In this document: piece after piece, positions 1 to 64,000 of the stretch
Numbering within the stretch: position 1 is the first letter of the stretch
Layout of the letters: each line of letters starts with the position of its first letter
DNA from: Melaminivora jejuensis
GTDB lineage: Bacteria > Pseudomonadota > Gammaproteobacteria > Burkholderiales > Burkholderiaceae_C
Length of the DNA stretch: 64,000 bases
Assembly: GCF_017811175.1 (NCBI RefSeq)
Contig: NZ_JACWIJ010000002.1
Location: forward strand, 2,542,001 to 2,606,000
Reading direction: 5' to 3'
Translations under genes and position numbers: made by a program
The notes under the pieces: model-generated
Database searches by the model: none
Told to the model about the DNA's origin: nothing
What the model saw: only the letters and a program-made list of their open reading frames with translations

Positions 1-921
1 CTCGCGCGACTGGCCGTCGATGATCAGCTCGTGCTGCGCCTGGCAGGCGTAGTCGGCCCGCCCGCCCCGGCCATCGGGCAGGGCCTTGATGCCCGCCTGG
101 CGGCGCAGGCGCACACGGCTGAAGACGCCGAAATTGCTCAGCAGTACCTGCACGTCCTTGAGCAGCTGCGGCTGGCTGGAGGCCAGGCGCACCGAGCAGC
201 TGCTGCCATTGCTGCAGACGTTCACCGTGCCGTCGGTCTGGAACAGCGCGCGCAGGTAGGCGCGCACGCAGGCCTCGCTGCCCTGCCAGACGACTTCCGG
301 CACGCGCAGCTTGGTCTCGCGCGTGAAGCCCCACAGGGCCAGCACGCGCGCCAGCAGCACCGAGCGGATGAAGACCTGGTTGCGCTCGGCCACGGCCACC
401 GGTGCAACGCGGTAGCTGCGCGGCGTGCGCGCGGCCCCGGCGATCATGGTGTTGACCAGCGTGGTCACCCGCTCGGCCAGGGCGCGCTCCTGGTTCCACA
501 GGTTGATGCACACCACTTCCTGGCCTTTGCCACGGTGCGTGAAGTGCCCATCGCCCGTGACCAGGCCCAGCAGCAGGCCCAGGTCTTCGCCGCCCTGGCT
601 GCCGAACTGGCCCTTGCCCGATTGCACCCACAGCTCGTCGCCGACCTGCAGCTCGGACAGCTTGATCTTGCCGCGCTGGGTGTAGAAATCGTGCCAGGCG
701 GTGGCCTTGATCTCGTAGCCGTCTTCGGTCGTGACCTTGAAGACCTCGGCCTGGCGCGCCGTCATGAAGGCCGGCTTGGCCGGGCGCACTTCCACGCCGC
801 GCCCCGGCTGGCCCAGTGCGCGGCGATCGACCGTGGCCTGCAGCGGCGCGCCTGCGTGGTACAGGTCGCCGATGCGCACCAGGCCATGCTGCGTGGCCAG
901 CCGCGTGTCGGCGGTGACGCA
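1..921 (-). other. LAGLIDADG homing-endonuclease intein in NrdJ (left part only)
   Basis: A protein splicing element begins at Cys1 (codon 921-919), immediately after extein residues ATNP. Residues 1-20 read CVTADTRLATQHGLVRIGDL, a typical splicing block A. Block B carries T74-A-W-H77 followed by LQVGDEL near 91-97. Two LAGLIDADG-type helices follow: LGLLLGLVTGDG at about 114-125 (acidic Asp124) and YLRALFQTDG ending near 231 (acidic Asp230). So 307 intein residues with an intact endonuclease core are visible; the C-terminal His-Asn splice motif and the resumed extein (expected CGE) are beyond base 1. Ribonucleotide reductases are a classic intein host, and this NP/C site is a known insertion point in the family. 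Confidence 0.9.
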
Positions 922-1808
922 GGGGTTGGTCGCCTGGATGTTCTCGGTATAGCGCAGGTTGTTGTCGGTGTTGATCTGGTCGAGAAACAGGATGCCCGGC
1001 TCGGCGAAGTCGTAGGCCGACTTCATGATGGTGTCCCACAGTTCGCGCGCGCGCAGCTTGCGATAGACCCACTGGCCGTCGGCGCGCTGGCAGGCGCCCT
1101 CGCGGATCAGCTCCTGGCCGGGGGCGGCGGCGTGGATCAGCTCCCAGTCGCCGTCCTGCTCCACGGCCTGCATGAAGGCGTCCGGCACGCCCACGGACAC
1201 GTTGAAGTTGTTCCAGCGCCCGGGCGTGCGCTTGGCAGTGATGAAGTCCAGCACATCCGGATGATCGATGCGCAGCACGCCCATCTGCGCGCCGCGCCGG
1301 GCGCCGGCGCTCTCCACCGTGGAGCAGGACTGGTCGAACACGTTGATGTAGCTGCACGGGCCGGAGGCCATGGACGCCGTGCCCTTGACCAGCGCGCCGC
1401 GCGGGCGGATGCGCGAAAAATCGTAGCCCACGCCGCCGCCTCGGCGCATGGTCTCGGCGGCCTCGCGCAGCGCTTCGTAAATGCCGGGGTAGCCGGCGTC
1501 ATCGACGCCCTGGATGCAGTCGCCCACGGGCTGCACGAAGCAGTTGATGAGCGTGGCCTGGATGTCGGTGCCGGCGGCGCTCATGATGCGCCCGGCGCCA
1601 ATGGCGCCGGCGCGCAGGTTCTCCAGAAAGCGCTGCTCGAATTTCTGCCGCAGCTCGGGCTTTTCCACCGACGCCAGGGCGCGCGCCACGCGGGCAAACA
1701 GATGCTCCTCGCTGCTCTCGCCGTTCTTGAAATATTTCTCGCTCAGCACATCCTGGCTGATGGGCTGGGCGGGCAGGCTGGGGCGAGGCTGGTGGATTCG
1801 CGTTGCAT
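1..1808 (-). CDS. nrdJ: adenosylcobalamin-dependent ribonucleotide reductase (class II), intein-interrupted, 3' end outside the window
   Basis: Class II reductase alpha chain, which makes deoxyribonucleotides using a B12-derived radical. Visible family motifs, reading leftward from 1743, include NCFVQPVGD, GYDFSRIRPRG, ARRGAQMGVL and the radical-enzyme dipeptide NP at 927-922. There the host protein is interrupted by an intein, so the remaining extein lies beyond the left edge. The only sensible start is the ATG at 1808 (MQRESTSLAPA), but it is out of frame with the body. Adding one base at the GG of 1776-1777 joins it to LPAQPISQDVLSEKYF, giving about 296 residues before the intein. As written, translation from this ATG stops after 21 codons. 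I judge this a one-base deletion, probably a sequencing error. No cobalamin riboswitch is convincing upstream. Confidence 0.88.
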
Positions 1809-2253
1809 GGCGTCGGGTTCTCGGCAGAAAGGAAAGAAAAAGAGGAATGAAGAACGGGGCGCGCCGGCCATCGCGCCAAAGCGGCGATAGCCGGGCCGTG
1901 GAGGGCGGGCCGGGCCAGGGGTTGTACACCCGGGGAGCGGCCCGGCGCCCGGGCAGGTGTGCCAGCTTGTGTCCCGGGGCTGTCCGGGCTGTGATTTCCA
2001 TAGCGCCGGCTCGGCACCCCATGCGGGCAGCGCGGGGTTTGCGGTCGGCGCCGGCGGTTGCTGGCGCACAGTCGCGCAAAATCCACAAAGTCCCTGCTGG
2101 GGTATCCGTCATTGCCTTGCCACGGCGGTGCAGTCTTTGGCAGGGCCGTGCAGGCCGCTCGGGATCGACAGGGGCGGGGCCAGGGCCGAAAACACCGGCA
2201 GGCCGGACGCGCCGGCGCGCAGCGCGCCATTTTCGCAAATGCGCCCGAGCCTT
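1809..2253. other. intergenic region between nrdJ and the EAL-domain gene
   Basis: A 445-bp gap downstream of the EAL gene and upstream of nrdJ. No convincing ORF is present; the long reading frames here are composition artefacts. The nrdJ promoter must lie in it, but I see no clear -35/-10 pair, no strong NrdR palindrome and no complete cobalamin riboswitch. A purine-rich tract at 1828-1852 (CTTTTTCTTTCC read on the minus strand) lies just upstream of the nrdJ ATG. Confidence 0.5.
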
Positions 2254-4965
2254 TCAGCGCCGGCTGTCGATGCCCCCAGCAGCGCCAGCGCCCGGCTCCA
2301 GGCTGGCACGCAGCAGGGCTGCGAATTCATCGGCGGGCAGGGGGCGGCTGCACAGATAGCCCTGGTAAAGATCGCAGCCGCGTTCGCGCAGGAAGTCCAG
2401 CTGCGCCGGCGTCTCCACCCCTTCGGCCACCACCTGCAGGCCCAGGCTGTGGCCCATGGCGATGATGGCGGCGCTGATGGCCATGTCGTCGCCGCTGGCC
2501 GGCACGTCGCGGGTGAAGCTCTGGTCGATCTTGAGCACGTCGATGGGAAAGCGCTTGAGCTGCGCCAGCGACGAGTAGCCGGTGCCGAAGTCGTCCACCG
2601 CGATGGTCACGCCCAGCTCATGCAGGCGCAGCAGCGTCTGGCGGGCCTCCTCGGGGCGCTCGGCCAGCACGCTCTCGGTCAGCTCCAGCTCCAGGTTGCG
2701 CGCGGAAAAGCCGCTGGCCGCCAGCGCCTGGGCGGCGCTGCCAGCCACGTCGTTGACCTGGAACTGGCGCGGCGAGACGTTCACCGCGATGCGCAGCCGG
2801 GGCAGGCCGGCATCCTGCCAGCTGCGCCCCTGGCGGCAGGCCTCGCGCAACACCCAGTCGCCCAGGGCGCCGATCACGCCCGAGCTTTCGGCCACCGGGA
2901 TGAAGCGCGCCGGCGAAATCATGCCCTCCTCGGGGTCGAACCAGCGCACCAGCGCCTCGGCGCCGACGATGCGCCCGCTGGCCACGTCCACCTGCGGCTG
3001 GTAGTACAGCTGCAACTGCTGGCGCGCCAGGGCCAGGCGCAGGCGCGCCTCGATGCGCAGGCGCTCGCGCGCGTCCTGCGTCATCTGCTCGGAGAAAAAG
3101 CAATACGCCCCGCGCCCGCGCGCCTTGGCGCCATAGACGGCGGCGTGCGCGCCCTGCAGCAGGTGCTGGGCGTTGTCGGCGTGCTCCGGGTACAGGCAGA
3201 TGCCGATGCTCACGCCCACGACCACGGCCACGCCGTCGGGCGTGTGCCAGGGCCGGGCGGCGGCGCCGATCAGGTTGCGCGCCACGGCGGCGGCGCCGTC
3301 GGCATGGCGCAGGTGGCGCGCCACCACGGCGATCTCGTCGCCGGCCAGGCGCCCGATCAGGTCGCCCGGGCGCAGCTCGGAGCGCACCTGCTGGGCGATG
3401 TGCTGCAGCACCTGATCGCCCACGGTGTGGCCATAGCTGCCATTGACATCCTTGAAGCGATCCAGGTTCAGCAGCAGCACCGCCAGGCGCTCGCCGCTGG
3501 CCTGCGCCTGCTGCACCACGCCCTGCAACTGTTCGCCGAACCACAGCCGGTTGGCCAGGCCCGTCAGCGGGTCGCAGTGGGCCAGGAATTCCAGGCGCTC
3601 CTGCTGCTGCTTTTCCTCGGAAATATCGGTAAACATGCACACGTAGTGCGTGACCTCGCCCTGGCCGTCGCGCACCTCCGACAGCGACATGCGCTCCGGG
3701 AAGATCTCGCCGTTTTTGCGCCGGTTCCAGATCTCGCCCTGCCAGTGGCCGGTGCGCTGCATGGCGTCCCACATGAGCTGGTAGAACTCCTTGCCGTGGC
3801 GCCCGGATTTGAACAGCCGCGGCGTGTGGCCCTGCAGCTCCTGCTCGGTGTAGCCCATCAGCCGCGTGAAGGCGGCGTTCACCGACAGGATCTGCATCTG
3901 CGCGTCGGTCACCACCACGCCCTCGATGGTGTTGTCCACCACCGTGGCCGCCAGGCGCTGGCGCTCCTCGGCAGCGCGCCGGGCGCTCAGATCGGTCAGG
4001 ATGCCCGAGAAGCGCTCGGGCTGCCCGTCGGCATCCAGATGGCGCTGGCCGCGCGCGTGGAACCAGCGCCATTCGCCGCTGCCGTGCTGCAGCCGCGCCG
4101 TCACCTCGAAGGCCTCGCCGGTGGCGATGGCCTGCTCCACGGCAGCGCGCACGCGCTCCAGGTCGTCCGGATGCAGGCGCTGCAGCAGCAGCAGGTGGCC
4201 TGGCTCGGGCTGTGGGCCGGCGAGGCCCAGCAGGCGCAGCAATCCGGGCGAGTAGGTCGAGCGCTGCTGCAGCAGATCCCAGTCCCACAGGCCGCTGCCG
4301 CTGCCCTCCAGCGCCTGGCCCAGCACCCGCTGGCTGTGCGCCAGCGCGGCGCGGGCGGCGCCGATCTCGCCCATGTCCTGCAGCACGCATACCAGATGCT
4401 CGGGCATGCCCTCGGCAGCGGGCACCAGGCTGACGTTGCACAGTACTGGCAGCTGCTCGCCGCCGCCGGCGGGCTGGCAGACGCGCTCGCCCTGGTAGCG
4501 CTCGATGCGCCCGGCCAGCAGCTCCTCCAGCTGTTGTGCTGACGGAATGCCATCCGGCGGCACCACCAGATCAGAGAACCGGCGCCCGCGCAGCGCGTGC
4601 AGCGGCAGCTCCAGCCAGGTACACAGGCGCTCGTTGGCCCACAGGATCTGCAGGCTGTGCGGATCGACCCGGGCGATGCCCGCTGGCGCATGGCGCACGA
4701 CCTGCGCCAGCTCGTGCGACAGCGCCGAGCGCAGCTGCTCGGCGCGGCGCATACGCACCAGCAGCCACCAGGCCAGCAGTCCCGTCAGCAGCACGAACAG
4801 CCAGCCCTTGGCCAGCTGCCAGCGCGCCAGATGAGGGCTGCCTGCCGCCCAGTGGTCGAGCAATGCGTCGCCCACCACCACCCAGACAGTGCCCACGGTG
4901 AGGTACAGAAACATGCCCCACAGGGGCGTCATGCGTGATTTTTGCTCCGGGATGTCGAAGTCCAT
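2254..4965 (-). CDS. membrane PAS-GGDEF-EAL protein, probable c-di-GMP phosphodiesterase
   Basis: A 903-residue sensor for cyclic di-GMP turnover. Two hydrophobic segments near the N terminus (WGMFLYLTVGTVWVVVG and LFVLLTGLLAWWLLV) anchor it. Three PAS-type regions follow, roughly residues 80-460, the last reading EGVVVTDAQMQILSVNAAF. The GGDEF domain is degenerate, with AGDEI in place of GGDEF, so cyclase activity is doubtful. The EAL domain looks active: EALVRW, VNVSPRQF, ELELTESVL, AVDDFGTGYSSL, KIDQSF and VAEGVETPAQ are all present. The start was taken at the ATG of 4965 (MDFDIPEQ); an internal ATG at 4932 (MTPLWGMF) is also possible. It diverges from purU with 42 bp between starts. The ligand is unknown. 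Confidence 0.88.
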   Translation of the reverse strand: MDFDIPEQKSRMTPLWGMFLYLTVGTVWVVVGDALLDHWAAGSPHLARWQLAKGWLFVLLTGLLAWWLLVRMRRAEQLRSALSHELAQVVRHAPAGIARVDPHSLQILWANERLCTWLELPLHALRGRRFSDLVVPPDGIPSAQQLEELLAGRIERYQGERVCQPAGGGEQLPVLCNVSLVPAAEGMPEHLVCVLQDMGEIGAARAALAHSQRVLGQALEGSGSGLWDWDLLQQRSTYSPGLLRLLGLAGPQPEPGHLLLLQRLHPDDLERVRAAVEQAIATGEAFEVTARLQHGSGEWRWFHARGQRHLDADGQPERFSGILTDLSARRAAEERQRLAATVVDNTIEGVVVTDAQMQILSVNAAFTRLMGYTEQELQGHTPRLFKSGRHGKEFYQLMWDAMQRTGHWQGEIWNRRKNGEIFPERMSLSEVRDGQGEVTHYVCMFTDISEEKQQQERLEFLAHCDPLTGLANRLWFGEQLQGVVQQAQASGERLAVLLLNLDRFKDVNGSYGHTVGDQVLQHIAQQVRSELRPGDLIGRLAGDEIAVVARHLRHADGAAAVARNLIGAAARPWHTPDGVAVVVGVSIGICLYPEHADNAQHLLQGAHAAVYGAKARGRGAYCFFSEQMTQDARERLRIEARLRLALARQQLQLYYQPQVDVASGRIVGAEALVRWFDPEEGMISPARFIPVAESSGVIGALGDWVLREACRQGRSWQDAGLPRLRIAVNVSPRQFQVNDVAGSAAQALAASGFSARNLELELTESVLAERPEEARQTLLRLHELGVTIAVDDFGTGYSSLAQLKRFPIDVLKIDQSFTRDVPASGDDMAISAAIIAMGHSLGLQVVAEGVETPAQLDFLRERGCDLYQGYLCSRPLPADEFAALLRASLEPGAGAAGGIDSRR

Positions 4966-5007
4966 GGCCTGCCAACGTGCTTGGCCCTGCTGCGACAATC
5001 CGCCACC

Positions 5008-5856
5008 ATGAGCCAAGCTTACATTCTGACACTCTCTTGCCCCGACCGCCTGGGACTGGTACATGCCGTTTCCGGCTTTTTGCTGGAGCACGGCGCCAAC
5101 ATCGAAGAGGCCGCGCAATACAACGACCACGCCACCGGCCTGTTCTTCATGCGCGTGCAGTTTGCCTGCGATGCCCACGACGCGGCCACGCTGCGCGCGC
5201 ATCTGGCCGAGTTCGGCGCGCCGCTGCAGATGCGCCTGGGACTGTACACGGTGGGCGAACCCATGAAGACCGTAATCATGGTCAGCCGCGAGGGCCACTG
5301 CCTCAACGACCTGCTGTTTCGCGTCAAAAGCGGCCTGCTGCCCATCCAGGTGGCGGCCATCATCAGCAACCACCGCGACTTCTACCAGCTCGCGGCCAGC
5401 TACAACATCCCGTTCCACCACATTCCGGTCACGGCTGCCACCAAGCCCCAGGCCGAGGCGCGGCAGTACGAGATCATCCAGGCCGAGGGCGCCGAGCTGG
5501 TCGTGCTGGCGCGCTACATGCAGGTGCTGTCGGACGATCTGTGCCAGAAGCTGGCCGGGCGTGCCATCAACATCCACCACAGCTTCCTGCCCAGCTTCAA
5601 GGGTGCCAAGCCGTACTACCAGGCGCACGAGCGCGGCGTCAAGCTGATCGGCGCCACCGCCCACTACGTCACCGCTGACCTGGACGAAGGCCCCATCATC
5701 GAGCAGGACGTGGCCCGCGCCGACCACACCGACACTGTGGAAGACCTGACGGCGCGCGGCCGCGACACCGAAAGCCTGGTGCTGGCGCGCGCCGTCAAGT
5801 GGCACAGCGAGCACCGCGTGCTGCCCAACGGGCACAAGACCGTGGTCTTTCGCTGA
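5008..5856 (+). CDS. purU: formyltetrahydrofolate deformylase
   Basis: Hydrolyses 10-formyl-tetrahydrofolate to formate and tetrahydrofolate, supplying formate to PurT and balancing the one-carbon pool in the cytoplasm. The 282 residues contain an N-terminal ACT domain (ILTLSCPDRLGLVHAVSGFL) and a C-terminal formyltransferase fold with the catalytic region INIHHSFLPSFKGAKPY and the downstream DEGPIIEQDV. Asn, His and Asp active-site residues appear intact. The ATG at 5008 fits the family start MSQAYILTLSCPD. It is followed after 23 bp by a LysR-type regulator gene on the same strand. Confidence 0.95.
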   Translation: MSQAYILTLSCPDRLGLVHAVSGFLLEHGANIEEAAQYNDHATGLFFMRVQFACDAHDAATLRAHLAEFGAPLQMRLGLYTVGEPMKTVIMVSREGHCLNDLLFRVKSGLLPIQVAAIISNHRDFYQLAASYNIPFHHIPVTAATKPQAEARQYEIIQAEGAELVVLARYMQVLSDDLCQKLAGRAINIHHSFLPSFKGAKPYYQAHERGVKLIGATAHYVTADLDEGPIIEQDVARADHTDTVEDLTARGRDTESLVLARAVKWHSEHRVLPNGHKTVVFR

Positions 5857-5879
5857 AGCCCGCCGCGCCGCCATCCGCC

Positions 5880-6770
5880 ATGACCATCCCCGAAGGCGCC
5901 AGCCTGCGGCGCATTCCGCCCATCCAGTGCCTGCTGACCTTCGAGGCGCTGGCGCGCCTGCGCAGCGTGACGCAGACCGCCGACGAGCTGTGCGTCACGC
6001 CCAGTGCGGTGAGCCACCGCGTCAAGCAGCTCGAACAGATCCTGGGCACGCGGCTGTTCGGCCGCTCGGATTTCTCGCTGACCACCGACGGCAGCGCCTA
6101 CCTGGCGCACGTACGCGAGGGGCTCACGGCGCTGCAGCGCTTTCCCGGCATGGCAACCAACCCGGCCAAACGGCGCCTGAAGATCGCCGTGACGCCGACC
6201 TTTGCCCGCGCCATCCTGATCCCGCGCCTGCGCCAGTTCACCGAGGCCTACCCCGAGATCGACCTGGCGCTGCAGGTGTCCATTCCGCTGCTGGACGTGG
6301 TGGCCGAGGACGCCGACCTGGTGGTGCGCTTCGGCCCCGGCCACTACGCCGACATGGAGCACATCGAACTGGCGCGCGACATCGTCACGCCCCTGGCCTC
6401 GCCGGCCTTCGTGCGCGAGCACGGCCCCTTCGAGCGGCCCGAAGACCTGGCCGAAGTGCCGCTGCTCAGAAGCCCGCTGGAGCCTTGGCGCAGCTGGTTC
6501 GACGCCTGCGCGCTGGACTGGCCGGCGCCCGCCGAAGGCTCGCAATTCAACGACGTGGGCCTGATGTGCGACGCCGCTGCTGCCGGCATGGGCGTGGCCC
6601 TGGTGCGCCTGAAGTTGGGCGCGCCCTGGCTGGATCAGGGCCTGCTGGTGCGCCTGTTCGACATCGACGCACCCAGCCCGCACGCCCACTACCTGTGCTG
6701 GCGCACCGGCACCATGGATCGCTGGGAATGCGCGGCCTTTGCCGAATGGCTGCGCCGCGCCATGCACTGA
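5880..6770 (+). CDS. LysR-family transcriptional regulator, GcvA-like
   Basis: A 296-residue LysR-type regulator. The N-terminal winged helix-turn-helix reads LTFEALARLRSVTQTADELCVTPSAVSHRVKQLE split over residues 18-51, and the C-terminal periplasmic-binding-like effector domain begins near residue 100 (RLKIAVTPTFARAILIPRL). The IPPIQCLLTFEA start and the overall pattern resemble GcvA, the glycine cleavage regulator, but the neighbouring genes do not include gcv genes, so the regulon is not known. The ATG at 5880 was chosen because it precedes the family N terminus; frames upstream overlap purU. Confidence 0.85.
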   Translation: MTIPEGASLRRIPPIQCLLTFEALARLRSVTQTADELCVTPSAVSHRVKQLEQILGTRLFGRSDFSLTTDGSAYLAHVREGLTALQRFPGMATNPAKRRLKIAVTPTFARAILIPRLRQFTEAYPEIDLALQVSIPLLDVVAEDADLVVRFGPGHYADMEHIELARDIVTPLASPAFVREHGPFERPEDLAEVPLLRSPLEPWRSWFDACALDWPAPAEGSQFNDVGLMCDAAAAGMGVALVRLKLGAPWLDQGLLVRLFDIDAPSPHAHYLCWRTGTMDRWECAAFAEWLRRAMH

Positions 6771-6773
6771 AGC

Positions 6774-6838
6774 CAATATATTTTGGTCAAATCGGCCTCA
6801 AACCCTTTACTGTCAAACGTTGAAAGCTATCAATAAGT
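6774..6838 (-). repeat. dispersed repeat A, copy 1
   Basis: On the minus strand this reads TTGATAGCTTTCAACGTTTG, then about seven variable bases, then AAGGGTTTGAGGCCGATTTG. It belongs to the GATAGCTG(T)CAGCGCTTG ... AAGGGCTTGAGGCCNATTTT family found at about eleven places in the window. It fills most of the gap between the LysR gene and glcD. Confidence 0.7.
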
Positions 6839-6919
6839 GAGTTTCAGGCGCAGCGTTTTCACACATCGCTGCAAGAAAGCTCAACCCCGTGGCCCCGGCA
6901 CTGGCCTACAGTTGCCGCC

Positions 6920-8437
6920 ATGACTGCGCCCTCCAGCCCCGGCTTCAGCCCCGTCCCCACCCCCAGCCCCGCCGAGCGCGCCCGGCGCCAGAACGAGGTC
7001 GTCCAGGCCTTGTCCGCCTGCCTGCCCCGGCACGCCCTGCTGTGGCAGGCCGAGGACACCACGCCCTATGAATGCGACGGCCTGACGGCCTACCGCCAGC
7101 GCCCGCTGGTGGTCTGCCTGCCCGAGACCGAGAGCGAAGTGCAGGCCGTACTGCAGACCTGCCACCGCCTGCAGGTGCCGGTGGTGGCGCGCGGCGCCGG
7201 CACCGGGCTGTCGGGCGGCGCCATGCCGCACCCGCTGGGCGTGACGCTGTCGCTGGCGCGCTTCAACCGCATCCTGGAGGTCAACCCGGTCAGCCGCACG
7301 GCGCGCGTGCAGTGCGGCGTGCGCAACCTGGCCATCAGCGAGGCGGCCGCGCCGCACGGCCTGTACTACGCGCCCGACCCGAGCAGCCAGATCGCCTGCA
7401 CCATCGGCGGCAACGTGGCCGAGAACTCCGGCGGCGTGCATTGCCTGAAATACGGCCTGACGCTGCACAACGTGCTTGCCGTGCGCGGCTACGGCGCCGA
7501 CGGCACGCCGGTGACCTTCGGAGCCGAGGCGCTGGACGCCCCCGGGCTGGACTTGCTGGCCGCCGTGATCGGCAGCGAAGGAATGCTGGCCGTGGCGCTG
7601 GAGATCACCGTCCGGCTGATCCCGCACCCGCAGCTGGCGCGCTGCATCATGGCCAGCTTCGACGACGTGCGCAAAGCCGGCGACGCCGTGGCTGCGGTGA
7701 TTGCCGCCGGCATCATCCCGGCAGGGCTGGAGATGATGGACAGGCCCATGACCGCAGCGGTGGAGGATTTCGTCCACGCCGGCTACGACCTGAGCGCCGC
7801 CGCCATCTTGCTGTGCGAGAGCGACGGCACGCCCGAGGAGGTCGAGGAGGAAATCGCCCGCATGAGCGCCGTGCTGACCGCTGCCGGCGCCACCGCCATT
7901 GCCGTGAGCGGCAGCGAGGACGAGCGCGCGCGCTTTTGGAGCGGGCGCAAGAACGCCTTCCCGGCCAGCGGGCGCATCAGCCCGGACTACATGTGCATGG
8001 ACTCGACCATCCCGAGAAAGCGCCTGGCCGACATCCTGCTGGCCATCGCCGAGATGGAGAAGAAATACCGCCTGCGCTGCGTCAACGTCTTCCACGCCGG
8101 CGACGGCAATTTGCACCCTTTGATCCTGTTCGACGCCAACGACCCCGACGAGCTGCGCCGCTGCGAGCTGTTCGGCGCCGACATCCTGGAGACCAGCGTG
8201 GCCATGGGCGGCACGGTGACCGGCGAGCACGGCGTGGGCGTGGAGAAATTGAACAGCATGTGCGTGCAGTTCACCGCCGAGGAAAACGCCCAGATGCTGG
8301 CGCTCAAGGCGGCGTTCGACCCGGCCGAGCTGCTCAACCCCGGCAAGGTGATTCCGACGCTCAACCGCTGTGCCGAGTACGGCAAGATGCTGGTGCGCGC
8401 AGGCCGGCTGGCGCACCCGGACTTGCCGCGCTTCTGA
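6920..8437 (+). CDS. glcD: FAD-linked glycolate/D-2-hydroxyacid oxidase subunit, GlcD-like
   Basis: A 505-residue flavoprotein that oxidises glycolate or another D-2-hydroxyacid. The FAD-binding type 4 (PCMH) domain is marked by VVARGAGTGLSGGAMPH and the SQIACTIGGNVAENSGGVH stretch, and the C-terminal FAD-oxidase domain by FHAGDGNLHPLILFD and GTVTGEHGVGVEKL. Length matches GlcD (about 500). In glycolate oxidase operons glcE and glcF follow directly; here the next gene is an unrelated secreted protein, so the partners must be elsewhere or this is a stand-alone D-lactate-type enzyme. The start at 6920 is the first ATG after repeat A copy 1. Confidence 0.88.
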   Translation: MTAPSSPGFSPVPTPSPAERARRQNEVVQALSACLPRHALLWQAEDTTPYECDGLTAYRQRPLVVCLPETESEVQAVLQTCHRLQVPVVARGAGTGLSGGAMPHPLGVTLSLARFNRILEVNPVSRTARVQCGVRNLAISEAAAPHGLYYAPDPSSQIACTIGGNVAENSGGVHCLKYGLTLHNVLAVRGYGADGTPVTFGAEALDAPGLDLLAAVIGSEGMLAVALEITVRLIPHPQLARCIMASFDDVRKAGDAVAAVIAAGIIPAGLEMMDRPMTAAVEDFVHAGYDLSAAAILLCESDGTPEEVEEEIARMSAVLTAAGATAIAVSGSEDERARFWSGRKNAFPASGRISPDYMCMDSTIPRKRLADILLAIAEMEKKYRLRCVNVFHAGDGNLHPLILFDANDPDELRRCELFGADILETSVAMGGTVTGEHGVGVEKLNSMCVQFTAEENAQMLALKAAFDPAELLNPGKVIPTLNRCAEYGKMLVRAGRLAHPDLPRF

Positions 8438-8545
8438 CCGCCGCCCCGGCAGCTTGCACCACAGCCGGGGGCGCCCTGCGCTGACAGGGCTGCGCGCGCG
8501 TCGGCACCAGCATGGGCTTTTCTTTTCCGGCCAGGAGGATTTGCC

Positions 8546-9010
8546 ATGCCCATGCGTTCGTTCATCCGCCCGTTCAGCCATCCGTTCAGCCGCCTGGCCC
8601 CGCTGTGCCTGGGCGCCCTGCTGGCCAGCTCCGCCGCCCTGGCGCAGCAGGCGGCAGCCCCCACGGATACCCAGGCCCATCTGCCCGCCCAGCAGACCAG
8701 CGGCGCGCTGCGCTACCAGTGCGGCGGCATCGGCACGGACGAGTCCACCGCCATGCGCGCCGCCATGGGGCGCTATCCGCTGTCGCTGCTGTTTGCCCGC
8801 GCCGACGGCGCCTATGAAGCCGACGTTGGCGTGCGCATCACCGCCCAGGGCGCCAGCGCGCAGACCATGACCTTCAACGCTGCCGGCCCGGTGTGCCTGC
8901 TGCAGCTGCCCGCCGGCAGCTACCGCGTTGAGGTGCAGGGCGCCGGCCAGAGCCACGCCCGCACGGTGCAAGTCGGCGGCGCGCCCAAGACACTGGACTT
9001 CCGCTTCTGA
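8546..9010 (+). CDS. secreted hypothetical protein
   Basis: A 154-residue protein with a clear signal peptide (Arg-containing start, hydrophobic LAPLCLGALLASSAALA, then a cleavage site after ALA near residue 34). The mature part has two Cys (YQCGG and PVCLLQLP), suggesting one disulphide, and ends in a beta-rich stretch (SYRVEVQGAG...TVQVGGAPKTLDFRF) like the carboxypeptidase-regulatory-type fold of surface proteins. A strong Shine-Dalgarno CCAGGAGGA precedes the ATG. Function unknown; it ends just before the convergent marC gene. Confidence 0.8.
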   Translation: MPMRSFIRPFSHPFSRLAPLCLGALLASSAALAQQAAAPTDTQAHLPAQQTSGALRYQCGGIGTDESTAMRAAMGRYPLSLLFARADGAYEADVGVRITAQGASAQTMTFNAAGPVCLLQLPAGSYRVEVQGAGQSHARTVQVGGAPKTLDFRF

Positions 9011-9025
9011 CCGCTGCGAGTCCGT

Positions 9026-9727
9026 TCAGCCCGCTGCCGCCGGCAGGATGCTGACCAGCAGCGCGCGCACGCCGTCCCACAGGATTTCCACGCCCACGCA
9101 CAGCAGCACGAAGGCCATCAGGCGCAGGAAGACGATCTTGCCGGTCTCGCCCAGCATCCGCAGCAGGCGCGGCGCGTAGCGGAAGGTGAGCGTGGCCAGC
9201 AGCCCCAGCAGCACGGCTGCCGTCAGGCCGCCGGCCATGTTGGCGATGGTCGTGGGCAGGCTGGTGCGCACGTGCAGGCTGGCACCGATGGCGATCGACA
9301 CGGCAATCGTGCCCGGCCCGAAGGTCAGCGGGAAGGTGAGCGGGTAGAAGGCGTTGATGCGCGCCTTCTCCTCGCTCAGCGACTGCGCCATGCTGGTCGC
9401 GTCCTGGCTGGCCACGCTTTGCGCGTGCAGCATGTTCCAGGCAATGGAGGCCACGATCAGGCCGCCGGCCACGCGCACCACCGGCAGCGAGATGCCGAAG
9501 ATGTGCAGCACATACGAGCCGATCAGCATGGCCCCCATCAGGAGCACCATGACGTAGCGGCCCACGCGCCGCGCCAGCCACAGGCGGCTGTCCTCGCTGA
9601 GTTCGCCCGTGAGGCTGACGAAGATGGGCGCCGTGGCCAGCGGGTTGATGATAGGCAGCACCCCGGCCACCACGAACAGCACGCTCTTGGCGTAGGCGGC
9701 AAGCAGGTCGGCGATGGACAGTTCCAT
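9026..9727 (-). CDS. MarC-family integral membrane protein
   Basis: A 233-residue inner-membrane protein of the MarC/UPF0056 family. Six hydrophobic segments are visible, with the family signatures LPIINPLATAPIFVSLT near the N terminus and FYPLTFPLTFGPGTIAVSIA in the middle. Despite the name, the family has no established role in multiple antibiotic resistance; the transported substrate is unknown. It converges with the secreted-protein gene (15 bp between stops). Upstream lies a copy of repeat A. Confidence 0.9.
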   Translation of the reverse strand: MELSIADLLAAYAKSVLFVVAGVLPIINPLATAPIFVSLTGELSEDSRLWLARRVGRYVMVLLMGAMLIGSYVLHIFGISLPVVRVAGGLIVASIAWNMLHAQSVASQDATSMAQSLSEEKARINAFYPLTFPLTFGPGTIAVSIAIGASLHVRTSLPTTIANMAGGLTAAVLLGLLATLTFRYAPRLLRMLGETGKIVFLRLMAFVLLCVGVEILWDGVRALLVSILPAAAG

Positions 9728-9750
9728 GGGCGGGCGATGAACGGAGTGTG

Positions 9751-9813
9751 ATTCAAGAAAGATAGCTGTCAGCGCTTGACTGGCAAGGGCTTGGGCCGAT
9801 TTTCATGCAAAAG
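9751..9813 (+). repeat. dispersed repeat A, copy 2
   Basis: This is one of the cleanest copies: AAAGATAGCTGTCAGCGCTT followed by GACTGGCAAGGGCTTGGGCCG and ATTTTCATGC. It lies upstream of marC, between it and the end of the DUF445 gene. Confidence 0.75.
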
Positions 9814-9844
9814 ACAGGGCAGTTGCGGCCCGTCTGGAGCACAC

Positions 9845-11230
9845 TCAGCCGCCCGGCCCCGCCAGCAGCGCCCACAGCGGCGCGGCGTGCGACACGCCAA
9901 ACAGCGCCAGCCCGATCAGGCCGCCCACGATGGTGCCATTGATGCGGATGTACTGCAGGTCGGTGCCGATGTGCAGCTCGACCAGGCGCGCCGTCTCCTG
10001 GGCGTTCCAGCGCTGCACCGTGGCCTGGATGTGCTCGGCCACGGACTGCGCCACATCCGGCGCGAAGGTGGCAGCCCACAGCTCCAGGCGCACGTTCAGG
10101 CGCACGCGCAGGGCAGCGTCGCCGGCCAGCGAGGCGCCCAGCCACAGCCCCATGCCGGCCACACGGCGCGACAGCTCGGACGCCTCGTCCTGCAGGTCGG
10201 CGCGCAGGCGCTGGCGCACCTGCTGCCACATGCCGGACACATACTCGCCCAGCAGCTCGTCGTTTTGCAGATAGCTGCGGATTTCCTCGCCGCGCCGCGC
10301 CCACTCGGGGTCTTGCTGCAGGCGCTCGATCAGGCGGGCAATGGCGCCGTCCAGCGCCTCGCGCAACTCGTGCTGCGGGTCTTCGGCGATCGCCTTGAGC
10401 AGCGTATCGACGGCGTGCGCGATGGCATCGGCGCCTTTGCCCGAGAGCCAGTCGGTGGGCAGCATCCGCTGTTTGAGCGGGTGCTCGCGGCGCAGCCACT
10501 GCACCAGCGTGTCGGCGATGAACTGGCGTGTCTCGGGCGTGCGCACGCGCTCGCCCAGGCGTGCCAGCAGGGCATCCAGCAGCGCCTGGTGCCGGCCCTC
10601 GTGCGTGAGCGCGCCCAGGGCCGAGGCCATGGTGGCGGAGATGTCCAGCCGTCCGACCAGGGTGCGCGCGGCACGCGCCAGGAAGGCCTGGATCTTGGCG
10701 TCCTCGATGGTGTCGAGCACGGTGAGCGCCAGCCGCGCCACCTGGCGGCCCAGCAGCTCGGCGTTGGCCGGTGCGGCCAGCCACTGCGCCAGCATCCGCG
10801 CCGGGTCGTGCTGGCGGATCATGGCCACCAGCGAGGGCGCGTCCAGGAACTTATCGCGCACGAAGCCGGCCAGGTTGCCGCCGATGCGATCCTTGTTGCG
10901 CGCAATGATGTCGGTGTGGCGCGACACCAGCGGCAGCGGGATGCGCCGAAACAGCGCCGAGACGGCAAACCAGTCGGCCAGCGCGCCGACCATGGCCGCC
11001 TCGGCCACGGCGCGCAGGCAGCGCACGGCCAGGCTCGGCGGCAGGAAGTGCGTCAGCGCAAAGACGGCAATGACGGCCAGCAACAAGCCCGTGGCCTGGC
11101 GCTTGGCGCGCGTGAGCTGGCGCGCGTGGACGGCGGAGGCAGCGGAGGCGGTGCTGGCGGCTGGCTCGGCAGCCGCAGCCTCACCGCTGGCCTGGGGCTG
11201 CGGGAATGGCACGTGCATGGAGCCGAGCAT
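9845..11230 (-). CDS. DUF445 membrane protein
   Basis: About 461 residues. After a low-complexity Ala-rich start, a hydrophobic segment TGLLLAVIAVFALTHFLP is followed by the DUF445 signature (AAMVGALADWFAVSALFRR, then HTDIIARNKDRIGGNLAGFV), long helical repeats, and a C-terminal membrane segment (GTIVGGLIGLALFGVS). The family is widespread and uncharacterised; membership in envelope maintenance is only conjecture. The ATG at 11230 (MLGSMHVPF) was used; the ATG at 11218 is equally possible. Confidence 0.85.
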   Translation of the reverse strand: MLGSMHVPFPQPQASGEAAAAEPAASTASAASAVHARQLTRAKRQATGLLLAVIAVFALTHFLPPSLAVRCLRAVAEAAMVGALADWFAVSALFRRIPLPLVSRHTDIIARNKDRIGGNLAGFVRDKFLDAPSLVAMIRQHDPARMLAQWLAAPANAELLGRQVARLALTVLDTIEDAKIQAFLARAARTLVGRLDISATMASALGALTHEGRHQALLDALLARLGERVRTPETRQFIADTLVQWLRREHPLKQRMLPTDWLSGKGADAIAHAVDTLLKAIAEDPQHELREALDGAIARLIERLQQDPEWARRGEEIRSYLQNDELLGEYVSGMWQQVRQRLRADLQDEASELSRRVAGMGLWLGASLAGDAALRVRLNVRLELWAATFAPDVAQSVAEHIQATVQRWNAQETARLVELHIGTDLQYIRINGTIVGGLIGLALFGVSHAAPLWALLAGPGG

Positions 11231-11306
11231 AGACCGGCGCTGCGACCGCAGTCCATCGCCCCGCTGTAGGAGCACGGTGCGCCCGCATGTGCGCCCAGAC
11301 GCGCAT

Positions 11307-11423
11307 TCAGTCCGGCGGCCTGGACTGCTGGGCAGGCGCGGGCGCTTCGTCCAGTTCGCGCAGACGCCGCATGTTGGCCAGCATGGCCTCGCGCTGGGCA
11401 CGTGTCGGGGGTGCGATTTCCAT
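11307..11423 (-). CDS. small hypothetical protein, 38 residues
   Basis: A short frame upstream of the DUF445 gene on the same strand, starting MEIAPPTRAQREAMLANMRR and ending in a Pro/Gln-rich tail. The composition is that of a soluble helical peptide rather than an antisense artefact, and the 77-bp spacing would allow co-transcription with the DUF445 gene. No function is recognised. It may equally be chance, because no strong ribosome site is visible. Confidence 0.4.
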   Translation of the reverse strand: MEIAPPTRAQREAMLANMRRLRELDEAPAPAQQSRPPD

Positions 11424-11486
11424 TGGATGCAAGGCCCCAGGCCAGGCCCGCCTGCCGCCTGTTGCGCCAGGAGGCCTTAACGCAAC

Positions 11487-11516
11487 TTGTAAGCAGACGT
11501 TTTACGTGACTATTAA
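11487..11516 (+). promoter_or_regulatory. candidate sigma-70 promoter of the HTH regulator
   Basis: TTGTAA at 11487-11492 and TATTAA at 11511-11516 are separated by 18 bp in an unusually AT-rich stretch for this genome. A transcript would begin near 11523, leaving a leader of about 37 bases before the ATG at 11560. Confidence 0.5.
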
Positions 11517-11559
11517 ATCAAGTAACCCAGCATTCCAGTGGCCTTCCTAGTGTGGCCGG

Positions 11560-11979
11560 ATGCAGGATGCAAAAAAACGGTTTGCGCAGCAGTTACGCCA
11601 GGCCATGGCTGCGGCGGGCTATGAGGCCAAGCCCGCAGTGCTGGAGCGCGAGTTCAACATGCGCCACTGGGGCAAGCCCATGACGCTGCATGGCGTGCGC
11701 CGCTGGCTGCTGGGACAGACCATGCCCGACCACAAGAAGCTCATGACGCTGGCCACGTGGCTGGACGTTCCGGTACAGGAGCTGGGCTACGGCATGGACA
11801 ACCCGCAACGCGTGAGCGAGCGTCCCAAGGCCTGGCACGCCGGCCTGGGCTACCAGGATCGCGAGTTGTTCGAGATCTATCTGCGCCTGCCCGTGCCCAA
11901 GCGGCGCCTGGCGCGCGACGTGATCCTGGCGATCGCGCGCGCCCACCAGGCCGAAGAGGACGAGCGCGCCGCCTGTTGA
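11560..11979 (+). CDS. small helix-turn-helix DNA-binding protein
   Basis: A 139-residue protein resembling phage-type repressors. Residues 1-75 hold a helix-turn-helix of the Cro/C1 kind: RFAQQLRQAMAAAGY, then TLHGVRRWLLGQTMPDHKKL and a closing helix LMTLATWLDVPVQEL. The C-terminal part (residues 80-139) is charged and helical with no known domain. It stands alone between an AT-rich promoter region and a convergent aminotransferase gene. Target genes are unknown. Orthologue-like proteins are, to my recollection, common in the Comamonadaceae. Confidence 0.75.
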   Translation: MQDAKKRFAQQLRQAMAAAGYEAKPAVLEREFNMRHWGKPMTLHGVRRWLLGQTMPDHKKLMTLATWLDVPVQELGYGMDNPQRVSERPKAWHAGLGYQDRELFEIYLRLPVPKRRLARDVILAIARAHQAEEDERAAC

Positions 11980-11987
11980 GGGCAGCC

Positions 11988-13127
11988 TCAGCCGCGCGGC
12001 GCCACTTGGTCGAGCGCTGCGCGCAAGTGGCCTACGGTGCGCTCGACGTTGTGCCATTTCTCCAGCCCGAACAGGCCGATGCGGAAGGTCTGGAAGTCCG
12101 GCCCTTCGCCGCACTGCAGCGGCACGCCGGCGGCGGTCTGCAGGCCGGCTTCGAGGAACTTCCTGCCGCTTTGGATGCCGGGGTCGGTGGTGTAGCTCAC
12201 GACCACGCCCGGCGCCTTCCAGCCCTCGGCGGCGACGCTGGGAAAGCCGCGCGATTCGAGCAGCTCGCGCACCTTGGCGCCCAGCTCGATCTGCTCGGCG
12301 CGCACGCGCCCGAAACCGTAGTCGCGCGTCTCCAGCATGACGTCGCGCAGCAGCACCAGTGCGTCGGTGGGCATGGTGGTGTGGTAGGCGTGCTGGCCTT
12401 TTTCGTAACCTTCGGCGATCTGCATCCATTTTTTGAGGTCGCACGAGAAGCTGGAGCTTTGCGTGCCCTCGATGGCGCCCCGCGCGCGCTCGGACAGCAT
12501 GACCATGGCGCAGCACGGCGAGCCGCTCCAGCCCTTTTGCGGCGCGCTGATCAGCACGTCCACGCCCGTGGCCTGCATGTCCACCCACATGGCGCCCGAG
12601 GCCACGCAGTCGAGCACGAACAGCGCGCCGACCTCGTGCGCGGCCTCGCTCACAGTGCGCAGATAGTCATCGGGCAGGATGATGCCGCTGGCCGTCTCCA
12701 CATGCGGGGCAAACACCACCCTGGGCTTTTCGGCGCGGATGGCGGCAGCCACCTCGTCCGCCGGGCAAGGCGCCCAGGGCGCCTGGCTGCCGCCTTCCTG
12801 CTGGCGCGCCTTGCAGACCACGGAGCCGCCGCCCAGGCCAGCGTCGGCGTCGAAGATCTGCGTCCAGCGGTAGCTGAACCAGCCGTTGCGCACGATCAGC
12901 ACCTTTTCCCGGTTGGCAAACTGGCGCGCCACGGCCTCCATGCCAAAGGTGCCGCTGCCCGGCACCAGGACTGCGGTGTGCGCGTGATAGACCTCCTTGA
13001 GCGTCGCCAGGATGTCCTGCATGACGCCGACGAAGCGCCGGGACATGTGGTTGAGCGCGCGGTCGGTATAGACAACGGAAAACTCCAGCAGTCCATCAGG
13101 GTCGATATCGGGAAGCAGTCCGGGCAT
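11988..13127 (-). CDS. class V aminotransferase (alanine/serine-glyoxylate type)
   Basis: A 379-residue PLP enzyme. The pyridoxal-binding Lys is in SAPQKGWSGSP; nearby motifs are VPGSGTFGMEAVARQF for cofactor phosphate binding and FVLDCVASGAMWVD for the Asp that contacts the PLP ring nitrogen. The family transfers amino groups between alanine, serine or aspartate and glyoxylate or similar oxoacids; the exact substrate cannot be read from the sequence. It is a single-gene unit, convergent with the HTH gene (8 bp between stops). Confidence 0.85.
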   Translation of the reverse strand: MPGLLPDIDPDGLLEFSVVYTDRALNHMSRRFVGVMQDILATLKEVYHAHTAVLVPGSGTFGMEAVARQFANREKVLIVRNGWFSYRWTQIFDADAGLGGGSVVCKARQQEGGSQAPWAPCPADEVAAAIRAEKPRVVFAPHVETASGIILPDDYLRTVSEAAHEVGALFVLDCVASGAMWVDMQATGVDVLISAPQKGWSGSPCCAMVMLSERARGAIEGTQSSSFSCDLKKWMQIAEGYEKGQHAYHTTMPTDALVLLRDVMLETRDYGFGRVRAEQIELGAKVRELLESRGFPSVAAEGWKAPGVVVSYTTDPGIQSGRKFLEAGLQTAAGVPLQCGEGPDFQTFRIGLFGLEKWHNVERTVGHLRAALDQVAPRG

Positions 13128-13189
13128 GGTGTGGTTTTCTCCAGAAATAGCGGGCGCGCGGCCCCAGGGCGGGGCAGCTTACCACCGGC

Positions 13190-16100
13190 CTACCAGGTAT
13201 CCACGAAGCGCGCGCGGCCTTCGCGCAGCTGCGCCGAGGCCAGGCCGCGCGCGAGCCAGGCGCGGGTCTCAAGCGGGTCGATCACGGCGTCGATCTCCAG
13301 CGTGCTGGCCATGTGCATGGCCTCGCCGTGGGCGTACTGGCGCGCCAGCAGCTGCTGGAACAGCGCATCGCGCTCGGCCCCCTCGGCCACGGCCTCCAAC
13401 TCCTTGCGAAAGCCCAGGCGCACCGCCCCTTCCAGCCCCATGGCGCCGAACTCGCCCGTCGGCCAGGAGACGGTGAACACCGGCGCGTGCAGCCCGCCCG
13501 CCGCCATGCCCATGGCCCCCAGGCCATAGGCCTTGCGCAGCACCACGGCAAAAAACGGCACGCGCAGGCTGGCGGCGGTGACGAACAGGCGGCTGACGTG
13601 GCGCACCTGGGCGGTGCGCTCGACATCCGGCCCGACCATGAAGCCGGGCGTGTCGATCAGGCTGACGATGGGCAGTCCGTGGGCGTTGCACAACTGCATG
13701 AAGCGCGCCGCCTTGTCGGCCGCCGGCGCGTCGATGGCGCCGCCCAGGTGCGCCGGGTTGCTGGCCAGCAGGCCCACTGGCCGGCCCTCGATGCGCGCCA
13801 GGGCCGTGTGGATGCCGACGCCAAAGCCGGTGCGCAGCGGCAAGAGGCTGCCCTCGTCCACCAGACCCGTCATGGCAGCGCGGGTGTCATAGACGCGCAG
13901 GCGGTTTTCCGGCACCACGGCGCGCAGCAGGCGCTGATCGGGCGCGCTCCACTGGCGCGCCCGGCCCTGGAAGAACGACAGATAGTGCCGCGCCGCCGCC
14001 ACGGCCTCGCGCTCATCCTGCACCAGCACGTCGATCACGCCGCTGGCGTGCTGCACGCCGCTCGGGCCGATGTCCTCGGGCGCAAACACGCCCAGGCCGC
14101 CGCCCTCGATCATGGCCGGGCCGCCCATGCCGATGTTGCTCGCGCGCGTGGCGATGATGACGTCCGAGCAGCCCAGCAGCGCCGCATTGCCGGCAAAGCA
14201 GCGTCCGTGCGCGATGCCAACCACCGGCACCTGGCCGGACAGGGCGGCGTAGGCGGCAAAGGTGTGTACGTGCAGGCCGGCGACGATGGCCATGTCGGTG
14301 TCGCCGGGCCGACCGCCGCCGCCCTCGGCCAGCAGCACCACGGGCAGCTGCTGATCCAGCGCCAGGCCCAGCATCCGGTCGGTCTTGGCGTGGTTGCGCA
14401 TCCCCTGGGTGCCGGCCAGCACCGTGGCGTCGTAGGCCATGACCACGGTGCGGGCGCGTTCCTCGTTCTCGCAGTGCGCGCCGTTGACGCTGCCGATGCC
14501 GGTGACCATGCCGTCGGCGGGCGTGTTGGCGATCAGGTCTTCCATGCTGCGCCGGCGCGTCTGCGCGGCCACGGCCAGCTGGCCGTATTCGATGAAGCTG
14601 CCGGCGTCGCACAGGTCGGCGATGTTCTCGCGTGCGCTGCGGCTGCCGCGTGCGTGGCGGCGCGCCATGGCCTCGGGCCGGGCGGCGTCCAGCGTGTGCG
14701 CATGGCGCTCGATGACGCGCTGCAGGTCGGCGCGGATGTGCTCCGGGTCGTGCTGCGTGGCCGGGCCGCTGGCGGCCTCGCCCTGCTGGTCGCCGGCGGC
14801 GTCGAGCAGCACGATGGCCTGCCCTGGCGCCAGTTGCGCGCCCGGCGCCACCAGCCACTGGCGCAGGCGGCCCGCGTGCGGCGCAGCCAGCACGTGCTCC
14901 ATCTTCATGGCTTCGAGCAGGGCCAGCTCGGCGCCGGCGGCGACCCACTCGCCCTCGGCCACGCTGCACTGCACCAGGCGCGCCGACATAGGGGCGCACA
15001 GGGCGCCTGCAGGGGCTGGCGGAGCATCCCCGGCAACAGCAGGAGAATTTGTATGATTTTGGCCCTCAAGCCTTGCTGGACAAGCGCTGACAGCTATGGT
15101 TTTTGCTTCTTCCAGCAACTGCGGCAGCACACCTTCCAGCCAGCGCGTATGGACTTGCTGGCTGCGCATCTCGGGCCGCTCGGCCAGCGCGCGCAGCAGC
15201 GCCAGATTGGTCGCCAGGCCGTCGATATAGAACTCGGCCAGCGCGCGCTGCGAGCGGCGCAGCGCCGCCTCGAAGCCATCCGGGGCGGTCACGATCAGCT
15301 TGGCCAGCAGCGTGTCGTAGTGCGGCGAGGGCGCGCTGCCGGCCTGGCCGTGGCTATCGACACGCACGCCGGGGCCGCCGGGCAGGTCGAAGCGCGCCAG
15401 CCGGCCACTGCCGGGCACGGCGTTGCCCTGGGCATCCAGCGTCTCGGCGTTGATGCGCCACTGGATGGCGCAGCCGCGCACGGGGGGCGGGGCAGCGGCG
15501 TCCAACCCCAGCTGAGCCAGCCGGGCGCCGGCGGCCAGGCGCACTTGGGCCTGCACCAGGTCGATGCCGGTGACCTCCTCGGTGATGGTGTGCTCGACCT
15601 GCAGCCGGGCGTTGGTCTCGATGAAGACGAAGGGCAAGTCCTCGCTGCGCAAGTCCACCAGGAACTCGAAGGTGCCCAGGCCTTCGTAGGCCACGGCGCG
15701 CGCCAGGGTCAGCGCAGCGCCCTGCAGTTGCGCGCGCAGCGCCGGCGTGAGCGAAGGGCTGGGCGCAATCTCCACCAGCTTCTGGAAGCGCCGCTGCAGC
15801 GTGCATTCGCGCTCGCCCAGGGCGATGGCCTCGTGGCCGTCGGCCAGCACCTGCACTTCGATATGGCGCGCGCCTTCCATCAGGCGCTCGACATAGACGC
15901 CCTCGACGCCGAAGGCGGCGCGCGCCTCGCGCTGGCAGCGCGCGTAGGCGTCCTCCAGCTCGGCCAGGCTGCGCACGGCGCGCATCCCGCGCCCGCCGCC
16001 GCCGCCCACGGCCTTGAGCATGACGCCGGCGCCGCCCTGGGCGCTGAAGAATTCACGCGCCTGCTCCAGGCTGACCGCGCTGGCGCTGCCGGGCATGACA

Positions 16101-16483
16101 GGCACGCCCTGCTGCTGCGCCAACTCGCGCGAGCGCGCCTTGTCGCCGAACAGCGCCAGCTGCGCCGGCGTCGGGCCGATGAAGCGCAGGCCGGCGTCAG
16201 CGCAGGCCTGGGCGAAGTCGGCGCGCTCGCTCAGAAAACCGTAGCCGGGATGGATGGCATCGCAGCCGTGCGCGCGGGCGATGGCGATGAGCTGTGCGCC
16301 ATCCAAGTAGGCCGCCGGGCCGCTGGCAGCCAGGGCCACGGCGGCATCGGCGGCCTGCACGTGCGGGGCGTGGGCGTCGTCCTCGGCGAAGACGGCCAGA
16401 CTGGCGACGCCCAGCTCCTGCAGGGCGCGGGCGATGCGGATGGAAATCTCTCCGCGGTTGGCGATCAGGACTTTCTCGAACAT
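13190..16483 (-). CDS. acyl-CoA carboxylase: biotin carboxylase, biotin carrier and carboxyltransferase in one chain
   Basis: A 1097-residue fusion. Residues 1-450 are a biotin carboxylase (MFEKVLIANRGEISIRIARA, HPGYGFLSERADF, GGGGGRGMR). A biotin-carrier domain follows with EAMKMEH, biotinylated at Lys527. Residues 600-1097 are a carboxyltransferase of the PccB type, both halves present (GGRPGDTDMAIVAG, GMGGPAMIEGGG, SLIDTPGFMVG). Such single-chain enzymes carboxylate acetyl-, propionyl- or longer acyl-CoA; the substrate is not determinable here. The acyl-CoA ligase gene lies upstream on the same strand. The linker at residues 460-480 is encoded by repeat A, read in frame. Confidence 0.92.
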   Translation of the reverse strand: MFEKVLIANRGEISIRIARALQELGVASLAVFAEDDAHAPHVQAADAAVALAASGPAAYLDGAQLIAIARAHGCDAIHPGYGFLSERADFAQACADAGLRFIGPTPAQLALFGDKARSRELAQQQGVPVMPGSASAVSLEQAREFFSAQGGAGVMLKAVGGGGGRGMRAVRSLAELEDAYARCQREARAAFGVEGVYVERLMEGARHIEVQVLADGHEAIALGERECTLQRRFQKLVEIAPSPSLTPALRAQLQGAALTLARAVAYEGLGTFEFLVDLRSEDLPFVFIETNARLQVEHTITEEVTGIDLVQAQVRLAAGARLAQLGLDAAAPPPVRGCAIQWRINAETLDAQGNAVPGSGRLARFDLPGGPGVRVDSHGQAGSAPSPHYDTLLAKLIVTAPDGFEAALRRSQRALAEFYIDGLATNLALLRALAERPEMRSQQVHTRWLEGVLPQLLEEAKTIAVSACPARLEGQNHTNSPAVAGDAPPAPAGALCAPMSARLVQCSVAEGEWVAAGAELALLEAMKMEHVLAAPHAGRLRQWLVAPGAQLAPGQAIVLLDAAGDQQGEAASGPATQHDPEHIRADLQRVIERHAHTLDAARPEAMARRHARGSRSARENIADLCDAGSFIEYGQLAVAAQTRRRSMEDLIANTPADGMVTGIGSVNGAHCENEERARTVVMAYDATVLAGTQGMRNHAKTDRMLGLALDQQLPVVLLAEGGGGRPGDTDMAIVAGLHVHTFAAYAALSGQVPVVGIAHGRCFAGNAALLGCSDVIIATRASNIGMGGPAMIEGGGLGVFAPEDIGPSGVQHASGVIDVLVQDEREAVAAARHYLSFFQGRARQWSAPDQRLLRAVVPENRLRVYDTRAAMTGLVDEGSLLPLRTGFGVGIHTALARIEGRPVGLLASNPAHLGGAIDAPAADKAARFMQLCNAHGLPIVSLIDTPGFMVGPDVERTAQVRHVSRLFVTAASLRVPFFAVVLRKAYGLGAMGMAAGGLHAPVFTVSWPTGEFGAMGLEGAVRLGFRKELEAVAEGAERDALFQQLLARQYAHGEAMHMASTLEIDAVIDPLETRAWLARGLASAQLREGRARFVDTW
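15043..15106 (-). repeat. dispersed repeat A, copy 3, inside the carboxylase coding sequence
   Basis: Minus-strand sequence CCATAGCTGTCAGCGCTTGT, then CCAGCAAGGCTTGAGGGCCA and AAATCATACAAATT. It encodes KTIAVSACPARLEGQNHTNS in frame, between the carboxylase domain and the biotin-carrier domain. Confidence 0.75.
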
Positions 16484-16494
16484 ATTCGGCGACT

Positions 16495-16643
16495 TATTCA
16501 AATTTGATAGCTGCATGCGCTTGCTTGGAGCCGGCTCGCGGCCGCTTCTCCCTCTCCCCCAGGGTGAGAGGGAGCTGGAAGGCTGACTGCTCGTGCGCCC
16601 GCAGCTCACCTCCGCCCGCTCCCTCGCGGGAGAGGGAGGGAAG
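16495..16643. repeat. composite intergenic element: repeat A fragment plus inverted CCCTCTCCC hairpin pair
   Basis: 16495-16530 carries TTGATAGCTGCATGCGCTTG, a partial repeat A. 16548-16643 carries two inverted hairpin-forming units, CTTCTCCCTCTCCCCCAGGG and CCTCGCGGGAGAGGGAGGGA, ending three bases before the ligase stop codon. The arrangement is the same as at 57528-57676 in the trp operon. The pair could act as a terminator or mRNA-stability hairpin between ligase and carboxylase. Confidence 0.65.
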
Positions 16644-16645
16644 AA

Positions 16646-18256
16646 TCAGGCCGCGTCCTTGAGCAGCCGCCGCAGCACCTTGCCGGCGCCAGTGGCCGGC
16701 AGGGCGTCGATCACGCGCACCTCGCGCGGCGCCTTGTAGGGCGCCATGTGCTCGCGGCACCAGGCGATGAAGTCGGCCTCCTGCACCGATTGCCCGGGGC
16801 GCGGCACGATGAAGGCGCGCACGACCTCGCCCTTGGCCGCGTCGGGCACGCCGATCACCGCCGATTGCGCCACGGCGGGATGCTTGTTCAGGATGGCCTC
16901 GACCTCCTCGGGGAAGACGCTGTAGCCCGAGACCTTGATCATTTCCTTGAAGCGCCCGGTGAAGGTCAGATAGCCGTCGGCATCCATGCGGCCCATGTCG
17001 CCGGTGTGTACCCAGCCGTCCTTGAGCGTGGCCGCCGTGGCCTCGGGCTTATTCCAGTAGCCCTTGAAGTTGCCCGGCGACAGCAGGGTGATCTCGCCCA
17101 TCTCGCCCACCGGCAGCTCGGCGCCGGTGGCCGGGTCGATGATGCGGATGGCCACGCCCGGCATGGGCTTGCCGTGCGTGCCCCAGCGGATGGCATCGAA
17201 CGGCATCCCGGTGTCCATGGTGTGCGTCTCGGACAGGCCGTAGGCTGCCTCGCAGCTGATGCACGGCCCGCCGGTGAAGGCCTGCCATTTCTGTGCCAGC
17301 GGCTCGGTCAGAGTGATGCCGAAGCTGGTGACCGGGTTGCGCCGCAGGCTCGTCAGGTCGAAGCGCTCGGGCTGGGGCACCTGCATACAGGCGAAGTTCA
17401 TCGGCGCAATCGAGTACCAGTGCGTGACCTTGTGGCGGTCGATGGCCTGCAGCACCGCCACCGGGTCGAAGCGAAACAGCAGCACCTGCCGGGCGCCCGC
17501 CAGCACCGGCACGTTCACGCCCATCAGCATCCCGGCGATGTGGTACAGCGGCGCCACCGACAACGCTATGTCCTGCGCGCCGATCTGCGCTGTCTGTGCC
17601 GTGACCTCGGTCTTGAACAGGGCGTTGCCATAGCTGAGCATCGCGCCCTTGGGCAGGCCGGTGGTGCCGCTGGTGTAGGTCATCAAGGCCACGTCGTCCA
17701 GGCTCAGCTCGACCGGCGCGGGGCGCGCAGCGGCGCGCATCACGGTCAGGAAGTCCTCGCAGTCGGCGGGCACCTGGCGCGGCGCCTGGCGTGCGGCCAC
17801 GAGTTCGGCAGGCGGGTCAATGGTGGGCTGCCCGGGCAGCAGGTCGGCGTAATGCACGACGAAGACGTGCTCGAGCTGGCTGCCTGGGCGCACCTTGTCC
17901 ACCACCGGCAGCAAGTCGGCAGCGGCCACGATGACGCGCGCCTTCAGGTCGCCCACCTGGTAGGCCAGCTCGTGCTCCTTGTTCAGCGGGCCGCTGGGGC
18001 AGACGATGGCGCCGATCTTCTGGATGCCGTAGTGCGCCACCAGGTATTGCGGGCAGTTGTTCAGGAACAGCACCACCGGCTCGCCCTTTTGCACACCCAG
18101 CGCCTGCAGCCGCGCGGCAAAGGCATCGCTGGTGGCGTCCAGCTCGGCCCAGCTGATGCTGTGGCCGTACCAGTCGATGGCAGTGCCCCCGGGGGTCGCG
18201 CGGGCGTGGCGGCGCAGGTGTTCGTGCAAGGGCTGGCGATCTGCAGTGCGATCCAT
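16646..18256 (-). CDS. AMP-forming acyl-CoA ligase
   Basis: A 536-residue ANL-family enzyme that activates a carboxylic acid via acyl-AMP to acyl-CoA. Motifs: YTSGTTGLPKGAMLSYGN (phosphate-binding), AYGLSETHTMD, GWVHTGDMGRMDADGYLTF and the hinge GRFKEMIKVSGYSVFPEEVE. The final catalytic Lys is in ATGAGKVLRRLL. The substrate is not predictable, though the neighbouring acyl-CoA carboxylase suggests fatty-acid or dicarboxylate metabolism. The start at 18256 has a good AGGAG ribosome site. It diverges from a TetR gene that probably controls it. Confidence 0.9.
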   Translation of the reverse strand: MDRTADRQPLHEHLRRHARATPGGTAIDWYGHSISWAELDATSDAFAARLQALGVQKGEPVVLFLNNCPQYLVAHYGIQKIGAIVCPSGPLNKEHELAYQVGDLKARVIVAAADLLPVVDKVRPGSQLEHVFVVHYADLLPGQPTIDPPAELVAARQAPRQVPADCEDFLTVMRAAARPAPVELSLDDVALMTYTSGTTGLPKGAMLSYGNALFKTEVTAQTAQIGAQDIALSVAPLYHIAGMLMGVNVPVLAGARQVLLFRFDPVAVLQAIDRHKVTHWYSIAPMNFACMQVPQPERFDLTSLRRNPVTSFGITLTEPLAQKWQAFTGGPCISCEAAYGLSETHTMDTGMPFDAIRWGTHGKPMPGVAIRIIDPATGAELPVGEMGEITLLSPGNFKGYWNKPEATAATLKDGWVHTGDMGRMDADGYLTFTGRFKEMIKVSGYSVFPEEVEAILNKHPAVAQSAVIGVPDAAKGEVVRAFIVPRPGQSVQEADFIAWCREHMAPYKAPREVRVIDALPATGAGKVLRRLLKDAA

Positions 18257-18349
18257 GAACTGTCTCCTGTATGTCAGAAATCGTTGTTTCGCGGCGCCTT
18301 CCGAGGGTTTGCCATGAGGACAGCGGCCAGGCACCGTATTGCCAATGTA

Positions 18350-18383
18350 TACCGATTGGTAGAAAAATACTACTGATGGGTAG
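18350..18383. promoter_or_regulatory. tandem TetR-type operator candidates
   Basis: Two near-identical sites, TACCGATTGGTAG (18350-18362) and TACTGATGGGTAG (18371-18383), match at 11 of 13 positions and start 21 bp apart, two turns of the helix. Each is a partial palindrome. They lie between the divergent ligase and TetR genes in an AT-rich island; the second overlaps the annotated ATG of the TetR gene. Confidence 0.6.
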
Positions 18384-19110
18384 AACAAAAGCGACAAGCA
18401 TTTCGAGAACTGCTCCCTTCTGGGAAAAGTCCCCGGTGCAGGCACGGGGCCGGCAGCGCGCCAGCACTGCTGCCACTGACGAAAAGCGTGAGCGCATCCT
18501 GGCGGCAGCAGAGACTTTGTTCGATGCCCAAGGCTACGCCCTCACGACCATGGAGCAGATCGTCCAGGCGCTCGGGGTGAGCAAGCCCTATGTCTATTAC
18601 TACTTCCGCAACAAGCAGGAAATCTTCGAGACGCTGTGCTGGCGTCCAGCCGTGGCCTGCTTCACTGCCATGGACTTCCCCGAGGACGACACGCGCCCGG
18701 CGCATCTCAAGGTCACCGAGGGCGTCGAGCGGCTGATTCGCGCCACTATCGAGCATCACCCGGCGGCCTTTTTCCCATATCGCGAGCCGCAGGTGTTCCG
18801 GCCCGAATTCCTAGCCATGCAAAAGAAGCTGGCCAACCACTTCTATGACCGCATGTGCGCGCTGATGGAGCAGGCCCGCGAGGACGGAATGCTGGACTTC
18901 AAGGAAACCCGCCTGACAGCCATGGCCGCCTGCAGCCTGCCGGGCTTTCTCTATCACTGGTATCGCCCCGATGGGCGCTTGGCGCCCGCCGAAGTGGTGC
19001 GCGAACTGTCCGAGCTGGCCTGGCGCGTCCTGGGCCTGCGCAAGGTGCGCCGCAAGCCAGCACCGCCTCCCCTGTCTGCCCCCAATCCACCTGAAGAAAG
19101 TGCCTCATGA
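18376..19110 (+). CDS. TetR-family transcriptional regulator
   Basis: A repressor-type protein of 244 residues from the ATG at 18376, or 224 from a GTG at 18436. The helix-turn-helix is RILAAAETLFDAQGY, then TTMEQIVQALGVSKPYVYYYF, then RNKQEIFETL. The remainder is the ligand-binding domain. The ATG has no visible ribosome site and lies inside the second operator candidate, so the downstream GTG deserves consideration. It overlaps the next gene by 4 bp (ATGA), so the regulator and the binding protein are probably translated together, and it likely also represses the divergent ligase. Confidence 0.85.
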   Translation: MGRTKATSISRTAPFWEKSPVQARGRQRASTAATDEKRERILAAAETLFDAQGYALTTMEQIVQALGVSKPYVYYYFRNKQEIFETLCWRPAVACFTAMDFPEDDTRPAHLKVTEGVERLIRATIEHHPAAFFPYREPQVFRPEFLAMQKKLANHFYDRMCALMEQAREDGMLDFKETRLTAMAACSLPGFLYHWYRPDGRLAPAEVVRELSELAWRVLGLRKVRRKPAPPPLSAPNPPEESAS

Positions 19111-20348
19111 CTCCACGCCTGCTCCCCCTGGCCGCCGCTCTCGCCCTGTGCGCCATCAGCACCCACGCCCAGGAAACTTTCAAGATCGCCTACATCGATC
19201 CCCTCTCCGGGCCATTCGCCAACGTCGGAGAGTTGATGCTGACGCACACCCAATATGCGATCGAGGACATCAACGCCAAAGGCGGCCTGTGGAAGGGCAC
19301 GCAGCTGCAGCTGCTGCAATTCGACAGCAAGCTGTCGGCGCAGGAGAGCCAAAGTGCTTTGCAAGCGGCCATCGACCAAGGCGCCCGGGCCATCGTGACG
19401 GGCGGCTCAGGCTCGTCGGTGGTCACGGCGCTGGTGCAGGCCGCCACCCGCCACAACCAGCGCAACCCGGGCAAGGAGGTACTGGTGCTGAACCATTCCT
19501 CCATCGATCCTGAGCTGACCGGCAAGGCGTGCAGCTTTTGGCACTTCCAGTTCGAGGCCAACACGGCCATGAAGATGAAAGCCATCGCCAACTACATCAA
19601 GGGCCAGAGCGACATCCAGAAGATGTATCTGCTGAACCAGGACTATGCGCACGGCAAGCAGTGGGCGCACTATGGCCGCGAACTCGTGACTCTGGCGCGC
19701 CCCGACATCCAGTTCACCGGCGAGACGCTGCACCCCATCGGGCGCGTCAAGGACTTTGCGCCCTACGTCTCCAAGATCAAGGGCTCGGGAGCCAACTCCG
19801 TGATCACCGGAAACTGGGGGCAGGACATGACACTGCTGCTCAAGGCAGCCGGCGAGGCCGGGCATGACCTGCGCTACTTCAACCACAGCGCCGGCTCTGT
19901 GCCCGGCACTGTGCTGGCCGTCTCCCAGGCGGGGATGGGCCAGCTGACCTGGGTGGCTGAATGGCATCCCGGCCAGGCCGACGCTCCCAAGGTGGATGCC
20001 TTGGCTACGGCCTACAAGGCCAAGACCGGCAAGGACTTCCTGGCGCCGCGCATCGACCTGACACCCCGCTTTCTGGCAGCGGCCATCAGCAAGGCGCAAT
20101 CCACCGATCCGGTAAAAATTGCCCGTGCGCTGGAAGACCTCACGGTCGAAACCACACTGGGGCCGCTGCGTATGCGTGGCGAAGATCACCAGCTACTGCT
20201 GCCGCAGGTCGTCAACACCATCGCTCCAGTCGACGGCAAGGCTGTCAAGCTCGGCTGGGAAGGTACTCGTTACGGCTTCCGCACCGACGCCGCCTATTCG
20301 GGCAACGAGCTGGCTCAAGGCACCGAGTGCAAGATGAAGCGCCCCTGA
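19107..20348 (+). CDS. branched-chain-amino-acid-type ABC transporter substrate-binding protein
   Basis: A 413-residue periplasmic protein of the LivJ/LivK family with signal peptide LLPLAAALALCAISTHAQ. The mature chain begins ETFKIAYIDPLSGPFANVGE, the family hallmark, followed by IEDINAKGGLWKG and the two-lobed periplasmic fold. Two Cys (KACSFW and the terminal ECKMKRP) could form a disulphide. No permease or ATPase gene is nearby, so it is an orphan here. Its coupling to TetR and the acyl-CoA ligase suggests a hydrophobic or aromatic acid as ligand rather than leucine; that is inference. Confidence 0.88.
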   Translation: MTPRLLPLAAALALCAISTHAQETFKIAYIDPLSGPFANVGELMLTHTQYAIEDINAKGGLWKGTQLQLLQFDSKLSAQESQSALQAAIDQGARAIVTGGSGSSVVTALVQAATRHNQRNPGKEVLVLNHSSIDPELTGKACSFWHFQFEANTAMKMKAIANYIKGQSDIQKMYLLNQDYAHGKQWAHYGRELVTLARPDIQFTGETLHPIGRVKDFAPYVSKIKGSGANSVITGNWGQDMTLLLKAAGEAGHDLRYFNHSAGSVPGTVLAVSQAGMGQLTWVAEWHPGQADAPKVDALATAYKAKTGKDFLAPRIDLTPRFLAAAISKAQSTDPVKIARALEDLTVETTLGPLRMRGEDHQLLLPQVVNTIAPVDGKAVKLGWEGTRYGFRTDAAYSGNELAQGTECKMKRP

Positions 20349-20487
20349 CCGGTCAACCCCGTCCCGGAGGCGCCGGCTCAGAGCCGTATTCACGGTCTTG
20401 GAAGTTGTGCGCCATGCGTTGTGTGCAAGATGCAAAGGGCCGCTGTCTGCAGACCTTAAAGGTGTCACCAAGGTCGTGAGCGCACTC

Positions 20488-21219
20488 TCAGGTCGCGGCG
20501 GCCTGAGGAGGACGCGCACCAAAGATGCCGCTGCCCACGCGCACCAGGGTGCTGCCGGCGGCAATCGCCGCCTCCAGATCGCCCGTCATGCCCAGCGAGA
20601 GGGTGTCGAAGTGCTCCAGTCCCTGGGGGCCTGAGGCGGCGATGGCGTCGAACACCGCGCGCACGCGCTGATGCACGGCCAGCTGCGCAGCGAAATCCGG
20701 CGCCGGCTCGGGGATGGCCATGACGCCACGCAGCACCAGGCGCGGCAGCTGCGCCACGGCGCGCGCCAGCTCCAGCGCCTGTTCGGGCGGCACGCCGGAC
20801 TTGTTGGCGCCGCCATCGACGTTGACCTGGATGCAGACATTGAGGGGCAGCATGTCCTGCGGGCGCTGATCCGACAGGCGCTGGGCGATCTTCAGCCGGT
20901 CGATGGTGTGGGCCCAGGAAAAGTGCTCGGCCACCAGGCGCGTCTTGTTGCTCTGGATGGGGCCGATGCAATGCCAGACGAGCTGCCCGGCCAGCGCCGG
21001 CGCCAGCGTCTGCACGGCGGCCATCTTGTCCACTGCCTCCTGGAGGTAGTTCTCGCCGAAGCTGCGCTGGCCAGCCTGCGCGGCAGCCAGCACGGCCTGC
21101 GCGCCGAAAGTCTTGGACACGGCCATCAGGGCCACGCAGCCCGGGGCGCGGTCGGCGCGGCCGCAGGCCTTGTCGATGCGCGCACGCACCTGCGCCAGTT
21201 GCTCGGCTATCGTCGCCAT
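20488..21219 (-). CDS. yggS: pyridoxal phosphate homeostasis protein YggS
   Basis: A 243-residue cytoplasmic PLP-binding protein of the alanine-racemase N-terminal fold. PLP attaches to Lys36 in LMAVSKTFGA; FGENYLQEAVDK and WHCIGPIQSNKTR follow as family motifs, and SLGMTGDLEAAIAAGSTLVR closes the phosphate site. It keeps free PLP in balance. It lies head to head with pilT (56 bp between starts), an arrangement common in Proteobacteria. Confidence 0.94.
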   Translation of the reverse strand: MATIAEQLAQVRARIDKACGRADRAPGCVALMAVSKTFGAQAVLAAAQAGQRSFGENYLQEAVDKMAAVQTLAPALAGQLVWHCIGPIQSNKTRLVAEHFSWAHTIDRLKIAQRLSDQRPQDMLPLNVCIQVNVDGGANKSGVPPEQALELARAVAQLPRLVLRGVMAIPEPAPDFAAQLAVHQRVRAVFDAIAASGPQGLEHFDTLSLGMTGDLEAAIAAGSTLVRVGSGIFGARPPQAAAT

Positions 21220-21275
21220 AATGTTTGATCAGACCTTTCGACGTTTCAAAAAGCAATCCACCCGAGGGAATTTTC

Positions 21276-22319
21276 GTGGACATCACCCAGTTGCTCGCCT
21301 TCAGCGTCAAGAACAAGGCTTCCGACCTGCACCTGTCCGCCGGACTGCCGCCCATGATCCGCGTGCATGGCGATGTGCGCCGCATCAACGTCGAGCCCCT
21401 GGATCACAAGACCGTCCATGCCATGGTGTACGACATCATGACCGACACCCAGCGCAAGGCCTACGAGGAGTTCCTGGAGGTTGATTTCTCCTTCGAGATC
21501 GACGGCCTGGCGCGCTTTCGCGTCAACGCCTTCAACCAGTACCGGGGCGCGGCGGCGGTGTTCCGAACCATTCCCAGCAAGATTTTGACGCTGGAGCAGC
21601 TCAACGCCCCGAAGATCTTCGCCGACCTGTCGCTCAAGCCGCGCGGCCTGGTGCTGGTCACCGGGCCGACCGGCTCGGGCAAGTCCACCACGCTGGCAGC
21701 CATGGTCAACTACCTCAACGAAAGCTCCTACGGCCACATCCTGACGGTGGAAGACCCGATCGAGTTCGTCCACGAGTCCAAGAAGTCGCTGATCAACCAG
21801 CGCGAGGTCGGGCCGATGACGCTGTCGTTCGCCGCCGCCCTCAAGTCCGCCCTGCGCGAAGACCCGGACGCCATCCTGGTGGGCGAAATGCGCGACCTGG
21901 AGACCATCCGCCTGGCCATGACCGCCGCCGAGACCGGCCACCTGGTGTTCGGCACGCTGCACACGTCCAGCGCCGCCAAGACCATCGACCGCATCATCGA
22001 TGTCTTCCCGTCCGAGGAAAAGGAGATGGTGCGCGCCATGCTGTCGGAGTCGCTGCAGGCGGTGATTTCGCAGACCCTGTGCAAGACCAAGGACGGCCAG
22101 GGCCGCGTGGCGGCGCACGAGATCATGCTGGGCACCAGTGCCATCCGCAACCTGATCCGCGAGGCCAAGGTGGCGCAGATGTACTCGGCCATCCAGACCG
22201 GCAACAGCCTGGGGATGCAGACGCTGGATCAGAACCTCACGGATCTGGTGCGGCGCAACATCATCAGCCCGGCAGAGGCCCGCAGCAAGGCCAAGATCCC
22301 GGAGAACTTCCCGGGCTGA
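21276..22319 (+). CDS. pilT: type IV pilus retraction ATPase PilT
   Basis: A hexameric ATPase that depolymerises type IV pili for twitching motility, at the cytoplasmic face of the inner membrane. The start is a GTG (VDITQLLAFSVKNKASDLHL), preceded by GAGGGAA, giving the usual 347 residues; the ATG-like start 51 bases earlier would add a non-family extension. Walker A is GPTGSGKST at 130-138; the Asp box VEDPIEFVH, Walker B ILVGEMRDLETI and the His box TGHLVFGTLHT are intact. The retraction-specific AIRNLIREAK motif is near the C terminus. pilU follows after 41 bp. Confidence 0.96.
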   Translation: MDITQLLAFSVKNKASDLHLSAGLPPMIRVHGDVRRINVEPLDHKTVHAMVYDIMTDTQRKAYEEFLEVDFSFEIDGLARFRVNAFNQYRGAAAVFRTIPSKILTLEQLNAPKIFADLSLKPRGLVLVTGPTGSGKSTTLAAMVNYLNESSYGHILTVEDPIEFVHESKKSLINQREVGPMTLSFAAALKSALREDPDAILVGEMRDLETIRLAMTAAETGHLVFGTLHTSSAAKTIDRIIDVFPSEEKEMVRAMLSESLQAVISQTLCKTKDGQGRVAAHEIMLGTSAIRNLIREAKVAQMYSAIQTGNSLGMQTLDQNLTDLVRRNIISPAEARSKAKIPENFPG

Positions 22320-22360
22320 AGCCGGGTTGCACGGCTACACGGCAATACGAAAGCACGGAC

Positions 22361-23497
22361 ATGGAACGCGATCAGGCCAGTAAATTCATCAACGATCTGC
22401 TCAAGCTGATGGTCAGCCGGGGGGGCAGCGACCTGTTCATCACGGCCGAATTCCCGCCGGCCATCAAGGTGGACGGCAAGATCACCAAGGTCTCGCCGCA
22501 GCCGCTCACGCCCGGCCACACGCTGGCGCTGGCGCGCTCCATCATGAGCGACCGCCAGGTGGCGGACTTCGAGCGCACCAAGGAGTGCAACTTCGCCATC
22601 TCGCCGGCGGGCATCGGGCGTTTTCGCGTCAACACCTTTGTGCAGCAGGGCCGGGTGGGCATGGTCATGCGCTCCATCCCGACGCGCCCGCCCTCCATCG
22701 ACGGCCTGGGGATGCCGCAGGTGCTCAAGGAAATCGTCATGACCAAGCGCGGCCTGTGCATCCTGGTGGGTGCCACCGGCTCGGGCAAGTCCACCACGCT
22801 GGCGGCCATGCTGGACTGGCGCAACGAGAACACCTACGGCCACATCATCACCGTGGAAGACCCGGTGGAATTCGTGCATCCGCACAAGAACTGCGTGGTG
22901 ACCCAGCGCGAAATCGGCCTGGACACGGACAGCTGGGAGGTGGCGCTGAAAAATACCCTGCGCCAGGCGCCCGACGTGATATTGATGGGCGAGATCCGCG
23001 ACCGCGAGACCATGGAGCACGCCGTGGTGTTCGCCGAGACCGGCCACCTGTGCCTGGCCACGCTGCACGCCAACAGCGCCAACCAGGCGCTCGATCGCAT
23101 CGTCAACTTCTTTCCCGAGGAGCGGCGCGAGCAGCTGTTGATGGATTTGTCGCTGAACCTGCGCGCCATGATCTCGCAGCGACTGATCCCGCACCAAAAC
23201 GGCAAGGGCCGTGCGGCCGCCGTGGAGATCATGCTGAACACCCCCTTGATCGCCGACCTGATCTTCAAAAACGAGGTCACCGAGATCAAGGAAATCATGA
23301 AGAAAAGCCGCAACCTCGGGATGCAGACCTTCGACCAATCGCTGTTCGACCTGTTCGAGGCAGGCGTCATCAGCTACGAGGATGCCCTGCGCAATGCCGA
23401 CTCGGTCAACGACCTGCGGCTGCAGATCAAGCTCAACAGCCGACGCCTCAAGACCACCGACCTGGCCGCCGGCACCGAACACCTGACCATCGTCTGA
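22361..23497 (+). CDS. pilU: type IV pilus retraction ATPase PilU
   Basis: PilT paralogue of 378 residues that helps PilT in pilus retraction. Walker A is GATGSGKST (137-145), Walker B VILMGEIRDRETMEHA, His box TGHLCLATLHANSA. The C-terminal extension past the PilT core (SVNDLRLQIKLNSRRLKTTD) is typical of PilU. Co-directional with pilT; the pair is a normal operon. Confidence 0.95.
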   Translation: MERDQASKFINDLLKLMVSRGGSDLFITAEFPPAIKVDGKITKVSPQPLTPGHTLALARSIMSDRQVADFERTKECNFAISPAGIGRFRVNTFVQQGRVGMVMRSIPTRPPSIDGLGMPQVLKEIVMTKRGLCILVGATGSGKSTTLAAMLDWRNENTYGHIITVEDPVEFVHPHKNCVVTQREIGLDTDSWEVALKNTLRQAPDVILMGEIRDRETMEHAVVFAETGHLCLATLHANSANQALDRIVNFFPEERREQLLMDLSLNLRAMISQRLIPHQNGKGRAAAVEIMLNTPLIADLIFKNEVTEIKEIMKKSRNLGMQTFDQSLFDLFEAGVISYEDALRNADSVNDLRLQIKLNSRRLKTTDLAAGTEHLTIV

Positions 23498-23564
23498 AAC
23501 TGCCAGCCTCCCTCCCTGCAGGCGGCAAGAACGCCTCGTCCCTCTTTCAAGGAACCCCGTCCGC

Positions 23565-24499
23565 ATGACCAGCAGCATCAATCCCCGCGACTATGCAGCC
23601 ACGCCCTCCCGCCGCGTCGCCTTCCTGGGCCTGGGGTCATGGGCCATCCCATGGCCGGCCATCTGGCGCGCGCTGGCCACACGGTTGCGGTGTACAACCG
23701 AAACGCTATCAAAAAGATAGCTTGGTGCGCTGAATTCACGCCGGCTGCAGACCAAAACCATACCCATACGCCGCGCGAGACGGTGCGCGATGCCGACATC
23801 GTGTTTTGCTGCGTCGGCAACGACGACGACCTGCGCAGCGTGGTACTGGGGCCGGAGGGCGCTTTTGCCGGCATGAAGCCGGGCGCCATCTTCGTCGATC
23901 ACACCACCGCCTCGGCGGCAGTGGCGCGCGAGCTGTACGCCCTGGCGGCGCAGCGTGGCCTGCAGTTCCTGGACGCGCCGGTGTCGGGCGGGCAATCGGG
24001 CGCACAGAACGGCCAGCTCACGGTGATGTGCGGCGGCGACCAGGCCACCTTCGATGCCGTGCGCCCGGTGGCGCTGGCCTTCGCCCGCGCCGTCACGCTG
24101 GTGGGCAGCAGCGGGGCCGGACAGCTGGCCAAGATGGTCAACCAGATCTGCATCGCTGGCCTGGTGCAAAGCCTGTCCGAGGCCATCGCCTTCGGCCAGC
24201 AGGCCGGCCTGGACATGCCGCTGGTGCTGGACGTGATCGGCAAGGGCGCGGCGCAGAGCTGGCAGCTCGACAATCGCGGCAAGACCATGGTCGAAGGGCG
24301 CTTCGATTTCGGCTTTGCCGTGGACTGGATGCGCAAGGACTTGGGCCTGGTGCTCGACGAGGCCCGGCGCAATGGCGCACGCGTGCCGGTGACGGCGCTG
24401 GTCGATCAGTTCTATGCCGACGTGCAAGGCGCCGGCGGCGGGCGCTGGGACACGTCCAGCCTGATCACCCGCCTGGTGCCGAAAAAAGACGGCTCCTGA
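23565..24499 (+). pseudogene. NAD(P)-dependent 3-hydroxyisobutyrate-dehydrogenase-type oxidoreductase, frameshifted
   Basis: Beta-hydroxyacid dehydrogenase family. The frame from the ATG at 23565 reads MTSSINPRDYAATPSRRVAF then LGLGS, and the rest of the nucleotide-binding motif (MGHPMAGHLARAGHTVAVYN) continues in another frame from 23639. Adding one base in the TC at 23637-23638 restores GLGSMGHPMAGHL and a 311-residue protein. The catalytic Lys is in GAGQLAKMVNQI and substrate-binding DAPVSGGQSGAQNG is present. Residues NAIKKIAWCAEFTPAADQN come from repeat A. As written it is broken; a sequencing deletion is the likelier cause. Confidence 0.8.
23711..23765 (+). repeat. dispersed repeat A, copy 4, degenerate, inside the dehydrogenase gene
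   Basis: AAAAAGATAGCTTGGTGCGC, TGAATTCACGCCGGCTGCAG and ACCAAAACCAT follow the repeat A pattern with several changes. It is translated in frame (IKKIAWCAEFTPAAD), adding residues to the loop after the first beta-alpha-beta unit of the Rossmann fold. Confidence 0.55.
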
Positions 24500-24588
24500 G
24501 CCTGGGGCTTGTTCAACGTTTGTGCGTCATGCGTTGAGGGTTCGGCGGGAAGCACGCCAACCGCACGACGCATGGTCAAGAGAGCCGC

Positions 24589-25239
24589 TCAGGGCTTGGC
24601 CGGTGTCTGGGCGGCTGCCGGATCCTGGATGGCCGGCGCTGCCATCTGGCGGCTCAGCTCTTCTTCCGTGACCAGCTCGAAAACACGCACCACCTTGCGC
24701 ACGCCGTTGACGCCGCGCGCAATCTCGGCGGCGCGCGTGGCCTCGCGCTGCGTGACGCGGCCCATCAGATAGACCACGCTGCGCTCGGTCACTACCTTGA
24801 ATGCGCTGGCCGTCAAGTCCTTGGCATCGACCAGGCTGGCGCGCACCTTGCCGGTGATGAAGGTGTCGTTGGAGCGCTGCGCCAGCGTCGAGGGCGCCAT
24901 GAGAACCAGGTCGCTGACCACGGACTGGACGTTTTCGACGGCGCGCACAAGCTGCTCGATCTGTCGGCCAGCGTCCGCCGTAGGCACCTCGCCGGTCAGC
25001 AGCACCTGGCGGTTGTAGCTGGTGATGTTGACGTGTACGCGCTCGCCGAACGCCTCGTGTATGCGCCCGGCGGCGCGCAGCTCGATGCCTTCGTCCTCCA
25101 CTTGCGTGCCGGCGGTGCGGCGGTCGATGGCCACCATCGTGCCCATCACGGCGGCGCCGCCTATGGCCAGCGGCACACAGGCGGACAGCACGGCGCCCGC
25201 CAGCGCAGCCAGCAGGCCACGCACCAGCAATATTTTCAT
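24589..25239 (-). CDS. BON-domain outer-membrane lipoprotein, DolP/YraP-like
   Basis: 216 residues. N terminus MKILLVRGLLAALAGAVLSA with a lipobox Cys (LSAC), so a lipoprotein. Two BON domains follow (IHEAFGERVHVNITSYNRQV with VLLTGEVPTADAG, and ITGKVRASLVDAKDL with YLMGRVTQREA). In E. coli the equivalent is DolP, which keeps the outer membrane intact at the division site. It overlaps the upstream SIS-domain gene by 4 bp (ATGA) and lies in the conserved yraN / diaA / dolP order, which supports the identification. Confidence 0.9.
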   Translation of the reverse strand: MKILLVRGLLAALAGAVLSACVPLAIGGAAVMGTMVAIDRRTAGTQVEDEGIELRAAGRIHEAFGERVHVNITSYNRQVLLTGEVPTADAGRQIEQLVRAVENVQSVVSDLVLMAPSTLAQRSNDTFITGKVRASLVDAKDLTASAFKVVTERSVVYLMGRVTQREATRAAEIARGVNGVRKVVRVFELVTEEELSRQMAAPAIQDPAAAQTPAKP

Positions 25240-25835
25240 AGCAGGATCTCCTGATCTCCAAGCAACAAGATGTCCATGCTGTCGCACAGGCAGTGCAGCA
25301 CCAGGACCTGCATTTCGCGCACGCGGGCAGCGCGCTCGTGCATGACGCCGATCTGCACGTCCGTCTCGCGCAGCTGCGCAGCCAGGGCGCCGCCATCACG
25401 GCCAAAGCAGGCCACCACCGTCATGTCGCGCTCATGCGCCGCCTGCACGGCTTGCAGCAGAGCCGGGTCGTTGCCGGTGATGGTGAACATGAGCAGTACA
25501 TCGCCCGCCTGTCCCAAGGCGCGCACCTGCTGCGCCAGGCGGGCATCGATGGGGCCACCTTCGGCGCTGACGCACGACCAGGTGGCATCCGCCGCGATGG
25601 CCAGGGCGGCCAGTTCGGGCCGGTCGCGCTCGAAGCCGGTGATGCACAGCGCTGCAAACTGCTGGGCCAAGGCACCACAAGGCCCGGTGCCGCAAGCCAG
25701 CACGCGCGCGCCACTGGTCATGCATGCCACCATGGCCTGCGCCGCCGCAGCAATGGCCGGACTCAGGGTCTGCGCGGCCTGGTACTTGAGGTCGGCGCTG
25801 TCGATGAAGTGCTGTTGGATACGTTGCTCAAGCAT
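25236..25835 (-). CDS. SIS-domain protein, DiaA/GmhA-like
   Basis: A 199-residue sugar-isomerase (SIS) fold protein, beginning MLEQRIQQHFIDSADLKYQA. Phosphosugar-binding region ACGTGPCGALAQQFAALCI and GDVLLMFTITGNDPALLQAV are visible. Homologues act either as phosphoheptose isomerase or as DiaA, which binds DnaA. The position next to yraN and dolP matches diaA (yraO) in E. coli, which I prefer. Upstream a 77-bp gap separates it from yraN. Confidence 0.85.
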   Translation of the reverse strand: MLEQRIQQHFIDSADLKYQAAQTLSPAIAAAAQAMVACMTSGARVLACGTGPCGALAQQFAALCITGFERDRPELAALAIAADATWSCVSAEGGPIDARLAQQVRALGQAGDVLLMFTITGNDPALLQAVQAAHERDMTVVACFGRDGGALAAQLRETDVQIGVMHERAARVREMQVLVLHCLCDSMDILLLGDQEILL

Positions 25836-25912
25836 GGGCCGCAAATCATACCTGTCGCCCTCGGGTGCGCGCTGCCACGCCTGCCGGCGCGCAGCACCGC
25901 TCGCCCGACTGC

Positions 25913-26308
25913 TCAGGCGCCGCTGGCGTCGAAGGCTGCCCGCAGCCACTGCACCCGTCCGTCCTCGACCAGCACGGCATCAAAGCGACATGCTGGCGGC
26001 ACGGACAGGCGCATCAGGTAGCAGCGTGCCGCAAAGATGATGCGCCGCTGCTTGGCAAAACCTATGCTGGCGCCCGCTCCTCCGTGCGTGGAGTGCGCAC
26101 GGCTGCGCACTTCGACAAAGACCAGCGTGCCGTCCGACTCGCGCATGATCAGGTCGATCTCGCCGCCGCCCCGACCGGCAGTCCGATAATTGCGCTCCAC
26201 CAGTGTCAGACCAGCAGCCCGCAGGTGGATCAACGCCTGGTCTTCTGCTGCCTGCCCCCTGGATCGAGTCGTGGCCGACACCGCCCTGTCCTTGTTGAGG
26301 AATCCCAT
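25913..26308 (-). CDS. YraN family protein (UPF0102)
   Basis: 131 residues of the predicted endonuclease-fold family UPF0102. The conserved core reads GQAAEDQALIHLRAAGLTLV, GGGEIDLIMRESDGTLVFVE, VRSRAHSTHGGAGASIGFAK, in order. The Glu/Asp/Glu triad of the restriction-endonuclease-like fold (GEIDLI, FVEVRSR) is kept. The ATG at 26308 shares its first base with the TTG of the divergent rsmI. Cellular role unresolved. Confidence 0.88.
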   Translation of the reverse strand: MGFLNKDRAVSATTRSRGQAAEDQALIHLRAAGLTLVERNYRTAGRGGGEIDLIMRESDGTLVFVEVRSRAHSTHGGAGASIGFAKQRRIIFAARCYLMRLSVPPACRFDAVLVEDGRVQWLRAAFDASGA

Positions 26309-27222
26309 TGAGCACATCCTTTGCCCTGGCGTTGAGCGCAGCACACGACGCGGCTGCCGGCCAGCATTATCCGCAGGCCGCCCTGTACATGGTGGCCACG
26401 CCCATCGGCAACCTGGCCGACATCACACTGCGCGCATTGCACGTGCTGCAGTTGGTGGATGCCATTGCCTGCGAGGACACGCGCCATACGCAGACATTGC
26501 TGCGTGCCTATGGCATCGACAAGGCTACCGGCAGCCTGCTGGCATTGCACCAGCACAATGAAGTCCAGGGAGCGCAGCAGGTGGTGCAGCGGCTGCAGCA
26601 GGGGCAGCGTGTGGCCTACGTCAGCGACGCCGGCACCCCTGGGGTGAGCGACCCTGGCGCGCGTCTGGCTGCTGCCGTGCAGGCTGAGGGTCTGCGCTGC
26701 ATACCCCTGCCCGGGGCCAGCAGCGTGACGACGGCCTTGAGTGTGGCAGGCACCATTGCTCCGGCAGCGCAGCAGGGAGGCTTTGTCTTCGAGGGCTTCC
26801 TGCCGACCAAGGGCGCCGAGCGCAGTGCGGCATTGCAGCGCCTGGCGCAGGAAAGCCGCTGCGTCATCCTGCTGGAAGCGCCCCATCGGATTCGCGAGCT
26901 GGTGCAGGCACTGGCGCCACTGGGCTGCCGGCCCGTCACTTTGGCGCGCGAGTTGACCAAGCAATTTGAAGAGATCAGCACCCATCGGGCGCACGAGCTG
27001 GCTGCTTGGCTGGATGGCGCACCGCAACGCGCACGCGGCGAATTCGTGGTGCTGCTGCACCCCACGGCACCACAGGAAGACCGAACACAGGGCCTGGACG
27101 TGCTGCGCCAGCTACTGCCGGAACTGCCGACCAAGGCAGCGGTGAAACTGGCCGCACAGCTCACTGGAGTCCCGCGCAATGAACTGTATGCGGCCGCGCT
27201 ACAGATGAAGGGCGAAGGCTGA
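26308..27222 (+). CDS. rsmI: 16S rRNA 2'-O-ribose methyltransferase RsmI
   Basis: Methylates C1402 ribose of 16S rRNA using SAM (tetrapyrrole-methylase fold). Motifs: ALYMVATPIGNLADITLRAL, ACEDTRHTQTLLRAYGI, VSDAGTPGVSDPGARL, LPGASSVTTAL and EAPHRIRELV. The N terminus starts at a TTG (26308) with a good GAGGA site seven bases upstream; it adds about 25 residues before ALYMV. The TTG and the divergent yraN ATG overlap by one base, so promoters of both must lie in the other's coding region. Downstream is the terminator at 27286. Confidence 0.93.
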   Translation: MSTSFALALSAAHDAAAGQHYPQAALYMVATPIGNLADITLRALHVLQLVDAIACEDTRHTQTLLRAYGIDKATGSLLALHQHNEVQGAQQVVQRLQQGQRVAYVSDAGTPGVSDPGARLAAAVQAEGLRCIPLPGASSVTTALSVAGTIAPAAQQGGFVFEGFLPTKGAERSAALQRLAQESRCVILLEAPHRIRELVQALAPLGCRPVTLARELTKQFEEISTHRAHELAAWLDGAPQRARGEFVVLLHPTAPQEDRTQGLDVLRQLLPELPTKAAVKLAAQLTGVPRNELYAAALQMKGEG

Positions 27223-27285
27223 ACATTCTGCCCTGTCCAATCTGGAAAATTGGCCATTGCAGATCCGACCGTAGAAAATACGGGC

Positions 27286-27314
27286 AAAAAAAGACCCGCT
27301 GGTTGCGGGTCTTT
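27286..27314 (-). terminator. Rho-independent terminator, minus strand
   Basis: AAAGACCCGC (27290-27299) pairs with GCGGGTCTTT (27305-27314) over 10 bp with loop TGGTT. Read on the minus strand it ends in seven U, so it closes the rplQ / tRNA-fMet unit. It may also slow rsmI transcription from the other side. Confidence 0.85.
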
Positions 27315-27338
27315 GATGGCAGATCAACCTACTGAATT

Positions 27339-27415
<77 letters not shown>

Positions 27416-27440
27416 TCAGAAACGTAAGTATAACCTATTT

Positions 27441-27833
27441 TCAGGCGTTGTCCGAAGTTTCTTGCGATTTTGTTTCGGCACGCTCGACGAATTCGACATA
27501 GGCCATGGGGGCGTTGTCACCCACACGGAAGCCCATCTTCAGGATGCGCGTGTAGCCGCCCGGACGAGCCTTGAAGCGCGGGCCGAGTTCGTTGAACAGC
27601 TTGGTCACACTGTCGCGGTTGCGCAGGCGGTTGAAGGCCAAGCGGCGGTTGGCCACCGTATCTTCCTTGGCCAGAGTGATCATGGGCTCGATCACGCGGC
27701 GCAATTCCTTGGCCTTGGGGACGGTGGTCTTGATGGCCTCGTGCTCGATGAGCGAGTTCATCATGTTTTGCAGCATCGCCAAGCGGTGCGATGTCGTGCG
27801 GTTGAGCTTGCGGAGTCCGTGTCCGTGACGCAT
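27441..27833 (-). CDS. rplQ: 50S ribosomal protein L17
   Basis: 130 residues beginning [20 protein letters not shown], the invariant L17 start, with [20 protein letters not shown] in the middle. The acidic tail [12 protein letters not shown] is lineage-specific. Last protein gene of the alpha operon after rpoA; initiator tRNA follows. Confidence 0.98.
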
Positions 27834-27855
27834 GGTGCTTTCCTTTTTCAGTCAA

Positions 27856-27887
27856 TTAAAACGGGCAGCCGTATTAGGTACTGCCCG
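27856..27887 (-). terminator. terminator-like hairpin between rpoA and rplQ
   Basis: CGGGCAG (27862-27868) pairs with CTGCCCG (27881-27887), seven pairs with a 12-base loop. On the minus strand the stem is followed by TTTTAATT. It could lower rplQ expression relative to rpoA or define an RNA end. Confidence 0.45.
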
Positions 27888-27914
27888 CAGCACTCCCCAG
27901 TGGGGAAAAAACGA

Positions 27915-28907
27915 TCAACGTTTGTCCAGGCCGGCGGGCGGCCAGTTTTCGAGCTTCATGCCCAGGGTCAGGCCGCGTGAGGCGAGCACTTCCTTGATCT
28001 CGTTGAGCGATTTGCGGCCCAGGTTGGGCGTCTTGAGCAGTTCGTTTTCGGTGCGCTGGATCAGATCACCGATGTAATAGATGTTCTCGGCCTTCAGGCA
28101 GTTGGCCGAGCGCACCGTGAGTTCGAGTTCGTCCACCGGACGCAGCAGGATGGGGTCGAACGTGGCAGCACTGCGCGAACTGGCCGGCGCATCGAATGCT
28201 GCCAACTCGCCGCCTTCGAGCTGCGCGAACACGGCTAGTTGCTCGACCAGGATCTTGGCCGAGGCGCGCACTGCATCTTCTGCGGTGATGGCGCCATTGG
28301 TCTCGATCTCCATGACCAGCTTGTCCAGGTCGGTGCGCTGCTCGACACGGGCGCTCTCCACCGTGTAGCTGACGCGGCGGATCGGCGAAAACGAGGCATC
28401 CAGCACGATACGGCCAATCGACTTGGTCGATTCGTCGGCGTAGCGACGCAAGTTGCCGGGCACATAGCCCCGGCCTTTTTCGACCTTGATCTGCATGTCC
28501 AGCTTGGCGCCAGCAGACAGCGAGGCGATGACGTGATCCGGGTTGACAATCTCGACATCGTGCGGTGTCTGGATGTCACGCGCGGTGACCACGCCCTCAC
28601 CATCCTTGCGCAGTGACAGCGTCACCTCATCGCGGCTGAGCAGCTTGAACACTACTCCCTTGAGGTTCAGCAGGATATTGACGACGTCCTCTTGGACACC
28701 GTCGATGGACGAATACTCGTGTACGACCCCAGCGATCGTCACTTCGGTTGCTGCGTAGCCCAGCATGGACGACAGCAGCACCCGGCGCAGGGCATTGCCC
28801 AGGGTGTGGCCGTAGCCGCGCTCGAACGGTTCCAGTTCGACCTTGGCGCGGTTGGGGCCCAGCTGCTCGACGTTGATGGTCTTGGGCTTCAGCAGATTGG
28901 TTTGCAT
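27915..28907 (-). CDS. rpoA: RNA polymerase alpha subunit
   Basis: 330 residues. The N-terminal domain for assembly ([40 protein letters not shown]) is followed by a linker and the C-terminal DNA- and activator-binding domain ([38 protein letters not shown]). Standard length and position after rpsD. Confidence 0.98.
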
Positions 28908-28961
28908 GCAGACTTCCTCTCAATACCCCCAGCTCGTTACACCGGTAAGGCTGGTGAAGCA

Positions 28962-28989
28962 CCCATACCGCGATGCCTCGCGGTATGGG
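28962..28989. other. strong hairpin between rpsD and rpoA
   Basis: CCCATACCGCG (28962-28972) pairs perfectly with CGCGGTATGGG (28979-28989), 11 bp with a 6-base loop. No U-run follows on the minus strand, so it looks like an RNA-processing or stability element rather than a terminator. Confidence 0.6.
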
Positions 28990-29034
28990 GGACGGTTTTT
29001 GCGTGCGCAATGGGCGCTTGGTGCGCCCCGGGAA

Positions 29035-29658
29035 TCAACGCGAGTACAACTCGACGATCAGCGACTCGTTGATGTCGGCACCGAACTCGTCACGATCCGG
29101 CACCTTCTTGAAGACACCCTCGGCCTTGTCGGCGTTGACCTCGACCCAAGCCGGAATGCCGACCTGCTGCGCCAGTTGCAATGCCTCGACGATACGGGCC
29201 TGCTTCTTGGATTTTTCGCGCACGGCCACCGCGTCACCGGCCTTGACCAAGTAGGAGGCAATGTTTACGCACTGACCGTTCACGGTGATGGCCTTGTGGG
29301 ATACCAGCTGACGGGCTTCGGCGCGCGTCGAGCCAAAGCCCATGCGATAGACCACGTTGTCCAGGCGGCACTCCAGCAGGCCCATCAGGTTGGCGCCGGT
29401 ATTGCCGCGACGGCGCTCGGCCTCGGCAAAGTAGCGGCGGAACTGTTTTTCCAGCACGCCGTACATGCGCTTGACCTTCTGTTTCTCGCGCAACTGCAGG
29501 CCGTAGTCGGAGGTACGGGCGCCCGAAGTGCGGCCGTGCTGGCCTGGCTTGGTGTCGAACTTGGCCTTGTCCGCGATCGAGCGACGGGCGCTCTTGAGGA
29601 ACAGGTCTGTGCCTTCACGGCGGGAGAGTTTGGCCTTGGGGCCGATATAGCGTGCCAC
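29035..29658 (-). CDS. rpsD: 30S ribosomal protein S4
   Basis: 207 residues starting [20 protein letters not shown], with the S4 RNA-binding domain ([40 protein letters not shown]). No N-terminal zinc Cys cluster, so the C-minus form. In many bacteria S4 represses the alpha operon through a leader upstream of rpsM; no such structure was verified here. Confidence 0.98.
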
Positions 29659-29774
29659 TTGGGATTCCTTGAAATTTTCAGCTGCCGCAGGCGGTCGCCA
29701 CCGCTTGTGGGAGCCACCTGCAGCGCCGCAATGGACGCCGGGTGGCGGTGGAGGTCAATGGTTGACGATAACGA

Positions 29775-30179
29775 TCAGATGCGGCGGCGCTTCTGCGGGC
29801 GGCAGCCGTTGTGCGGCACCGGTGTCACGTCGGAGATCGAAGTGATGCGGATGCCCAGGGCACCCAGGGCGCGCACCGAGGATTCGCGGCCAGGGCCAGG
29901 GCCCTTGATTTCGACGTCCAGGTTCTTGATGCCCTGCTCCATGGCGGCACGGCCAGCCATTTCGGAAGCCACCTGAGCAGCAAACGGAGTGGATTTGCGC
30001 GAGCCCTTGAAGCCCTGGCCACCCGAAGAAGCCCACGACAGGGCATTGCCCTGGCGGTCGGTGATGGTGATGATGGTGTTATTGAAGGACGCGTGAACGT
30101 GGGCGATGCCGTCGGAGACGTTCTTGCGAACCTTCTTGCGTACGCGCTGGGCGGCGTTGCTGGAGGGAGACTTGGCCAT
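29775..30179 (-). CDS. rpsK: 30S ribosomal protein S11
   Basis: 134 residues, [20 protein letters not shown], with the conserved [20 protein letters not shown] and C-terminal [16 protein letters not shown]. Lies between rpsM and rpsD in the alpha operon. Confidence 0.98.
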
Positions 30180-30195
30180 GGGGTTCTTTCAGTCC

Positions 30196-30561
30196 TTATT
30201 TCTTCAGTGCCGCTGCGCCCTTGCGCGGCCCCTTGCGGGTGCGGGCATTGGTGCGCGTGCGCTGGCCGCGCATGGGCAGGCCACGGCGGTGACGGAAGCC
30301 CCGATAGCAGCCGATATCCATCAAGCGCTTGATGTTCATCGTCGTCTCACGGCGCAGGTCACCCTCAATGGTGAACTGGGCGATCTGGTCGCGGATCTTT
30401 TCCAGATCGGCGTCGGTCAATTCCTTGACCTTCTTGGAATAAGCGATGCCACATGCGTCGCAGATCTTGCGAGCACGGGTGCGCCCAATGCCGTAGATGG
30501 CGGTCAAGCCAATCTCGGCATGCTGATGGGGCGGAATATTGATACCAGCGATACGAGCCAT
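30196..30561 (-). CDS. rpsM: 30S ribosomal protein S13
   Basis: 121 residues, [20 protein letters not shown], with the family ending [20 protein letters not shown]. Head of the alpha operon after rpmJ; 16 bp before rpsK. Confidence 0.98.
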
Positions 30562-30588
30562 GTGCGTCCTCTAACGGTCTTGTTCGAA

Positions 30589-30702
30589 TCAACCCTGGCG
30601 CTGCTTGTGGCGCTGATCGGTGCAGATCACGCGCACAACGCCCTTGCGGCGGATGATTTTGCAGTTGCGGCAGATCTTCTTCACCGAAGCCGAAACTCTC
30701 AT
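30589..30702 (-). CDS. rpmJ: 50S ribosomal protein L36
   Basis: 37 residues, [20 protein letters not shown], ending [13 protein letters not shown]. The zinc-ribbon ligands Cys11, Cys14, Cys27 and His32 are all present, so the zinc-containing form. It is the gene directly after secY in this operon; no infA lies between them. Confidence 0.97.
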
Positions 30703-30868
30703 TGCTTTCTCCTAAACTTGTCCAAAGTGTTCCGGCCCTCGCGGGGATCGCGGCTCTTGCGCGGAACTAAAAAACAGTGCCCCGCGATCAACCGTTGGGC
30801 ATCATGGCAACCAGCTGATTTTGGCGAACCGGTGACTATACCTCATCCGCCAAAACCACAAAGCTGGA

Positions 30869-32185
30869 TCAGTTGGCTGCAGTCTTGAAATTGGCTTTCT
30901 TGAGCAGCGATTCGTACTGCTGGCTCATCAGATAGTTCTGTACCTGGGCCATGAAGTCCATGGTGACAACCACGATGATCAGCAACGACGTTCCGCCGAA
31001 GTAGAACGGGACGTTGTACTTCAGGATCAGGAACTCCGGCAGCAGGCACACGAAGGTGATGTAGATCGCCCCCACCAGCGTCAGGCGCAGCAAGATCTTG
31101 TCGATGTAGCGCGCCGTATGCTCACCAGGACGGATCCCGGGGATGAAAGCGCCACTCTTCTTCAGGTTGTCTGCCGTCTCACGGCTGTTGAATACCAGCG
31201 CGGTGTAGAAGAAACAGAAGAAGATGATGGCGGTTGCATACAACAGCACATAGATCGGTTGACCTGGCGTCAGCGTGCCGGCGATGTCGCGCAGCCAACG
31301 CATGGACTCGCCCGCGCTGAACCAGTTCACCACCGTGGCCGGCAGCAGGATGATCGACGACGCGAAGATCGGCGGAATCACCCCGGCCATGTTCAGCTTG
31401 AGCGGCAGGTGCGACGACTGTCCGCCATAGACCTTGTTGCCAACCTGGCGACGTGCGTAATTCACCAGGATCTTGCGCTGACCGCGCTCGATGAACACCA
31501 CGAAGTAGGTAACCGCGCCCACCAGGAACACGATGAAGATGGCTGCAATGATGCTCATGGCACCGGTGCGCACCAGCTCCAGCATGCCGCCCATGGCGCT
31601 GGGCAGACCGGCAGCGATACCGGCAAAAATCAGGATGGAAATCCCGTTGCCCAGCCCGCGCTCGGTGATTTGCTCACCCAGCCACATCAGGAACATGGTG
31701 CCCGTGGTCAGCGTGATGACCGAGGTCAGACGAAAACCAAAGCCCGGATCGATCACCAGACCGGCCTGGCTCTCCAGCGCCACGGCGATGCCCAGCGACT
31801 GGAACAACGCCAGGCCCACGGTGCCATAACGCGTGTACTGCGTCGTCTTGCGACGACCGGCCTCCCCCTCCTTCTTCAACTGCTCGAACGCAGGCAGCAC
31901 GTAGGTCATCAGCTGCATGATGATCGATGCCGAGATGTACGGCATGATCCCCAGCGCAAAGACCGAAAAGCGCGACAGCGCCCCGCCCGAGAACATGTTG
32001 AACAGGTTGAGGATGCCCCCCTCCTGGCTCTTGAACAACTGCTGCAGCTGCACCGGATCGATACCCGGAACCGGCACATGCGCGCCCACGCGGTACACGA
32101 CCAGCGCGAGCAGCAGAAAGACCAGACGCCGGCGAAGATCACCGAACTTGCCGGTCTTCGCCAGTTGAGCTGCGTTCGTTGCCAC
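30869..32185 (-). CDS. secY: protein translocase channel subunit SecY
   Basis: 438 residues, ten transmembrane segments, forming the SecYEG export channel in the inner membrane. The plug-region motif [20 protein letters not shown] and [20 protein letters not shown] are typical. The 166-bp gap to rpmJ holds no infA and no recognisable gene. Confidence 0.97.
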
Positions 32186-32212
32186 GAATGCCTTCCTTAG
32201 CTGTCTGCCCGA

Positions 32213-32644
32213 TCAGGCCACGCTGCCACCGGCTGCCTCGATGGCAGCCTTGGCACCTGCCGTCGCGCCAATGCCCGACAGCTTGACGGCGCGAGTGATC
32301 TCGCCGCTCTTGATGACCTTGACCACGCGGGTCAGTTCACCGATCAGGCCGGCATTCTTCAGGGCCAGCATGTCCACCTCGGCGGCGTCCAGACGGCTCA
32401 GGGCCGCGAGCGTCACTTCGGCGTTGTACTTGAGCAGGTGCGACTTGAAGCCGCGCTTGGGCAGGCGGCGCTGCAGGGGCATCTGCCCGCCCTCGAAGCC
32501 AACCTTGTGGTAGCCGCCCGAGCGCGATTTCTGACCCTTGTGGCCGCGACCGGCCGTCTTGCCCAAGCCGGAGCCGATGCCGCGACCGACGCGCCGAGCG
32601 GCGTGCTTGGCGCCAGCTGCGGGCTGGATGCTATTGAGTTCCAT
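32213..32644 (-). CDS. rplO: 50S ribosomal protein L15
   Basis: 143 residues from [20 protein letters not shown], with [20 protein letters not shown]. Two ATG codons are in tandem (32647 and 32644); the second gives the family N terminus. Located between rpmD and secY. Confidence 0.97.
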
Positions 32645-32654
32645 CATCGACCTC

Positions 32655-32840
32655 TTACAGGACTTTGACCAGATAGCTGATCTTGTTGATCATGCCGCGC
32701 ACTTCCGGCGTGTCCTTGAGCTCGCTCACGCTGTTGAGCTTGCGCAGGCCCAGGCCACGGATGGTGGCGCGGTGCGATTCCTTGGTGCCGATGGGGCTGC
32801 GCACCAGTTGAATCTTCACGGTTTGTTCTTGCGTCGTCAT
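32655..32840 (-). CDS. rpmD: 50S ribosomal protein L30
   Basis: 61 residues, [20 protein letters not shown], with [20 protein letters not shown]. Small single-domain ribosomal protein, in the usual place between rpsE and rplO. Confidence 0.97.
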
Positions 32841-32857
32841 TGCTTGTCGACTCCGGC

Positions 32858-33379
32858 TCAGGCGGCAAACAGGTCTTCGACCGACTTGCCACGCTTGGCG
32901 GCGACTTCCGCCGGGGTCGTGGAGTTGGCCAGAGCGTCCAGCGTTGCACGCACCATGTTGTAGGGATTGGACGAGCCGTGGCTCTTGGCCACGATGTCGG
33001 TGATGCCCATGACTTCGAAGACGGCGCGCATCGGGCCGCCGGCAATGATGCCGGTACCCTTGGGGGCGGGAGCCATCATCACGCGGGCCGCGCCGTGGTG
33101 GCCGGTCACCTGGTGATGGATGGTGCCATCCTTGAGAGATACCTTGAACAGCTTGCGGCGGGCCTCTTCCATGGCCTTTTGCACGGCGGCGGGCACTTCC
33201 TTGGACTTGCCCTTGCCCATGCCGATACGGCCATCGCCGTCACCGACCACGGTCAGCGCGGCAAAGCCCAGGATGCGACCACCCTTGACGACCTTGGTCA
33301 CGCGGTTGACCGCGATCATCTTCTCGCGCAAACCGTCGTCGCGACCTTCGTCCTGCACGCGGGGTTGAAATTTAGCCAT
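32858..33379 (-). CDS. rpsE: 30S ribosomal protein S5
   Basis: 173 residues, [20 protein letters not shown], with double-stranded RNA-binding N-terminal domain ([20 protein letters not shown]) and [17 protein letters not shown]. Part of the spc operon. Confidence 0.98.
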
Positions 33380-33394
33380 TGTTGTGTCGCTCCC

Positions 33395-33757
33395 TTAGAA
33401 CTGCAGACCGGCTTCGCGGGCGGCTTCGGCCAGGGCCTTGACGCGGCCGTGGTAAGCAAAGCCCGAGCGATCGAAGGCCACGCGCTCGATGCCGGCGGCC
33501 TTGGCCTTCTCGGCGATGCGCTTGCCGACTTCGCTGGCAGCAGCAGCATTGCCGCCCTTGCCATTGCCCAGCGACTGGCGCAGCTCGGCTTCCTGCGTCG
33601 AGGCGCTGGCCAGCACGCGCGCACCGTCTTCGGAAATGACGCTGGCGTAGATGTGGAGGTTGGTGCGATGCACGGTCAGACGCGCCACGCCCTGCTGGGC
33701 GATGCGGATGCGGGTCTGGCGGGCACGGCGAAGACGCTGCTCTTTCTTGCTCAACAT
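33395..33757 (-). CDS. rplR: 50S ribosomal protein L18
   Basis: 120 residues, [20 protein letters not shown], with [13 protein letters not shown] and the 5S rRNA-binding C-terminal [20 protein letters not shown]. In the spc operon between rplF and rpsE. Confidence 0.98.
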
Positions 33758-33768
33758 GTTGCAGCTCC

Positions 33769-34302
33769 TTATTTCTTCTTGGTCTCTTTGATCGCGACCT
33801 TCTCGTCCGCATAGCGGATGCCCTTGCCCTTGTAGGGCTCGGGTGGACGAGCGGCACGGATCTCGGCAGCCAGCTGGCCCACCACCTGGCGGTCAGCACC
33901 CTTGATCACGATCTCGGTCGGGGTCGGGGTGGCCACGGTGATGCCGGCAGGCATGTCGAAGTTCACGGGGTGGGAAAAGCCGATGCTCAGGTTCAGCTTG
34001 GAGCCGGATGCAGCAGCCTTGAAACCCACGCCGATCAGAGTGAGCTTCTTCTCGAAGCCACGGCTGACGCCGACCACCATGTTGTTGACCAACTGGCGGA
34101 TGGTGCCGCTCATGGCATTGGCTTCGCGCGACTCATCGGCCGGCTCGAAGCTCAGCTTGCCGTCGGCCTGCGAGATCTTGACCAGACGATTCTGGGGCAG
34201 CGAGAGCGAGCCGCCTGCGCCCTTGACGCTGATCTGCTCGGCGCTCATGGACACATCCACGCCTTGCGGGATGGCCACGGGGGATTTGCCTACTCGGGAC
34301 AT
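33769..34302 (-). CDS. rplF: 50S ribosomal protein L6
   Basis: 177 residues beginning [20 protein letters not shown]. The C-terminal [20 protein letters not shown] and [20 protein letters not shown] are the L6 signature. The start at 34302 gives the usual length; the frame continues upstream without a family match. Confidence 0.97.
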
Positions 34303-34327
34303 TTCTGTTTTCTCCTCGATGCCGGCA

Positions 34328-34723
34328 TCAGGCCACGTAGCACAGCACTTCGCCGCCGACACCGGTGGCGCGTGCCTTGCGATCGGTCATCACACCCTTG
34401 GGCGTGGTGACGATGGCCACGCCCAGGCCGTTCATGACCTGGGGGATGGCGGCGGAGCCCTTGTACACGCGCAGGCCGGGGCGGCTGACGCGCTCGATGC
34501 GCTCGATGACCGGGCGACCAGCGTAGTACTTCAGGGCAATCTGCAGTTCGGACTTGCCGGCTTCGCTCTTGACTTCGAAGCCATCAATGTAGCCCTCGTC
34601 CTTGAGCACCTGGGCGATGGCGACCTTCACCTTGGAAGACGGCACCGACACGGTGGACTTGGAGACCATCTGCGCATTGCGGATGCGGGTCAGCAAGTCA
34701 GCGATGGGATCACTCATGCTCAT
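34328..34723 (-). CDS. rpsH: 30S ribosomal protein S8
   Basis: 131 residues, [20 protein letters not shown], with C-terminal [20 protein letters not shown]. In E. coli S8 autoregulates the spc operon at rplE; the equivalent site was not assessed here. Confidence 0.98.
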
Positions 34724-34744
34724 GTTGTATCTCTCCTGCCTGGC

Positions 34745-35050
34745 TTACCAGCTGGCCTTGGTGACACCGGGGATGTCACCGGCAAAAGCCAGTTCGCGGA
34801 TCTTGTGACGGGCCAGGCCGAACTGGCGGAACACGCCACGCGGACGGCCCGTGAGCTCGCAACGGTTGACCTGACGCGTCGGGTTGGCGTTGCGCGGGAG
34901 CTTCTGCAGGCCCAGGCGGGCGGCTTCGCGCTCTTCGTCGGTGCGCTTGGCGTCGCCGGCGATGGCCTTCAGTTCCGCATACTTGGCAGCGTACTTGGCG
35001 GCCAGTTTTTCGCGCTTGAGTTCGCGCTCGATCAAAGCTTTCTTAGCCAT
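34745..35050 (-). CDS. rpsN: 30S ribosomal protein S14
   Basis: 101 residues, [20 protein letters not shown], ending [20 protein letters not shown]. This is the long form without the zinc-binding CXXC pairs. Between rplE and rpsH. Confidence 0.98.
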
Positions 35051-35061
35051 ATGCGCCTTCC

Positions 35062-35601
35062 TCAGTTCTTGAACGGGAAACGGAAGCCAGCGAGCAGCGC
35101 CTTGGCTTCCTCGTCGTTCTTGGCCGTCGTGGTGATGCTGATGTTCAGGCCACGCAGGGCATCCACCTTGTCGTACTCGATCTCAGGGAAGATGATCTGC
35201 TCCTTGACGCCGACGTTGTAGTTGCCACGGCCATCGAAGGCGCGACCCGAGATGCCGCGGAAGTCACGCACGCGCGGCAGGGCCACGGTGACGAAACGAT
35301 CCAGGAATTCGTACATACGCACGCCGCGCAGGGTGACCATGCAGCCGATGGGCTGGCCTTCGCGGATCTTGAAGCCGGCGATGGCGCGCTTGGCCTTGGT
35401 GACCACGGGCTTCTGGCCGGCGATCTTGGTCAGGTCGGCCACGGCGTTGTCCATGACCTTCTTGTCGGCCACGGCCTCGCCCACACCCATGTTCAGGGTG
35501 ATCTTGGTGAGGCGCGGGACTTCCATGACGGATTGGTAGCCGAACTTTTCCTTCAGTTCGGGCGCGATCTTGTCGCGGTAGATTTGTTGCAGTCGTGCCA
35601 T
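35062..35601 (-). CDS. rplE: 50S ribosomal protein L5
   Basis: 179 residues, [20 protein letters not shown], with [20 protein letters not shown] and [20 protein letters not shown]. Binds 5S rRNA. In the spc operon after rplX. Confidence 0.98.
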
Positions 35602-35612
35602 GGTGAAATCCT

Positions 35613-35933
35613 TTAAGCCGTCTTGATTTCGGCGCCGCTGGACTTGAAGACGCGCACGCGCGTGCCATCGGCCTGCACCTTGATGCCGACGCGATCAGCC
35701 TTGCCGGTGGCGGCGTTGAAGATGGCCACGTTGGACTGGTGGATGGGCATGGCCTTTTCCACGATGCCGCCCATGGTGCCCTTCATGGGGTTGGGCTTGA
35801 CGTGCTTCTTGACCAGGTTGATGCCTTCGATGACCAGGTGCGAATCGTCCTTGCGCAGCGCAACGGTGCCGCGCTTGCCCTTGTCGCGACCGGTCAGCAC
35901 GATGACTTCATCGCCCTTGCGGATCTTGTTCAT
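35613..35933 (-). CDS. rplX: 50S ribosomal protein L24
   Basis: 106 residues, [20 protein letters not shown], a KOW-motif protein that starts large-subunit assembly. Follows rplN. Confidence 0.98.
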
Positions 35934-35946
35934 GGTGCTTTTTCCT

Positions 35947-36315
35947 TTACAGGACTTCAGGAGCCAGGGACACGATCTTCATGAAGCGCTCGGAGCGCAG
36001 TTCGCGCGTCACGGGGCCGAAGATGCGGGTGCCGATGGGCTCCAGCTTTGCGTTGAGCAGCACGGCGGCATTGCCGTCGAACTTCACGAGCGAACCGTCT
36101 GCACGGCGGATGCCCTTGGCGGTGCGAACCACCACTGCGCTGTAGATCTCGCCCTTCTTGACGCGACCACGCGGAGCGGCTTCCTTCACGCTGACCTTGA
36201 TGATGTCACCGACGCTGGCATAACGGCGCTTGGAGCCACCCAGCACCTTGATGCACAGGACGGACTTGGCGCCGGTGTTGTCGGCAACCTCTAACCGAGA
36301 TTCTGTCTGGATCAT
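35947..36315 (-). CDS. rplN: 50S ribosomal protein L14
   Basis: 122 residues from [20 protein letters not shown], with [20 protein letters not shown]. The frame extends far upstream but the family start is the ATG at 36315. This is the first gene of the block: rpsQ, rpmC and the rest of the S10 operon are not upstream, where glpD is found instead. Confidence 0.98.
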
Positions 36316-36474
36316 TTGAATATTCCCAACTTGTACCAGCGGCCCCCGCCCTTGATCGCTCAAGGAACAAGGCGCAACGCCAGTCAGTCTTGGGCCCGTC
36401 GTCCACGCCGCAAACCGTATGCGGCGCTTCCCGCTGGGCAGATAAGCCTCGCGCAGCAAAGCGCGAAGCCCGCA

Positions 36475-36503
36475 AGTATCGCCAAAAGAGAACTGCCCGT
36501 CAA
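36475..36503 (-). promoter_or_regulatory. sigma-70 promoter of the rplN-rplQ ribosomal block
   Basis: On the minus strand TTGACG (36503-36498) and GATACT (36480-36475) are 17 bp apart, close to consensus. Transcription would start near 36468, giving a leader of about 150 bases to the rplN ATG. That leader contains a GCCGCA/TGCGGC stem near 36406-36424. Confidence 0.7.
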
Positions 36504-36550
36504 GTACCTTGAGGCGCACTTCTTTTGAAGCTGTGCGTTGAGCAGGATGC

Positions 36551-38148
36551 TCACGCGGGCACCGTGGCGTACTGATGCGCCAGTTCCAGGAAAGCAGGCA
36601 GCTGCGGATCGTGGCCCGGCAGCTCCTCGGCCAGGAGCTGCGCCACGCGCGGCGCCAACGTTGCCGCCAGGCGGGCGTCCAGAAACAGCACGCGCGCGCG
36701 CCGCGCCAGCACGTCTTCCACGGTGCGCGCGTACTCGTAGCGCACGGCCCAGCGCACCATGGCTTCGCTGTAGCCCTGGGCCAGCACCGCATCGGCCCCA
36801 GGCAACGCAGCCACTGCTGCCGCCTCGCTGCCATAGGAGTGCAGACCCTGCGGCTGATTCATGCCGTGGCGTGGCCGGGCGGTCGGCGCGCCGACCAGTG
36901 GCAGCGCCACCGTCACGCCGCCGGCGCGACGCGGCAACAGACCCGCCTCGAAACATCTGTCCAGCACATCCTCGGCCATGGCGCGGTAGGTCGTCCACTT
37001 GCCGCCGGTCACCGTCACCAGCCCGCTGGCACTGGCGATCACCGTGTGCTCGCGGCTGATGCGCTTGGTGTTGTCGCCATCGTCACCTTGCGGCCTGACC
37101 AGCGGGCGCAGGCCCACCCAGATGCTGCGCACGTCCTCCACCCTGGGCGCACGGCGCAGGTAGCGCGCCGCCTCGCCCAGGATGAAAGCCACCTCATCGC
37201 GCATGGCCACGGGCTCGCGAGCCAGGTCGTGGCGCGGTGTGTCGGTCGTGCCCAGGATCAGCTTGCCCAGCCACGGCACGGCGAACAGCACCCGGCCATC
37301 CGCCGTCTTGGGCACCATCAGCGCGTGGTCGCCGGGCAGGAAGTCGCGATCCACCACCAGATGCACGCCCTGGCTGGGCGCCACCATGGGCGCGAACTTG
37401 CGCCCGGCGGCCTCGCCATCGCGCTGGCGCAGCGCATCGACCCACACGCCCGCAGCATTGACCACGCAGCGTGCGCGCACCTCGAAGCGCTGCCCGCCCT
37501 CCGCATCCTCGCAGACCACGCCGGCGACCTTGCCGGCCTCGTACAGCAGATCGGTGACCGGGCAATAGTTGACCAGCAGGGCGCCGCGCGCCGCCGCCGT
37601 GCGCGCCAGCGCCAGCGCCAGGCGGGCATCATCGAACTGGCCGTCCCAGTATTTGACGCCGCCCTTGAGGCCATCGGCCAGCGCCGTGGGCAGGCAGCGC
37701 AGGGTTTCCATGCGCCCCAGCAGTTGCGTGGCGCCCAGGCCGGCCTTGCCGGCCAGCGCGTCATACATCTTCAGGCCCGTGCCGTAGAACGGCGTCTCCC
37801 ACAGCTTGTACGACGGCATGACGAAAGCCAGCGGCTGCGCCAGGTGCGGGGCGTTGTTCAGCAGCGTGGTGCGCTCGTGCAGGGCCTCGCGCACCAGGGC
37901 GATGTTGCCCTGGGCCAGATAGCGCACGCCGCCGTGTACTAATTTTGTGGCGCGCGAGGACGTGCCCTTGGCGAAGTCGTACGACTCCAGCAGCACCACG
38001 GAAAAGCCCCGCGCCGCCGCATCCAGCGCCACGCCCAAGCCAGTGGCGCCGCCGCCGACCACCGCCAGGTCATAGGTACGAGGCTGGGCGAGCTGCGCGA
38101 GCAGCGCGGTGCGGTCGGTGGGCAAGGGGCGGTGGTGTTGGCGGTCAT
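36551..38148 (-). pseudogene. glpD: glycerol-3-phosphate dehydrogenase (aerobic), frameshifted near the N terminus
   Basis: Membrane-associated FAD enzyme that oxidises glycerol-3-phosphate to dihydroxyacetone phosphate and feeds the respiratory chain. FAD-binding YDLAVVGGGATGLGVALDAA, GTSSRATKLVHGGVRYL and TGGKWTTYRAMAEDVL are intact. The ATG at 38148 reads MTANTTAPCPPT, out of frame with the body; restoring one G in the run at 38126-38129 gives MTANTTAPLPTDRTALLAQL and a 532-residue protein. Divergent from glpK, 124 bp between starts. I think the shift is a sequencing artefact. Confidence 0.88.
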
Positions 38149-38272
38149 GGCGGGATTTTCTCGCAGTTGAAAGATTCGTGTCAGGGTTTACCCAGGATCG
38201 CGCACGAGCTGCGGCTCCGTCCCGGCATTGCGCAGCACCAGGCCCCGTGCGGCAGTCGTATGCTTGCCCGCC

Positions 38273-39778
38273 ATGACGCCCTACCTGCTTGCCCTCGACC
38301 AGGGCACCTCCAGCTCCCGCTCCATCGTCTTCGACCGCAGCGGCCACCTCGTCGCCCAGGCGCAGCTGGAGCTGCCGCAGATCTACCCGCGCCCCGGCTG
38401 GGTCGAGCACGACGCGCGCGAGATCTGGCGCACGCAACTGGCCACCGCGCGCGCCGCACTGGCGCAGGCCGGCATCCAGGCGAGCCAGGTGCGCGCCATC
38501 GGCATCACCAACCAGCGCGAGACCACGCTGGTGTGGAACCGCAAGACCGGCGCGCCCATCCACCACGCCATCGTCTGGCAAGACCGGCGCGCCGAGCCCG
38601 CCTGCGCCCAGCTGCGCGCGCAGGGCCACGAGGCGCTGATCCAGCAAAAGACCGGTCTGCTGATCGACGCCTACTTTTCCGCCACCAAGCTGCAGTGGCT
38701 GCTGGATCACGTGCCCGGCGCGCGCAGCGCTGCCGAGGCCGGCGAGCTGGCCTTCGGCACCATCGACAGCTGGCTGATCTGGCAGCTCACCAGCGGCACA
38801 CGCCACGTCACCGACGTGACCAATGCCAGCCGCACCATGCTGCTGAACGTCCACACCAACCAGTGGGACGATGAACTGCTGGCGCTGCTGGACATCCCGC
38901 GCGCGTTGCTGCCCGAGGTGCTGCCCTCGGCCAGCCTGGAGTTCGGCAGCACGGCGCCGGAACTGCTGGGCAGCGCCATACAAATAGCCGGCGTGGCCGG
39001 CGACCAGCAAAGCGCGCTGTTCGGCCAGGCGTGCTTTTCCGCCGGCATGGCCAAGAACACCTATGGCACGGGCTGCTTCATGCTGATGCACACCGGCCAG
39101 CGCTTCGAGACCAGCCACAACGGCCTGCTCACCACCAGCGCGGCGCAGACCAGCACCACGCCGGAATACGCCATGGAGGGCAGCGTCTTCGTCGGCGGCG
39201 CCGTGGTGCAGTGGCTGCGCGACGGCCTGCACGCCATCCGCGCCAGCAGCGAGGTGCAGCGCCTGGCCGAGAGCGTGCCCGACTCGGGCGGCGTGATGAT
39301 GGTGCCGGCCTTCACCGGCCTGGGCGCGCCGTACTGGCAGCCCGACGCACGCGGCACCATCACCGGCCTGACGCGCGGCAGCACGCTGGCGCACATCGCA
39401 CGTGCGGCGCTCGAATCCATCGCCTACCAAAGCGCCGCGCTGCTCGGCGCCATGAGCCGCGACGCCGTGGCCGCCGGCGGCGCGCCAGTGTCCGAGCTGC
39501 GCGTGGACGGCGGCGCCTGCGTCAACGACTTGCTGATGCAGTTCCAGGCCGACCTGCTAGGCATCCCCGTGGTGCGCCCGGCCTGCGTGGAGACTACCGC
39601 CCTGGGCGCGGCCTACCTGGCAGGCCTGACCAGCGGCGTCTATGCCGACCGGGACGAGCTGGCCGCGCTGTGGCGCGCCGAGCGGCGCTTCATGCCGACC
39701 ATGGCCCCGCAGCAGGCGCAAAGCCTGATGGCGCGCTGGGAACACGCCGTGGCGCAGGCCGCGCTGCCCGCTCCATGA
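38273..39778 (+). CDS. glpK: glycerol kinase
   Basis: 501 residues; phosphorylates glycerol with ATP to sn-glycerol-3-phosphate, the substrate of GlpD. FGGY-family motifs: [20 protein letters not shown], the [11 protein letters not shown] region, [37 protein letters not shown] and the adenosine-binding [23 protein letters not shown] at 38273 is the family start [12 protein letters not shown]. No glpF facilitator gene is adjacent. Confidence 0.97.
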
Positions 39779-39845
39779 TCATCAAAAAAAGATAGCTGTC
39801 GCCACTTGCCCCATAAGGCTTTGAGCGTGTTTTGACCATTATTTT
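39778..39845 (+). repeat. dispersed repeat A, copy 5
   Basis: ATCATCAAAAAAAGATAGCT, then GTCGCCACTTGCCCCATAAG and GCTTTGAGCGTGTTTTGACC. It begins at the glpK stop codon and fills the gap to proC. Confidence 0.7.
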
Positions 39846-39870
39846 GTCTGTCTGCCCGCCCCTCGCTCCC

Positions 39871-40704
<834 letters not shown>

Positions 40705-40716
40705 GGCCTGGCGTCT

Positions 40717-41600
40717 TCAGCCGCGCAGCGCAAACCCCAGCGCCACGCCGGCAAAGATCGCCGCCCCCATCCAGTGGCTCTTGCTGAAGGCGGCAAAGCA
40801 GCCCGCCCGCGTGCGGTCGCGGATCAGCGTGTAATGCCACAGCGCCTGCGCCGCCGCCGCGCCCAGGCCCAGCCACAGCGGCCAGCCCAGGCCCAGGGGC
40901 GCCAGCACCGCGCCGGTGAGCGCCAGCGCCAGGGCAAAGAACGCCATCACCCCGGCCACGTCGAAGCGCCCCAGCGTGATGGCCGAGGTCTTCATGCCGA
41001 TCTTCAGATCGTCGTCGCGATCGACCATGGCGTACTCGGTGTCGTAGGCCAGCACCATGAACAGATTGGCCAGCCACAACACCCAGGCGGCCACCGGCAC
41101 TTCGCCCTGCACCGCCGCAAAGGCGATCACGATGCCGAAGTTGAAGGCGATGCCCAGAAACGCCTGCGGCATGGCAAAAAAGCGCTTGGTGAACGGGTAC
41201 AGCACGGTGAACACCACCGCCGGCACCGACCAGGCCACGGCCTGCCAGCGCGTGGAGAGCACCAGCGCCAGGGCCACCAGCGCCAGCGCCGCAGCCAGCA
41301 CCAGCGCCTCGCGCACGCTGACCTGGCCGGTGGTGATGGGCCGGGCCTGGGTGCGCTTGACGTGCCGGTCGAAATCGCGGTCGGCCACGTCGTTGACGCA
41401 GCAGCCGGCACTGCGCATGAGCACCGTGCCGGCGACGAACACGGCCAGCAGATGCCAGCCCGGAAAGCCCCCGCCGCCACCCACAGCGCCGTGAGCGTGG
41501 GCCAGACCAGCACCAGCCAGCCAGCCGGGCGGTCGAAGCGGATCAGGTTCAGGTACAGCGCCAGGCGCGAGGGCGCGGGCAGGGGCGGGGCAGCAGTCAT
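40717..41600 (-). pseudogene. ubiA: 4-hydroxybenzoate octaprenyltransferase, frameshifted
   Basis: Inner-membrane prenyltransferase of ubiquinone synthesis. From the ATG at 41600 one reads [20 protein letters not shown] then [24 protein letters not shown], and the rest ([40 protein letters not shown]) continues in another frame. One extra base in the C-run at 41468-41472 gives 294 residues. Both prenyl-diphosphate Asp motifs (NDVADRDFD and [12 protein letters not shown]) are intact. Loss of UbiA would prevent aerobic respiration, so a sequencing deletion is the likelier explanation. Confidence 0.88.
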
Positions 41601-41659
41601 TTCAAGACAAAACAGGCGCAAACCCTTGCCAGGCAAGCGCCAACAGCTATCAAAATTGA
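41601..41659 (-). repeat. dispersed repeat A, copy 6
   Basis: Minus strand: AATTTTGATAGCTGTTGGCG, CTTGCCTGGCAAGGGTTTGC, GCCTGTTTTGTCTTGAAA. It is the whole spacer between dps and ubiA. Confidence 0.7.
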
Positions 41660-42223
41660 TTATTCCAGCAGCGAGCGCAGCATCCACGCGGTCTGCTCGT
41701 GTACCGTCAGGCGCTGGGTCAGCAAATCCGCCGTGGGCTCGTCGCTGGCCTGGTCGGCCACCGGGAACAGCTCGCGCGCGGTGCGCGCCACGGCCTCGTG
41801 GCCCTCGACCAGGATGCGCACCATCTCCAGCGCGGCGGGCGGCGCCTCGGGCGCGTCCGGCAGGCTGGCCAGCTTGCCAAACGCCGCATACGAGCCCGGC
41901 GCGTGGTGGCCCAGCGCGCGGATGCGCTCGGCCACCGGATCGACGGCGTTCCATAGCTCGGTGTACTGCTCCATGAACATGGCGTGCAGCGTGTTGAACA
42001 TCGGGCCGGTGACGTTCCAGTGGAAGTTGTGCGTGGTCAGGTACAGCGTGTAGGTGTCGGCCAGCAGGCGCGACAGGCCTTGCGCGATGGCGGCACGGTC
42101 TTGCTCGCTGATGCCGATGTTGATGCGCGGCACGCCGGCGGCGGCGCTGGGGGCGGCTTTCACAGCCTTGGCGGGCTTGGCGGGCTTGGCAGCGCCGGTC
42201 TTGCTGCTCGGGGTCTTGGCCAT
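41660..42223 (-). CDS. dps: Dps-family DNA-binding ferritin
   Basis: 187 residues. Iron-storing, DNA-protecting dodecamer protein. A Lys/Ala/Pro-rich N-terminal tail ([20 protein letters not shown]) is fit for DNA binding. The ferroxidase site motifs are [20 protein letters not shown] and [20 protein letters not shown], with His, Asp and Glu in place. It is followed upstream by oxyR on the same strand (44 bp); in other bacteria OxyR activates dps on peroxide exposure. Confidence 0.93.
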
Positions 42224-42267
42224 CGAGGGTTCTCCTTGAGAGGGTTGGGATGGGTGGCGAAACCGAT

Positions 42268-43233
42268 TCAGGATAGCCGCTTCACACCCGGCAGCTCGCA
42301 GGCATAGACGGCATTGCGCAGCGCGGCGATGGCCTCGTAGCGCGTGAAGCTGCGCCGCCAGGCCAGCACCACGCGGCGCACCGGCGGGCCGCCGCTGTCG
42401 TCCGGGGTGATGGGCAGGTAGCGGATGTGGGCATCGTCGCTCTTTCGGCGCCGCACGCCGGTATGCAGCGCATCGCGCGGCACCGACAGGCGCGGCACCA
42501 GCGTCACGCCCATGCCGGCGGAAACCATGTGCTTGATGGTCTCCAGCGACGAGCCCTCGAAGGTGCGCCGGATGCCCTCGGCGTTGCTGGCGAAGCGGGC
42601 GAATTCCGGGCAGACCTGCAGCACATGGTCGCGAAAGCAGTGGCCCGCGCCCAGCAGCAGCATGGTCTCGTTCTTCAGCTCGGTGGCCGTGACCGCTTCC
42701 TGGCCTGCCAGAGGGTGGCTGGACGGCACGGCGGCCATGAAAGGCTCGTCGTACAGCGGCGCAATCGCCAGCCCGGTGTCCGGAAAAGGCTCGGCCAGGA
42801 TGGCGCAGTCGATCTCGCCGGTGCGCAGCATCTCCAGCAGGCGCGCGGTGAAGTTCTCCTGCAGCATCAGCGGCATCTGCGGCGTGTTGGCGATGGCATT
42901 GCGCACCAGGCCGGGCAGCAGATAGGGGCCGATGGTGTAGATCACGCCCAGGGTCAGCACGCCAGCGAGCGGATCCTTGCCGCGCTTGGCGATCTCCTTG
43001 ATGGCAGCGGCCTGCTCCAGCACGCTTTGCGCCTGGCGCACGATCTCCTCGCCCAGCGGCGTGACGCTGACATCGCCCGTGCTGCGCTCGAACAGCTTGA
43101 CCTCCAGCTCGTCTTCGAGCTTTCTGACGGCCACCGACAGCGTCGGCTGCGAGACATAGCAGGCCTCGGCCGCCCGGCCAAAATGCCGCTCGCGGGCCAC
43201 GGCGACGATGTATTTGAGTTCGGTCAAGGTCAT
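42268..43233 (-). CDS. oxyR: hydrogen-peroxide-sensing regulator OxyR
   Basis: 321-residue LysR-type activator. N-terminal [23 protein letters not shown] and [20 protein letters not shown]. The redox pair falls at Cys199 and Cys208 ([15 protein letters not shown]), the same numbering as in E. coli OxyR, so disulphide sensing is strongly supported. It begins 6 bp after the stop of a PIN-domain gene. Confidence 0.95.
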
Positions 43234-43239
43234 GAAATT

Positions 43240-43716
43240 TCAGTCCAGCAAGGGCCTCTGCCCACCCTGGAACCAGGACATATCAAAGCCCTGGGCCAAC
43301 ACGATGGCCTGGGCGTCGAGCAGGGCGCGCCCACGCAGGCGATCCAGGTATTTCACCAGGGTGTTGGCATCCTCCGTCAGGATGTGGGAGATCGACTCGC
43401 ACGCCATCTGTGCCAGCAGCTTGATGTCGTCCTTCACTGCCACCCGGTCATCCGCCGGGTCACGTTGCAGGGCGCGCATGAAATTGCCGGCAGTCATGGC
43501 GTGGTCGATGTTGAACGGCAGCACATGGAAGGTGCGCAGCGGCAGATCCGTCACAGCCTGCCCCACCTGGAATTCCGAGGCGACGATGGCCGACCGATAC
43601 AGCGGGCAGCCGTGCGCCAGAGCCTGACGCAGGTACTGCACGGCGACGCCATGCTGCGCTCGCGCAGGGTCGGCCAGGGTGATGAGATAGCTGGTATCCA
43701 GCAGCAGGGAGATCAA
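43240..43716 (-). CDS. PIN-domain protein (VapC-like nuclease fold)
   Basis: About 158 residues from a TTG at 43716. The PIN fold is marked by [13 protein letters not shown] (first Asp), SEFQVGQAV (Glu), and [15 protein letters not shown] with [10 protein letters not shown] (later acidic residues). This is the arrangement of VapC-type RNases. The start overlaps the stop of the upstream gene by 3 bases (TTGA), so the two are translationally coupled. No short VapB-like antitoxin is present. GC is a little lower than in recG and oxyR on either side. Function unproven. Confidence 0.75.
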
Positions 43717-44493
43717 GCGGTGCCCCCGCGCAGGCCATCCACCCAGGCGCTGGCGTCGGGTACATCGCGCCACGCCCTGGCGCCGCGCTCGACCAGCCGC
43801 GCCAGCTGCGCCTCGTCCAGCGCCGGCTGGCATTCCTCGAAACCGAGCAGATGGGCGTTGCGATAGGCGCGCGTGGCCACGTTGTATTCGGCACGGAGCG
43901 CGCCCTGGTCACCTTGTACAGACGGTTGGAGGCGTCGTCACGCAACACGTCCCGCTCCGACTGGACGGGCAGCAGCGTGCCATCGGGCAGACGGATGTCT
44001 GCCGTGATTTTCCTGACCCCCCCAGCTCGACGATTTCTCCCTGCAAGTAGCGCTCCACCAGCACCCACTGATCTGCATCGTCGGCGTGAAAATCCGTTGC
44101 GGCGCTGATGGACACGGATACGGCCAGGGCCGCTGGCGCACCAGGCGAGTCGATGCCGAAGATGCACCGGCGGGCGCCGCGCGCCTGTTTCTGCCAGCGC
44201 TCGATCACCTGGCGGCGCCTTTTCTCCAGGCCATCGAGACGCTGCGAGCGCACCAGTTGGTGCAGATCGCGCCACAGGCCGGCAGCCGCGATGGGTGGAG
44301 TCCGGATGCCCAGGGAGCCGGCAACGACACTGACCTCCAAGGCCCTGGCATCGAGCTCGCCGGCGTCGCCCTGCAGCAGCTCCTGCACATCCTGGGTGAA
44401 GTCGCGCAAAACCGCCAGGGGCACGCGCTGCGGGGTCACCTCATACCCGGCAGAGGCATCTTGCAGAGTGAACAAAAGAGGTTGCGCGTCCAT
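43713..44493 (-). pseudogene. unknown conserved protein paired with a PIN protein, two frameshifts
   Basis: From the ATG at 44493 (MDAQPLLFTLQDASAGYEVT) the protein continues through a basic, helical middle (EKRRRQVIERWQKQARGARR) and breaks in the seven-C run at 44017-44023, then again near 43903-43908. Adding one base at each site yields 260 residues, with middle VRKITADIRLPDGTLLPVQS, then KVT and GALRAEYNVATRAYRNAHLL, ending ERGARAWRDVPDASAWVDGL. I do not recognise a named domain. Size is much larger than a VapB antitoxin. Sequence errors are the likely cause of the shifts, given others in the window. Confidence 0.6.
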
Positions 44494-44575
44494 CAGGCGA
44501 TTTTAGGCATGGCCTCATCGGTGGCATTGCAGGCGTTCGTCCCAAGGGGTTGTGCGTTGCACGTTGTGCGCCTGC

Positions 44576-46677
<2,102 letters not shown>

Positions 46678-46803
46678 AGCAGGCGCGTGCTGGGCCGGTT
46701 CGGGGGGGCAAGGCGGGTTCTGGGCACGGCGAAAAGGCTACCATGCGGGCCAATTCCACCGCCGCCACTGCCCTGCCCCATCCATCCAGCCTGCTGCACG
46801 CCC

Positions 46804-48111
46804 ATGCTCAAGCGAATCCGCACCGAGGAACTGGCCCTGGGCATGTATGTGCATGAGTTCTGCGGCTCCTGGATGCACCACCCTTTCTGGCGCACGGGTT
46901 TTTTGCTGCAAGAGCCGCAGGATCTGGCGCGCATCCGCGCCACCGGGCTGCGCGAGGTGTGGATCGACCTGGCGCGCGGCCAGGATGTCGCGCAGCCCAC
47001 GCCGCACGCGCCGGCTGCAGCGCAGGGCGCCAGCGCCCGGCCCGTGCAACCCGCGCTGGCGGACGCCAAGCCGGGCACCTGCGGCTGCGCCTTGGCGCTC
47101 CACCCGGCCAGCCTGCAGCAAGAGGCCGCGCGCGCCGCGCAGATCTGCCGCCGCGCCCGCCAGGCCGTGCTATCCATGTTCCAGCAGGCGCGCATGGGCC
47201 AGGCCATCGACGCCGGCGCGGCCACCGAGCTGGTGCAGGAGATTGCCGACTCGGTGGCGCGCAATCCCGGCGCGCTGATCAGTCTGGCGCGGCTCAAGAC
47301 CGCCGACGACTACACCTACATGCACAGCGTGGCCGTGTGCGCGCTGATGACGGCGCTGGCGCGCCAGTTGCGCCTGGACGAGGGCCAGGTGCGCAGCGCC
47401 GGCCTGGCCGGCCTGATGCACGACCTGGGCAAGGCGGCGGTGCCGCTGCAGGTGCTCAACAAGCCGGGCCGGCTGAGCGATGCCGAGTTTGCCCAGATCA
47501 GGCACCACGCGCGCCGGGGCTGGGAGCTACTCAAGGCGTCCGGCGTGAGCGACGAGCAGGTGCTGGACGCCTGCCTGCACCACCACGAGCGCATGGACGG
47601 CAAAGGCTATCCCGACGGCCTGCACGGCGCGCAGCTGGGCCTTTTCGCCCGCATGGCGGCCATTTGCGATGTCTATGACGCCATCACGTCCGATCGCTGC
47701 TACAAGCGGGGCTGGGATCCCGCCGAGGCCATCCGCCAGATGACCGCCTGGACGGGCAGCCACCTGGACGCGCGGCTGTTCCAGGCCTTCGTCAAGACCG
47801 TGGGCATCTATCCCATAGGCTCGCTGGTGCGCCTGGAGTCGGGGCGGCTGGCGGTGGTGGTGCAGCAAGGCGGCGGCACGCTGCTGGCGCCGCAGGTCAG
47901 GGCCTTCTTCTCGCTCAAGTCCGACCTGCGCATCCCGCCCGAGCTGATCGACCTGGCCGCCGCCGGCTGCACCGAGCGCATCGCCGCGCGCGAAGACCCG
48001 GCGCGCTGGAATTTCCCCGACCTGCACAGCCTGTGGAGCGGCCTGCAGGGCGCGCCCTGGCAGGGCGCTGCCGACGGCGCCCCGGCAGCCCTGTCCGGCA
48101 CAACATTCTGA
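46804..48111 (+). CDS. HD-GYP cyclic di-GMP phosphodiesterase with DUF3391
   Basis: 435 residues. N-terminal DUF3391 (KRIRTEELALGMYVHEFCGS), then the HD-GYP domain: HSVAVCALMTALARQL, AGLMHDLGKAAVP, HHARRGWELL, HHERMDGKGYPDGLHGAQL and the GYP motif. The metal-binding His and Asp residues are kept, so it should cleave c-di-GMP to GMP. It is tail to tail with a diguanylate cyclase gene, a candidate antagonist pair, with repeat A filling the gap. Confidence 0.9.
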   Translation: MLKRIRTEELALGMYVHEFCGSWMHHPFWRTGFLLQEPQDLARIRATGLREVWIDLARGQDVAQPTPHAPAAAQGASARPVQPALADAKPGTCGCALALHPASLQQEAARAAQICRRARQAVLSMFQQARMGQAIDAGAATELVQEIADSVARNPGALISLARLKTADDYTYMHSVAVCALMTALARQLRLDEGQVRSAGLAGLMHDLGKAAVPLQVLNKPGRLSDAEFAQIRHHARRGWELLKASGVSDEQVLDACLHHHERMDGKGYPDGLHGAQLGLFARMAAICDVYDAITSDRCYKRGWDPAEAIRQMTAWTGSHLDARLFQAFVKTVGIYPIGSLVRLESGRLAVVVQQGGGTLLAPQVRAFFSLKSDLRIPPELIDLAAAGCTERIAAREDPARWNFPDLHSLWSGLQGAPWQGAADGAPAALSGTTF

Positions 48112-48158
48112 TAGCACCCAGCGCTTGACTGGCGGGCGCAAACGCCGGATTCGCTCAA
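48105..48158 (+). repeat. dispersed repeat A, copy 7
   Basis: TTCTGATAGCACCCAGCGCT, TGACTGGCGGGCGCAAACGC, CGGATTCGCTCAAA. The copy begins in the HD-GYP stop codon and ends in the stop codon of the convergent cyclase gene, forming the whole spacer. Confidence 0.6.
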
Positions 48159-49294
48159 ATGCCGGACTCGACCACGCAGCGGTCGCGCCCTTGCTGCTTG
48201 GCGCGGTACAGCGCCGCATCGGCGCGCGCCACCATGGCCGCCGAGCCGTTGCCGGCCGGGCCATCGACGGGCGGCACACCGACATGGACGCCGGCGCTGA
48301 TGGTCACCCAGCCCAGCGGCGCATCGGCGTGCGCCAGCTGCAGGTTGCGCACCGCCTGCAACATGCGCATGGCCACCTCCAAGGCGCCGCGCTCGTCGGT
48401 CTCAGTCAGGATGGCCACCAGCTCCTCGCCGCCGTAGCGCGCCAGCAAATCGGTCTCGCGCTGCACGCAACCGCCCACGGCGCGCGCCACCGCCTGCAGG
48501 CAGGCATCGCCCTGCGGGTGGCCGTAATAGTCGTTGTAGCGCTTGAAATGATCGACATCGATCATGACCAGCGCCAGGGGCCGCTGCGCGCGCCGGGCCT
48601 GGGCGCAGACCTGCTCCAGGCGCTCGTTGAAGTGCGCCCGGTTGGCAATGCCCATCAGCGCATCGGTGCGCGACAGCGCGTGCAGCCGGGCGTTGAGCTG
48701 CTCCAGCTCGCGCGTGCGCTGGGCCACGCGCTCTTCCAGGTTTTCGTTGGCGCGCGCCAGTTGCGCGTTCTGCGTGGACAGCACGGCATACAGCCGGCCA
48801 ATCATCTTGAGCAGCACCTGCGTGCCCTTGTCGTGCGCGTCGCGCTCGCTCTCGAAGGCCTCGCCCGGGCTGGTGCCGCACTCGATGGCGGCGATCTGGC
48901 GCGCCATGGACTGATCCACGCCCAGGATGTGCAGGCCCAGCCAGGAGGTCAGAAAGCCCACCAGCGGCGTGCCGGCGTCGCTCCAGTGCGCGCGCTGCGC
49001 CCACAGCAGGTGGATCTGCTCGACGAATTGCAGGTGCAGGTTGCGGTGCAGCTCCAGGTGGCGCTCGTCCAGGCCGATGCGCTGCATCAGCTCTTCCTCT
49101 TCGCGGAAGTGGTATTCGGTATAGGCCAGCAGCCGCTTGTACACGTCACCCACCTGCGCCTCCCGGCTGGCATCGGCCGGGGCGAACAGGGCGCGCTGGA
49201 TCTCGTTGAACAGGGCCACCAGCTCCTGGTGCTGCTCGTCCACATCGGGCAGGTCGGTGATGAAACTCTTGTCCCAGATAAAGGCAGCATCCAT
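48155..49294 (-). CDS. hemerythrin-domain diguanylate cyclase
   Basis: 379 residues. Residues 1-135 are a bacteriohemerythrin: His22, His62, Glu66, His79/His83, His122 and Asp127 form the di-iron ligand set ([31 protein letters not shown]). A helical linker follows, then a GGDEF domain with active site [10 protein letters not shown] and the inhibitory RXXD site RETD just upstream. So this protein probably makes c-di-GMP in response to O2 or redox state. Start at 49294 ([11 protein letters not shown]). Confidence 0.92.
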
Positions 49295-49475
49295 GGCGGG
49301 CAAAGCGCGTGCGCGGCGCGGGCAGTGGCGCCTGCAGGAAAAGGGAGCATCCCGGGCCGCCGCCTGCAGGCACAGCGCCAGCCGCAAGCCGGCAAGTGTA
49401 CGGGCCGCGAAGACCCGCGCCCGCACCGGTCGGGCCGGTTTGCGACAATCGCGCCCTTTGCCGCCTCCGACCCGC

Positions 49476-50564
49476 ATGGCCGACGCCGACTGCACCTACA
49501 CCCTGGGCGATTTCGATTTCGCCCTGCCCGAGTCTCTCATCGCCCAGCACCCCACCCCCGAGCGCAGCGCCTCGCGCCTGCTCGATGGCCGCGCGCTGCC
49601 CCCTGCCGACCGCATCTTCCGCGAGTTGCCCGCGCTGCTGGCGCCGGGTGACCTGCTGGTCTTCAACGACACGCGCGTGCTGCGTGCGCGCCTGTTTGGC
49701 GAGAAGGCCAGCGGCGGGCGGCTGGAGCTGCTGATCGAGCGCGTGCTGGCCGGCGGCGAGGTCGTGGCGCACATGAAGGTCAGCAAGAAGCCGCGCGTGG
49801 GCGATGCCATCCACCTGGCCGGCGGCCTGGCGCGCGGCGGCTTCGACGCCGTGCTGCTCTCGCGCTGGCCTGATCGGGACGGCCCGCTGTTTCGCCTGGC
49901 GCTGCGCGCACCGAATGGCGAGACGGCGCACGAGCTGATGCAGCGCCACGGCCACCTGCCGCTGCCGCCCTACATCGAGCGCCAGCAGGCCGGCGGCCAC
50001 GATGCCGACGCCGCCGAGGATGAGCAGCGCTACCAGACCGTGTTCGCCGCCCGCCCCGGCGCCGTGGCCGCGCCCACCGCCGCGCTGCACTTCGACGCCG
50101 GCGTGCTGGCGCAGCTGGCCGAGCGCGGCATCCACACGGCCAGCGTGACGCTGCACGTGGGCGCCGGCACCTTCCAGCCCGTCAAGACCGAGAACCTGGC
50201 CGAGCACCGGATGCACAGCGAGTGGTACGACATCCCGCCCGCCACCCTGGCCGCCCTGGAGCGCTGCCGCCAGCGCGCTGGCCGGGTGGTGGCGGTGGGC
50301 ACGACCACGGTGCGCACGCTCGAATCCTGGGCGCAAAGCGGCCGCACCACGGGCGAAACCGACATCTTCATCACGCCGGGCTTTGCCTTCCAGGTGGTCG
50401 ATCTGCTGGTGACCAACTTCCACTTGCCCAGAAGCACGCTGATGATGCTGGTCAGCGCCTTTGCCGGCTACGAGCACGTCATGGCGCTGTACCGGCACGC
50501 GGTGGCGCAGCACTACCGCTTCTTCAGCTACGGCGACGCCATGCTGCTGGAGCGCCAGCCATGA
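49476..50564 (+). CDS. queA: S-adenosylmethionine:tRNA ribosyltransferase-isomerase
   Basis: 362 residues, cytoplasmic; adds the epoxycyclopentanediol to tRNA to make epoxyqueuosine. Motifs: [89 protein letters not shown] and [15 protein letters not shown]. The ATG at 49476 was chosen. The MFS gene follows with an ATGA overlap. Confidence 0.97.
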
Positions 50565-51786
50565 GCGGCAAGGCCGCGACCGTGGACGCAGCCGCTGCAG
50601 CCGCCGCCGCACGCAGCACCGGCTTCGTCACGCACATCGTCGGCGCAGCCGCCCTGGCGCACCTGCTCAACGACATGATCCAGGCCGTGCTGCCGGCCAT
50701 CTATCCCATGCTCAAGACGCAGTTCGCGCTGAGCTTCACGCAGGTAGGCTGGATTTCCATGGTCTATCAGCTCACGGCCTCGCTGCTGCAGCCCTGGATC
50801 GGCCTGTACACCGACCGCCGCCCCTGCCCTACCTGCTGCCGCTGGGCGCATCGGTGACGCTGGCCGGCGTGGCGCTGCTGGCGGTGGCCGGCAGCTATCC
50901 CCTGCTGCTGGCGGCCTCGGCGCTGATCGGCGTGGGCTCCTCGACCTTCCACCCGGAGGCCTCGCGCGTGGCGCGCATGGCCTCGGGCGGGCGCTTTGGC
51001 ACGGCGCAGTCCACCTTCCAAGTCGGCGGCAACACCGGCTCGGCGCTGGGGCCGCTGGTGGCGGCTGCCGTGGTGCTGCCCTACGGCCAGGGGGCCATCG
51101 GCTGGCTGATGCTGGCCGCGCTGGCCGGCATTGCCGTGCTGCTCAAGATCACCGGCTGGACGCTCAGGCACGCCCCGGCGCCGCTGGCCGCTGGCGCGCA
51201 GCAGGCCGCCGCCGCCCTGCCGCGCGCGGCGCTGGTGCGGGCGCTGGCCGTCATCGCCGTGCTGATGTTCGCCAAATTCGTCTATATCGCCACCTTCAGC
51301 AACTACTTCACCTTCTATCTGATGCAGCGCTTCGGGCTGCCGGTGCGCGAGGCGCAGCTGTACCTGTTTCTGTTCCTGGCGGCGGTGGCGGCGGGCACCT
51401 TCGTCGGCGGGCCGGTGGGCGACCGCATCGGGCGCAAGGCGGTGATCTGGGTGTCGTTCCTGGGCGTGGCGCCGTTTGCCCTGCTGCTGCCGCACGCCAG
51501 CGCCTTCTGGACGGCCGTGCTGGCGGTGGCCATCGGCCTGGTCATGTCCTCGGCCTTTGCCGCGCTGGTGGTCTATGCCCAGGAGGCCGTGCCGGGGCGC
51601 GTGGGCCTGGTCTCGGGCGTCATGTTCGGGCTGATGTTCGGCGTGAGCGGCATTGCCGCGGCCAGCCTGGGCCACCTGGCCGACAGCTACGGCATCGTGC
51701 GCGTCTATCAGTGGTGCGCCTGGCTGCCGCTGCTGGGCCTGGTGACGGCGTTGCTGCCCGGCACGGGGGAGCGCTGCGCGCGTTGA
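50561..51786 (+). pseudogene. MFS transporter, fosmidomycin-resistance type, frameshifted
   Basis: Twelve-helix major-facilitator protein. Frame 1 reads [20 protein letters not shown] then FVTHIVGAAALAHLLNDMIQ and AVLPAIYPMLKTQFALSFTQ up to GLYTDRR; the remainder (PLPYLLPLGASVTLAGVALL, RIGRKAVIWVSFLGVAPFAL) continues in another frame. One base added to the C-run at 50821-50824 gives 408 residues. AHLLNDMIQAVLPAIYPMLK is the family hallmark of Fsr-type exporters. Coupled to queA by ATGA. Substrate unknown. Confidence 0.85.
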
Positions 51787-51826
51787 CGCCTCTTTCAGGC
51801 GTTGTGCGGGCTTTCACGCCAGAGCT

Positions 51827-52555
51827 TCAACCTTCGACGTTCAGCCTCTCCCGAAACGCCCGCGCCTGGCCGAAGTGGCCGCAGCCGATGAAGGGGCGGG
51901 GCGGGCGCTCGGCGGACAGCGGCGAGGGGTGGTTGGCCAGCAGCACCAGATGGCCGCGATCCGACGGGATCAGCGCGCGCTTGGCCTGGGCGTGGCTGCC
52001 CCAGAGCATGAAGACCACGGGCCGCGCGCCTTCGGCAACGTGGCGGATGACGGCATCGGTCAGCACCTCCCAGCCCTTGCCGGCATGGCTGGCGGCCTGG
52101 CCTTCCTCCACCGTCAGCGTGGTGTTGAGCAGCAGCACGCCGCCTTTGGCCCACTTGACCAGACTGCCGCCGGGCGCCGGAAAAGGCGGCGGCGGCACGC
52201 CCAGGTCGCGCTGCAGCTCCTTGAAGATGTTGCGCAGCGAGGGCGGGATGCGCACGCCCGGCTGGACGGAAAACGCCAGCCCCTCGGCCTGGCCGCGCCC
52301 GTGGTAGGGGTCTTGCCCCAGGATGACCACGCGCACGGCGCCTGGCGGCGTGAGCTGCAGCGCGCGCAGCGGCTGCGGCGGGAAGATCACCGCGCCGGCG
52401 TCCAGCCGCGCACGCAGGAAGGCCAGCAACGCCTGGCCACGCTCGCTGGCGAAGAAGTCATCGACCAGCGGCTGCCAGAGCGGCGCCACCGGCCAGTCTG
52501 CCGGGTCGGCGCTGTGCAGTTGCGTGGCCTCGTGGCCGGAGGGTTGGTTTTGCAT
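51827..52555 (-). CDS. ung: uracil-DNA glycosylase
   Basis: 242 residues, family 1 UDG that removes uracil from DNA. Active-site motif VVILGQDPYHGRGQAEG with catalytic Asp82; substrate motif LLLNTTLTVEEGQAASH; and the Leu-insertion motif LLANHPSPLSAERPPRPFIG. The ATG at 52555 (MQNQPSGHEA) is preferred to the TTG one codon upstream. Upstream it faces repeat A. Confidence 0.97.
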   Translation of the reverse strand: MQNQPSGHEATQLHSADPADWPVAPLWQPLVDDFFASERGQALLAFLRARLDAGAVIFPPQPLRALQLTPPGAVRVVILGQDPYHGRGQAEGLAFSVQPGVRIPPSLRNIFKELQRDLGVPPPPFPAPGGSLVKWAKGGVLLLNTTLTVEEGQAASHAGKGWEVLTDAVIRHVAEGARPVVFMLWGSHAQAKRALIPSDRGHLVLLANHPSPLSAERPPRPFIGCGHFGQARAFRERLNVEG

Positions 52556-52606
52556 CAAAAAGGCCTTTTCCCCTTGCCAGTCAAGCGCTGACAGCTATGT
52601 TTTTCA
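52556..52606 (-). repeat. dispersed repeat A, copy 8
   Basis: Minus strand: AAAAACATAGCTGTCAGCGC, TTGACTGGCAAGGGGAAAAG, GCCTTTTTGATG. It occupies the spacer between the cyclase stop and the ung ATG. Confidence 0.7.
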
Positions 52607-55354
52607 TAGTTCACCGTCCTGGCCTGCAGGGTCTGGCTGGCCTGCGCCATCCGCAGCCAGCGCGCTGACTACCCGGTTGCGCCCCTGCGCCTTGGCCCGG
52701 TACAGGCGCTCGTCGGCCAGGGCCAGCAGGGCTGCGGGGCTGCTGTCGGCCTCGGGCACCAGGGCAGCCACGCCGGCGCTGATGGTGACCACGCCCGCCG
52801 GGCTGCCGGCGTGCTCGATGCCCAGCGCCTGCACCGCTTGGCGCAGCGCCTCGGCCCGCGTGGCGGCGCCGGCCAGGGCCGACTCAGGCAGCAGACAGAC
52901 GAACTCCTCGCCACCATAGCGCGCCACCAAGTCGTGCGAGCGCGACAGCCCGCTGCGCAGCGCCGCCGCCACCCGGCGCAGGCACTCGTCGCCGGCCTGG
53001 TGGCCGTACCGGTCGTTGAACTGCTTGAAGTGGTCGATGTCGAGCAAGATCAGCGCCAGCGGCTGGTGGCTGCGCCGGCAGCGGCGCCACTCGGCCTCCA
53101 GCGTCTGGTCGAAGTGGCGCCGATTGGCCACATCCGTCAGGCCGTCCATGTAGGCCAGGCGGCGCAGCAGCTCGCTTTGCACCTGCTGCTCGGTGCGATC
53201 TTGGAACGTGGCCAGGAAGTGGTTGCCGAACACCAGCCCGCCGATGGCCATGACGCGCTCGCTGCCGTCCTTGGCGCGGGTGCGGTATTCACGCGCCTCG
53301 ATGTCGCCGCCGCCTTGCGCGGCGCGCGCCACGGCCTGCGCCCAGGTGGCCTGCACTTGCTGGCGATAGGCCGGCTCCGGGTAGATGGCAGTCCACCACT
53401 GCTCGAGCGTGGCCATCTCGCCATCGTCATAGCCGAAATACGCCGCAAAGCGCCGGTTACGAAAATAAAACCGACCTTGCCCATCCACCATGGCCAGCCC
53501 GATGGGCATCTCCTGCATCAAGTGCTGCAGCAGCCGCTCGGTCTCCTGCAGCTGCAGCGCCTGCTGCTTGGCTTCGGTGATGTCGCGGATGTAGCCATGC
53601 CACAGCGTGCCGCCGCTGGCCAGGCGCTGGGGCCGGGCCTGCCCGGCCATCCAGCGCTCGCCGCCGCCGGGCAGGCGCACGCGGTACTCGGCGTGCCAGT
53701 CCTGTAAGCTGCGCTGGGACTGCGCGATGGAGGCGTGCAGGGCGTGCAGATCGTCCGGGTGGATGAGCGCAAACACCGGCGCCGCATCGACGCGCAACTG
53801 CTCGGGCGAGAGGCCATAGATGCTGTGCATCCCGGCGCTGGCATAGGGAAAAAAGCTGCTGCCGTCGGGTTCGAGCTGGTACTGGTAGAGCACGCCCAGC
53901 ATGTTCTCGGCCAGCCGGTCGAGCCGGATGCGGTGCTCGCCGTGCTCTGCCACGTCGCCATAAGTGCCGACAAAGCGCAGCGCCTGCCCCTGGGCATCGC
54001 GCTCGAGCACCCGCCCGCGCGCCGTGACCCAAAACCAGTGGCCAGCGCGGTGGCGCATGCGGTGCGTGACGTCGTACAGCGGGGTGTCGCCGTGCAAGTG
54101 CTGCTTGAGCTCGTGCAGCACATGGGCGCGCTCGTCAGGGTGCAGATGCGTGCGCCAGTCGAAGGCAGCGGCTTCGATCTCGCTGTCGCCATAGCCCAAC
54201 AGGCGCTTCCAGGCCGGGGAGAAATAAATCTGCCCGCCGTCCTCTTTGCGCCACTCCCACACGCCAAGGCTGGTGGCCTCCAGCACGGCGCGCCAGCGCG
54301 CCTCCAGCGCCTCGTGCTGGTGCGCCAGTTCCTGGGCGTGCAAGGCGGCATCGCGCCGGCGCCGCTGCACCGACAGCAGCAGCGCGGCGACGCCCGCCCC
54401 GCCCAGCAGCCAGGCAACGGCCACCACCCAGGCCCTGGTGCGCCAGCCGGCCAGCAGCACGTCCCACTGCCGCGCCACGCCCACCACCAGCGGCACATCC
54501 ATGTGCAAGTCGGGCGGCTGCACCGTGCGCAGCGCTGCCAGCACCGGCACGCCAGCACTGGCCACGATGGGGCCCAGCAGCACGCTTTGCGCGCGCCCAC
54601 TGCTGCGGTGCTGCATGAACAGCGAGCCGGGCTGCGCCAGGTTGACCATCGGGCCGGCGTCGGCAGGCCCTGAGGGCGCGGGCGCGGCGCCGGCTTCGTT
54701 CACCAGCAAAAAGCGCAGGCCTTCGCCGTGGATGAGCCCGGCCTGCATGTCCGGTGCATAGCGAATGGACTGCAGCAGCGTCACGAACTGCTCCGGATCG
54801 AGCGTGGCCATGACCATGCCGCCAAAGCTGCCGTCGGGCGCAGGCACGATGCGCGCCAAGATCAGGTACCAGCCGCCCAGGGTGGCCTTGAACGGAGCGC
54901 TGACGACCAGCGTTTGCAGCTCCGCGGTCGCCTGCGCGCGCTGGAAGTAAGGGCGCCAACTGACCTCCTGGCCGATCAGCTCGCTGCGGTTGGAGGCGGT
55001 GACGCGGCCATTGGCGTCCAGCACGTTGAGGGTACGCACCCCGGCCAGCGCTTCGCTGAAGGCGCGCAGGCGGGCGTTGTCCACCGCCAGTCCCCTGCCG
55101 CCGCCCGCCTGTGCGCTGCCTGCATCGCGCACCAGCCGCCCCAGCACGCTGTTGATGGCCGTGAGGTGGCGCGCCAGGTTGTCATGGACGATGCCGGCTT
55201 GGTGCGCCAGGCGCCGGCGCTCGCCGTCCTCCAGCTCACGCCGCTCCAGCCCCAGGAAGCCGGCCAGCAGCACGCCCAGCGCCAGCCACGCCAGCAGCAG
55301 CAGCCAGCGCTCGCGCACGACGCGTGGCGGGGGTGAGCGCAAAGTCTGCAGCAA
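52604..55354 (-). CDS. membrane PAS-GGDEF diguanylate cyclase with dCache-type sensor
   Basis: About 916 residues. An N-terminal helix (WLLLLAWLALGVLLAGFLGL) and a second one (AWVVAVAWLLGGAGVAALLL) bracket a periplasmic region of about 250 residues like the dCache sensor. Three PAS-like segments follow, e.g. SLGVWEWRKEDGGQIYFSPA and ENMLGVLYQYQLEPDGSSFF. The GGDEF domain is active-looking: VARYGGEEFVCLLP with inhibitory site RSHD. No ATG is available near the N terminus, so the start is taken at the TTG at 55354. The signal sensed is unknown. Confidence 0.88.
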   Translation of the reverse strand: MLQTLRSPPPRVVRERWLLLLAWLALGVLLAGFLGLERRELEDGERRRLAHQAGIVHDNLARHLTAINSVLGRLVRDAGSAQAGGGRGLAVDNARLRAFSEALAGVRTLNVLDANGRVTASNRSELIGQEVSWRPYFQRAQATAELQTLVVSAPFKATLGGWYLILARIVPAPDGSFGGMVMATLDPEQFVTLLQSIRYAPDMQAGLIHGEGLRFLLVNEAGAAPAPSGPADAGPMVNLAQPGSLFMQHRSSGRAQSVLLGPIVASAGVPVLAALRTVQPPDLHMDVPLVVGVARQWDVLLAGWRTRAWVVAVAWLLGGAGVAALLLSVQRRRRDAALHAQELAHQHEALEARWRAVLEATSLGVWEWRKEDGGQIYFSPAWKRLLGYGDSEIEAAAFDWRTHLHPDERAHVLHELKQHLHGDTPLYDVTHRMRHRAGHWFWVTARGRVLERDAQGQALRFVGTYGDVAEHGEHRIRLDRLAENMLGVLYQYQLEPDGSSFFPYASAGMHSIYGLSPEQLRVDAAPVFALIHPDDLHALHASIAQSQRSLQDWHAEYRVRLPGGGERWMAGQARPQRLASGGTLWHGYIRDITEAKQQALQLQETERLLQHLMQEMPIGLAMVDGQGRFYFRNRRFAAYFGYDDGEMATLEQWWTAIYPEPAYRQQVQATWAQAVARAAQGGGDIEAREYRTRAKDGSERVMAIGGLVFGNHFLATFQDRTEQQVQSELLRRLAYMDGLTDVANRRHFDQTLEAEWRRCRRSHQPLALILLDIDHFKQFNDRYGHQAGDECLRRVAAALRSGLSRSHDLVARYGGEEFVCLLPESALAGAATRAEALRQAVQALGIEHAGSPAGVVTISAGVAALVPEADSSPAALLALADERLYRAKAQGRNRVVSALAADGAGQPDPAGQDGEL

Positions 55355-55411
55355 GCAAGAATCCGTGTTCTGGGTGGCTGCGCACCACGCGATGGTGCAG
55401 CCGGTCAGTTA

Positions 55412-55438
55412 CAAAAAGACGCATTGTAGGAAATGCGT
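55412..55438 (-). terminator. Rho-independent terminator of the trp operon
   Basis: GACGCATT (55417-55424) pairs with AATGCGTC (55431-55438), 8 bp, loop GTAGGA. Read on the minus strand it is followed by TTTTTG, so it terminates trpC transcription about 40 bases after the stop codon. Confidence 0.85.
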
Positions 55439-55479
55439 CCTTGCCCTCAGCGGCCCAGCGGCTCAGTGACCGCCCGCGC

Positions 55480-56280
55480 TCAGGCGAACAGTTGTGCCAG
55501 CGCCGCACCCGGCTCGGGCGCGCGCATAAAGGCCTCGCCCACCAAAAAAGCGTGGACATGGGCCTCGCGCAGGCACTGCACATCAGCGCGCGTGGCGATG
55601 CCGGACTCGGCCACCAGCAGGCGCTCTGGCGGCACTTCGCGACGCAGGGCCAGCGTGGTGTCCAGGCTGACCTCGAAGGTGCGCAGGTTGCGGTTGTTGA
55701 TGCCGATGAGCGGCGTCTTCAGGCGCAGCGCGCGTTCGAGTTCCGCGCCGTCGTGGACTTCCACCAGCACCGCCATGTCCAGGCCGTGCGCGATGGCCTC
55801 CATGTCGGCCATCTGCGCGTCGTCCAGGCAGCCGGCGATCAGGAGGATGGCATCGGCGCCGAGCGCACGCGACTCGTAGATCTGGTAGGCATCGACCATG
55901 AAATCCTTGCGCAGCACCGGCAGCGGGCAGCTGGCGCGCGCCTGCTTCAGATAGTCGCCGCTGCCCTGGAAGTACTGGCGGTCGGTCAGCACCGACAGGC
56001 AGGCGGCGCTCACGCGACCATCGCCTTGGGCGTAGCTTTGCGCGATGTCGGCGGGGATGAAATCCTCGCGGATCACCCCCTTGCTGGGGCTGGCGCGCTT
56101 GATCTCGGCAATCACGGCGGCCTGGCCGGCAGCGATTTTGGCGCGCAGCGCGCCCTCGAAGTCACGCGTGAGCACGCGGCTTTCGGCGTCGCGGCGCATG
56201 TCGGCCAGGGGCAGGCGCTTCTTTGCGGCGGCGACTTCCTCGCGCTTGGTGTCGCAGATTTTCTGCAGGATGTCGGACAT
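55480..56280 (-). CDS. trpC: indole-3-glycerol-phosphate synthase
   Basis: 266 residues. Catalyses ring closure to indole-3-glycerol phosphate in the tryptophan pathway. Motifs: [20 protein letters not shown] with the catalytic Lys and Glu, [49 protein letters not shown] and VAESGI. TIM barrel. Last gene of the operon, 21 bp after a small membrane-protein gene. Confidence 0.98.
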
Positions 56281-56301
56281 GGCGGCTCCTTGGGGCGCGG
56301 G

Positions 56302-56475
56302 TCAGTCAGGGTTCTTGTCAGGCTGGCCGGCGCCGGGCTCGGGCGGCGGCGGCGCGCGCAGCACCCGGCGGATGACCTGGTGCATAGCGATGGCGACGAC
56401 GATGGACAGCAGCGACACGCCCAGCACGATCCAGGTGCCAGGGTCGTGCCAGATGGGGGCATCCAGCAGGCTCAT
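56302..56475 (-). CDS. small single-span membrane protein inside the trp operon
   Basis: 57 residues from the ATG at 56475: [20 protein letters not shown] with one transmembrane helix ([20 protein letters not shown]) and a basic, then Pro-rich tail ([20 protein letters not shown]). It overlaps trpD by ATGA, so it is translated with trpD. No known role in tryptophan synthesis. It is not a trp enzyme fragment. Confidence 0.75.
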
Positions 56476-57515
56476 GCCGCCGCCGGGGCCAGGGCCTGGG
56501 TGTGGGCGACCAGCTCGCGCAGCTTGGCCAGGGCCGCGCCGCTGTCGATGGCCGCCTGGGCGCGCGCCAGGCCGGCAGCGATGTCGGGCGCGACGCCGGC
56601 GGCATACAGCGCCGCGCCGGCGTTCAGGCAGACGATGTCGCGCGCCGGGCCGCTGGCGCCCTCCAGCACTTGCAGCAGCAGCTGGCGCGACTGTCCCGGG
56701 TTGTCCACGCGCAGCGACCGCGTGCCGGCCATGCGCAGGCCGAAGTCCTCGGGGTGGATCTCGTACTCGCGCACCACGCCGTCCTTCAACTCGCCCACCA
56801 GCGTGCCCGCGCCCAGGCTGATCTCGTCGAGGCCGTCGCGGCCATAGACCACCAGCGCGTGCTCGGCGCCCAGGCGCTGCAGCGCGCGCACCTGGATGCC
56901 GACCAGGTCTTCGTGAAACACGCCCATCAGGATGTTGGGCGCGCCCGCCGGGTTGGTGAGCGGCCCCAGAATGTTGAACAGCGTGCGCACGCCCAGCTCG
57001 CGGCGCACCGGGGCGACGTTCTTCATGGCCGGGTGGTGGTTGGGCGCGAACATGAAGCCGATGCCGACCTCGCGGATGCACGCGGCCACCTGTTCGGGGC
57101 TGAGCATGATGTTCACGCCCAGCGCCTCCATGGCGTCGGCGCTGCCCGAGGTGCTGCTGACGCTGCGCCCGCCGTGCTTGCTGACGCGCGCGCCAGCGGC
57201 GGCGATCACGAAGGTGGCGCAGGTGGAGATGTTGAAGGTGCCCGCACCGTCGCCGCCGGTGCCCACGATGTCCACCAGGTGCGTGGCATCCTGCACATGT
57301 ACCTTGCGCGAGAACTCGCGCATGACCTGGGCGGCGGCGGTGATCTCGCCAATGGTCTCCTTCTTGACGCGCAGGCCGGTGAGGATGGCCGCCGCCATGA
57401 CCGGCGAGAGTTCGCCGCCCATGATCAGGCGCATCAGGTGCAGCATCTCGTCGTGGAAGATCTCGCGGTGCTCGATGGTGCGCTGCAGGGCTTCCTGGGG
57501 GGTGATGGGGGTCAT
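56472..57515 (-). CDS. trpD: anthranilate phosphoribosyltransferase
   Basis: 347 residues. Attaches phosphoribosyl pyrophosphate to anthranilate. Motifs: [40 protein letters not shown] and [40 protein letters not shown] is the usual start. It begins 162 bp after trpG, an unusually long gap for this operon; the gap holds a repeat element. Confidence 0.98.
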
Positions 57516-57527
57516 CGGATGCTCCAA

Positions 57528-57676
57528 TCTTGATAGCTGTTCACGCAGTTCCGGCACGGCTTCTTGCCCCCTCTCCCTCTGGGAGAGGGCTGGGGTGAGG
57601 GGCAGTTCAGGCGCCACGCCCGCATCCGGCACCCTCACCCCAACCCTCTCCCGCGCGCGGGAGAGGGGGCAAGAAC
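57528..57676. repeat. composite element: repeat A fragment plus inverted CCCTCTCCC hairpin pair, between trpG and trpD
   Basis: 57528-57545 carries CTTGATAGCTGTTC, a repeat A fragment. 57565-57676 has two inverted units, CCCCTCTCCCTCTGGGAGAG and TCTCCCGCGCGCGGGAGAGG, that also share GGGGTGAGGG / CCCTCACCCC ends. This is a REP-doublet-like structure abutting the trpG stop. The twin is at 16495-16643. Confidence 0.7.
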
Positions 57677-57677
57677 G

Positions 57678-58253
57678 TCAGCCGCGCTGCTCCAGGAAGT
57701 TGCGCAGCATGGCGTGGCCGTGCTCGGTTAGGATGCTCTCGGGGTGGAATTGCACGCCCTCGATGGCCAGCTCCTTGTGGCGCACGCCCATGATCTCGCC
57801 GTCCTCCGTCCAGGCCGTCACCTCCAGCACCTCGGGGCAGCTGGCGCGCTCGATCGCCAGCGAGTGGTAGCGGTTCACCGTGAACTGGCGCGGCAGGCCG
57901 GCGAACACGCCCTGCTGCGTGGTGGTGATGGTGCTGGTCTTGCCGTGCATCAGCTCCTGCGCGCGCACGATGCGCGCGCCAAAGGCCGCGCCGATGCTCT
58001 GGTGGCCCAGGCACACGCCCAGGATGGGCAGGCGGCCAGCGAAGTGCCGGATGGCTGCCACCGAGATGCCGGCCTCGGCGGGCGAACATGGGCCGGGCGA
58101 AATCACCAGCCGCTCGGGCGCCTGCTGCTCGATGCCGGCCAGGTCGATCTCGTCGTTGCGAAACACCTGCACCTGCGCGCCCAGCTCGGCCAGGTACTGC
58201 ACGATGTTCCAGGTGAAGCTGTCGTAGTTGTCCACCATCAGCACGCGGGTCAT
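57678..58253 (-). CDS. trpG: anthranilate synthase glutamine amidotransferase subunit
   Basis: 191 residues. Supplies ammonia to Trp[21 protein letters not shown], catalytic Cys in [16 protein letters not shown], His and Glu in [14 protein letters not shown]. The ATG at 58253 overlaps the chorismate-mutase stop (ATGA). Confidence 0.98.
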
Positions 58254-58615
58254 GGCGTAGTCTCCTGTTGCGGCTGGGCCTTGGGGTCGCGTCCGTTGCC
58301 GGCGGCGGCCAGGCGGGCGAATTCGCGGTGCTCGAAGGCGATGTAGGCCTCCATCATGGCGCGGTAGATGGCCTCGATGACGTCGGGCTCGCCCCCTTCG
58401 GCGGCGGCGCGCGCGCGCACGCGCTGCACGATCTGCTCGATGCGCGCCTCGTCGCGCACATCCTCGGCACGCGGCTTGATGCGCGCGGCCTGCGTCATAT
58501 AGCCGCCGCGCTCGACCAGCAGCGGCACCAGGATGTCGTCCAGCGCGTCGATGTGCGCGCGCACCTGGCCCATGCCGGCGCAGTGCCGGGTCTTGTCGAT
58601 GGCGCGCGCGCTCAT
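58250..58615 (-). CDS. chorismate mutase, AroQ type, in the trp operon
   Basis: 121 residues of the all-helical AroQ fold: [60 protein letters not shown] and [18 protein letters not shown]. It converts chorismate to prephenate, so it competes with TrpE for the same substrate. It overlaps both trpE and trpG by ATGA. A fully active enzyme or a regulatory variant cannot be told apart here. Related mutases in the trp cluster are, as I recall, common in this family. Confidence 0.88.
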
Positions 58616-60111
58616 TCCAGGCCCTCCTCGACCAGCTCGGCGGCACGCAGCAGCGCGCGCGCCTTGTGCTCGGTTTCCTTCCACTCCAGCTCCGGCACCG
58701 AGTCGGCCACCACGCCGGCCGCGGCCTGCACGTACAAGGTGCCGTCCTTGACGATGGCGGTGCGGATGGCAATCGCCACGTCCATGTCGCCGGCAAAGCT
58801 GAGATACCCGCAGGCGCCGCCGTAGATGCCGCGCTTGACCGGCTCCAGCCGGTCGATCAGCTCCATGGCGTGTACCTTGGGCGCGCCGGTCAGGGTGCCA
58901 GCGGGGAAGGTGGCGCGCAGCACGTCCATACTGCTCATGCCGTCCTGCAGGATGCCCTCGACGTTGCTCACGATGTGCATGACGTGGCTGTAGCGCTCCA
59001 CGGCAAAGGCCTCGGTGACCTTCACCGTGCCAGTCCTGGCGATGCGGCCGATGTCGTTTCTCGCCAGGTCGATCAGCATGACGTGCTCGGCGCGCTCCTT
59101 GGGGTCGGCCACCAGCTCCTGCTCGATGGCGCGGTCAGCCTCGGGCGTGGCGCCGCGCGCGCGCGTGCCGGCCAGCGGGCGGATGGTCACTTTCTGCCCC
59201 TCGGGCGTGGCCTCCTGGCGCACCAGGATTTCCGGGCTGGCGCCGACCACGTGGAAGTCGCCGAAGTGGTAGTAATACATGTAGGGCGAGGGGTTGAGCG
59301 AGCGCAGCGCGCGGTACAGCGACAGCGGGCTTTGCGTGTAGCGCTTGTGCATCCGTTGGCCGACCTGCACCTGCATGAAGTCGCCGGCGGCAATCAGCTC
59401 CTTGGCCTCATGCACCGCCGCCAGGTAGTCCTGCTTGGCGAAGCTGCGCTGCACCGGGTGGCTTTCGCTGGCCTTGACCTGCGGGGCGCTGACCGAGTAC
59501 TTGAGCTGCTCCTTGAGTTCGCGCAGGCGCTTCTTGCCCCGGGCGTAGGCCTCCGGCACGCCCGGGTCGGCATAGACGATCAGATACAGCTTGCCCGACA
59601 GGTTGTCGATGACGGCCAGCTCCTCGCACTGCAAGAGCAGTATGTCCGGGCAGTCCAGGGTGTCGGGCGGGCAGGAGTGCTCCAGCTTTTTCTCGATGTA
59701 GCGCACTGCGTCGTAGCCGAAGTAGCCGGCCAGGCCCCCGCAAAAGCGCGGCAGGCCCGGCCGCAGCGCCACCTTGAAGCGCTTTTGGTAGTCGGCGATG
59801 ACGTCCAGCGGGTTGCCGGCGTGCGTCTCGACCACCTGGCCGTCGGTCACTACCTCGGTCTTGGCAGCCGCGCCGAAACCGCTGGCGCGCAGCAGCGTGC
59901 GCGCCGGCAGGCCGATGAAGCTGTAGCGCCCGAAGCGCTCGCCGCCCACGACGGATTCGAGCAGGAAGCTGTGCGTGCCGTCGCCACGCGCGTGGGCCAG
60001 CTTGAGGTACAGCGACAGCGGGGTCTCCAGATCGGCGAAGGCCTCGGCGATCAGGGGGATGCGGTTGTAGCCCTCATGGGCCAGGCTTTTGAATTCCAGT
60101 TCGGTGATCAC
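58612..60111 (-). CDS. trpE: anthranilate synthase component I
   Basis: 499 residues from a GTG at 60111 ([20 protein letters not shown]); the ATG earlier would add 13 residues unlike the family. Chorismate-binding motifs [20 protein letters not shown] and [20 protein letters not shown], and the feedback-site [16 protein letters not shown]. Converts chorismate to anthranilate with TrpG. The operon begins here; a leader peptide candidate lies 150 bp upstream. Confidence 0.97.
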
Positions 60112-60264
60112 GCAGGATGCTTCCCGGCAGGAGCGGCGCGCGCCATGCACTCCGATGGCTTGGCAACAGGGCGCCGCAGGGGTTCATTGGGCCGGCAGCG
60201 CACTGCCGCTTCGGTGGCAGTGGTGCCTCGGGCGCACGCTGGGAGCGCAGCCCAGGTGCATCGG

Positions 60265-60342
60265 TCACGGTTTCGTCGCTGCAGGCTTGCGCCAGGGCCA
60301 GGCCCCCCGGTCGCGGCGACCTGCAATGAATGTGCGATGCAT
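60265..60342 (-). CDS. trpL: candidate trp leader peptide
   Basis: 25 codons from an ATG at 60342: MHRTFIAGRRDRGAWPWRKP then AATKP. Two Trp codons lie close together (W15, W17), as expected for ribosome-mediated attenuation, and it is in the only gap upstream of trpE on the same strand. Downstream, CACTGCC pairs with GGCAGTG around a 7-to-8-base loop, then GC-rich sequence before trpE; a U-run terminator is not obvious. A possible -10 (TACACT) is at 60420-60415. Promising but unproven. Confidence 0.5.
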   Translation of the reverse strand: MHRTFIAGRRDRGAWPWRKPAATKP

Positions 60343-60542
60343 GTTCTGTTGTCCGATTGGTTGGCTTGGATTGGATCCCGGGCCGGCGCCGGTCTTTGCC
60401 GGACGCAGCGGGAAAGTGTAGCAAAGCGCCTTGACCGGGCGCAGCATCCGGCCACCGTCCGGGCGAAAACCCTATTGCCCGCACGCCGGGGATACCGTAA
60501 CAATATGAAAAAGCACGGTCGTTCTTTTCCGGAGATTCCGCC

Positions 60543-61157
60543 ATGACCTTTCTCTACCGGCGCCGCGCCATGCAATGGCTGGGTACGACTGCCTGCCTGT
60601 GCCTGCTGCCCCTGTCCGCCCAGGCCGCCGATCCGGTCACGGTGGGCGATGTGGCCTTCGAGCCCGTGGTCAGCGTGCAAGGCCAGGCCCTGCAGCTCAA
60701 TGGCGCAGGCGTGCGCTACAAGACCGTCTTCAAGGTCTATGCCGCCGGCCTGTACCTGGAGAAAAAGGCTACCAGCCAGGCCGAGGTCAATGCGCTCAAG
60801 AGCCCCAAGCGCCTGGCCATCACCATGCTGCGCGACATCGACTCGGCCGAGCTGGGCCGGCTGTTCTCGCGCGGCATGGAGGACAACATGGATCGCAGCA
60901 CTTTTTCCAGGCTGGTGCCCGGCGTGCTGCGCATGAGCCAGATCTTTTCCGACCACAAGATGCTCAAGGCCGGCGACAGCTTCACCATCGACTGGCTGCC
61001 CGGCACCGGCACCCTGGTCACCGTCAAGGGCCAGCCGCAGGGCGGCCCTTTCAAGGAGCCGGAATTCTTCGATGCGCTGCTGGCCATCTGGCTGGGCCAG
61101 CAGCCGGCGGACTGGAAGCTCAAGGACGCGCTGCTGGGCAAGGCCTCCGGCGCCTAG
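60543..61157 (+). CDS. secreted chalcone-isomerase-like protein
   Basis: 204 residues with a signal peptide ([20 protein letters not shown]). The mature chain reads [40 protein letters not shown] and [20 protein letters not shown], the chalcone-isomerase fold seen in many bacterial periplasmic proteins. True chalcone isomerase activity is not expected; members bind fatty acids or are of unknown function. Located between the trp leader and a chemoreceptor gene. Confidence 0.85.
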
Positions 61158-61255
61158 GGCGGCGCGGGCAGGACGGCCCGCAGCCCGGGCTTGGCGCTAC
61201 AGTTGGCAGTTTGCCCCAACCCAGCCGGCGCCAGGGCCTGTGCAGCGGCGCCGGC

Positions 61256-62860
61256 ATGACCATCACACTCCTGCCCATGCACCTGGATCACCTCAAGATC
61301 GGCCCCCGCCTGGGCCTGGCCTTTGGCCTGCTGCTGTTCATCATTGTGCTCATGGGCGCGATCGGCGTGTGGCGCCTGCAGGAGCTGTCCCAGGCCACGC
61401 AGCAGATGGTGCGCGTGGACAACGCCCGCGTGCAGGCGGCCCGCCAGTGGCGCCAGGCCGCAGACCTGAACTGGGTGCGCACGCAGGCCGTGCTGCTCGA
61501 TGGCAGCAGCGACCGGCTGCAGTATTGGCAGGCTGACATGGATCGCACGACCGCCGAAACCGCCGAGGCGCGCAAGACGGTGCAGCGCCTGCTCAGGACA
61601 GATCATGGGCGGCAGCTCTTCCAACGGATCGAGAAAGCCCGCGAAGCCTTCCGCTCGGGGCGCGACGATGCCATCAAGCGCAAGGCGGCAGGCGAGGACA
61701 CGGCCCACCTGCTGGCCGGCGACCTCAAGGCGCGGGCAGAAGAATTCCAGCGCAGCCTGGTGGAGTTCGAGCAATACCAGGCCGGCCTGGACGAGCAATC
61801 GCACCAGCGCAACCAGGCCATGGCGGCGCAAGGCCGCCTCGTGCTGATCGCCTGCACCGTGGCGGCGCTGCTGCTGGGCAGCATTGCCGCCTGGTTGCTC
61901 AGCCGCTCCATCACCGCGCCGCTGGCGCTGGCGGTGCGCCGTGCCGGCCAGATTGCCCAGGGCGACCTGACGCACAGCATCGAGGTGCGTGGCCGCGACG
62001 AGGCCGCCGCGCTGCTGCGCGCACTGCACGACATGCAGGCCAGCCTGACGCGCGTGGTCTCGGGCGTGCGCAGCAACGCCGAGGGCGTGGCCACGGCCAG
62101 CGCCGAGATCGCCCAGGGCAACCAGGATCTGTCGGCACGCACCGAAAGCCAGGCCAGCGCGCTGCAGCAAACGGCAGCGTCGATGGAGCAGCTCGGCGCC
62201 ACCGTACGCCACAACGCCGACAGCGCGCAGCAGGCCAACCAGCTCGCACACAGCGCCAGCGCCGTGGCCAGCCAGGGCGGCAGCGTGGTCGATCAGGTGG
62301 TGCAGACCATGCGCGGCATCAACGATGCCAGCCACAGGATCGCCGACATCATCCAGGTCATCGACTCCATCGCCTTCCAGACCAACATCCTGGCGCTCAA
62401 CGCGGCTGTCGAAGCGGCGCGCGCCGGCGAGCAGGGCCGGGGCTTTGCCGTGGTCGCCGGCGAAGTGCGCGCCCTGGCCGGGCGCAGTGCCGAAGCCGCG
62501 CGCGAGATCAAGCAGCTCATCACCGACAGCGTGCAGCGCGTCGAGCAGGGCACGCAACTGGCCGACCAGGCCGGCGCCACCATGGGCGAGATCGTCGGCG
62601 CCATCCGCCGCGTGTCCGACATCGTGGGCGAGATCAGCGCCGCCAGCCGCGAGCAGGCCAGTGGCGTGTCCCAGGTGGGCGAGGCCATCACCCAGATGGA
62701 TCACGCCACCCAGCAAAACGCCGCACTGGTCGAGCAAAGCGCCGCTGCCGCCAGCAGCCTCAAGGCCCAGGCGGGGCAGCTGGTGCAGGAGGTGGCGGTG
62801 TTTCGCCTGGTGGATCGCCTGGCAGACGCTCAGGCCAGCGCGCTCAGGGTATCGACGTAG
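61256..62860 (+). CDS. methyl-accepting chemotaxis protein
   Basis: 534 residues. Membrane helix 1 ([19 protein letters not shown]), a four-helix-bundle periplasmic sensor, helix 2 ([19 protein letters not shown]), HAMP, and a signalling domain with the invariant tip [20 protein letters not shown] and [20 protein letters not shown]. No C-terminal CheR-tether pentapeptide is visible. The ATG at 61256 was used; one at 61277 is also possible. The 3' end overlaps gph by 31 bp. Confidence 0.93.
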
Positions 62861-63576
62861 CCGTCGGCGTCCACTTCGCGCACCGGCTGGCCGTGGTTGT
62901 AGCCATAGGTCACCAGCACCACCGGGCAGCCGGCCGCCCGGGCGGCGCGCGCGTCGTTGCTGGAGTCGCCCAGCATCAGCGTGCGCGCCGGCGCGCTGCC
63001 CAGGGCCGCGCAGGTGCGCAGCAGCGGCAGCGGATCGGGCTTCTTGCGCTCGAAGGCATCGCCGCCGAAGACATGCTCGAAATGCTCCAGCAGGCCCTTG
63101 GCGCGCAGCAGCGGCAGGGCAAAGTCCGTCGGCTTGTTGGTCAGGCAGGCCAGGCGCAGGCCGGCGCGGCGCAGCTTCTGCAGCCCCTCGCGCGCGCCGG
63201 GATAGACCTGGGCGAACTGGCCGTTGATGGCCAGGTAGTGGTGCTGGTAGCGCTGCCAGGCGGCGGGGTAGAGCTGCTCCAATTGCGCTTCGATATTCAT
63301 AGCTGCTGGCGCTTGTCCAGAAAGGCTCAGAACGTGTTTCAGCACTGAACGCAGCAAATGCTCCGAACCCTTGCCGACCATGTGGCCGATGGTGTCGGCG
63401 GCGATCGGCGGCAACTGCAGGTCGGCCAGCATCCGGTTGAGGGCCTGGGCAAAGTCGCCCAGGGTGTCCACCAGTGTGCCGTCCAGATCGACCATGGCGG
63501 CGTCCACCCGCGTCAGCAGGTTGCCGGGAAGGCTGGAATGGGCACAGGAAGCAGGCGTGGTGGCATCGATGGTCAT
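62830..63576 (-). CDS. gph: phosphoglycolate phosphatase
   Basis: 248 residues from an ATG at 63576. HAD phosphatase that removes phosphate from 2-phosphoglycolate. Motif [15 protein letters not shown], motif II CLTNKP, motif [15 protein letters not shown], motif [19 protein letters not shown]. Residues about 78-97 ([20 protein letters not shown]) are encoded by repeat A. Start choice is uncertain; ATG 63606 would add 10 residues. Gph is often upstream of trpE; here they are separated by two genes on the opposite strand. Confidence 0.9.
63288..63345 (+). repeat. dispersed repeat A, copy 9, inside gph
   Basis: CGATATTCATAGCTGCTGGC, GCTTGTCCAGAAAGGCTCAG and AACGTGTTTCAGCACTG. It is read antisense as gph residues [18 protein letters not shown], in frame, in the cap domain. 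Confidence 0.65.
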
Positions 63577-63786
63577 GATGGCGTGGTCGGGCAAGGAGAG
63601 AAACATGCGTGTGAGCGGGGGCGCGGCAGTGTCCGACAGTCGGCGGGGCCGGGCGCGGACAGGCGGTGCGGGGCGGGCAGACTTAGCCTTGCAGCGGTAT
63701 TTTCCCGGCCCGTCCATGCCTGTCCATGCCTGTTCGTGGCCGCTTGTTCAATGCCGGACATTCATCAACCCTTTGGAGAAAGCACC

Positions 63787-64000
63787 ATGGCCCTGTCCCG
63801 ATTCACCGCATTCGCCGGCGCTGCCGCCCTGCTGCTGTGTGGCGCCACCCAGGCCGCCGGCAACAACGCCAATCAGACCCGCAGCCACTACCAGCAAGAG
63901 CGCGCCGCCTGCGCCCAGGTATCCGAGGCCAGCCGCGCGGCCTGCATTCGCGAGGCTGGCGCCGCTGCCCAGGCTGCACGCAACGGCCAGCTGACCAGCC
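63787..64000 (+). CDS. small secreted Cys-containing protein, 3' end outside window
   Basis: Starts at 63787 with a good GGAGAAAGCACC ribosome site. A signal peptide (FTAFAGAAALLLCGATQAAG) precedes a Gln/Asn/Arg-rich mature part with Cys pairs (ERAACAQVSEASRAACIREA) and the repeating pattern REAGAAAQAARNGQ. Similar proteins in this family are of unknown function and lie next to each other in related genomes as I recall. At least 71 codons are in the window. Confidence 0.75.
   Translation, partial: MALSRFTAFAGAAALLLCGATQAAGNNANQTRSHYQQERAACAQVSEASRAACIREAGAAAQAARNGQLTS

Follow-up and report, generated by a model that had tools for sequence, protein, structure and literature searches.

Can an intein that interrupts a ribonucleotide reductase (RNR) at its active-site cysteine, and that ends in Gly-Gln, still splice and spread? 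The question arises at the left edge of the window, the stretch of 64,000 nucleotides analysed here (G000:C2:2542001-2606000), where an nrdJ gene on the minus strand carries an insert of 374 residues running from window position 921 down to -200 (L004:9800-10921); the host ORF spans 1335 codons from stop to stop and is open across the window's left edge. The initial annotation had started an intein directly after an NP dipeptide and had described block B as T74-A-W-H77, two LAGLIDADG motifs with intact acidic residues and, overall, a LAGLIDADG endonuclease intein of full size inserted in an RNR of class II. Translation of the minus strand from position 921 bears out each of these points:

1..921, minus strand: intein residues 1-307 of 374 (translation, with DNA fetched leftward)
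G000:C2:2541800-2542000, left of the window, minus strand: intein residues 308-374
862..921, minus strand: block A, CVTADTRLATQHGLVRIGDL, with the nucleophile Cys1 (TIGR01445; C1 invariant in 18 rows including its own)
691..702, minus strand: block B, T74-A-W-H77 (T74, W76 and H77 invariant in 18 rows including its own)
544..576, minus strand: first LAGLIDADG motif (block C), LLGLVTGDG, with Asp124 (G123, D124 and G125 invariant in 18 rows)
223..258, minus strand: second LAGLIDADG motif (block E), YLRALFQTDG, with Asp230 (D230 and G231 invariant in 18 rows)
922..1809, minus strand: N-extein, the N-terminal part of NrdJ, ending ...ENIQATNP (NrdJ_Z, TIGR02504; true start uncertain)

The junctions read ...ENIQATNP / CVTADTRLATQHGLVRIGDL ... 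VFDTTQDDHNTVIFNGLVTGQ / CGEQPLPPYGCC... (slashes mark the boundaries), placing the insertion between NP and CGEQ, with the Cys of the NrdJ motif NPCGE as the +1 residue. We take this residue to be the thiyl-radical catalytic cysteine (C439 in E. coli NrdA numbering); with the insertion at this point, splicing failure would kill NrdJ. Leftward extension had been expected to reveal a block G ending in His-Asn, followed by the Cys of CGE; the Cys is found in this position, but the intein's final two residues are Gly373-Gln374 instead of the canonical His-Asn. The residue at block F:13, the twelfth from the end, is Asn363, His being absent. In the translated window 1-1500, matches above cut-off were obtained to TIGR01445 (intein_Nterm; 41.2 bits, cut-off 24.5), LAGLIDADG_3 (78.2 bits, cut-off 22.5) and Ribonuc_red_lgC (187.5 bits, cut-off 23.9), and a match to Pfam Intein_splicing lay under the model's own threshold (29.0 vs 35.8).

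Class 1 features are Cys1, the TxxH of block B (T74..H77), the Cys at +1, a C-terminal Gln as a variant of the usual residue, and the exact restoration of the host protein upon removal, as read from the empty sites of G072, G151 and G152. The pair D124 and D230, and a fold like that of known homing inteins in a model of the relative L049, are those of a LAGLIDADG homing intein; the combination of an RNR host with a C-terminal Gln is that of glutamine-type RNR inteins of the Chilo iridescent virus (CIV) kind. A BIL domain was rejected because of the Cys at +1 and the conserved RNR site (BILs have no +1 nucleophile and occupy a variable host region). Judged by its sequence, the insert is a glutamine-ended class 1 intein with a LAGLIDADG endonuclease in NrdJ, an identity that we regard as confirmed.

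Congeners show the site in its other states. Three of the five genomes of the genus (G072, G151, G152) have an uninterrupted NPCGEQ site, in line with the expectation that some related NrdJ would lack the intein, and exteins are 90-96% identical between them and the window's genome (150 flanking residues before the insertion and 200 after it). In one congener, G150, the codon is occupied by another intein, of 382 residues and with a His-Asn ending; exteins are here 91% and 94% identical, inteins just 35%. The window's genome (G000) is the sole carrier of a Gly-Gln (GQ) intein among the five; two alleles and the empty state thus coexist in one genus. The empty-site comparison led us to reject the reading of these residues as normal RNR sequence; that they are this or an assembly artefact has a negligible probability, given congeners without the insert at the exact codon and similar inserts in many other genomes.

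The Gly-Gln ending recurs well beyond this genus. In one scan of genome contigs it is found at 17 of 18 loci, the remaining one (L066, Tepidiphilus) ending in Gly-Asn (GN); a private decay of block G was rejected on account of this spread among relatives. The 99 distinct inteins at the NrdJ-type site comprise 41 with His-Asn (HN), 34 GQ, 22 GN and 2 with Ser-Asn (SN); 97 of these, with identical copies merged, were read by pattern (HN 41, GQ 34, GN 20, SN 2), and L066 and the viral L091/L092, which the pattern missed, were added as two GN inteins by a profile check of endings covering 134 loci with a match, while the KN/T inteins of L009, L010 and L137 (also L155 and L192), inserted one codon on, lie outside the 99. 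In alignment A1 (18 full-length inteins, including the window's own) Cys1, Thr74, His77, Asp124, Asp230, Asp356, Asn363, Gly373 and Gln374 are invariant; the invariance of Gln is here partly by construction, as the rows were gathered with a pattern for Gln, HN and SN endings only.

At block F:13, 33 of the 34 GQ inteins have Asn; the 22 GN inteins have His (18), Ser (2), Asn (1, L066) or Glu (1, L091), the 41 HN inteins His (26) or Asn (15), and both SN inteins His. In the excerpt available to us, PMC4031507 lists both the penultimate His and position F:13 as assisting residues, and gives C-terminal Asn as usual, with Gln, Asp and Glu accepted as variants. The 33 GQ inteins with neither His thus lack two known helpers of step 3. 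Several inteins stand out individually: Tepidiphilus L066 is a close relative that keeps the block F Asn and ends in Gly-Asn, and is the natural comparison partner for the Gln; L109 and L110 are phage-type GN inteins with Ser replacing His at F:13; L094 (276 residues), L095 (290) and L128 (246) are shortened GQ inteins from viral contigs, in which the endonuclease is apparently being lost. The divergent RNR-like gene L022 (G054) holds a GQ intein of 324 residues whose F:13 is His and whose F:4 is Cys; upstream of it lies the apparent end of another intein (LTGN/C).

How the GQ and GN forms are related depends on the tree. In a maximum-likelihood tree of 85 full sequences (ending included, L066 and L091 absent, 12 near-copies left out), 32 GQ inteins form one clade (98/93), to which the viral GN intein L090 is sister (99/92), followed by nine GN inteins, with HN and SN apart; GQ L022 sits on a very long branch. 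The nine are mostly of phage or viral origin, including the SPbeta BnrdE intein (L096), that of a staphylococcal SPbeta-like phage (L097) and that of Brochothrix phage A9 (L098), along with one from a Miltoncostaea plasmid (L099). A quick tree of 57 rows without the last 26 residues (omitting L022, near-copies and two thirds of the HN/SN rows) requires two changes to GQ and joins L090 to GQ L088 at 77. A careful tree of 50 rows, likewise without the last 26 residues and including L066 and L091 (omitting L022, near-copies and five sixths of the HN/SN rows), requires three, on a mostly unresolved backbone and with a p-AU of 0.06 for a single GQ clade. An earlier view, that Gly-Gln was invariant and had a single origin from Gly-Asn, was given up in the light of L066, L091/L092 and the trees without the ending; by these alignments the two forms may be intermixed or the data too weak, and a single step from GN to GQ is possible.

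Carriers were sought in family, order and phylum samples, which overlap and in which inteins at the NrdJ site were sorted by reading their endings; the A1 profile favours GQ inteins, so that the HN counts are lower bounds. The family search (150 genomes) gave 18 with a match, 3 GQ and 11 HN/SN at the NrdJ site, the other four being NrdA inteins (G008, G038), the divergent RNR of G054 and a weak match in G019. At E <= 1e-10, the order search (399 genomes) gave 28 (10 GQ, 17 HN/SN, 1 NrdA in G873) and the phylum search (398 genomes) 20 (3 GQ, 17 HN). GQ carriers include records of Hydrogenophaga, Giesbergeria, Roseateles, Pelomonas, Sphaerotilus, Methylobacter, Vreelandella, Thioalkalivibrio and Thiohalomonas; GQ inteins of viral contigs (L087, L088, L089, L094, L095, L128) are more diverged. 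Among 72,556 plasmid records three matched, none of them from Pseudomonadota, and among 50,697 phage records 48 matched, all of them below 60% identity; these searches thus revealed no recent vector.

The comparison of inteins with their hosts speaks for movement. Five inteins, from Methylobacter (L054), Vreelandella (L056), Muproteobacteria (L057), Thioalkalivibrio (L061; for its extein, 52 N-extein residues only) and G526 (L069), are 60-66% identical to the window's intein, vs 38-52% for the exteins. That inteins of distant hosts are more alike than their exteins would be hard to explain without transfer from host to host. In 15 other GQ pairs the two are similar (intein 61-81%, extein 63-84%), and recent movement appears neither supported nor excluded by them. 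The GC content of the intein (68.8%) equals that of the exteins (67.9-68.6%), so that composition gives no sign of recent arrival. Pairs of relatives, exclusive of the window's own intein, give low dN/dS values (NG86): for L007 vs L049, 0.107 over the whole intein, 0.144 in the splicing part and 0.087 in the endonuclease, with 0.157 and 0.113 in the exteins; for L050 vs L064, 0.082 over the intein. It is conceivable, if unlikely, that the intein splices while its endonuclease no longer homes, inheritance now being vertical: close hosts do have inteins and exteins of like identity (81% vs 78% and 82% for L007), and the equal base composition agrees with this. Such a loss of homing is at odds with the invariance of both catalytic Asp in 18 rows, with the endonuclease dN/dS of L007 vs L049, with the presence at one site, in one genus, of three empty alleles of five, one GQ and one dissimilar HN intein, and with the greater likeness of inteins across distant hosts. 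Mobility is well supported by these sequence comparisons.

These considerations make it likely, and we hold this with good confidence, that the insert is a homing-competent, glutamine-ended class 1 intein at the NrdJ active-site cysteine, which would splice by cyclisation of its Gln. Cys1 would form the N-terminal thioester, aided by Thr74 and His77; the chain would be transferred to Cys+1, which is also the future catalytic Cys of NrdJ; Gln374 would cyclise to an aminoglutarimide and release the intein, managing this with Gly373 in place of the penultimate His and Asn363 in place of the block F:13 His; and an S-to-N shift would close NP-CGEQ. The endonuclease would copy the intein gene into empty nrdJ alleles. 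We infer these chemical steps, and the cutting of DNA, from directly observed anatomy, boundaries, ending, conservation and sporadic, cross-host distribution. That the intein is active, as it appeared to the initial annotation, is suggested by the conserved catalytic positions, the low dN/dS of relatives, the transfer between hosts, and the genome itself, in which no uninterrupted RNR gene was found. The Gln is not indispensable to the scaffold, since L066, with the same scaffold and the Asn at F:13, ends in Gly-Asn.

The ending could instead have cost the intein its splicing, so that it would at most cleave, or remain in the protein, with NrdJ inactive and the cell relying on NrdA. Neither of the two known step-3 helpers is present, and C-terminal Gln is described as slow, and Asn as better, in Pol II inteins (PMC4031507, in excerpt). 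The start of nrdJ adds to this: in four congeners it reads MQRE, in frame with the rest, and the matching ATG here (window 1806-1808) is shifted by one base against the reading frame that follows it, which may reflect an error in sequencing, the use of another start, or damage; if the gene is damaged, it is NrdA that has to carry the argument from necessity. Furthermore, a search of 11 other GQ-NrdJ carriers found an uninterrupted gene of NrdA size in 10, so that for most of them the GQ intein is not the only resort. We nevertheless consider a loss of splicing quite improbable, because the Gly-Gln ending is shared by 34 of 99 inteins in many hosts and, in a single scan, by 17 of the 18 loci, dN/dS between relatives is low, and the frame is open throughout; in one carrier, G584 (93% complete), no uninterrupted NrdA-size gene and no other RNR was found, and the NrdA of the window's own genome is likewise interrupted, by an odd intein.

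A search of this genome (99.99% complete, 2 contigs) with PF02867 gave two genes for an RNR large subunit, and one with PF13597 gave no NrdD (as a control, PF13597 detected NrdD in 6 of 14 known genomes). The second gene and its intein, with those of other carriers, are located as follows:

L005:6399-10409: NrdA gene of the window's genome
L005:7719-8855 (G000:C2:2265718-2266854): NrdA intein, 379 residues, between NQ and GGKRKGA
L154:2761-3894; L155:1951-3084; L191-L195: NrdA inteins with Gly at +1 in other carriers

The NrdA intein has Cys1, Thr63 and His66 in block B and an Ala-His-Asn end, followed by Gly at +1; its boundary is exact, as four empty relatives read NQGGKRKGA, and the HN/Gly junction thus offers no +1 nucleophile for standard splicing. 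Gly is found at +1 in all eight carriers read (G000, G058, G038, G724, G822, G849, G860, G873); for six of them the start was read, as CFAPDT. Among the matches listed, the 150-genome family sample contains at least three (G000, G058, G038); the order sample has 6 of 399 genomes (G000, G724, G822, G849, G860, G873) and the phylum sample 1 of 398 (G000 only). Among viral sequences the NrdA intein on its own gave no match, and its alignment a single weak partial match. In G038 (99% complete, about 120 contigs) no other RNR was found, and its single NrdA holds the +1-Gly intein and a second intein. A further NrdA intein, the KN/T form (L009, L010, L137; also L155, L192), lies one codon on, at the catalytic Cys, and reads NLC/CMTADQ...ITKN/TEITL, with Lys before the final Asn and Thr at +1.

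According to the excerpt of PMC4031507, BILs lack a +1 nucleophile, and those of type A end in His-Asn and can splice, with cleavage dominating; the mechanism proposed is that the freed amino group attacks directly. By analogy, the NrdA exteins would be joined by direct amine attack, or a working NrdA would consist of two pieces. As NrdA, the sole other RNR found, holds the +1-Gly intein, the cell must tolerate at least one rule-breaking intein. That all DNA-precursor synthesis here needs two rule-breaking splicings, one in NrdJ (Gln, no helper His) and one in NrdA (HN/Gly), is a tentative reading of the sequences, which we think somewhat doubtful. If true, there would be a mobile intein family that dispenses with step 2, in what is apparently the only RNR of G038. 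The +1-Gly intein of the partner enzyme is an odder lead than the GQ intein, and its presence in the host's second RNR makes the minimum splicing chemistry in an essential enzyme an experimental question.

Inteins ending in Gln are already known, from the RNR of Chilo iridescent virus and from Pol II, and the surprise here is a genomic one. Neither the Gly-Gln RNR group nor the +1-Gly NrdA intein was recognised in titles and the beginnings of abstracts, with few subscription papers covered, which is weak evidence of novelty. An RNR intein is reported from Methylococcus capsulatus (PMC517821), and the allele group RIR1-l is described as common to bacteria, their phages and iridescent viruses (PMC1635734); further intein literature drawn on, all as excerpts, comprises PMC8772380, PMC3653736, PMC5874633, PMC7765530, PMC7090010 and PMC2814812. 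The 'glutamine-type' RIR1 intein of CIV shares the host enzyme family and the C-terminal Gln; according to PMC4031507 and PMC549080 (in excerpt), its splicing is better with Gln at the end than with Asn. It resides in a gene of a eukaryotic virus and is likened here by description, not by its sequence, site or penultimate residue; none of the loci from the scans was recognised as belonging to CIV. Pyrococcus Pol II inteins share the C-terminal Gln, Cys1 and Cys+1 (PMC8175363, in excerpt), but have the block F His, work more slowly with Gln than with Asn, and reside in an archaeal DNA polymerase.

Closer at hand, the SPbeta-type BnrdE intein (NC_001884, L096) and its kin occupy the corresponding RNR site (N[P/L] / C... 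/ C.E) and have a penultimate Gly; L096, 34.9% identical to the window's intein over all 374 residues, differs in its Gly-Asn end, its His at F:13 and its phage NrdE host. Tepidiphilus L066, whose N-terminal part is missing, shares the site, the Asn at F:13 and the penultimate Gly, is 67% identical in the best segment against the window's part, and differs in its Gly-Asn end. HN inteins at the NrdJ site (for example congener G150, L030) have the same insertion codon, a similar size and LAGLIDADG-like motifs, but end in His-Asn, are 35% identical and form a separate clade. The NrdJ-1 split intein (8ubs) is further removed, being split, presumably without endonuclease, and 18% identical over 142 aligned residues. 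Where the excerpted literature holds scattered Gln-ended cases (an insect-virus RNR, archaeal Pol II), Gln is here the usual ending in a mobile group of inteins carried on bacterial chromosomes; the group also has copies in viral contigs and close kin ending in Gly-Asn, and it shares its codon with a competing intein of canonical His-Asn type. With GQ, GN and HN side by side, the effect of the Gln and the replacement of the missing histidines become testable, for instance in the natural pair of the window's intein and L066.
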